A stretch of DNA of 32,610 nt, taken from assembly GCA_029858425.1 (NCBI GenBank), contig JAOUFE010000013.1, forward strand, positions 1 to 32,610, in the 5' to 3' direction. The notes under the pieces are model-generated. The model was not told where the DNA came from and did not search any database. It worked only from the letters and a program-made list of their open reading frames with translations. Made by a program: the position numbers and the translations under genes. The stretch is from Spirochaetia bacterium (GTDB lineage Bacteria > Spirochaetota > Leptospiria > Turneriellales > JAOUFE01). Shown piece after piece: positions 1 through 32,610 of the stretch (position 1 is the first letter of the stretch; each line of letters opens with the position of its first letter).

Positions 1-397
1 CATGCCGAACGCTTATTTGTTTTGTTCCGGTTTCAATTAATTTTTGGGTAATGTCATCTGTGATTACATCAGAATAGTTTGCCATGTCGATGCATATATC
101 TTTTAGAACTTCGTTGGTAGTTTCGTATGTTTTTAAAAATTGAGTAAATTTTTCTTTACGATTTTGGGAAGAAGAAGTGAAATATTCCGCTTTGCTTTTA
201 ATCCAGGACTGCTCAATTTGCGCATAGTAGTTTTTTTTTGCGGGCATAAATGGATATTTTTCGTAAATCATGTTGATAATTTTCAGGTTGCGATCCCCTT
301 TGAGTACAATGTCATCGAAGTTTGGAGCAGAATATTGGGGAGTAACAATTAAAGCAAGGAAGAACAGGGGAATGAGAATAATATTTTTTGTTTTCAT
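1..397 (-). CDS. Exported protein of unknown function (3' part missing)
   Basis: An open frame runs on the minus strand from an ATG at 397 to the window edge with no stop (132 codons). It begins MKTKNIILIPLFFLALIV, a clear signal peptide with a positive N-region and hydrophobic core, then TPQYSAPNFDD, so the product is probably periplasmic or surface-exposed. The rest is charged and mixed, with few glycines and no motif I recognise. Its ATG overlaps the TGA of the upstream gene (ATGA), so the two are probably translationally coupled and made together. The family is unknown. The signal peptide and the coupled start make it a credible gene although its end is outside the window. Confidence 0.7.
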   Translation of the reverse strand, partial: MKTKNIILIPLFFLALIVTPQYSAPNFDDIVLKGDRNLKIINMIYEKYPFMPAKKNYYAQIEQSWIKSKAEYFTSSSQNRKEKFTQFLKTYETTNEVLKDICIDMANYSDVITDDITQKLIETGTKQISVRH

Positions 398-1335
398 TGT
401 GTATTTTGCGGATTTTTTCCGTTAGCTCCTTCTTTTTTTTCTGTGGAATTATCACCGGATTTATCAATCATTGGTTCAGATCTCTGCTCAGCAGATATAT
501 TTTCTGTCTTTTCCGGAACTTTGTCTGATTTAAAACTTTTGACTCTGGAGTTCATGGTTTCGCTGATTTCGTTTAAGATTGATTTTTTACTTTCATCAAT
601 TTGGGAGTAGTCGTCATTGTGATGCAGCAAGAATGGATAATCCGAAGGAATGGATTTTTTATTGACATTATTAACAAGTTCATTTTTTAAAAAACTGTAA
701 TCGTCGATTTCCACAAATTCAATTTTTTTCAGGGCAACGTCGATGGATTGTTTTTTATATGCTTTTTTGTCTACCACGGGGGTGGAGCATTCCACAATAG
801 CCATAATTGCATATTTCTTGGCCTGGATAAGGGAGTTTAGCGCTTCCATATAGTATTTGATTTTTTTGGAATTCATGTAATGATTTGTATTGTACCCCAT
901 TTTACGGATTTCAACACCCTTCGCAAGATATGTATAACCGGATTTCAGGTAGTATTCAGCCTGCATATCGTGGGCTACAAGAATCAGCGGCCCGCTGACT
1001 TTAAGCAGGTTATCTGTATCCAGTTCATATTGTTTGGTCAGGATTTCAAAATACAGTTTTTTCAGATTTTTTTGACTCTCAATAATTTTATGGTAAGCCT
1101 CAGTATAATTACCGCTCAAATTATATATATTGGCTTCAAAGTTCAGTTCGATAGCTTTTTTGTATAAGGAAAAGAATTCTTCGTTTCGAAAATTGGATAC
1201 ATGGGGATTAATAAATTCGATAAAAAATTTGTTTTCCGCAATGATTTTTTTGGCAAAATCAGCATCTACAGATACGCTGTATACTTTTTGGATAAACAGG
1301 GAAAAAAAAATGGCGTAAAATAACATTTTTTTCAT
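394..1335 (-). CDS. Exported, helix-rich protein of unknown function
   Basis: I start this 313-residue protein at the ATG at 1335, because it gives MKKMLFYAIFFSLFIQKVYS, a good signal peptide. An in-frame TTG 42 bases upstream would put 14 polar residues before it. After the signal the protein is rich in K, E, Y and amphipathic helices (for example SGNYTEAYHKIIESQKNLKKLYFE and KYYMEALNSLIQAKKYAIMAI), which resemble TPR-like helical repeats, although no TPR consensus is clear. The last 60 residues or so are polar and low-complexity (EKTENISAEQRSEPM...NGKNPQNTQ), probably disordered. It overlaps the next minus-strand gene by four bases. I do not recognise a family. A helical periplasmic scaffold or lipid/peptidoglycan-associated role is only a guess. 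Confidence 0.7.
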   Translation of the reverse strand: MKKMLFYAIFFSLFIQKVYSVSVDADFAKKIIAENKFFIEFINPHVSNFRNEEFFSLYKKAIELNFEANIYNLSGNYTEAYHKIIESQKNLKKLYFEILTKQYELDTDNLLKVSGPLILVAHDMQAEYYLKSGYTYLAKGVEIRKMGYNTNHYMNSKKIKYYMEALNSLIQAKKYAIMAIVECSTPVVDKKAYKKQSIDVALKKIEFVEIDDYSFLKNELVNNVNKKSIPSDYPFLLHHNDDYSQIDESKKSILNEISETMNSRVKSFKSDKVPEKTENISAEQRSEPMIDKSGDNSTEKKEGANGKNPQNTQ

Positions 1336-1948
1336 GATATTGATCTTATTGTCGATCGATTTTCCAATTATGCTCAATTATTTTTTTCGCATGAGCAGTT
1401 TTTCTTCGTTTTTTTACGTTGTTTCTGTGAACGAATCCGATAATTTTAGGGATTTTTCCCCATATATTTAGTTTTGAAGTGGCAATATAAATTCAATGTA
1501 TAAATAAAAAAAAAGGGCTTGTCTAAAGAATCGGCAATTAACCACAGAGACGACCACTCTTTTTTAGATCGTAGCCATCTTTGTGTCCTTCGTGCTGATA
1601 TTTGTTCTTCTTAAGACAACCCCTTTGAAATCTGTCCTCCTACAATACGGTCATATCTGATGACCTGTTCCACATTTTCGATTTAAAAAGGAAAACGTAT
1701 CAATATTGCTTGTATATTTTTTTTTAGAATTATAACATAAAAAAAAATAAAGTCAAATGAAAACCCGCGAGAGGTGATTGAAGAGTGTCAGAGGTTTGAT
1801 TTTGTCGCAAGCTGCAAAATTCCGCCCATTCGAGGGGGAGCATTCCAGGTTCAGAATACAGGGGGATTGTGAGGTAAAGTTATTGACAAAGTAAAATCTC
1901 CTGGTGATTCGTATACAACTGGAAAGGTATAAGAAGAGAAATAGATTT
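1336..1948. other. Long divergent intergenic region
   Basis: No convincing gene lies here. The region separates the exported-protein pair (-) from the two-component system (+), so promoters for both should be in it. It holds degenerate repeat copy A (1513-1626), A- and T-tracts at 1505-1515 and 1718-1750, and a small palindrome GGTCAT-ATCTG-ATGACC at 1649-1665 that could bind a dimeric regulator. A TTGACA at 1883-1888 has no good -10 partner at 16-18 bases. An in-frame GTG at 1904 could extend the response regulator upstream by 15 residues, but the ATG at 1949 fits the family better. Confidence 0.6.
1513..1626. repeat. Degenerate inverted-repeat-ended element, copy A
   Basis: The ends form an imperfect inverted repeat: left AAAGGGCTTGTCTAAAGAA, right (reverse complement) AAAGGGGTTGTCTTAAGAA, 17 of 19 identical. 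The interior has an ACCACAGAGA motif and, at 1546-1580, a 35-base block identical to 14406-14440 in copy C. There is no coding potential. The size (about 114 bp) and the terminal repeats fit a degenerate miniature inverted-repeat element. No target-site duplication is clear. Confidence 0.6.
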
Positions 1949-2686
1949 ATGGGGAAAAAAATTCGGACTATAATTGTTGAAGATGAGCTGCCCATTCGGG
2001 AGGAGATTCTTGAATTGGCTCTCAGGATTGAGCGTCTGCAAATAGTTGGAGTCGGAAAAAACGGAAAAGACCTGGAAAGTTTATTGCTGGAAAAAAAACC
2101 CGATCTGGCACTTTTAGATATCGAACTACCCATACAAGACTCAATGGCTGTATTGGCCGAGCAAAAAAATCTTCCTCATTTGATATTCATATCTGCGTAT
2201 GAAATGTATGCTCCGAGGGCTTTTGAAATGGAGGCTGTGGATTACCTGGTAAAACCAGTAAAAGAGGATCGGTTCAATCAGGCTGTAAAGCGCGCCATTG
2301 ACCGAATTCACTCAGACAACACTAACGATAATCAGTCGAATAAAGCATCGAAAATACTCTGGGTTCGTGAAAACGACAGGATAATCCCTGTTCCTGTAAA
2401 TGAAATTATCTATCTGGAAGCAAGCAATAAAACCACGTATATAAATGTGCGGGATGGTAAACAGTTTTCTGTTTTACGCCCACTTTCCAGTATATTGGGT
2501 CAGTTTGAGTCATCCTCTTTTTTTTTGCAGATCCACCGAAAATATGCAGTAAACGGCTCGAAAATACTGGAAATGCATCCATTATTTCACGGAAGACACG
2601 AAATAACCATAAAAGGACTTGATCAAAAATTGCCAGTAAGCCGGCGTTACGCATCCAGAATTTTGACAGGTTTGAAAAGAGCCTGA
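1949..2686 (+). CDS. LytTR-family response regulator
   Basis: This is a two-domain transcription regulator of the AgrA/LytR type (245 residues from ATG 1949). The receiver domain (about 5-122) shows the acidic pair E11-D12, the phosphoacceptor D57 in LALLDIELP, S82 in FISAY and K102 in VKPV. The C-terminal LytTR DNA-binding domain (about 135-243) has the usual ILWVRENDRI, EIIYLEASNKTTYI and HRKYAVN segments, where the beta-rich fold reads imperfect direct repeats in promoters. It lies two bases upstream of the kinase gene, so the pair is almost certainly one operon and one phosphorelay. Envelope or autolysis control is typical of LytTR regulators, but the target here is unknown. A GTG at 1904 is a possible alternative start. 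Confidence 0.92.
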   Translation: MGKKIRTIIVEDELPIREEILELALRIERLQIVGVGKNGKDLESLLLEKKPDLALLDIELPIQDSMAVLAEQKNLPHLIFISAYEMYAPRAFEMEAVDYLVKPVKEDRFNQAVKRAIDRIHSDNTNDNQSNKASKILWVRENDRIIPVPVNEIIYLEASNKTTYINVRDGKQFSVLRPLSSILGQFESSSFFLQIHRKYAVNGSKILEMHPLFHGRHEITIKGLDQKLPVSRRYASRILTGLKRA

Positions 2687-2688
2687 AA

Positions 2689-4503
2689 ATGAAAAACAGG
2701 AAGCTTGTTTTTATTTTTCTGCTTTCTGCTTTTTCCCCCGTATTTTCCAGCCCGGCATTAAATCTTCAAAATAATCAGCAGTTATATGATCTTGGATCCT
2801 ATGTATCTTTTTTTAAAGATCCGGAGAATCAACTTAAAATCGAAGATATCATACAACAGGACAGGGCAGGCAGTATCTTTAAGCAAAACAGGGACAATCC
2901 CAACTTTGGTTTAACAAGGTCGAGAATTTGGGGAAAGGTTGATTGTAAAAATAGTTCATCCCGTCAAAAAGACTGGTTTCTGATATTTGAATCAGAAAGG
3001 CTGGAAGAAATTAATATTTATGTTGTGTCGCCGGAAAAAATTATTTCTAAATTTCATTATGATCGATTTCAGTCGTTTCAGGAAAGATATGTCAAACATA
3101 GAAAACTGGTATTTCCTCTCGATTTGGAAAAGTCCTTTCAAACTGTTTATTTCAGCGTAAAGTCAGAGGATTCAATGGAGCTTGGAGCTGTTATTGCTTC
3201 ACCCATCGGATTTGCCAAAAAAAACTATGATGATATGCTGATTGCCGGTTTGTATTATGGTATTATGATCTCGATGATTATTTATAATACATTTATTTTT
3301 TTTACCACCAGAGATAAAAGTTATATTTTTTATATAGTTTATATTCTTTCTTATTCGTTGGTTCAATTCAGTATGGATGGATTGCTTCATGAATATATTT
3401 TTAATCAAAGTTTTGGATTGGCTCGCGATTTGCGCATATTTTTTTCGACCTCGGCAATGATATTTGCCTTACTTTTTGCCATATCTCTTTTGGAGGTAAA
3501 ACAAAAGTTTCCCGGGCTATATAAAGCATATCTAATTGTGCTCATGGTTTGCTTGATTCCGGCTGTTTTGCAATCCATTTTTGGTTTTTCCATAGGGTTG
3601 ATCAGCCTTGTATACGTTTTGTTTGCTTTTTGCCCGTTTCAGCTTGTCTCCGGACTTATTCTTGCAAGGAAAACAAGACTCGGCCGCTATTATTTTGCAG
3701 CCTGGTTCGTTTTCATATTTGGAATATTGATTCATGGTTTGACATATCTTCATATATACGTTCCATTCCCGGAAAAAATGAACTACTCTATGCAATGGGG
3801 AAGCGCAATAGAGGCTCTGATTTTATCTCTGGCGCTTGGATACCGCATTAATCTCTTGCGTCAGTCGATCATGGAAAAAGATACAGAATTGTTAAATGCA
3901 AAGTTTTCAAATTTAAGAGATAAAATGAATCCTCATTTTGTTCTAAATACATTAAGCATTATAATGTCTTATTTAAAAAGAGACGTTGAAAAGGCTGATG
4001 CCGCTTTGAGCCACTTCACTTCGGCATACAAGTATTTGATCAGACATGAAAACCAGCATATTACTTCAATGGAAAATGAAATTGAATTTACAAAAGACTA
4101 TGCAAACATTTTATTGATTAAATTTGGAGATACGTTGAAAATTGAATACGATATTCAGGGGAAACTTGATAAAATATCCATTCCATTTCTTTCTTTGCAG
4201 CCCATTGTTGAAAATGCCTTTAAGCATGGAATACGCAAACTGGAGAAAGGGAAAATCCATATTCGGATCAGGGTGAGTATTCCCAAAGTGGAGATTGTTG
4301 TAAAAAACACTTCTAATGAATGGAAAATAAAAAATCCGTTTAACGGAACCCTGGGGGCTATTCGCAGAAGAATCCAGCATTTTTTTGAAGACGGGGATTT
4401 AACGATACGCAATGAAAATAATGAAACTATAGTTCAAATTAATTACAAAAATATAATAAAACAAGACAATGTTACCCTGTCCCCTGGATTTAATAGAGTA
4501 TAG
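2689..4503 (+). CDS. 7TM-DISM sensor histidine kinase of the LytS/YehU class
   Basis: A 604-residue inner-membrane kinase and the partner of the upstream LytTR regulator. Residues 1-21 are a signal peptide. About 30-180 is a periplasmic 7TMR-DISMED2-like sensor domain (NFGLTRSRIWGKV), a fold thought to bind carbohydrate-like ligands. About 183-395 holds seven hydrophobic segments beginning LIAGLYYGIMISMIIYNTF, the 7TM-DISM hallmark. The cytoplasmic His_kinase domain has the phosphoacceptor H416 in KMNPHFVLNTL, and the HATPase N-box has N509 in IVENAFKHG. The region that normally holds the DNGxG and GxGLxN boxes reads VVKNTSNEWKIKNPFNGTLGAIRRRI, so the ATP-lid glycines are largely missing. That is tolerated in some LytS-type kinases but is notable. 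It ends four bases before the methyltransferase start, probably in the same transcript. Confidence 0.9.
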   Translation: MKNRKLVFIFLLSAFSPVFSSPALNLQNNQQLYDLGSYVSFFKDPENQLKIEDIIQQDRAGSIFKQNRDNPNFGLTRSRIWGKVDCKNSSSRQKDWFLIFESERLEEINIYVVSPEKIISKFHYDRFQSFQERYVKHRKLVFPLDLEKSFQTVYFSVKSEDSMELGAVIASPIGFAKKNYDDMLIAGLYYGIMISMIIYNTFIFFTTRDKSYIFYIVYILSYSLVQFSMDGLLHEYIFNQSFGLARDLRIFFSTSAMIFALLFAISLLEVKQKFPGLYKAYLIVLMVCLIPAVLQSIFGFSIGLISLVYVLFAFCPFQLVSGLILARKTRLGRYYFAAWFVFIFGILIHGLTYLHIYVPFPEKMNYSMQWGSAIEALILSLALGYRINLLRQSIMEKDTELLNAKFSNLRDKMNPHFVLNTLSIIMSYLKRDVEKADAALSHFTSAYKYLIRHENQHITSMENEIEFTKDYANILLIKFGDTLKIEYDIQGKLDKISIPFLSLQPIVENAFKHGIRKLEKGKIHIRIRVSIPKVEIVVKNTSNEWKIKNPFNGTLGAIRRRIQHFFEDGDLTIRNENNETIVQINYKNIIKQDNVTLSPGFNRV

Positions 4504-4507
4504 ACCT

Positions 4508-5698
4508 ATGAAAAATCTCCCGCTTGTTCGTATACCTCCGTCGATTTTTTTGCAACTTAGAAAAGGAAGCCCCTGGGTATTTCGAGATTCTCTGCCTGAT
4601 TATGAAAGCATTAGAAATCTTTTACCCGAAGGCGGGTGGGTGAGAATTTCCGCTTCTAAAAACCCGGGCGGACTGGCTTTGTTTGATCCGGACAATGCCA
4701 TTGCATTGCGGATTTTTGACAGCTCCCATGAAGAGATTCCAGTAAAGCCATTTTTGCACTATAAAATATCATCTGCGATTTCGATTCGTTCACCCATTGA
4801 CCGCTCCATAACAAATGGAATGCGCCTGATTCACGGGGAAAACGATTTTTTGCCGGGTCTCGTTGCAGATATTTATGATCGTCTGCTTGTCTTTAGGCCA
4901 GATACAGCAGTCTGGATTCCATTTTTACCTGTTGTAACGGAATATCTTTCCAGAGAGGTTGCTTTCGATGCATCCTGTCTTATTTATTCCGGTCAGTCAG
5001 GCTGGCTTGAAGGGGAAGCTGTTTTGCCGACGGAATTTTTGGAAAATTCTCTGCGATTTATGGTTGATCCTTCGGTAGGTCAAAAAACAGGTTTTTTCCT
5101 CGATATGCGGCCGAACCGGAAGATAATTCAACAATTTTCCGGCGGTAAAAACATTCTGAACTGTTTTTCCTATACCGGAGCATTTTCTGTGTATGCCCGT
5201 TCAGGCGGCGCCATGGAAACAACGAATGTAGATATTTCCAGCGGAGCCATAGAGGCGGCCAAAGAAAACCATCGAATCAATGGATATGCCGACGAGAAAA
5301 CCGGCTATGTTGCGCAGGATGCTTTTGAATATCTTGAAACAATACCTGAAATTTCTGTAAAAAAAGTTCGAACTCTGCAAGGCCCCTTTGACATGATTAT
5401 TTTAGACCCGCCGGCATTTGCCCATTCCAAAGAAAAAATTGAATCTGGAATTGCGTCATACCGAAAATTAAACCAGACAGCATTGGCCAGGCTTGGTTCG
5501 GGGCAGTACCTGGCGACGGCTTCCTGCTCGTCGCGTATCAGCGCGGAACAATTTCTTGGCGCCGTTTCCGAAGCTGCTTCGGAAACCGGGCGCAAACTTC
5601 GGCTGGTTTATTCTCATGGGGCAGGGGAAGATCATCCGGTTGCCCTGAACAGCGGGATTATGCCCTACCTGAAGTTTTATTTGTTCATGGTGAGTTGA
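4508..5698 (+). CDS. rlmI: RlmI-like SAM-dependent rRNA methyltransferase
   Basis: A 396-residue class I methyltransferase of the COG1092 (RlmI/YccW) family, whose E. coli member makes m5C1962 in 23S rRNA. The N-terminal 80 residues or so form a PUA-like RNA-binding domain (KGSPWVFRDSL, ...GGLALFDPDNAIALRIF). The family signature VGQKTGFFLDMRPNR lies near 190-204. It is followed by the SAM-binding NCFSYTGAFSVYA and the catalytic LDPPAFAHSKEK, and the SCSS motif near the end supplies a Cys. I chose ATG 4508; an upstream in-frame ATG at 4469 would overlap the kinase gene by 35 bases. The gene follows the kinase directly and may be cotranscribed with it. The family is secure, but the exact modified base is inferred. 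Confidence 0.87.
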   Translation: MKNLPLVRIPPSIFLQLRKGSPWVFRDSLPDYESIRNLLPEGGWVRISASKNPGGLALFDPDNAIALRIFDSSHEEIPVKPFLHYKISSAISIRSPIDRSITNGMRLIHGENDFLPGLVADIYDRLLVFRPDTAVWIPFLPVVTEYLSREVAFDASCLIYSGQSGWLEGEAVLPTEFLENSLRFMVDPSVGQKTGFFLDMRPNRKIIQQFSGGKNILNCFSYTGAFSVYARSGGAMETTNVDISSGAIEAAKENHRINGYADEKTGYVAQDAFEYLETIPEISVKKVRTLQGPFDMIILDPPAFAHSKEKIESGIASYRKLNQTALARLGSGQYLATASCSSRISAEQFLGAVSEAASETGRKLRLVYSHGAGEDHPVALNSGIMPYLKFYLFMVS

Positions 5699-5748
5699 CG
5701 GTACTGGCGCGACCAAAGTTTTGTCAATGCCAGCCCCCGGATTTTGGG

Positions 5749-6594
5749 CTATTCCTTGCTTTGTTCTCTCATAAACTTGATTACTGTTTCATTGGACATA
5801 AGAACCGGCATTTGAGTCCAGTTTTTGTATTTGGCCAGCATCTCTGCTTCCCGTGAGGGATCGTTTGCGGCAGTTTTCATGTCTGCAAAATACTGTTTAA
5901 AAATAGATATTAATTCCGGGCCGCCGATATCGCCATGACCAGGGACTATTTTTTGAATATCAAAGAGTTGGGGCAAGTCGCTAAACGCCTTTAAATATCC
6001 GTTGACATCGACACCCGTTCTCATCGTAAGAGCCGGAGCCTGTTGATTGAGAATAATATCTCCCGTAAAAAGCATTTTACGCTTTTTTAAATAAACAACA
6101 ATATCGCTTTTGGTGTGTGCCGGGTAAGGCATGTTTTTGACAATAACTGTTTCATCTCCAATTTTAAACTCTGTTTTATCTTTAATCAGATCCGTTGGCA
6201 TAGAATCCGGATCTGCCTGGCTGATCCAGAAATCCGCTGTATATCTGCCGCCGGCATAAATTTTATTTCCGGGATATAATTTGTTTCCTCCCACATGATC
6301 CGGGTGAATATGGGTATTAACCACAATGATCGGTTTGCCGCCGGCAATTTTTCTAACCATTTCGTATAGTTTTCCGGAGGCTCCGGACATTTTTGTGTCA
6401 ATCACAAGAACAGCGTTATCGCCCTCTAAAATCCCGGAGTTTCCCCCGCCACCCGGAACAAGAGTAAGATTTTTGTCATAGGCAATTGTATCCATATGGG
6501 TCATTTTTTTCAGGAATGGGGCAACCATAAAAATATAAAAACCAAATCCCAGGGCAAAAATTCCGCCCGCTATCCATAATATTTTTGATTTCAT
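5749..6594 (-). CDS. Membrane-anchored metallo-beta-lactamase-fold hydrolase
   Basis: A 281-residue MBL-superfamily protein. Residues 4-28 (ILWIAGGIFALGFGFYIFMVAPF) form a single N-terminal anchor or uncleaved signal, placing the enzyme on the periplasmic face. The zinc-binding motif is THIHPDH (H95, H97, D99, H100), followed by a PAHTKSDI His, the LFTGDI bridging Asp and a C-terminal VPGHGDIGG His, so both metal sites look complete. This layout is shared by class B beta-lactamase-like and glyoxalase II-like hydrolases. Nothing specific points to lactam substrates, so I leave the substrate open. I chose ATG 6594; a TTG at 6648 would add 18 residues. The gene converges on the rRNA methyltransferase with 50 bases between stops. 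Confidence 0.87.
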   Translation of the reverse strand: MKSKILWIAGGIFALGFGFYIFMVAPFLKKMTHMDTIAYDKNLTLVPGGGGNSGILEGDNAVLVIDTKMSGASGKLYEMVRKIAGGKPIIVVNTHIHPDHVGGNKLYPGNKIYAGGRYTADFWISQADPDSMPTDLIKDKTEFKIGDETVIVKNMPYPAHTKSDIVVYLKKRKMLFTGDIILNQQAPALTMRTGVDVNGYLKAFSDLPQLFDIQKIVPGHGDIGGPELISIFKQYFADMKTAANDPSREAEMLAKYKNWTQMPVLMSNETVIKFMREQSKE

Positions 6595-6688
6595 GTGACA
6601 AAGTATGAATGGATGCCATAATGAAAACCCAAAAACAGATATACGCAATCCGGAATAAAAAAGAAATATCCGTCAATTGCCGGAATTT

Positions 6689-7294
6689 ATGGATATTATT
6701 TGGACAATAGTACTGGATTTTTCCCGGGCATTTTCAATTTTGTTTATAGCAATGGATCCGGTCAGCCTTATACCTGTATTTCTGGCGCTGACTCATAAAG
6801 AATCGCTTGCAGCAAAAAGGAAAATTGCGTTGCGTTCGTGCATGGCTGCCCTGGCGGTTGGTTTGCTTTTTTTATTTGCCGGAAAATACATTTTTGACTT
6901 GCTGGGAATTTATATGGCTGACTTCAGGATTGGAGGCGGGCTGCTTCTTGTTACCATCTCTATATACGATATGATTAATCACGGACAAAGCAAAAAGCCG
7001 GATTCATCATCATCAGCGGTAGTGCCGCTGGGCGTTCCTTTAATTACAGGTCCGGCAGTATTAACCACCTTGATTTTCTTGTTTGATAATCACGGATATC
7101 CGATAACGATCGTATCTTTTTGCCTGAATGTTCTTATCGTGTATATTTCATTTTATTATTCGCAGTGGATATTGAAGATATTTGGTTCCGAAGGAATTCG
7201 CGGTTTTGCCAAATTAATATCGATTCTTCTTTCAGCCTACGGCGTTATGATGATACGGCGAGGGATTATGGAAATCCTTAAATCAAGCTCATAA
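6689..7294 (+). CDS. MarC-family integral membrane protein
   Basis: A 201-residue membrane protein of the MarC/UPF0056 family. Six hydrophobic segments are visible. The family signatures are FIAMDPVSLIPVFLALT near the N-terminus and VPLGVPLITGPAVLTTLI in the middle, both with prolines inside membrane helices. The family's function is not established: MarC was named for linkage to the multiple-antibiotic-resistance locus but is not itself a proven efflux pump. The start is either ATG 6689 or the in-frame TTG at 6677; I prefer the ATG. It is divergent from the MBL-fold gene, with only about 95 bases for both promoters. Confidence 0.9.
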   Translation: MDIIWTIVLDFSRAFSILFIAMDPVSLIPVFLALTHKESLAAKRKIALRSCMAALAVGLLFLFAGKYIFDLLGIYMADFRIGGGLLLVTISIYDMINHGQSKKPDSSSSAVVPLGVPLITGPAVLTTLIFLFDNHGYPITIVSFCLNVLIVYISFYYSQWILKIFGSEGIRGFAKLISILLSAYGVMMIRRGIMEILKSSS

Positions 7295-7301
7295 CGCCCT
7301 T

Positions 7302-7377
7302 GGTAAAAACGCGTTGATGCAGGTTTTTCTGACCGAATTTCGAGTACCTGCCAAAACGCATAATTTCATGCTTTACC
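7302..7377. repeat. Nested intergenic palindrome carrying a short dispersed repeat
   Basis: Between marC and the M48 gene, three inverted repeats nest: GGTAAA/TTTACC (7302-7307 with 7372-7377), GCGTT/AACGC (7311-7315 with 7355-7359) and GCAGGT/ACCTGC (7319-7324 with 7346-7351). The central loop holds, on the minus strand, ACTCGAAATTCGGTCAGAA (7327-7345), which matches a sequence at 10233-10251 at 17 of 19 positions. It could be a small mobile-element remnant that also acts as a terminator or leader hairpin. Confidence 0.5.
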
Positions 7378-7405
7378 GCGCATCGCATTAATTTTTCATT
7401 TTCCC

Positions 7406-8656
7406 ATGAATATGTTTGCATGGATTATCCTCGTAACGCTCCTGTTTCAGTACGCCTTGAATCTGGTTTCAGATATTTTAAATTTAAAGGCCATGTCGGA
7501 AAAAATTCCGGATGAATTCAGGGGATTTTATGACTCGCAGGAATATGAAAAGTCGCAGCGGTACACGCGCGAAAAAACGCGGTTTGGTTTTGTAACGCAT
7601 ACTTTTGACCTGGCGTTGATTCTGGGGTTCTGGTTTCTGGGCGGCTTTAACGATGTGGATGGAATCGTCCGAAATGCCGGGTATTCTCCGATTATCACAG
7701 GTATTATTTACATTGGCGCTCTTGTAATATTAAATGCTCTGGTCAGTTTGCCTTTCCAGATATACTCTACATTCGTCATTGAGGAAAAATACGGGTTTAA
7801 CAGAACTACCGTAAAAACCTATGTCTCGGATCTTCTAAAAGGACTCGCGCTTGCCGTGATTATTGGCGTACCCCTTTTGTACATGATTCTCTGGTTTTTT
7901 GAAAATACCGGATCGTATTCCTGGCTATACATCTGGGTGGGCATAACGCTCATCAGCCTCCTGCTGCAATTTATTGCGCCAGTGTGGATTATGCCATTGT
8001 TTAACAAATTCAAACCCATGGAAGACGGCGAACTCAAAAGCGCCATAATGAAATATGCAAAAAAAGTATCCTTTGCCTTAAAAGATGTTTTTGTAATGGA
8101 CGGATCGAAAAGATCCAGCAAGGCTAATGCTTTTTTTACGGGGTTCGGCAAAAACAAAAGGGTGGCTCTTTTTGATACGCTGATTGAAAAACAGTCCACA
8201 GACGAGCTGGTTTCGGTTCTGGCGCATGAAGTAGGGCACTACAAGAAAAAGCATATTGTAAAGGGCATGATTACAAGCGTGTTGCATACGGGGGTATTGT
8301 TTTATTTGATGGGCGGTTTTATCGAAAACAGAGATTTGTTTGACGCTTTCTTCATGGAGCATACATCAATATACGCCAGTTTGATTTTTTTCACCATGCT
8401 TTTTTCGCCTGTGGAAATGATCCTTTCGATGGTCATGGCCGTATTCAGCCGAAAGCATGAATATGAGGCCGACCGTTATGCCGCCGAGACCATTCAAAAG
8501 CCGGATCACTTAATTTCCTCGCTAAAAAAGTTGAGCGTGGATCATTTGTCCAATTTGACCCCGCATCCGTTGTATGTGTTTTTGCATTATTCACATCCGC
8601 CCATTTTATCAAGGGTAAATGCATTGCGCAGTATTGGGGAAAAGTCCAAAGCCTGA
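7406..8656 (+). CDS. M48-family membrane zinc protease (Ste24/CAAX protease-like)
   Basis: A 416-residue integral membrane metalloprotease. The N-terminal half matches the M48 N-terminal domain of Ste24-like enzymes (LVSDILNLKAM...IPDEFRGFYD, ...IYSTFVIEEKYGFNRTT), with several transmembrane helices. The zinc site is HEVGH (H274, E275, H278) in VLAHEVGHYKKKH, with the third ligand in KHEYEADRYAAE. FTGFGKNKRVALFDTL just before it is also typical. In bacteria such enzymes are taken to act in membrane-protein quality control; prenyl processing is a eukaryotic role and is not implied. Length and motifs are complete. The start at ATG 7406 is the first in frame after the palindromic spacer. Confidence 0.92.
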   Translation: MNMFAWIILVTLLFQYALNLVSDILNLKAMSEKIPDEFRGFYDSQEYEKSQRYTREKTRFGFVTHTFDLALILGFWFLGGFNDVDGIVRNAGYSPIITGIIYIGALVILNALVSLPFQIYSTFVIEEKYGFNRTTVKTYVSDLLKGLALAVIIGVPLLYMILWFFENTGSYSWLYIWVGITLISLLLQFIAPVWIMPLFNKFKPMEDGELKSAIMKYAKKVSFALKDVFVMDGSKRSSKANAFFTGFGKNKRVALFDTLIEKQSTDELVSVLAHEVGHYKKKHIVKGMITSVLHTGVLFYLMGGFIENRDLFDAFFMEHTSIYASLIFFTMLFSPVEMILSMVMAVFSRKHEYEADRYAAETIQKPDHLISSLKKLSVDHLSNLTPHPLYVFLHYSHPPILSRVNALRSIGEKSKA

Positions 8657-8660
8657 AAGA

Positions 8661-8718
8661 GCGCGAATGCGGGAGGCTTCGCCCCCCTGGGGCCGCACGG
8701 GGTTGCGGCCTTCCCCCC
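8661..8718. repeat. G+C-rich palindromic spacer between convergent genes
   Basis: The 62 bases between the stops of the M48 gene and the PLP-enzyme gene are far richer in G+C than the flanks. They contain GGCCGCA-CGGGGT-TGCGGCC (8691-8710), a 7-bp stem, and a GGAGGCTTCGCCCCCC stretch. A two-way terminator or a small palindromic repeat is possible. There is no clean T-tract after the stem on either strand. Confidence 0.4.
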
Positions 8719-9609
8719 TCATGCGAACGCGGAAGCGTAAAGTTGCCGGTATCTTTTTAGCTGGCTTTCGTTGCCGTGAATACCGCCGGAGTGAACAAAA
8801 AGCAGGTTTTTGTTTTGAAAAACAGGAAGGTTTTGTTTGATGCACAGCCATGCGGCGGCATCGTAAATCAAGTCTATTTCAAGCCCGTTTTTTTGTAGCC
8901 CCAAATATACTTCAAGCAGGTCGCGATGAGGTTGGGCAAATTTTATTTTCAGGGGCGGTTCCAGAATATGCAAATTATCAGGGATGCCATGAAGCGATTG
9001 CATTTGTTCCATTAAATATTTCCTGGAACCGACGCACGGCACAGTAAAAACCCGCACTCCAGGAAGATTTCGGGCAAGATAAAGCGCCGTAGTACCCGTC
9101 CCGGAAGAAACAAAAATATCGAAGCTGGAAATGTTCATTTCCCGGGTTTGAGATTGCAATTCTTCGGCGAGCAGATTCATTCCTTCTTCGGCTTCCAGGC
9201 ATTGCCCTCCCATCGGGATAGTTATGGTTCGATTTAAAAAAGAAGTTTTGTTGTTTTTACGGCAGAAGTCGTCGTATTCGGCATGATCCAGCTCACAAAG
9301 ATGCATACCATTTTCGAGGGCAAACAAAAAATTTCCTGCAGGTTGGGTTTTCAGAAAGGGCGGTATGCGACGTGTAAAGTAGGTAAATTTCCAGTTTTTG
9401 GTTTTGGCCAGCGAGGACAGCGCATACATGGAATTGGATTGAGCTCCGCCACAAGAAATCAGCTCATCGTAATCCAAAGGATTATGATGAGCTAAAAAAA
9501 ATAGTTTTCTGGCCTTATTACCATTTAGAAATGGATGAATCAGATCATCCCTTTTAACAAAGAAATACCGGTTCAGGTATGAAATTTTTTGAATCGGTGA
9601 AAAGTTCAA
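8719..9609 (-). CDS. PLP-dependent ACC deaminase/D-cysteine desulfhydrase-like enzyme
   Basis: A 296-residue fold-type II PLP enzyme. The N-terminus reads PIQKISYLNRYFFVKRDDL, followed by FLNGNKARKL, where K32 should form the Schiff base. Next come SCGGAQSNS (substrate carboxylate loop), PMGGQCLEAEEG and SSGTGTTALYLA (phosphate-binding glycine loop). This order is that of the ACC deaminase/D-cysteine desulfhydrase group, and sequence alone does not separate the two activities. The start is a TTG at 9609 that overlaps the TGA of the upstream gene (TTGA). No ATG lies early enough to keep the conserved N-terminus, so coupled reinitiation on TTG is the best reading. The end abuts a G+C-rich spacer. 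Confidence 0.85.
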   Translation of the reverse strand: MNFSPIQKISYLNRYFFVKRDDLIHPFLNGNKARKLFFLAHHNPLDYDELISCGGAQSNSMYALSSLAKTKNWKFTYFTRRIPPFLKTQPAGNFLFALENGMHLCELDHAEYDDFCRKNNKTSFLNRTITIPMGGQCLEAEEGMNLLAEELQSQTREMNISSFDIFVSSGTGTTALYLARNLPGVRVFTVPCVGSRKYLMEQMQSLHGIPDNLHILEPPLKIKFAQPHRDLLEVYLGLQKNGLEIDLIYDAAAWLCIKQNLPVFQNKNLLFVHSGGIHGNESQLKRYRQLYASAFA

Positions 9610-10130
9610 CCCTTCAAGATTTGCAGTTTTTTTCGTAGTACTTTCTCATCTGAATTAATCTTCTTGAGAAGCATTGTCCTTGTTGGTTTTTCGCTTCCTT
9701 CCAGTTTCAGTATCCTGTTAGCAAGGTTGATTCTGCGGCGAATGGCCTGAATCGATGGTATGGAACGTTTGAATGTTTTCGCAATTTCCCTGTCCGTTTT
9801 TTGATCGTTGATTTCCAGAAATTGTTTCAAGAGCTTGTCATTCCAGGGCAGGGAGTTGCCGGTGCTATAATTAAAATCAGAGAATCTTTTCCGGGTTCGC
9901 GCTTGATGGTTTTTTTGTTTGATTGCTTTCCAGTAAGGGTGGCGATTTCGGGCGTAAGCAATGTCTTCAATGGCATAATTTGTCTGCTCAAGCCATAATT
10001 TTGTAGCTCTTGCCTTTTCTCGTTGAGTTAAATTGCTTTTGACAGACTGGTCAATGTACTCTTCCGGAGTTTTGGCATTTAAAAGTTTTTTTAATTTTTG
10101 TTTGGTTCGTGTATCTGTGATTATACTCAT
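9606..10130 (-). CDS. Helix-turn-helix-like protein of unknown function
   Basis: A 174-residue, very basic, helix-rich protein that I cannot place in a named family. Residues about 95-140 (WNDKLLKQFLEINDQKTDREIAKTFKRSI...) look like a Myb/SANT or sigma-like three-helix DNA-binding unit: Trp early, a helix, DREIAKTF as helix 2, and SIQAIRRRINL as a recognition helix. The N-terminal part (TPEEYIDQSVKSNLTQREKARATKLWLEQ) is also helical. The start at ATG 10130 is supported by AAGGA seven bases upstream. It overlaps the PLP-enzyme gene (TTGA), so the two are probably coexpressed. The C-terminus is lysine-rich (KKINSDEKVLRKKLQILKG). A regulator or nucleic-acid-binding role is inferred from the fold only. 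Confidence 0.75.
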   Translation of the reverse strand: MSIITDTRTKQKLKKLLNAKTPEEYIDQSVKSNLTQREKARATKLWLEQTNYAIEDIAYARNRHPYWKAIKQKNHQARTRKRFSDFNYSTGNSLPWNDKLLKQFLEINDQKTDREIAKTFKRSIPSIQAIRRRINLANRILKLEGSEKPTRTMLLKKINSDEKVLRKKLQILKG

Positions 10131-10230
10131 GATTCATTCCTTGTATTGTTTATGTTCTGATGCAAGTTAAGAAATAATGTCGCTAACGTCAAATATTTTT
10201 TTGTTGCAGGACGAACTGCAATAAAAGCAT

Positions 10231-10329
10231 GAACTCAAAATTCAGTCAGAATGATTTAGACGGGCGCAGTTTTGGGGCGCTTCGCGCCCCAAAACTGCGC
10301 ATTTTAATTCAGACATGAATTTCGAGTTC
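10231..10329. repeat. Two-tier inverted-repeat element with a perfect 17-bp hairpin
   Basis: In the 285-base gap after the PBP gene, GCGCAGTTTTGGGGCGC (10264-10280) is followed by the loop TTC and its exact complement (10284-10300). Outer arms GAACTCAAAATTCA (10231-10244) and TGAATTTCGAGTTC (10316-10329) pair at 13 of 14 positions. The outer arms belong to the ACTCRAAATTCRGTCAGAA repeat also seen at 7327-7345. There is no T-tract directly after the stem on the minus strand, so it is not a standard terminator for the PBP gene, although it may still stop or stabilise the transcript. I see nothing else in 10131-10415. Confidence 0.65.
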
Positions 10330-10415
10330 AAGCCCAATCTCATAAGGAATACCGGGAAAGGCGGCATTTCTGTCGGTTTGCTGCAACGGGGAATATCAAA
10401 TGAATTTATTCGTCG

Positions 10416-12623
10416 TTATTTGTGTATTGGACAGAAAAAATCAGGTTCGGTACCGCTTAAAAAACTCTGCCCCTTGACGGCATCGGGGCATGAATTTTCC
10501 GAATGCGGAACGCCGCCGGATTTTAAACAAAAATTTTCTTTGGTGATAGAGGATAGCGTGAAATTTTCTTTAAAAGGCGGCGGAGGATTATTCTTTTTTA
10601 CATTTTGAATGTATTCAATCCATACCGGAGAGCAGATGGATCCTCCTGATTTATCGTCGCCCAGGGGCGCATTCATGTCGCTGCCAATCCAGACCACGCT
10701 GGCCTCATCGGAGGTTAATCCGGCAAACCAGGCATCCTTGTGGTCGGAGGTTGTTCCGGTTTTTCCTGCAATTTCAAAATTTAGTGCGTCCCTGTTTTTA
10801 TTCCGGAGGTCGGCAACCCAGCCAGATGTTCCGTCCTTTTCAAAAATAGATTCCAGCATTTGAACCAGTATATAGGAAGCGTCAGGATTCATGATTTGCG
10901 TTTCCTGGGGTTTACCCTCATTGATCCAGAGCGTTTTACCCCGCACGTCTTCGACTCGCAGCATAAACACAGGATTTACCTGTCTTCCATTATTTATTAA
11001 AGTGGCATACATAACGGCAACTTCCATGGGAGAAAAAACGGGCGTACCAAGCGCAATTCCCATCTCCTGGGGAATACGCTCTGATAAATCCTGGGAAAGA
11101 ATTTTTTCCAGAAGATTGCGTAAAGAATTGATGCCTGTCATTTGCAGCGTCTTTACAGCAATCGTATTGCGGCTTTTTTTCAGGGCTTCGTAAACAGTAA
11201 TGTCGCCCAGATAGCCATTGTCATAGTTATGATATTCATATTTGCCGATTTTCAGGGGTTCATCTTTAACAATTGTGGCCGGAGTCAGTTTCTTTTTGTC
11301 AATGGCAAGATAGTAAATAAAAGGTTTCAATAGCGATCCAACCTGGCGGTAGGCCATGGTCGCGCGGTTAAATTGATTGCTGGCAGAGTACTCGCTGCCT
11401 CCGATCATGGTCAAGATATACCCGGTTTCAGGATCAAGCGTGATAAATGCGCCATTGGTTTTATCCGAAGCCGCACGAAAATGTTCGGCATCAGAGTTTC
11501 TACCTCTTTTTTTGGCTTCGGTTTGTTTGCGATTAAAATAATTTTTTTGATCTTCTATTGCTTTTTTCAACGCGAATTGAGCCCGATCTTGCCTTTCATA
11601 GTCCAGGGTAGTGTATATTCTCATGCCCCCCTTCATAAGCTCATCGGGAGAATAGGTTTTCAACAATTCCTGGCGAACCATTTCCAGGAAATAAGGCGCC
11701 AGGTTTATGCGGTATGATCTGTCGGGAAATTTTCCAATGTTGGAACTGAGCTGATTATTTAATTTTATCACGTCCCAATTCTCATAAAAATTCTTCAATT
11801 CCCTGTTGACTTCGGCGGCAGAAACAGCCTTGATCTCAACAAGTTTTTTTAAAACCGTTTTTTGCCGTTGTAAAGATTTGGCAAGGTCATTAACAGGGGA
11901 ATACTTTTCGGGGCTGGGAAGCAATCCAGCAAGGATGGCAGTTTCCGGCAGAGTAAGCGCTTCGCTGGGTTTGTTAAAATAATATTGAGACGCAGACTCA
12001 ATGCCAAAGTTGCCGTGTCCCATGTAAATTAAATTCAGGTACATTTCCAGTATCTGGCTTTTCGTAAATTTTTCTTCGATGGTAATTGTGGCAAAATATT
12101 CAAATATTTTTCTGCGCAGCGTTTTTTCCTGGTTGGTAAACAAAACCTTGGCAAGCTGCTGGGTAAGCGTGGAACCCCCCTGGGAATACTGGAGGGTAAC
12201 AATGTTTTTTAATACGGCTCTTAAAATAGAGGAATACCGGATACCATGATGTTCATAAAACTTTCTGTCTTCGGAGGCAATTAATGTTTGCGCCACATAT
12301 GGGGGCAGTTTGTCCAGATTAATCAGGGTGCGCCTTTCCGTAAAGAACTCGCCAATGAGTTTGTCGTTTTTGTCGAATACTCTCGACGGAATCGCCACAG
12401 TTCCGACTGAAACCGATGATCCTGTTTCTTCCGAAGGCAAGGGGGAACTCAGTAAATCAAGCTGCTTTCGGTAAGTAAAAAGTTTGTTGATGATTTCTTC
12501 TTTTTGGGAGTTCCAGCTTATGTAGGCGCCGACAAAATATAGAACAAACAAGGCAAAACAGAAAACAAATCCAAGTGTAATCCACAAAATGAATTTATCT
12601 TTAAATTTTGATTTTCTTTTCAT
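10416..12623 (-). CDS. Class A penicillin-binding protein (transglycosylase/transpeptidase)
   Basis: A 735-residue bifunctional peptidoglycan synthase of the PBP1A type. Residues about 13-35 form the N-terminal membrane anchor. The GT51 glycosyltransferase domain has catalytic E118 in ASEDRKFYEHHG, then GGSTLTQQLAK (149-159) and KIFEYFATITIEEKF. The transpeptidase domain has S430-L-L-K433 in RQVGSLLKPFIYYL, an SRN triad (KKSRNTIAV) and K621-T-G in IAGKTGTTSDHKDAWFAG, so all three catalytic boxes are present. The C-terminus has a Cys-containing tail (NFCLKSGGVPHSENSCPD...FFCPIHK) common in such proteins. The start codon lies only about seven bases from the end of repeat copy B, and no Shine-Dalgarno sequence is visible, so the element probably replaced or now forms the leader. 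Confidence 0.93.
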   Translation of the reverse strand: MKRKSKFKDKFILWITLGFVFCFALFVLYFVGAYISWNSQKEEIINKLFTYRKQLDLLSSPLPSEETGSSVSVGTVAIPSRVFDKNDKLIGEFFTERRTLINLDKLPPYVAQTLIASEDRKFYEHHGIRYSSILRAVLKNIVTLQYSQGGSTLTQQLAKVLFTNQEKTLRRKIFEYFATITIEEKFTKSQILEMYLNLIYMGHGNFGIESASQYYFNKPSEALTLPETAILAGLLPSPEKYSPVNDLAKSLQRQKTVLKKLVEIKAVSAAEVNRELKNFYENWDVIKLNNQLSSNIGKFPDRSYRINLAPYFLEMVRQELLKTYSPDELMKGGMRIYTTLDYERQDRAQFALKKAIEDQKNYFNRKQTEAKKRGRNSDAEHFRAASDKTNGAFITLDPETGYILTMIGGSEYSASNQFNRATMAYRQVGSLLKPFIYYLAIDKKKLTPATIVKDEPLKIGKYEYHNYDNGYLGDITVYEALKKSRNTIAVKTLQMTGINSLRNLLEKILSQDLSERIPQEMGIALGTPVFSPMEVAVMYATLINNGRQVNPVFMLRVEDVRGKTLWINEGKPQETQIMNPDASYILVQMLESIFEKDGTSGWVADLRNKNRDALNFEIAGKTGTTSDHKDAWFAGLTSDEASVVWIGSDMNAPLGDDKSGGSICSPVWIEYIQNVKKNNPPPPFKENFTLSSITKENFCLKSGGVPHSENSCPDAVKGQSFLSGTEPDFFCPIHK

Positions 12624-12629
12624 TTATAG

Positions 12630-12778
12630 CGGCTGTCTTAAAAGTCGAACGTTACACGGAGGCGCGTAGAACTCTGAGATTTTGATACAATATCTTCTGA
12701 AAATGAATTTTCTTCGAATTTTCTCCGTGAGCCCGGTAATCCTCCGTGGTGATGTTTTTTCTTTTTTAGACAGCCCAG
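12630..12778. repeat. Degenerate inverted-repeat-ended element, copy B
   Basis: The terminal inverted repeats are GGCTGTCTTAAAAG (from 12631) and, reading from the other end, GGGCTGTCTAAAAAAG. The left interior ACACGGAGGCGCG and the right interior CCTCCGTGGTGATG match copy C, but the 35-base block shared by A and C is absent. The element occupies nearly the whole space between the rplU stop (12784) and the PBP start (12623). Any promoter or leader for the PBP gene therefore lies within or beyond it. Confidence 0.65.
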
Positions 12779-12783
12779 GAATA

Positions 12784-13095
12784 TCACCCTTTCATGGAGG
12801 TGATTTGAATTTTCTGAAGGGATTGACGGTGTCCCCATCTTCGTCTGTAATTTTTCTTGCTTTTGTATTTAAATCCGGATATTTTTGGAGCTTTTACATC
12901 ATCAATAATCATTGCCTTGATGGCAACGTTGGCAAGGATTGGTTTTCCAACGGAAACCTTGTTGTCATTTTCAAAGAGAAGGACATTCTTGATATCTATT
13001 TCGTTGCCTTTTTCAAAGCCGGTTTTTTCTACATATAATATTTGTTCAGGGATTACCCGGTATTGTTTACCGCCCATTTCGATTACAGCGTACAT
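12784..13095 (-). CDS. rplU: Ribosomal protein bL21
   Basis: A 103-residue large-subunit protein that binds 23S rRNA, of normal length. It has the typical start MYAVIEMGGKQYRV and the signature FKYKSKKNYRRRWGHRQ near the C-terminus. In most bacteria rplU is followed directly by rpmA (bL27) and often obg. Here the next thing on the strand is repeat copy B and then the PBP gene, and no rpmA is in the window. No strong Shine-Dalgarno sequence precedes the ATG at 13095. The gene is divergent from a small membrane protein gene at 13178. Confidence 0.96.
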   Translation of the reverse strand: MYAVIEMGGKQYRVIPEQILYVEKTGFEKGNEIDIKNVLLFENDNKVSVGKPILANVAIKAMIIDDVKAPKISGFKYKSKKNYRRRWGHRQSLQKIQITSMKG

Positions 13096-13177
13096 GCGGC
13101 ATCACAGACTTGTGCAATGTGTCGTCAATAAATAAATTTAAGATTGACCCCGGCTATCTTTTTTTTTGAACTGCTCT

Positions 13178-13477
13178 ATGGAAATTATCAGAGATATTAT
13201 CGTATACATTTTGTTGGGAGGGCTGCTGAGCTGGTATTTTTATTACTTTAAATACAGAGATATTATTGGCGGTTTTACGGGCGGCGTGATTGTAGGTCTG
13301 TTGGGTTCGGTTTTGGGCGTGCTGTTAATCCGAAAGCCCATCAGCGCAACTCTGGATTTCTTGCAAAATGGCATGTACATCTCCAATGTAGACTTGTTTA
13401 CGGGTCTGCTCAGCGGATACCTGGCTTTATACGTGTACAATAAAATCAACCATGACAAAACCAGAAAGGATTACTGA
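13178..13477 (+). CDS. Small membrane protein of unknown function
   Basis: A 99-residue hydrophobic protein from ATG 13178 (a TTG at 13166 would add four residues). Three membrane segments are visible: about 5-20, a glycine-rich GGFTGGVIVGLLGSVLGVLLI at 30-50, and about 70-90. The glycine-rich helix pair recalls the small GlsB/YeaQ-like membrane proteins, but the match is loose. The end overlaps the next gene by 26 bases, so the two are probably translated as a pair. Function unknown. Confidence 0.65.
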   Translation: MEIIRDIIVYILLGGLLSWYFYYFKYRDIIGGFTGGVIVGLLGSVLGVLLIRKPISATLDFLQNGMYISNVDLFTGLLSGYLALYVYNKINHDKTRKDY

Positions 13478-14195
13478 AAATCGTCCTTTATTTGTAAAAC
13501 TTCTGCCGTTTTGGCTATTTGCATTTTTTGCAGTCATAACAGGGACAACCATAATATATAAAACAGCCCATCCATTCGAAACAATCCCCGGACTGACAGA
13601 AAACCGCCCTATGACCGAAAGTCTTTTCCCTGTCGACAGAGGATCCATAAACATGGATTCCACGCGCCGCTTTTACTATGTTGCCGAAACGCTAACAAAT
13701 TCGGGATATCTTCGGTGCGATGTCTATCTGCCATCCGGGAAGTGTCCGGAATCCGCAGATGTTGAAAAAACCGGCAATTTGTTTTATGAAATTCGACATA
13801 AAACAAAAAAAGGAAATCATTTTCTTTTTTCAGACGCTCACGAAAAACCGTATCATACCTATAAAACAATGGTCGTAAATCTGGAAAGTTCCGGAAAGGC
13901 TATTGGAGTAGTACTGTATTCGGATGCAGATGAAAGCGTATTTTCGGAGGTTTTAAAAACCCTCGCAAACAGGCAATGCAATAAAAATGTTATTGGGAAG
14001 TGGTATTTTATTGAAGACCGCGCGGTCTTAAACCATCTGGAAAACTTCTACCACATGAAATTCAGAAACAGATCGATGCCTTTGCAAATCATTGAAAAGA
14101 AAGGCGGTCATTATCGGGACGCCGACATTCTGGCAAAAAATATAATAAATAGCTTAAAATCAAAAACGCCGGTTTCAAAGTGCCTTGAAATCTAA
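13452..14195 (+). CDS. Single-span membrane protein of unknown function
   Basis: A 247-residue protein with one N-terminal membrane helix (about 17-36, LLPFWLFAFFAVITGTTIIY) and a soluble, presumably periplasmic, domain of about 205 residues. The domain has a mixed alpha/beta look (RFYYVAETLTNSGYLRCDVYLP, KTMVVNLESSGKAIGVVLYSDADESVFSEVLKTL), and cysteines lie at three spaced positions. I recognise no catalytic motif. The start ATG at 13452 lies inside the preceding gene in another frame, which supports coupling to that small membrane protein. Repeat copy C begins just after its stop. Confidence 0.65.
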   Translation: MTKPERITENRPLFVKLLPFWLFAFFAVITGTTIIYKTAHPFETIPGLTENRPMTESLFPVDRGSINMDSTRRFYYVAETLTNSGYLRCDVYLPSGKCPESADVEKTGNLFYEIRHKTKKGNHFLFSDAHEKPYHTYKTMVVNLESSGKAIGVVLYSDADESVFSEVLKTLANRQCNKNVIGKWYFIEDRAVLNHLENFYHMKFRNRSMPLQIIEKKGGHYRDADILAKNIINSLKSKTPVSKCLEI

Positions 14196-14215
14196 GTTGT
14201 ATTGAGAGGAATTTT

Positions 14216-14473
14216 CCAAAAAGTTGGAAGTTCACCACGGAGGCGCGGAGAACACGGAGAAAATACGAAAAAAATGCGTTTTCAGACGTTAGTTCATCAA
14301 AAACTCCGTGTTCTCCGTGCCTGTGTCGGGATCTAAGTCCCACGTCACGGAACAACCTGTCACCGGCCTTCTATTCCCGTCGGAACAGAAGTGAAAATCA
14401 AAACGAGAGACGACCACTCTTTTTTAGATCGTAGCCATCTCCGTGGTGATATTTTTTCTTTCTTGGCAGCCCC
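14216..14473. repeat. Degenerate inverted-repeat-ended element, copy C (longest)
   Basis: The left end has the AAAAAGTTGGAAGTTCACCA region related to copy B, and the right end has CCGTGGTGATATTTTTTC and GGCAGCCCC. Inside, GGCGCGGAGAACACGGAG (14242-14259) and its inverted partner at 14304-14321 pair at 17 of 18 positions, giving a strong internal hairpin. 14406-14440 is identical to 1546-1580 in copy A. The left terminal repeat is eroded. No protein is encoded. The 422-base gap 14196-14617 is mostly this element. Confidence 0.6.
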
Positions 14474-14617
14474 ATTATGGATGAATTTGTTCCATGTGAA
14501 AACGAGAAGACTTTATCTTCGGATATTTTTTTAATTTAGAGTTCCGGAGAGTAATTAATCATTGACGATACATTCCAAAATAAAATTCTGTCGTACTATA
14601 TAAATTAGAGGAAATAG
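14474..14617 (+). promoter_or_regulatory. Upstream region of the rpsL-rpsG-fusA operon
   Basis: This short stretch between repeat copy C and rpsL should carry the operon promoter. A TTGACG at 14562-14567 and TACTATA near 14594 are present but 26 bases apart, so I do not assign a -35/-10 pair. GAAGA-CTTTA-TCTTC (14506-14520) followed by a T7 run is a weak terminator-like hairpin. The ribosome site AGAGGAAATAG directly before the rpsL ATG is strong. Confidence 0.4.
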
Positions 14618-14992
14618 ATGCCAACAATCAATCAATTAATCAGACAGGGCAGAAAAGCGTCGGTCAATAAAACAAAGTCGCCTGCTTTGCAGGCCTGCCC
14701 GCAAAGAAGAGGCGTATGCACGCGCGTAATGACCTATACACCCAAAAAACCAAACTCAGCCTTGAGAAAGGTGGCAAGGGTTCGTCTAACCAATGGCATT
14801 GAAATTACTGCCTATATTCCCGGTGAAGGGCACAACCTTCAGGAGCATTCCGTGGTTCTGGTTCGGGGCGGCAGGGTAAAAGATTTACCCGGAGTGCGTT
14901 ATCATATTCTCAGGGGAGCTCTGGATGCGCTCGGCGTAGACAAGAGAAGAAAAAGCAGATCTAAATATGGCGCAAAAAGGCCAAAGGCATAA
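14618..14992 (+). CDS. rpsL: Ribosomal protein uS12
   Basis: A 124-residue small-subunit protein at the decoding centre, first gene of the str operon. The conserved blocks [20 protein letters not shown] and [13 protein letters not shown] are intact. The positions that mutate in streptomycin resistance are wild type here (K43 and K88). The start ATG has AGAGGA six bases upstream. rpsG follows after 12 bases with its own good ribosome site, so the two are cotranscribed. Confidence 0.98.
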
Positions 14993-15004
14993 ACGGAAGG
15001 AATT

Positions 15005-15478
15005 ATGGCAAGAAGAAGAAATAGAAGTTTATTAAGAAAGATACTTCCGGACAGCGTTCACAACAGCGAACTGGCGGCAAAGTTTATTAACTCCATGATG
15101 TACAGCGGTCAGAAATCAGTAGCAGAAAAGATATTTTATGACGCCATTGATATATTGACAGAAAAAACAGGCGAAAACGGATACATTGCCTTTGAAAAAG
15201 CCATGAGAGCCGCAGAGCCCACCATTGAGGTAAAATCCCGCAGAGTAGGCGGCGTGACGTATCAGGTTCCGGTTGAGGTGTATCCAGTTCGCAAGAGATC
15301 GCTGGCGGCACGTTGGGTGATTAAATCAGCCCGCGCGCGAACCGGACGTTCCATGAGTCAAAAATTGGCCAATGAATTTATGGATATATTAAACAATACT
15401 GGCGGAACATTAAAGAAAAAAGAAGAAGTGCGAAAAATGGCCGAAGCCAACCGCGCCTTCTCGCATTACGCATGGTAG
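15005..15478 (+). CDS. rpsG: Ribosomal protein uS7
   Basis: A 157-residue small-subunit head protein that nucleates folding of the 3' domain of 16S rRNA. It shows the expected MARRRNRS start, SRRVGGVTYQVPVEV in the middle and the C-terminal KMAEANRAFSHYAW. GGAAGGAATT precedes the ATG. It lies between rpsL and fusA as in most bacteria, with 113 bases of spacer before fusA that hold no gene and no clear terminator. Confidence 0.98.
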   Translation: MARRRNRSLLRKILPDSVHNSELAAKFINSMMYSGQKSVAEKIFYDAIDILTEKTGENGYIAFEKAMRAAEPTIEVKSRRVGGVTYQVPVEVYPVRKRSLAARWVIKSARARTGRSMSQKLANEFMDILNNTGGTLKKKEEVRKMAEANRAFSHYAW

Positions 15479-15591
15479 TCTTTTTATTCCTTCCATAAAA
15501 AACAATGAGCGCAGCAATGGACAGATGGATTCGCATGCGGCTTGTTTGTTTGCATAATAAAAATTTGTACAATAAAAATTAGGGGAAATGT

Positions 15592-17694
15592 ATGGCAAGA
15601 AAATATGCTCTCGATAAGTATAGAAATATTGGAATTATGGCTCACATTGATGCCGGTAAGACCACCACGACGGAAAGAATTTTGTATTATACAGGAAAAA
15701 CCTATAAAATTGGCGAGGTTCATGACGGAGCAACGGAAATGGACTGGATGGAACAGGAAAAGGAAAGGGGCATTACCATTACTTCTGCTGCCACCACTTG
15801 TTTCTGGAAAGATCACCAGATTAATATTATAGATACTCCAGGCCATGTGGACTTTACCGTCGAGGTAGAAAGATCTCTTCGCGTACTCGATGGTGCGGTG
15901 GCGGTATACGATGGAGTTGCAGGCGTAGAGCCCCAAACTGAAACGGTATGGAGACAGGCCGATAAATACAAGGTGCCCAGATTATGTTTTGTAAACAAAA
16001 TGGACAGAACCGGCGCGGACTTTTACAATGCCGTAAAAATGATGAAAGATCGTCTTGGCGCAAATGCCATTCCCATTCAACTGCCTGTTGGAGTTGAATC
16101 GAGTTATACAGGGCATGTAGATCTTGTGGAAAACAAGGCCATTATCTGGACAAACGAAGATCTCGGGGCTCACTATGAAACAAAAGAAGTTCCGGAAGAC
16201 ATGAAAAAACAGGTCGAAGAATACCGTGCCGCCTTAATGAGCGGTATCGCCGAAGCCAACGATGATCTTATAGAAAAATATCTGGAAACCGGCGTTTTAA
16301 CCGTGGAAGAAATGAAAAAAGGCTTGCGCCATGCGGTTTTACAAATGAAAGTATTTCCGGTGATGTGCGGCACCGCCTTTAAAAACAAAGGCGTTCAAAC
16401 TCTCCTGGACTGCGTTGTGGAATACCTTCCCAGTCCTCTCGATGTTCCGCCAATACCCGGTTATGAAACTGCCCATAAAGATGACGTGGGTGTTGAGCCA
16501 ACCCTGGTTCGCCATGCCAGCGATGAAGAACCTTTTTCTGCTCTTGCCTTTAAAATCATGTCAGATCCATATATCGGCAAGCTTACATTTTTCCGTGTTT
16601 ATTCGGGAGTTTTGCAAAAAGGTTCCTATGTAATTAATACTACCAAAGATAAAAAAGAAAGAATTGGGCGAATTCTCCAGATGCACGCCAATCACCGCGA
16701 AGAGCGCGATGAGGTACGGGCGGGCGATATTGCTGCGGCCGTTGGCTTAAAAGACACTTCCACAGGCGATACGCTGACATTTGAAGATAATCAAATTGTA
16801 CTTGAAAAAATGATATTCCCCGAACCGGTAATTTCCGTAGCCGTGGAGCCAAAATCCAAGGCCGATCAGGAAAAAATGGGAGTTGCCCTTTCCAAACTTG
16901 CAGAAGAAGATCCTACATTCAGGGTTCAGGGCGATGAAGAAACCGGCCAAACCCTTATTTCAGGAATGGGAGAACTCCATCTTGAAATTCTTGTGGATCG
17001 AATGAAACGCGAATTCAAGGTTGAAGCCAATGTGGGTAAACCCCAGGTGGCTTACCGGGAAACAATTCGCGGAACAGTCGAGCAGGAAGGACGCTATATC
17101 AAACAGTCGGGCGGACGAGGTCAATACGGACATGTCTGGATCAAGCTGGAACCCCAGGAAGCAGGCAAGGGTTTTGAATTTGTCAATAAAATTGTCGGCG
17201 GAACGATTCCCCGCGAATACATTCCCGCTGTTCAAAAAGGGATTGAGGAAGCTCTGCATACAGGCGTTCTTGCCGGTTATCCGGTTGTAGACGTGAAAGC
17301 CTCTCTTTTTGACGGTTCATACCATGATGTGGACTCCTCCGAACTTGCCTTTAAAATTGCCGGTTCCATGGCATTTAAAGATGCAGCCAGAAAAGCAAAA
17401 CCTGTTTTGTTAGAACCCATGATGAAAGTAGAAGTTACGACGCCGGAAGATTATATGGGCGATGTTGTGGGCGATTTAAACAGGCGACGGGGCAAGGTAA
17501 ACTCCATGGATTCGCGTGGAAACGCCAAAATCGTTGCCGCATTTGTGCCGCTTGGAGACATGTTTGGATATGCCACCGAATTGCGAAGTTTATCTCAGGG
17601 TCGGGCTGCTTACACAATGCAGTTTGATCATTATGAGGAAGTTCCCGGTAATATTGCCAAAGAAATTTCCGAGAAAGCATCAGCCAGACATTGA
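15592..17694 (+). CDS. fusA: Translation elongation factor G
   Basis: A 700-residue GTPase that drives ribosomal translocation. The G domain has G1 AHIDAGKT (17-24), the switch I region [13 protein letters not shown]3 DTPGH (81-85) and G4 NKMD (135-138). Domains II to V follow, including [14 protein letters not shown] and the domain [15 protein letters not shown]. Length and motifs are those of a full canonical EF-G rather than a ribosomal-protection homologue. The ATG is preceded by AGGGGAAATGT. tuf, the usual next gene, is absent and two exported barrel-like proteins follow instead. Confidence 0.98.
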
Positions 17695-17798
17695 TTTAAA
17701 CGAAAATAATGGCTTCTGTTCTCATTTTTTTTGATTGATTCAAAAAAAAAATAGAAAAAAGTGTAAAAAAACAATCAATTTCCCAAAAACAGAATTAA

Positions 17799-18515
17799 GT
17801 GAAATACTTTATTTTGTTGCTGATTCCTGTGGCCGCATTTTCAAATTCGTTTCCGTTTGGGGATGATGGCCTGCGCATTTTCTTTGATGGAGCCGCTTTG
17901 CAAACAAGCGGATCGCCAATCTTTGACAGTATTTCGGGCATAGAAGTATTGCGCCAGTTTCACAGACTTCAATTCAGAGCGAAAATTCAAAGCGCTACAT
18001 TTTACGATCTGCAATTGCAATACGAAGCCAGCGCTGGATTTAAGCTCGCGAACTCCTGGATTATGGGAATCAATGCAGCGGCAATTCCGGAGGTGAGCAA
18101 AAAAGTTGAGACCGGCTTTCGCTTTGGTACTTACATTAGCTACAAAGATGAAAATTTTCAGGCATACCTGGAGCCTTATTTTAATGGCGATTTCTCTTGG
18201 GGATGCCTGCTGAGGCAAACCATATTTGTTCCTCTAAAATTTGAAATAAGACATTCCTGGTCGTCTCCGGGTCTGGAACTGAATTTGAAACCCGAACTGT
18301 TTGAAAACATCTTTGTACAAATTCAATACGATATTATCTTGAAATCATTTGGCTTTGGGGTGGATATCAAAGCTGACCAAGGAGTTTTCATTGAGGTAAA
18401 TTTGCCGCATTTGTTTTTTAACAAAGGCGAATTCCATGCCGGATTGGCGCTGACATACTTTTTCAGACCGGATGATTCAGAAAAAAAAATCGAGGCGAAA
18501 AAAAATGAGCCTTAA
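17799..18515 (+). CDS. Predicted outer-membrane beta-barrel protein, unknown
   Basis: A 238-residue exported protein starting at GTG 17799. It begins MKYFILLLIPVAAFSNSF, a short signal peptide. The rest alternates polar and aromatic/hydrophobic residues in strand-like runs (FRFGTYISYKDENFQAYLEPYF, IFVQIQYDIILKSFGFGVDI) and a strand ends FHAGLALTYFF, as in small outer-membrane barrels. The tail is charged (EKKIEAKKNEP). I recognise no family. It overlaps the next gene by 11 bases, so the two barrel-like proteins are probably made together. Whether the fusA promoter reaches it is unclear. Confidence 0.65.
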   Translation: MKYFILLLIPVAAFSNSFPFGDDGLRIFFDGAALQTSGSPIFDSISGIEVLRQFHRLQFRAKIQSATFYDLQLQYEASAGFKLANSWIMGINAAAIPEVSKKVETGFRFGTYISYKDENFQAYLEPYFNGDFSWGCLLRQTIFVPLKFEIRHSWSSPGLELNLKPELFENIFVQIQYDIILKSFGFGVDIKADQGVFIEVNLPHLFFNKGEFHAGLALTYFFRPDDSEKKIEAKKNEP

Positions 18516-19773
18516 AAATATTACGGCATTTTTTATTGTATCGTTTATTGCATTGCCTGTCTCCAATGCGCTATTTGCCGCAGTATCTGCCGATCGTATG
18601 GAATGGAATACCGTTGCCGGATGGACGTCGGAAAACTCCAGAGAAAATATAATTATCTGGAGCTATTTAAAATCTGCTTATTATGAAGCTGGAATTTACA
18701 GCGCTGCAGGCAATTTTATGTTTTACGGAGGAGTAGATTATTTAAATAACGAATTTACATTTCAGGCTGGTTATATGTTCCGATCATTGTTTCATGGATT
18801 TATTTTGTCTCCTGGAGGGTATTTGCCGGAAAGCAAATCCAGTCCGGACATGCGACCAGTCGGTCTCGCCGCAGGATTTAAAAAAAACTGGTTTTCTGCT
18901 GCAGCGGGCTACTACTTGCATCAGTCGATTGATCGTCTTGCGAATATGACGGAGAAAACGCAGGTGTCCAGTTTCGCCGTAAACTGGTTTTTTGATAAAT
19001 GGGAAATGACCAGTCAAACAGGATACTTGATTTCCGGTACTGCTCCGCCAACAAGCGACATGAAAAGTCTTTGGGAATATATGAATCCATATTTTTCCTT
19101 GTCGGCAAAAATCTCAAGGGTATGGGAGATTAACGCCATTTATTCCGCAGTCTATGGCGGGGCGGCGCATTCTTCGCTTTTCCTGAACAAATATCTATTT
19201 GGTCTGGATTTTATATACCAAAAAAAAGCAAATCCATGGGCAGCTTTAATCTATAACCAGAACTTGCTCTTTTATGCTTTTATGAAATCAGACTTTTTAA
19301 TATTGAAAATATATGAAAAAAAAGAAATCATTACGGGGCAGACGAAAATCATGTTTCAAAACTGGATATTGTATAACTACGTAAATACAGAAATAAATTT
19401 AAGTGGGTTAATATATCATTCTCCGGAAGAAAAACTGGCGCCTTATATGGGAGTATATGCTTCTTATGATTTTAAGGTATATTACGGATCTCTTGGTTTT
19501 AGTTTTGGAGAAATCTGGATGCTGTGTCTGGTTTATGGGCTAAATGGATCCGGGCGGTTTTACCCCTATGATCCGGAGATCATCCCCGATAGATTTTACC
19601 TCGACAATCTACAGTTTGATTCCTATACATTTTACAACCACTCCTATACCGGAGCACAGTTTTTTTGGAATCAGGAAAACATGTTTTTCTACTTAAGCTT
19701 TCTGGAAAACTTTGAAGAGAAAATCAACAGTCTGGTCTTTACTGCGCGATTGATGTACAAGAAAGAATTTTAA
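18505..19773 (+). CDS. Predicted outer-membrane beta-barrel protein, unknown
   Basis: A 422-residue exported protein from ATG 18505, chosen because GAGGCG lies upstream and because it gives a signal peptide (MSLKNITAFFIVSFIALPV...). The body is rich in Tyr, Trp, Phe, Gly and Asn in alternating strands (YEAGIYSAAGNFMFYGGVDY, FTFQAGYMFRSLFHGFI) and ends with a typical barrel C-terminus, LVFTARLMYKKEF (terminal Phe). It is probably a 16-stranded or larger barrel. It is paired with the preceding barrel-like gene. Its TAA directly abuts the stop of the convergent M23 peptidase gene. Function unknown. Confidence 0.68.
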   Translation: MSLKNITAFFIVSFIALPVSNALFAAVSADRMEWNTVAGWTSENSRENIIIWSYLKSAYYEAGIYSAAGNFMFYGGVDYLNNEFTFQAGYMFRSLFHGFILSPGGYLPESKSSPDMRPVGLAAGFKKNWFSAAAGYYLHQSIDRLANMTEKTQVSSFAVNWFFDKWEMTSQTGYLISGTAPPTSDMKSLWEYMNPYFSLSAKISRVWEINAIYSAVYGGAAHSSLFLNKYLFGLDFIYQKKANPWAALIYNQNLLFYAFMKSDFLILKIYEKKEIITGQTKIMFQNWILYNYVNTEINLSGLIYHSPEEKLAPYMGVYASYDFKVYYGSLGFSFGEIWMLCLVYGLNGSGRFYPYDPEIIPDRFYLDNLQFDSYTFYNHSYTGAQFFWNQENMFFYLSFLENFEEKINSLVFTARLMYKKEF

Positions 19774-20682
19774 TTAATCCTTTATTTGCAGCTCAATGAC
19801 TTCTTTGGTTTCTGGTCCAAGGTAGCCGGCGGCCTTCCAGATAACTTTTTTATTTTTTTTGAATTCGTTTCCGAGATTTAACCAGTTTTCAAAATAGACA
19901 TTTTCAAATATTTTTCCATTGGAGGTTCTCCAGCGGTTATCTGAAAAAGAGAGATAGTCAAACATTATTTTTTGAATGGGATTTTTCATCTCGTCTTCGC
20001 TGTAGGTTTCAAAAGTATAAATTCCCCATTTTTCGATGCCGGTACCGGAGTCTATGATTCTTGCATACAATGGATAGTCTTTTGTCATTTTAAAGGTTTT
20101 ATTTAAATCAATGTTCACAAATCCGTCGGGCAGCAAAATCCCGTATCCGAGCGCAGAAGGGGGCGCAATATTTTTATAAATTCCTGTTTCCAGATACGGA
20201 AGCGGGTTTATCATTTTTTTGTTGATCGGGTCATATATAAAAAAATGAAGATGTGCGCCTCCTGAATGCCCGGTATCTCCGGACTTTCCGAGGGGAGTTT
20301 GCAGCGTTAATTCTGAAATTTTATCGAGGTCTGGATTAATTTGCTGAAGATGCATATAGCCGCTCCAGTAACCGGCATGTTGCAGAACTATTGTCTTTCC
20401 GCCGCCAAAAGGGATGTCTCCTGGCCTGAATTTTGCTTCGGTTTTCCACAGCACCCTCCCGGTTTGAACCGGATAAACCGGAATTCCTTTTCCGGCAATG
20501 TCAAGGCCATTGTGAAAATGATCCATGCGCGACTCGCCAAAGGTGGAACTGATGATAAACGGCTTTTCGATATCGACTGGCCAGTAAATGTGAATTTCCG
20601 GATCGGTTGAGTTTGGAGTGTCGGCGCTGAAAATCTGAAGAGAGGCAAGGCAAAAAAAACCGAACAGTATTTTTTTGGACAT
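19774..20682 (-). CDS. M23-family peptidoglycan endopeptidase-like protein
   Basis: A 302-residue exported protein; residues 1-20 are a signal peptide. The M23 (LytM) domain has H57 and D61 in HNGLDIAG, H111 in SGYMHL, and H144-x-H146 in GGAHLHF, which are all the zinc and catalytic residues of active DD-endopeptidases. About 150 further residues follow (KIMFDYLSFSDNRWRTSNGK...), a C-terminal domain I do not recognise. No LysM domain is present. It should act in the periplasm on peptidoglycan cross-links. It is the last gene of the mla cluster, 38 bases after mlaD. An in-frame ATG at 20706 is a possible alternative start. Confidence 0.88.
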   Translation of the reverse strand: MSKKILFGFFCLASLQIFSADTPNSTDPEIHIYWPVDIEKPFIISSTFGESRMDHFHNGLDIAGKGIPVYPVQTGRVLWKTEAKFRPGDIPFGGGKTIVLQHAGYWSGYMHLQQINPDLDKISELTLQTPLGKSGDTGHSGGAHLHFFIYDPINKKMINPLPYLETGIYKNIAPPSALGYGILLPDGFVNIDLNKTFKMTKDYPLYARIIDSGTGIEKWGIYTFETYSEDEMKNPIQKIMFDYLSFSDNRWRTSNGKIFENVYFENWLNLGNEFKKNKKVIWKAAGYLGPETKEVIELQIKD

Positions 20683-20720
20683 ATCCGGAACTTTATTCCA
20701 AATCATGTCCCGTCAAGCGC

Positions 20721-21647
20721 TTAATTTTGTTTTGGTTTTCCAAATACATTTTGCATGGACAATAACAGGTTTTGAAGCTCGATTAGATTTATTTTCAGAA
20801 GAGCAATTACTTTATCTACTTCTTTTCTATTTCCAAGGTTGTTATCGGAAAACTGTTTTAAATTTTCAGTTACAGAATCCATATTGGTCATTATTTTCTC
20901 AATTTTGGCGCTCAATGATTTGGAGTCATTCAGTATGTATCCAATGCTGTTGTCTTTGGAGTTTAGTCTTTCGGTCACCAGCCTGATATTTCCGGTAATT
21001 TCAGCTGTATTGGCCAATGCGACCAGAATTTTATCGCTGGCGGCTGTTCTCTGGTTTCCTCTCAGTCCTGAAATAATGGCATTTGTGCTGTCCATGGTTT
21101 TGGAGATATTGTTCAGAGTGGATTCAAGGGCAGGCTTGAGTGTATGAACGTCGTCAAGAATTAATTTAATTTTGTCAGTTAATTCGTCCGTTGCTTTGGA
21201 TGTTATGGCAAAACGGGTTAAAATATCCTGGCCTTCGGGCATATCTGATGAATATACCAGACTTTGTGGTTTTAACAGAGTTGCATCGGGATCCGAGTTT
21301 GTCACCAGCACAAGATTGGAAGCTCCCAAAAGACTGCTTTGAATTCTCACTACTGAATCCGTTTTCATCAGATAGCGGTATTTATTGTAAACATAAATAT
21401 CGGCTCTGATCTGGTTATCTTTTGTCAGGGTCATGGATTTTACTTTTCCGATGTTAAACCCTTTATACTTAATTGCCGTACCCCCGGTAAAACCGTGTCC
21501 GTCATTAAAAAGGGTGTAATGGCTTTGCTTGAAAGCAATCAAGTCGCTTCCCTCGATAATTAAAACGGCCAGTACGAGAAGAAAAAATACGCCGGTTAAA
21601 AGAAAAAAAGCTACGGATTTTTGTCGGTCGTTAAATGTAAATGGCAT
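20721..21647 (-). CDS. mlaD: MCE-domain lipid-transport protein, MlaD-like
   Basis: A 308-residue periplasmic protein anchored by one N-terminal helix (about 12-31). The MCE domain (about 41-118) has HGFTGGTAIKYKGFNIGKV and SSLLGASNLVLV, the usual core that forms a hexameric ring for lipid passage in Mla and related systems. After it comes a long helical, coiled-coil-like region (DELTDKIKLILDDVHTLKP..., ...NMDSVTENLKQFSDN) of about 150 residues, longer than in E. coli MlaD and more like the tunnel-forming MCE proteins. GAGGGG precedes the ATG. It is the third gene after mlaE and mlaF. Confidence 0.88.
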   Translation of the reverse strand: MPFTFNDRQKSVAFFLLTGVFFLLVLAVLIIEGSDLIAFKQSHYTLFNDGHGFTGGTAIKYKGFNIGKVKSMTLTKDNQIRADIYVYNKYRYLMKTDSVVRIQSSLLGASNLVLVTNSDPDATLLKPQSLVYSSDMPEGQDILTRFAITSKATDELTDKIKLILDDVHTLKPALESTLNNISKTMDSTNAIISGLRGNQRTAASDKILVALANTAEITGNIRLVTERLNSKDNSIGYILNDSKSLSAKIEKIMTNMDSVTENLKQFSDNNLGNRKEVDKVIALLKINLIELQNLLLSMQNVFGKPKQN

Positions 21648-21654
21648 ATTCCCC

Positions 21655-22380
21655 TCATTTGTTCATAAGCGATTTTATAACATGATTTTTTGATTTTAAC
21701 AGATTGTCCGGTTTTTCGCTGGTGACAAGATGGCCGTTATGCAAAACACCTACCTGATCGGCCACCGATAAACCGTAATCCAGGTCATTTGTCACAAGAA
21801 TGCTTGTTTTTTGCGCTGAATGTCTGGCCTTGATAATTTTTTTTACCTTTTTTTTTTCAATCTGATCCAGATTGGATAGAGGTTCGTCCCAGAATAATAT
21901 TTCAGGATCTTCCAGCAGAGCCCGGATGATGTTAAAAATCATGCGTTGCCCCGTGCTTAAATAGTATGGCCGTTGTTGCAGGATTTCGGCATCTATATTG
22001 AACAAATCCAGGTATGGATTGATTTTATCGAGTATTTCGTTTTTATTCAGGGATGTGTGGTAAAAATAATAAAGCGACAGATTTTCAAAAATCGTCATGT
22101 TGCTGATCAAGGCGGAATTTTGAAATACAAAAGAACATTTTTTATGATACTCCAGCATATTTTTCTGGCTTAGTTTATATATATTTTCTCCGGAAACCAT
22201 CACCGACCCTTCAATATCCATAAATAAACCGTTGATTACTTTTAGAAAAGCTGATTTCCCGCTTCCGGCGGTACCCATTAAATAATAAAATGATCCTTTC
22301 GGAATGACTTCCGAAATGTTCATCAGTACCGGATGACCGTTTAGCCTTAAGGTGATATTTTTTAACTCTATTCCCTGCAT
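21655..22380 (-). CDS. mlaF: ABC transporter ATPase, MlaF-like, with altered H-loop
   Basis: A 241-residue ATP-binding subunit for the MCE lipid transporter. Walker A is GTAGSGKS (36-43), the Q-loop is Q87 in FVFQNS, the signature is LSTGQ (141-145), and Walker B is ILFWDE (161-166). The switch position that is normally His (THD) reads TND (197-199), so the H-loop residue is Asn198. In most ABC ATPases this change severely reduces hydrolysis; some degenerate sites carry it. The start lies four bases after the mlaE stop and the stop lies seven bases before mlaD, a compact operon. Confidence 0.87.
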   Translation of the reverse strand: MQGIELKNITLRLNGHPVLMNISEVIPKGSFYYLMGTAGSGKSAFLKVINGLFMDIEGSVMVSGENIYKLSQKNMLEYHKKCSFVFQNSALISNMTIFENLSLYYFYHTSLNKNEILDKINPYLDLFNIDAEILQQRPYYLSTGQRMIFNIIRALLEDPEILFWDEPLSNLDQIEKKKVKKIIKARHSAQKTSILVTNDLDYGLSVADQVGVLHNGHLVTSEKPDNLLKSKNHVIKSLMNK

Positions 22381-22384
22381 AATT

Positions 22385-23154
22385 TTATAGAGAGAAACTC
22401 AAGGTCATTATTATATCCAGTATAAAAAGCATGGATATAGAACTTACAACTGCTTTTGTCGTTACCTGTGGAATCTGGGTCGAAGAAAATGCCTGAAATC
22501 CGTAATAAATAGAAATGGCGGCAATAAATACTCCAAAAACTGCGCTTTTTAAAACAGCTCCGAGGATATCCACAAAGCTGATTTCGCGGGTAATATATGT
22601 TTGAAAATCATTGAAGGTTAATCCGGCATAAATGTTGCCCATGCAAAACCCTCCGAGAAGACCCATGGCAATAAAATAAACGGTTAATACCATAAGAGCC
22701 ATACAGGCTCCCATAATCCTCGGAAAAACAACAAGATAAAGAGTGTCAATCCCCAGCATCTCCAGGGCGCTGATTTCCTCATTTACCATCATGGTGGCAA
22801 TTTCTGCGGAAATTGCAGAACCTGAACGGGCAATCACCACAAATGCAGTTAATAATGGGCCAAGCTCTCTGACAATGACACTATCCAAAATTACGGCGAT
22901 TAAATCCAGCGCGCCTACCTGGGAAAGTCGTTCAAAAAGCTGAATTACCGTATGGCTCCGATAAGAAATGCGACAGAGCTGATGATTTTTATGGCGAGGT
23001 TGCCCGAAAAATAAAGCTGATCGATAAAAATCTTATTAACAATATTCCTGCCCCGATTGGAGGTCGCGTAAGCTACAGTCGAGTACACAATAAGAGCAAA
23101 AATGCCGCCGAAGTACTTCCAGAACTTGTAAGGCGAAGCAATGAGTTTATTCAT
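22385..23154 (-). pseudogene. mlaE: mlaE-like permease gene split by a one-base frameshift
   Basis: The first 69 codons (ATG 23154 to TAA at 22945-22947) encode an MlaE N-terminus (IDQLYFSGNLAIKIISSVAFLIGAI). The family then continues in the -1 frame as VIQLFERLSQVGALDLIAV and the diagnostic VRELGPLLTAFVVIARSGSAISAEIATM to a stop at 22385. Joining the frames with one inserted base near 22945-22955 gives about 257 residues, the normal MlaE length. The downstream part has no good start (a TTG at 22888). There is no slippery heptamer, so this is a recent mutation or a sequence error, not obvious programmed shifting. It should be the membrane subunit for mlaF/mlaD. Confidence 0.85.
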
Positions 23155-23435
23155 AACAGTCTGGCTTTCACGAAAAATACATCAGAAATATCTAATTTCA
23201 TATTTCATTATCGGTTTGCTTTCATCAAAGATAAATTTTTTTTAGTACCCATCCTTACCTGTCGCTATATTTCGCAGCTTTAAATAGCTTCAAATAAGGT
23301 AAAATCAAGGGGAATAAGTCGCTTTATGTTCATGATTGCCGTGAACCGATGATGAAACACAAAAATATATAAAGTGTACTTGTTTCACCGGCAAAGGCCG
23401 GGAGATGGTGCATATTTTCCAAAAAATGGGCTCTG
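23155..23435. other. Divergent spacer between mlaE and the flagellin leader
   Basis: No gene is visible. A CCGGC-AAAG-GCCGG hairpin lies at 23388-23401. TAAAGTGT (23370-23377), then nine bases, then ACCGGCAA (23387-23394) vaguely resembles a sigma-28 flagellar promoter (TAAA...GCCGATAA), but the spacing and -10 are poor. Promoters for mlaE (-) and flagellin (+) must lie here. Confidence 0.4.
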
Positions 23436-23531
23436 CCGGGGTGAAAGGGCTGATGCGTATTGCATCAGTCTTTTCACTCCGGTACGAGAACTCATCTGTT
23501 GTAGATGAGTCCATTCAATCCGGAGTGGAGG
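23436..23531 (+). promoter_or_regulatory. Structured flagellin leader with alternative anti-SD pairing
   Basis: Fold 1: 23436-23456 pairs with 23462-23482 over 21 consecutive positions (three G-U pairs) around the loop GTATT. Next is a perfect 8-bp hairpin, ACTCATCT-GTTGT-AGATGAGT (23490-23510). Fold 2: 23471-23482, the 3' arm of the first hairpin, can instead pair with CCGGAGTGGAGG (23520-23531) over 12 positions (three G-U), covering the ribosome site GGAGG completely. The two folds exclude each other. The 5' arm (CCGGGGTGAAAGGG) mimics the ribosome-site segment it competes with. The arrangement suggests switchable translation of the flagellin mRNA. Confidence 0.6.
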
Positions 23532-23536
23532 AAAAT

Positions 23537-24382
23537 ATGCAGGTAAACCACAACACATCGGCGATATTTGCCCTGAGGCAGATAAAAATGTCAGAATCCA
23601 TGCTGACAAAGTCTATTGAAAAGCTTTCCAGCGGAGAACGTATAAACCGGGCGGGCGATGACGCTACAAATCTGGCTGTTTCCGAGAAAATGCGCACGCA
23701 AATTCACGGATTAAAACAGGCAGAAGACAACGGCATGCTTGGTTTGTCTTTTTTGCAGGTAACCGAGGGCTCTTTAGCTCAGGTAAATGATGTTTTGCAG
23801 CGGATACGATCTTTGTCCATACAGGCTGCCAATGGCATTTACTCCGGAAGCGACAGGATGCAGATTAACGTAGAGGTATCCCAGTTGATTGATGAGGTTG
23901 ACAGAATTTCAACGTCGGCTGAGTTTAACCGGATGAAATTGCTTGATGGAAGCCTTTCCAAAAGCGGAAAAGCAAGCGTTTTTTTCCACGTTGGTCCAAA
24001 TCAAAACCAGAGAATCCATGCGTTTATTGCGACCATGAATTCGAAGGCTTTCAAGTTGACCGAGGGCGGTGTTAAAAAAGGCGTTTCAACAGTAGATAAA
24101 GCCAATAATATGCTCGGAACAGTCGACAGCGCGCTGGATAACTTGAACAAACAGCGAGCCAGCGTTGGAGCCTATTACAACAGGCTGGAAACAACGGTTC
24201 GTTCGTTGCAGACAGGTTACGAAAATATGGTCGCTGCCGAAAGCCGGGTACGGGATACGGATATGGCCGAAGAATTAGTGGAGTACACCAGACAGCAGGT
24301 GCTTTTGCAGAGTGGTACGGCGATGCTCGCACAGGCAAATCAAAAGTCAAAAATTGTTTTGCAACTGCTCAAGGAAATTTAA
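23537..24382 (+). CDS. Flagellin, spirochaete FlaB-like filament core protein
   Basis: A 281-residue flagellin. The N-terminal D0/D1 region (MQVNHNTSAIFALRQIKM..., LSSGERINRAGDDATNLAVSEKM, ANGIYSGSDRMQINVEVSQLIDEVDRIS) and the C-terminal region (NKQRASVGAYYNRLE, AAESRVRDTDMAEELVEYTRQQVLLQSGTAMLAQAN) are canonical. The short middle lacks a large outer domain and contains FFHVGPNQNQRIHAFIATMNSKA, a feature of periplasmic FlaB proteins of spirochaetes, so it probably builds the core of an endoflagellum. The start at ATG 23537 has GGAGG six bases upstream. The frame stays open to an ATG at 23405, but that extension spans the leader hairpins and breaks the family N-terminus. The protein has no Cys. 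It stands alone, away from other filament genes. Confidence 0.93.
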   Translation: MQVNHNTSAIFALRQIKMSESMLTKSIEKLSSGERINRAGDDATNLAVSEKMRTQIHGLKQAEDNGMLGLSFLQVTEGSLAQVNDVLQRIRSLSIQAANGIYSGSDRMQINVEVSQLIDEVDRISTSAEFNRMKLLDGSLSKSGKASVFFHVGPNQNQRIHAFIATMNSKAFKLTEGGVKKGVSTVDKANNMLGTVDSALDNLNKQRASVGAYYNRLETTVRSLQTGYENMVAAESRVRDTDMAEELVEYTRQQVLLQSGTAMLAQANQKSKIVLQLLKEI

Positions 24383-24580
24383 TTTTGCGGAGTTGTTTAA
24401 ACGGGAAAACCGGTGGTAAACTGGGCAGAGCTTGTAGAGCTAAAACTCAAAAAACTGTTGATTTTCAATTTAAGCAGCTCCGTTTTTTCAAGAGGACAAG
24501 CCGGTCAGGACTCATGCCTTTTTTTGGGTTGATTTTGTAATAGCTTGACACTCTCCCAATGAAAAATATCCAGACTTAGC
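24383..24580. other. Spacer between flagellin and bamA
   Basis: No gene is seen in these 198 bases. They contain T-tracts at 24481-24487 and 24521-24527 but no clean terminator hairpin in front of them. TTGACA at 24545-24550 has only a poor -10 (TATCCA at 24567). If it is real, the bamA mRNA would start a few bases before its ATG. No Shine-Dalgarno sequence precedes that ATG. Confidence 0.4.
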
Positions 24581-27343
24581 ATGTTCAGGGCTTTTTTCCG
24601 TGTAAAAAACATTGTTCTCATATTCGCATCTTCATTCCTTCTTGTTTCCGGTCTGTGGTTTCAAAACAAAATATATTCTCAAAGCGAGCGTTACTATGGC
24701 CAAAAGGTTACCCGAATTGATTTTGAAGGAAATGTAAACGTAAAAACTTCAGAATTAATCAATATTATTCAACTTCGTCCGGGAATGATTTTAAACCGGG
24801 ATGTGATGAATTCGGATTTGAAATCGTTATTTCAGCAGGGATCCATTGCCAATGCCAGGGTAGAGGGAAGTGTTTATAAGGACGGCGTTTCCCTTGTTTT
24901 TATTATTGAAGAACGTCCTGTTGTAACGAGTATAACCTTTAGAGGGTTAAAAGAATTAAGCGAAAGTATTTTGACCGATTTAATCCCTGTTAAAGTAGAC
25001 AAGGTATTTTCGGAAAAAGCATTGTTAAGATCCATTGATTTAATACAGATGCAGGCCAAAGACAAGGGGTTGTTTGCGACTACTGTAAAATATGAAAAAA
25101 TTTCGGATGGCAAAAAAAGCAACTCAATAGAAGTGATTTTTACAGTTGACGAAGGAGAGGAGATTAAAGTAGGTAAAATTAATATTATTGGCGTTAAAAG
25201 TGTTGATGTCCAGGATGTTTATTCATCGTTAAAACTGGAGGAAGAAGGTTTATTTGCCAAAGGCGAATTCAAACCACATCTTTTTGAAAAAGACAAACAA
25301 CAAATTATTTCAGCCCTGAACCAGCAAGGATACCTTGATGCCCGGTTAGTCAATGCAAAAAAAGAAATCAAGTGGAATAATCCTGTAAAAAAAGACAAGC
25401 GGGTTCTGGTCATTACTTTTGAAATTGATGAGGGCGAAAGGTCTTTTTTTAACGGTTATAGTGTGGAATGGGACGACAAATATTTAAATCAGGATACCAA
25501 AAAGCCTATTTATTCCAAAACAGAGCTGGAAAAATATTTTGAACAGTCGGATGCCTATATTGGGTCATACTTTAACGACCAAAAATATACCCGGGATCGA
25601 GGCATAATCAATTATTTGTACAATGAAAAAGGGTATATTTATGCCAGGGGTATTCCCGAAAAAACTGTAATTCGTCTCAACAAGGATGAAATTGACAGGC
25701 TTTCCAAAGCCGCAATTCAAATGGAAAACGAAAAAAAAGGCATTGATTATTATAATATCAAGATTTTACGAAAAATTTATGAAACCGAACCGGAAAAAAG
25801 GAATTTGCAGTTTATACACACGAATTTTGTCATTCAGGAAGGAATTAAGGGTTATATTGAACACATTATCATAAAAGGCAACGAAAAAACCGCTGATGAA
25901 GTGATCAGACGCGAATTTCTTGTTAAAGAAGGCGATTTATTTAATGCATCTCTGGTTCAAAGATCGCGGGAGAAAATTTATAATCTTGGATATTTCAGCG
26001 AAGTGAATCTGGATGCAAGACCGGGCAGCAAGGAAGGTTACATGAACCTTGTTGTAAGCGTTGCCGAGCAGTTAACTGGTTCGATGAGTGTAGGGGGAGG
26101 TTACGGAACATTATCGGGATTTTCCATATTCCTGCAGTTGGCTGAAAAAAACCTGAACGGTACCGGTCAAACAATTTCGGGCAAGCTGGAGTTTGGGTTA
26201 ATGCGGTCTTCCATTGATTTGTCCTGGACGGAGCCATGGCTTTTCGGGAAACCCTGGGGATTAACCCTTGGCGGGCAATTTATGCATACCCAGTTGATCA
26301 CCAGCAGCATCAATCCATTAAGCACCCAGTATGCAGCGGTAAATACTACCGGAACTACAAATTCAACCGCCAGTACATATCAAAACAGTACTACCGAGCA
26401 GGCTTATTATTTTCAGGATAAAATTGGCTTGATTACGGAAATAAGCCACAAGCTTGGAATCAACTGGATGCATTATCATGGCCTGAATCCGTCCATTTCC
26501 AAAATATCGAATCCCTCCAGCAAGGTCGATGATATTGTTTTTCTGGAAGCAAGTCTTGGCTGGCAGTTTCAAAACAAGCTTGTGAACGGAATATCATACG
26601 ATAACCGGGATAATATTTTTAACACTACCTCCGGAGTATCCGTAAGACTAAATGCAGATTTTGTTGGCGGAGTTCTGGGCGGATTTGACCATTACAACAG
26701 ATATGGGCTATCAACCTCTTTTTACTGGTGGCCAACGGACTTTACATTTTTTAATTTAATCCGGGTTGGCGAGTTGAGGCGGTGGAGGTTTGTATTTGAG
26801 CATCACATCTCGGCAACCTATACGCAGCAAACAAACCCGGTCTGGGGCAAGCAGGATATGTATTCAAATCCCTATATTGAAGCATATGACAAACTTTATC
26901 TTGGAGGTTTTGAAGGCGTAAGGGGCTATGCTCCGTTTGATACAAGTTTTCTTCCATTCTGGAATCAAAACGGGGGAGCAGGTCATCGCTTGTTGCTGGA
27001 TACGGAATTGCGAATCCCCATTGAACCGAGCTTGATATGGGCCGTATTATTCTTTGATATGGGAGCATTGTTTAATGATTTAAACCAGTATTACACAGAT
27101 CAAACCACGCCACAGTCGCAAATAGACGCAATAAAAGCTACGGAGCTTACAAGCCAAAATGTATTTAACCTGGCTTACTACCGTTACAGTTGGGGATTTG
27201 GATTCAGATTACAGATACCGGTAATGCCCATAAGGCTGTACTTTGCGCAAAGATTGTTCTGGAACAGTTCGAGAGGATTTTATAATGATCCGAACCAGAA
27301 GAATCTGGAAGTGGTGTTTGCTATCGGGGATTACAGGTTCTAA
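24581..27343 (+). CDS. bamA: Outer-membrane protein assembly factor BamA
   Basis: A 920-residue Omp85 protein that inserts beta-barrels into the outer membrane. Residues 1-34 or so are a signal peptide. Five POTRA domains follow: about 41-112 (KVTRIDFEGNVNVKTSEL), 113-195, 196-290, 291-420 and 424-497 (EHIIIKGNEKTADEVIRREF...YFSEVNL). The barrel (about 505-920) has the lid motif V780-R-G-Y783 in GGFEGVRGYAPF and ends in an aromatic residue (IGDYRF). It is longer than the usual 800 or so because POTRA 4 carries a charged helical insertion (about 367-415, KDEIDRLSKAAIQMENEKKG...). The barrel also has a Ser/Thr/Asn-rich loop near 590-610. The serB ribosome site overlaps its stop codon. Confidence 0.95.
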   Translation: MFRAFFRVKNIVLIFASSFLLVSGLWFQNKIYSQSERYYGQKVTRIDFEGNVNVKTSELINIIQLRPGMILNRDVMNSDLKSLFQQGSIANARVEGSVYKDGVSLVFIIEERPVVTSITFRGLKELSESILTDLIPVKVDKVFSEKALLRSIDLIQMQAKDKGLFATTVKYEKISDGKKSNSIEVIFTVDEGEEIKVGKINIIGVKSVDVQDVYSSLKLEEEGLFAKGEFKPHLFEKDKQQIISALNQQGYLDARLVNAKKEIKWNNPVKKDKRVLVITFEIDEGERSFFNGYSVEWDDKYLNQDTKKPIYSKTELEKYFEQSDAYIGSYFNDQKYTRDRGIINYLYNEKGYIYARGIPEKTVIRLNKDEIDRLSKAAIQMENEKKGIDYYNIKILRKIYETEPEKRNLQFIHTNFVIQEGIKGYIEHIIIKGNEKTADEVIRREFLVKEGDLFNASLVQRSREKIYNLGYFSEVNLDARPGSKEGYMNLVVSVAEQLTGSMSVGGGYGTLSGFSIFLQLAEKNLNGTGQTISGKLEFGLMRSSIDLSWTEPWLFGKPWGLTLGGQFMHTQLITSSINPLSTQYAAVNTTGTTNSTASTYQNSTTEQAYYFQDKIGLITEISHKLGINWMHYHGLNPSISKISNPSSKVDDIVFLEASLGWQFQNKLVNGISYDNRDNIFNTTSGVSVRLNADFVGGVLGGFDHYNRYGLSTSFYWWPTDFTFFNLIRVGELRRWRFVFEHHISATYTQQTNPVWGKQDMYSNPYIEAYDKLYLGGFEGVRGYAPFDTSFLPFWNQNGGAGHRLLLDTELRIPIEPSLIWAVLFFDMGALFNDLNQYYTDQTTPQSQIDAIKATELTSQNVFNLAYYRYSWGFGFRLQIPVMPIRLYFAQRLFWNSSRGFYNDPNQKNLEVVFAIGDYRF

Positions 27344-27353
27344 AGGAGGTTTT

Positions 27354-28595
27354 ATGGAAGCAGTCAGGGTAACACATTCTTGTGAAGTATGCGATGCGGT
27401 AAAATCTGAAAATGTCTTGCTGCACATTACGGGTCAGGATCACCCTGGAATATTGGCCCGTCTGACCCGGATTTTGCAACAATGGAGAATCTCTTTTATT
27501 GATGTTCAGCAGACAACGAGTCTTGGACAATTGAGTTTATCCCTACTAGTGAATATTCCCGAACATATAGGGTTAAATGTTTTAAAAGAAATCAGCTACG
27601 AATCCAGAAATATGAAACTGAGTCTGGATTATTTTATTTTGCCAGACAAGCCAGATCCGGCAAGAGACTCTGGGAAAAGCTTTGCGCTGACCGTGTTGTC
27701 GCCCAGAATTACGATGTCTGCATTTGGATCCATTGCCCAAACTCTGGGGGATCACGGTATTAATATTGAGCGCATGAACAGGCTTGCCCAGGGCAATCTT
27801 GAAGCAATTGAATTTATTTTAAGCGTGGATAACACGTATTCTGATTTTGGAAAATTAAAGCGATTATTATTTAAAGTGGCCTTTGAAAATAACTTTGATC
27901 TGGCGGTTCAACCCGAGAATTTATACAGAAGATCCAAACGTTTAATCGTTATGGACATGGATTCCACTTTGATTCAGCAGGAAGTTATAGATGAATTGGC
28001 AGATGAAGCTGGCAAAAAAGAAGAAGTTTCTTTGATTACTCGTGAAGCCATGCAGGGAAAACTGGATTTTTCAGAATCGCTAAAAAAAAGGGTCTCTCTG
28101 CTTAAAGGATTGCCGGAGTCGGTTCTGGTAAATGTTCTTGCCAGAATTCAACTTACGCCGGGAGCCGATATCCTCATCAGCATACTGAAAAAAATGGGAT
28201 TTAAAATTGCCGTGATTTCAGGCGGATTTACCTATTTTACGGATCATTTTAAAGAAAAACTGGGGCTGGACTACAGTTTTGCAAATCGCCTCGAGATTAT
28301 CGACGGTATTTTAACCGGGAATGTAGTGGGCGAGATTATTGACCGGGCAGGCAAGGCGGCTATTTTGAAAAAGCTGGCTTTGGAGGAAAAAATTCTCATC
28401 GATCAAACTGTGGCGATTGGCGATGGAGCCAACGATCTGGATATGCTTGAGGCAGCCGGGCTTGGAGTTGCGTTCAATGCCAAACCAACCGTCAGAGACA
28501 AGGCTGGAGCGTTTATTTCGCAGCCAAGCCTCGATTCAGTATTGTACTTGCTGGGCGTATCGCAAAAAGAATTAACGCAGATGCAGGGAAAGTAA
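27354..28595 (+). CDS. serB: Phosphoserine phosphatase with N-terminal ACT-like domains
   Basis: A 413-residue SerB that dephosphorylates O-phosphoserine in the last step of serine synthesis. Two ACT-like regulatory domains (about 20-100 and 105-190, the first with ITGQDHPGILARLTRIL) precede a HAD domain. Catalytic D201 and D203 lie in MDMDSTLIQQEVIDELA, followed by SGGFTYF and GDGANDLDMLEAAGLGVAFNAKP. The start at ATG 27354 is set by a perfect AAAGGAGG six bases upstream that overlaps the bamA TAA, so expression is tied to bamA. Fused ACT-SerB is the long form of the enzyme, probably feedback-regulated by serine (inferred from the family). Confidence 0.95.
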   Translation: MEAVRVTHSCEVCDAVKSENVLLHITGQDHPGILARLTRILQQWRISFIDVQQTTSLGQLSLSLLVNIPEHIGLNVLKEISYESRNMKLSLDYFILPDKPDPARDSGKSFALTVLSPRITMSAFGSIAQTLGDHGINIERMNRLAQGNLEAIEFILSVDNTYSDFGKLKRLLFKVAFENNFDLAVQPENLYRRSKRLIVMDMDSTLIQQEVIDELADEAGKKEEVSLITREAMQGKLDFSESLKKRVSLLKGLPESVLVNVLARIQLTPGADILISILKKMGFKIAVISGGFTYFTDHFKEKLGLDYSFANRLEIIDGILTGNVVGEIIDRAGKAAILKKLALEEKILIDQTVAIGDGANDLDMLEAAGLGVAFNAKPTVRDKAGAFISQPSLDSVLYLLGVSQKELTQMQGK

Positions 28596-28632
28596 TTTAA
28601 CATGCACAACAAAATCAGTCGATAATATTATC

Positions 28633-29226
28633 ATGCGTGAAGCTGAAATAAAAAGAAACACCAAAGAAACAAAAATTGATATTAAAATTAATATTGACGG
28701 CAAGGGGATATTTTCAGGCAAAACGCCCATTCCTTTTTTTGACCACATGTTAACCCATTTTTCCCGGTACAGCATGATTGACCTGAATATTCAGGCTGCT
28801 GGAGATATTGAAATTGACGGACATCATACCATTGAAGATACCGGGATTGTTCTTGGCGAGGCTATTAAAAAAGCTGTCGGCGACAAGCGTGGAATATACC
28901 GGTTTGGAAATGCCGTTCTTCCCATGGATGAAACTCTTGTTTCGGTATCGGTGGACTTTTCCGGAAGGCCTTATTTTGCATACCGCGGTCCGTCTCTGTC
29001 TGAAATGCCGGGGTTTGGAATTTACGATGCAGAACTGACTTCGGAGTTTTTGCAAAAGTTATCCATTCATGCAAGTTTAAATTTGCATGTCGTTGTTCAG
29101 TACGGAGAAAACAGACATCATATTCATGAAGCCATTTATAAAGCTGTAGGACTTTCTTTTCGACAGGCGCTGGAAAAAGATATTCGTCGTGGAGACGAAA
29201 TTCCTTCGACAAAAGGCATTATATGA
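28633..29226 (+). CDS. hisB: Imidazoleglycerol-phosphate dehydratase
   Basis: A 197-residue monofunctional IGPD for the sixth step of histidine synthesis, without the N-terminal phosphatase domain seen in enterobacteria. The manganese-binding repeats are present: FFDHM (35-39), DGHHTIEDTGI (from 62) and ENRHHIHEAIYKA near 162. Length is normal. It follows serB after 37 bases. Its stop overlaps the hisH start (ATGA), so the two are coupled. Confidence 0.96.
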   Translation: MREAEIKRNTKETKIDIKINIDGKGIFSGKTPIPFFDHMLTHFSRYSMIDLNIQAAGDIEIDGHHTIEDTGIVLGEAIKKAVGDKRGIYRFGNAVLPMDETLVSVSVDFSGRPYFAYRGPSLSEMPGFGIYDAELTSEFLQKLSIHASLNLHVVVQYGENRHHIHEAIYKAVGLSFRQALEKDIRRGDEIPSTKGII

Positions 29227-29843
29227 AGCCGCAGCCTGAAATCGTGGAACTCGATTTTGGGATGGGCAATATTCGATCTCTGCAAAAAGCTTTTGAGCAT
29301 TTGGGGCACAAAGTGGAAGTGATCCGCACGCCTGAACCAGTATCGAAAGCTGACGCTATTGTCATTCCCGGAGACGGCGCATTTGGACAGGCAATGGAAA
29401 ATATTCGTGCGGCTGGATTTTATGAGGCGGTAATGGATTTTATTAAATCCGGGAAACCGGTGCTTGGAGTTTGTATTGGTTTTCAAATTTTATTTGAGAG
29501 TTCGGAGGAGTTTGATTACAATGGTTCCGGTTTTGGTTTATTCAGGGGAAAAATAAATAAATTTAATTCGGTAGGGTTGCTTGTTCCTCATATAGGGTGG
29601 AATAATGTCGAATGGACAAAAAACTCCCGATTAACGCAAGGGATAGAAAATGGCAGTTATTTTTACTTCGTCCATAGTTTCAGGTGTGACGAGCAGCATG
29701 AATGGGCAACAGGGATTTCCAGCTATGGCGGAACATTTACCGCCGTGGTTGAAAAAGATAATGTTTATGGTTTGCAGTTTCATCCTGAAAAATCGCATAA
29801 AAATGGTTTGAAATTGCTTGAAAATTTTACAGGACTGATTTAA
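29223..29843 (+). CDS. hisH: Imidazole glycerol phosphate synthase, glutaminase subunit
   Basis: A 206-residue class I glutamine amidotransferase that feeds ammonia to HisF. The catalytic triad is C84 in LGVCIGFQ, H187 and E189 in QFHPEKS. The oxyanion strand PGDGAFGQAM and the interface segment VPHIGWNNV are intact. It overlaps hisB by four bases and hisA begins at the base after its stop. Its partner hisF is not in the window. Confidence 0.96.
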   Translation: MKPQPEIVELDFGMGNIRSLQKAFEHLGHKVEVIRTPEPVSKADAIVIPGDGAFGQAMENIRAAGFYEAVMDFIKSGKPVLGVCIGFQILFESSEEFDYNGSGFGLFRGKINKFNSVGLLVPHIGWNNVEWTKNSRLTQGIENGSYFYFVHSFRCDEQHEWATGISSYGGTFTAVVEKDNVYGLQFHPEKSHKNGLKLLENFTGLI

Positions 29844-30578
29844 ATGAAATTAATCCCTGCGCTCGATATTCTGGATAACAGAGTGGTCCGCTTGACCCAG
29901 GGCGATTATTTAAAATCTACCGTATATTCCGATGATCCCGTTGAAATCGCAGTACAATTTAAAAATGCCGGAGTTCAACGTCTGCATCTTGTGGATCTAT
30001 CTGGCGCCCGCGCAGGATCGCCAGTCCATGCCAAACTATTTGGGGAAATTAAAAAAAGCACCGGATGTATGATTGAAGCGGGCGGCGGAGTCCGTTCTCT
30101 AAATGATTTTGAACTTTTTTTTGAACATGGACTGAAACCTGACGAAGATTTGATTATGGTCGGATCGCTTCCCTTTAAAGATCCAAAAACCTTTGAAGAT
30201 TTACAAAAACATTATTTAAAGAACATTCTCCTTACCGTTGATGTATGGGATCGCAACGTAAAAGTATCCGGATGGGAGGAAGATACAAATGTACACATTT
30301 TGGATTTTCTTGAGAAAATAAAGAATAGCGGATTAGATAAACTTCTGGTAACGCAGATAAAACGCGATGGAATGTTAAGCGGCCCCGATGTGAATTTATA
30401 CAAAGAAATCAGCGAGCGCTTCGATGAACTGGAAGTCATTGTTTCAGGCGGAATTTCAGGCTTGCAGGATGTTTCCCAAATCAGCCAAATTCAAGGCGTA
30501 TGTGGATTTATTGTCGGGAGAGCTTTTTATGAAGGTAAAATTACCCTTGATGAAATTCGTAAATATAACTACCGGTAG
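29844..30578 (+). CDS. hisA: ProFAR isomerase (1-(5-phosphoribosyl)... carboxamide isomerase)
   Basis: A 244-residue TIM barrel catalysing the Amadori rearrangement of ProFAR to PRFAR. Catalytic D8 is in LIPALDILDNRVV and D133 is in TVDVWDRNVKVSGW. The phosphate-binding loops EAGGGVRS and VSGGISG and the C-terminal FIVGRAFYEGKI are typical. VDVWD replaces the more usual ALDxRDG around the second Asp. It is the last gene of the plus-strand run from bamA. Its stop overlaps the stop of convergent cheD by ten bases. Confidence 0.94.
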   Translation: MKLIPALDILDNRVVRLTQGDYLKSTVYSDDPVEIAVQFKNAGVQRLHLVDLSGARAGSPVHAKLFGEIKKSTGCMIEAGGGVRSLNDFELFFEHGLKPDEDLIMVGSLPFKDPKTFEDLQKHYLKNILLTVDVWDRNVKVSGWEEDTNVHILDFLEKIKNSGLDKLLVTQIKRDGMLSGPDVNLYKEISERFDELEVIVSGGISGLQDVSQISQIQGVCGFIVGRAFYEGKITLDEIRKYNYR

Positions 30579-31081
30579 GAAAATACCTCGTTACTTGCCA
30601 ATCTTCTTACAGACGCTATTTTTTGCAATGGATTAAATTCAACAAATCTTCCGGTTTCGCCGCCAATATCCCGGCCAACAATTTCAATTTTGTGAATTTT
30701 TAACGTATCAATAGCAACGTCTATATTCCTTTTACCGATATCTGCAATGAGCGGACTTTTAAATTGATTTTTTATATTGGCTCCTCCAAAAACCATTGCC
30801 TTGAATTCGGTTTTGTAATTTGCTCTTTCCAGCATTCCATGAATCTGCTTTATGAGAAGTAAATCGCCATACTTGTCCTGGTTTTCTATATTTAGGTCGT
30901 TTTTCTGGATTTCCGGCAACAAGTAGTGCGACATGCTGGAGTAAAAAAGTTTGTCGCCTGGGCAAAAAATTAAAACGCTCACGCAACTGCCAAGTATGGT
31001 TTTTAAAGTTAAAGTTTCAGAAAAGTAGAGTTGATTAACGGCAACATGAATCTGGGTTAAAGGATTAATGGGCGATTCCAT
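30569..31081 (-). CDS. cheD: Chemoreceptor glutamine deamidase CheD
   Basis: A 170-residue CheD, which deamidates specific glutamines of methyl-accepting chemotaxis proteins and, in some species, binds CheC or CheY. Catalytic Cys33 is in TILGSCVSV and His52 is in SSMSHYLLP. The family blocks VFGGANI, IADIGKRNIDVA and VGRDIGGETGRFVEF follow. I chose ATG 31081. An ATG at 31099 has GAAGGA only one base away, and a TTG at 31111 is also in frame. The gene overlaps cheR by 17 bases, so the two adaptation enzymes are coexpressed. Confidence 0.9.
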   Translation of the reverse strand: MESPINPLTQIHVAVNQLYFSETLTLKTILGSCVSVLIFCPGDKLFYSSMSHYLLPEIQKNDLNIENQDKYGDLLLIKQIHGMLERANYKTEFKAMVFGGANIKNQFKSPLIADIGKRNIDVAIDTLKIHKIEIVGRDIGGETGRFVEFNPLQKIASVRRLASNEVFSYR

Positions 31082-31937
31082 TTTGTTTTTTGTAAACATT
31101 TCCTTCTTCAAATTTTACCATTAATAAATTGCTTTGAATCAATTGCAGGGATTCCGTAGGCCCGATGAAAAGGTAACCTCCGGGATTCAAACAGCGAAAG
31201 AAGGCGTCAATAACTTCTTTCTGGGTCTCGGCATTAAAATATATCAGAACATTTCGGCAAAAAATAATATCCACCTTTAACAGACAGGAATCGGAAATCA
31301 TATTATGGTAATGAAATGAGACTTTGTTTTTTATTTTTTCATTTACGGCAAGAACTCTTCTGGCATATTTTAAACTACTGTCTTCTGGTTTCACCTCGTT
31401 AAAATATGTTTTCGCCTGATAATCGGAAAGCAGGTCGATATGTCGATCTGCATATTCTCCCGCTCTTGCAAACTCAAGAGCTTTACGGGAGATGTCGGTT
31501 CCGGTAATGAGAATTTCCAATCCGCGGTGATCTTTTTCAAATTCACAGGCGATCATCGCAAGGTCATAGGCTTCTTCCCCGGTAGCTGTACCGCAAGACC
31601 AGATGCTCAGATGGGAATAATTTTTTTTATAAAATTCAGGCAATATATGAGTATATAAAATTTTAAAATGATTTGTTCCTCTTTGAAAATAGGTTTCGTT
31701 GGTGCTGACGGCGTCCAAAAGTTCATAAAGTTCGGAGTCATTGTCCAGATGAGCGGTTACATATTTCCAGTAATCTTCATATGAAGAAAGTTTTAGAAAT
31801 TTTATTCGCGCCCTTAACCGGTTGCTTAAATGAATTTTCTTGTTTTCGCCAATGACGATACCGCTTTTTTTGTAAATGAGCTGACAAAAATTTTCGTATG
31901 TCCGGTTATCAAAATTTTCTGATCCAAGATTTGCCAC
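31065..31937 (-). CDS. cheR: Chemotaxis protein methyltransferase CheR
   Basis: A 290-residue SAM-dependent enzyme that methylates receptor glutamates. The N-terminal all-helical domain (about 10-75) ends in STNETYFQR (78-86). The SAM site is WSCGTATGEEAYDLAM (the usual form has ACSTGEEPYS), then TGTDISRKALEFAR, DIIFCRNVLIYF and LNPGGYLFIGPTESL. The start is a GTG at 31937, because no nearby ATG keeps the N-terminus. It follows secG after 41 bases on the same strand and overlaps cheD. No cheA, cheW, cheB or receptor gene is in the window. Confidence 0.93.
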   Translation of the reverse strand: MANLGSENFDNRTYENFCQLIYKKSGIVIGENKKIHLSNRLRARIKFLKLSSYEDYWKYVTAHLDNDSELYELLDAVSTNETYFQRGTNHFKILYTHILPEFYKKNYSHLSIWSCGTATGEEAYDLAMIACEFEKDHRGLEILITGTDISRKALEFARAGEYADRHIDLLSDYQAKTYFNEVKPEDSSLKYARRVLAVNEKIKNKVSFHYHNMISDSCLLKVDIIFCRNVLIYFNAETQKEVIDAFFRCLNPGGYLFIGPTESLQLIQSNLLMVKFEEGNVYKKQNGIAH

Positions 31938-31978
31938 TTTTGAATTAACCTGAGATTTTTCAGGTCATCATTTATTTT

Positions 31979-32395
31979 CTATTTTGGGGGAGTTTGTGGA
32001 TTACTGTTCATCGCTGGCGCGGCAGGATTACTGTTCCCCGGTTTGTCAGTTTCATTTGCCGGGCTTTTATTTCCTGTCCCATTTTCTGTTCCCATGCTGG
32101 TATCCTCAGCCGGGGCTCCCGCATTTTCCCTGATTTTTTCCTGGATTTTTTGATAATTGTTTTCTTTACTTTTTATGAGAGACATTCCAAGCCCAATTAC
32201 CATGAACAAAACAATTAAAACGCCCGTTGTTTTTGTCAGAACATCTGCCGAGTTTGCTCCAAAAGCGGTCTGGCTGGCGCTGCCGCCAAATAAACTCATA
32301 CCGGATGATCTTCCCGATTGCATAAGAATCAGAAGAATCAACAGGATACAGACAATAATAAAAACAACATTTAATACACTTCCAAGCATAGCCAT
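31979..32395 (-). CDS. secG: Protein-translocase subunit SecG with long polar tail
   Basis: A 138-residue SecG, the accessory subunit of the SecYEG channel. Two membrane helices (about 5-24 and 55-75) flank the conserved loop LMQSGRSSGMSLFGGSASQTAFG...DVLTKTTG. After the second helix come about 55 polar residues rich in N, P, T, E and A, longer than in minimal SecG and probably disordered. The start is ATG 32395 or the ATG two codons in (32389). No tpiA, its common neighbour, is visible upstream. Confidence 0.93.
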   Translation of the reverse strand: MAMLGSVLNVVFIIVCILLILLILMQSGRSSGMSLFGGSASQTAFGANSADVLTKTTGVLIVLFMVIGLGMSLIKSKENNYQKIQEKIRENAGAPAEDTSMGTENGTGNKSPANETDKPGNSNPAAPAMNSNPQTPPK

Positions 32396-32610
32396 ACAGA
32401 CAAAAAATAAAAATAATACAGCATGTCATTAAAAAAATAAATAATGCCTCCCAAACTCGAACAGCGATTCTCGGTGAATATTTTAATGCAATTTTTCGTA
32501 CTGATATTTTCGCTTGTTTTCTGCGACCTTGATTAAATCTAATGTGTATTAATGTGACATAATGGATAAAAAATATATATATAATCTGTCCGGGTTTTTT
32601 TTACTGTCCC
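32396..32610. other. Upstream region of secG at the window edge
   Basis: An A/T-rich stretch with no complete gene. It should hold the secG promoter (-), but I cannot assign -35/-10 boxes. ATATATATAT at 32573-32582 and a CTGTCC direct repeat near the end are the only patterns. Confidence 0.35.
32562..32610 (+). CDS. Possible start of an exported protein (edge-truncated)
   Basis: From ATG 32562 the frame is open to the window edge (16 codons) and reads MDKKYIYNLSGFFLLS, which looks like the start of a signal peptide. There is no clear ribosome site. It would be divergent from secG. This is too short to be sure. Confidence 0.25.
   Translation, partial: MDKKYIYNLSGFFLLS

Follow-up and report, generated by a model that had tools for sequence, protein, structure and literature searches.

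How translation could begin on a flagellin messenger whose start codon is buried in the most stable predicted fold of its own leader is the question raised by the locus described here. It lies in the window, by which we mean the whole stretch of 32,610 nucleotides that was analysed, contig C158 of a 2.65-Mb draft genome of a Spirochaetia bacterium. The gene encodes a FlaB-type core flagellin, and its product matches the Pfam families Flagellin_N (5.6e-37) and Flagellin_C (7.8e-22). For the complete leader, the predicted folding energy is -90.7 kcal/mol (z = -11.3), and none of 200 shuffled sequences folded as well; 15 other gene starts in the window have fold z-scores from about -2 to +1.7, i.e. 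they are unstructured. The elements of the locus, with the hairpins as predicted by folding, are the following.

23346 to 23355, + strand: candidate sigma-28 -10 element CCGATGATGA, identical in the sister species L015; transcript start probably near 23360
23382 to 23406, + strand: P0, hairpin with the loop AAAG, adjoining the anti-start arm on its 5′ side
23409 to 23420, + strand: 5′ arm of P1, the anti-start arm UGCAUAUUUUCC, a perfect 12-bp complement of 23530 to 23541
23431 to 23488, + strand: P2, long hairpin made of a 21-bp hairpin and its extensions
23490 to 23510, + strand: P3, hairpin ACTCATCT-GTTGT-AGATGAGT with a perfect 8-bp stem, partly kept in L015
23511 to 23528, + strand: P4, small hairpin that includes the 5′ portion of the Shine-Dalgarno site
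23530 to 23541, + strand: 3′ arm of P1, GGAAAAUAUGCA, which takes in the last part of the Shine-Dalgarno site, the spacer, the AUG and bases just beyond it
23537 to 24382, + strand: flagellin gene (281 aa), with its AUG at 23537 to 23539

The strongest start-related element of this leader is the 12-bp repeat formed by 23409-23420 and 23530-23541, which is absent from an earlier note made on the same DNA. The resulting helix, P1, is predicted to be the closing helix of the entire multibranch fold and to cover the AUG together with the end of the Shine-Dalgarno site. P1 has a pairing probability of 0.97, and the probability of an unpaired AUG is at most 0.01, whether or not the coding sequence is folded with the leader. 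Once the P1 arm is blocked in the model, the accessibility of the AUG becomes 0.62-0.74 and that of the Shine-Dalgarno site about 0.45. The long-range pairing of the AUG also lies above that of all 100 controls with shuffled upstream DNA, both in the window and in L015. The analysis supports the proposal of the earlier note that RNA pairing in this leader can hide the ribosome site, with 23409-23420 as the masking arm. The fold did not behave as an RNA thermometer in the model, in which the AUG remained unpaired at 0.01 or less and the Shine-Dalgarno site at about 0.1 from 10 to 55 °C, with no opening.

Inside the domain closed by P1, the P2 hairpin joins 23436-23456 to 23462-23482 by 21 bp, three of them G-U, and extends to 24 uninterrupted pairs; the longest uninterrupted helix of shuffled sequences (n = 60) was 9.3 bp on average and 13 bp at most. 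This hairpin and the perfect 8-bp hairpin at 23490-23510 had both been described before and are present as reported. P2 is a possible substrate of RNase III. Upstream of the fold, we infer a transcript start near 23360 from the conserved CCGATGATGA, which is similar to CCGATAA, the mapped -10 element of Treponema denticola flaB2 (PMC9481697). A search for a sigma-28 -35 element before the window flagellin gene gave no convincing match, and none was obtained for sigma-70 in the same region. The segment AAAAATATATA at 23360-23370, directly 5′ of P0, is unchanged in L015 and nearly repeats the P1 3′ arm (AAAAUAU); it could act as a competitor for the anti-start arm and may equally be promoter sequence. 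An in-frame upstream start, the ATG at 23405, reads open into the flagellin through the hairpin region (44 extra codons) and was dropped as a candidate, the frame in L015 being open for only 8 codons upstream. Reading the window and L015 side by side revealed no conserved upstream peptide, and the open frame at 23405-23536 is probably due to chance.

Orthologues of this flagellin are 59-83% identical to it. The conservation of the fold was assessed in 30 of them, at about 62-83% identity and with their upstream DNA, of which 16, the window included, belong to the same order (group A, with relatives that include genomes titled Turneriella and Leptospiraceae) and 14 to another class of Spirochaetota (group B). 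Between the window and L015, all 46 consensus-fold pairs are kept, as compared with 39-50% when the comparison is slid. In L015, P1 keeps 12 of 12 pairs, with one double and two single changes, and P0 retains five of five core pairs, with one both-sided change between A-U and G-C. Covariation inside the genus is slight because the sample consists of these two genomes and the start codon leaves part of the 3′ arm no freedom to vary.

Almost every group A leader folds strongly (z to -11.8), and hairpins of 12-24 bp, of unrelated sequence, recur in most of them. A duplex test, in which the upstream DNA alone was shuffled and the region first searched was -230 to +6, gave p = 0.014 for the window (0.045 with a wider search area), 0.010 for L015, 0.004 for L022, 0.002 for L023 and 0.026 for L020. 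The nine group A representatives combined gave 5e-4, with the reservation that shuffle p-values of related leaders are not independent. No significant arm was detected by the duplex tests in four other group A leaders (L016, L018, L027 and L041), and the same test on 29 other flagellin leaders yielded a combined value of 0.35, i.e. no arm signal. The other orthologues are not picked up by a covariance model built on the window and L015; the fold is therefore conserved as an architecture, not as a sequence.

Group B was missed by the first duplex test (p = 0.95), its arm being located at -257 to -283 and its pairing extending past the AUG. In all 14 aligned leaders of this group, an invariant arm, GATTCTCA, pairs with the start region AUGAGAAUC, and both-sided changes occur at 32 of the 54 pairs predicted from the alignment. 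With the widened test, the combined p-value of group B is 1e-10, and that of paralogues is still 0.31. This widening came after the group B alignment had been folded, and nine new genomes served as a check on unseen data. Searching 393 Spirochaetota genomes for a boxA plus GATTCTC pattern returned a consistent set in five families (f12, f23, f31, f41 and f46), together with scattered single matches. In every one of the nine genomes new to the analysis, the orthologous flagellin starts 275-297 nt downstream of the boxA and arm pattern, and the masking is lengthened by covarying non-coding pairs, e.g. GATTCTCATACGA/TCGTATGAGAATC or AACGCTC/GAGCGTT. GATTCTC was built into the search pattern, such that the independent part of this result is the position of the flagellin gene and the pairs outside GATTCTC. 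The earlier note had made its case depend on conserved pairing in orthologous leaders, and such pairing was found, in the form of a start-masking helix with changed sequences.

We also observed that the group B leaders (L028-L033, L035-L040, L042 and L043; about -300 to the start) constitute a conserved structured RNA that is not in Rfam. Its parts are boxA, the anti-start arm, a GATG-GGGAGGG-CATC hairpin, a hairpin with the invariant TGGGCAGT, and a AAGGAGNNAACCTT hairpin that varies to GGGG/CCCC in five sequences. By eye, the TGGGCAGT segment is complementary to an upstream ACTGTCC, a possible pseudoknot.

These comparisons establish the complementarity of P1, its dominance in the predictions and its recurrence with compensating sequences in orthologues. 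On balance, we think that the leader probably works as a start-codon lock, which would keep flagellin translation off until it is opened, a possible new means of timing when flagella are made. We infer that P1 represses translation and that flagellin synthesis would depend on the lock failing to form or being opened. In the mechanism that we propose, the arm 23409-23420 would pair with 23530-23541 and close the compact hairpin domain, leaving a finished, free mRNA that would not be initiated. The lock might be prevented by ribosomes loading ahead of arm pairing, and it might be opened if the long P2 hairpin were cleaved or if a protein bound at the 5′ hairpin. As a counterpoint, the mRNA might in principle lack the 5′ arm, since the transcript start was placed from a conserved motif. 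The type I toxin mRNAs tisB and hok provide a parallel: pairing between a 5′ segment and the translation start keeps their full-length transcript inert, and they can be activated by processing. The flagellin leader would share with them a 5′ inhibitory arm over the start; in contrast, flagellin is a housekeeping structural gene, and processing is in its case a guess.

In most relatives, the arm begins 1-16 nt after a boxA (combined p = 3e-18 in group B and 5e-5 in group A). The group B boxA, GGTTCTTTGAAAACT, stands ahead of the arm in exact form in 12 of the 14 leaders and in near form in the other two; in group A, where it reads TGTTCTTTGACA or GCTCTTTGACA, there are five exact and several near forms. 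No boxA is recognisable in the window leader (best score 7.0 of 9.5, p = 0.98), nor in that of L015, and it reached significance in 0 of 29 other flagellin leaders. The window leader has the strand of the long-range helix, but without boxA, and its P0 occupies the place where relatives have this motif, the AAAG loop being conserved. BoxA seems to have been lost or replaced in the lineage of the window, and for this genus we therefore claim only the lock.

Two genomes have an rRNA boxA of this type before 16S, GGTTCTTTGAAAACT at -80 in G110 and TGTTCTTTGACAG at -224 in the presumed Turneriella parva. The rRNA boxA of the window's own genus is not readable, as both draft genomes lack 16S. The exact 13-mer GGTTCTTTGAAAA occurs 34 times in 17 group B genomes, versus 2 occurrences for the reversed pattern; 19 of these sites precede flagellin genes, among them several other paralogues, and four precede 16S, and those inspected among the remaining sites look mostly coding, in what is a loose classification. 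Some paralogues of group B genomes (L149, L153, L155, L156, L170 and L174) carry a boxA 163-228 nt upstream of the gene; they have different conserved leaders, e.g. with a CTGATAGGGAGATCAGG hairpin, and an arm beside boxA only in L174. A boxA-like GTTCTTTGAAAT was likewise noticed directly before the tmRNA gene of the sister species (L213, about 670, minus strand).

The order of elements in the boxA-bearing leaders matches that of rRNA precursors. In Escherichia coli rRNA, boxC lies 18-19 nt after boxA and forms a helix with the trailer, and it has been proposed that boxC waits at the polymerase, held via boxA and NusB, until the trailer emerges (PMC10250234). Similarly, the relatives of the window have boxA and then, within 1-16 nt, the 5′ strand of a long-range helix, the 3′ strand of which is transcribed only hundreds of bases further on, resulting in the layout boxA, arm, hairpins, complementary strand. 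The systems differ in that the flagellin 3′ strand is a ribosome site with a start codon and not an rRNA trailer, and in that the window has no boxA. It is tempting, if more speculative, to suggest that a class of Spirochaetota flagellin mRNAs copies the rRNA-precursor layout: boxA would recruit NusB-S10, the arm would be annealed to the emerging start, and the messenger would be protected from Rho, locked, and opened later, the window being a derived form without boxA. In boxA-bearing relatives, the NusB-S10 complex might carry the arm on the polymerase and so help to close the lock during transcription, and it could shield the untranslated transcript from Rho. The motif and its position are what point to an involvement of Nus factors in these relatives. 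A leader boxA is also known in the enterobacterial suhB mRNA, where Nus factors repress translation (PMC5725501). In both cases boxA lies in the 5′ leader of an mRNA that encodes a protein; however, the suhB boxA was looked for no farther than 50 nt from the gene, whereas that of flagellin leaders is found 160-330 nt upstream, and the flagellin relatives have a dedicated anti-start arm, the gene is another one and the window has no boxA.

Of the other explanations, control by the CsrA-FliW system survives best, even if we consider it unlikely. CsrA would act on GGA motifs at the ribosome site, the remaining fold being scaffolding. The earlier note had mentioned such control and indicated GGA motifs at 23522 and 23527; both are there, three GGA motifs in all shortly precede the AUG, and in L015 a GGAG sits in a hairpin loop. 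The genome carries fliW directly followed by csrA (G000:C191:12634-13187), the pair is also present in 20 of 20 relatives searched, and CsrA binds GGA hexaloops at the ribosome sites of Leptospira flaB genes (PMC8668096). However, an ANGGA hexaloop hairpin over the Shine-Dalgarno site was sought in the window (AATCCGGAGTGGAGG) and is absent, whereas the paralogues L003 and L004 and flagellins across the phylum have one; moreover, CsrA alone leaves the conserved distant arm and boxA unexplained. The leader resembles the CsrA-repressed leaders of Bacillus subtilis hag, Borrelia flaB and Leptospira flaB3/flaB4 in the proposed control of flagellin at the ribosome site and the presence of csrA and fliW, and differs from them in its masking by a distant RNA arm and its missing canonical hexaloop.

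At most other spirochaete flagellin starts (L003, L004 and L072-L126), the Shine-Dalgarno site lies in a short hairpin built as stem-C-ANGGAG-G-stem, the stems varying, which is the CsrA hexaloop form reported for Leptospira flaB (PMC8668096). On the contig that carries fliW and csrA, there is also a flagellin-like match at 11372-11668.

A role in stability only, or as a processing stalk for RNase III, appears to us rather improbable; ribosomes would then open P1 easily and translation would be unregulated by the fold. The hairpins of unrelated sequence that recur in most same-order leaders are as expected of such a stalk, but the start-masking arm is conserved independently of them, and in both groups its complementarity tracks the start-region sequence.

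The earlier note had read the leader as a two-state switch, in which the 21-bp hairpin alternates with a 12-bp helix and which is thrown by whatever occupies the 5′ arm of the hairpin. The helix in question involves two segments.

23471 to 23482, + strand: segment of the P2 3′ arm, alternative partner of 23520 to 23531, judged not formed
23520 to 23531, + strand: CCGGAGTGGAGG, alternative-helix partner, containing the Shine-Dalgarno GGAGG at 23527 to 23531

The two segments can indeed form 12 pairs, three of them G-U, which cover GGAGG entirely, and the helix reaches a probability of 0.81, with the ribosome site shut, only when the entire 21-nt 5′ arm (23436-23456) is blocked. In the free ensemble its probability is 0.00, and forcing it over 23362-23545 gives -72.4 versus -90.9 kcal/mol, i.e. 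18.5 kcal/mol worse. In growing-chain folds, the 21-bp hairpin is complete ahead of the transcription of the ribosome site, and even with the 5′ arm blocked P1 forms together with the alternative helix (fold of 23380-23545). The compensatory changes anticipated for orthologous leaders are seen in P1 and P0 by comparison with L015, in which the alternative helix is instead broken by an A-G mismatch, and we regard the switch as very improbable. Hardly credible, finally, is an artefact or something that acts at the DNA level, be it an inverted repeat derived from a transposon, a terminator or an untranscribed leader. A mobile element could have left behind a long inverted repeat that is nearly perfect, but the leader is single copy in its own genome, its position and pairing are retained in L015, no hairpin with a U-tract that would make an intrinsic-terminator attenuator exists on its + strand, and Rfam gave no match.

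In this Rfam search, the window had only a sub-threshold chance match of a hairpin to a microRNA model, and the relatives had none. A structured RNA upstream of flagellar genes, Termite-flg, has been described in uncultured termite-gut bacteria. Its covariance model (RF01729) found no match in the window, and 0 of 150 genomes scored over the gathering cut-off; the window leader is comparable to Termite-flg as a structured RNA upstream of a flagellar gene and differs from it in failing this cut-off.

The start-codon lock remains the reading that we favour, and the window is best seen as one boxA-less member of a conserved start-locking flagellin leader that is undescribed in the literature and RNA families searched. 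Flagellin is among the costliest proteins of a cell. Motility genes of spirochaetes are said to be controlled largely after transcription, by mechanisms that are only partly known (PMC3757020). The lock gives a clear prediction in the cultured T. parva, despite the degenerate boxA-like motif of that species, and the boxA-bearing leaders would offer a compact system for asking whether the Nus complex chaperones long-range RNA pairing. If our proposal is true, filament synthesis would be coupled to Nus factors or free S10, and the known range of boxA, so far rRNA and a few mRNAs, would come to include a major structural gene. A conserved start-codon lock, with an rRNA-type boxA in most relatives, would add a new layer of motility control.
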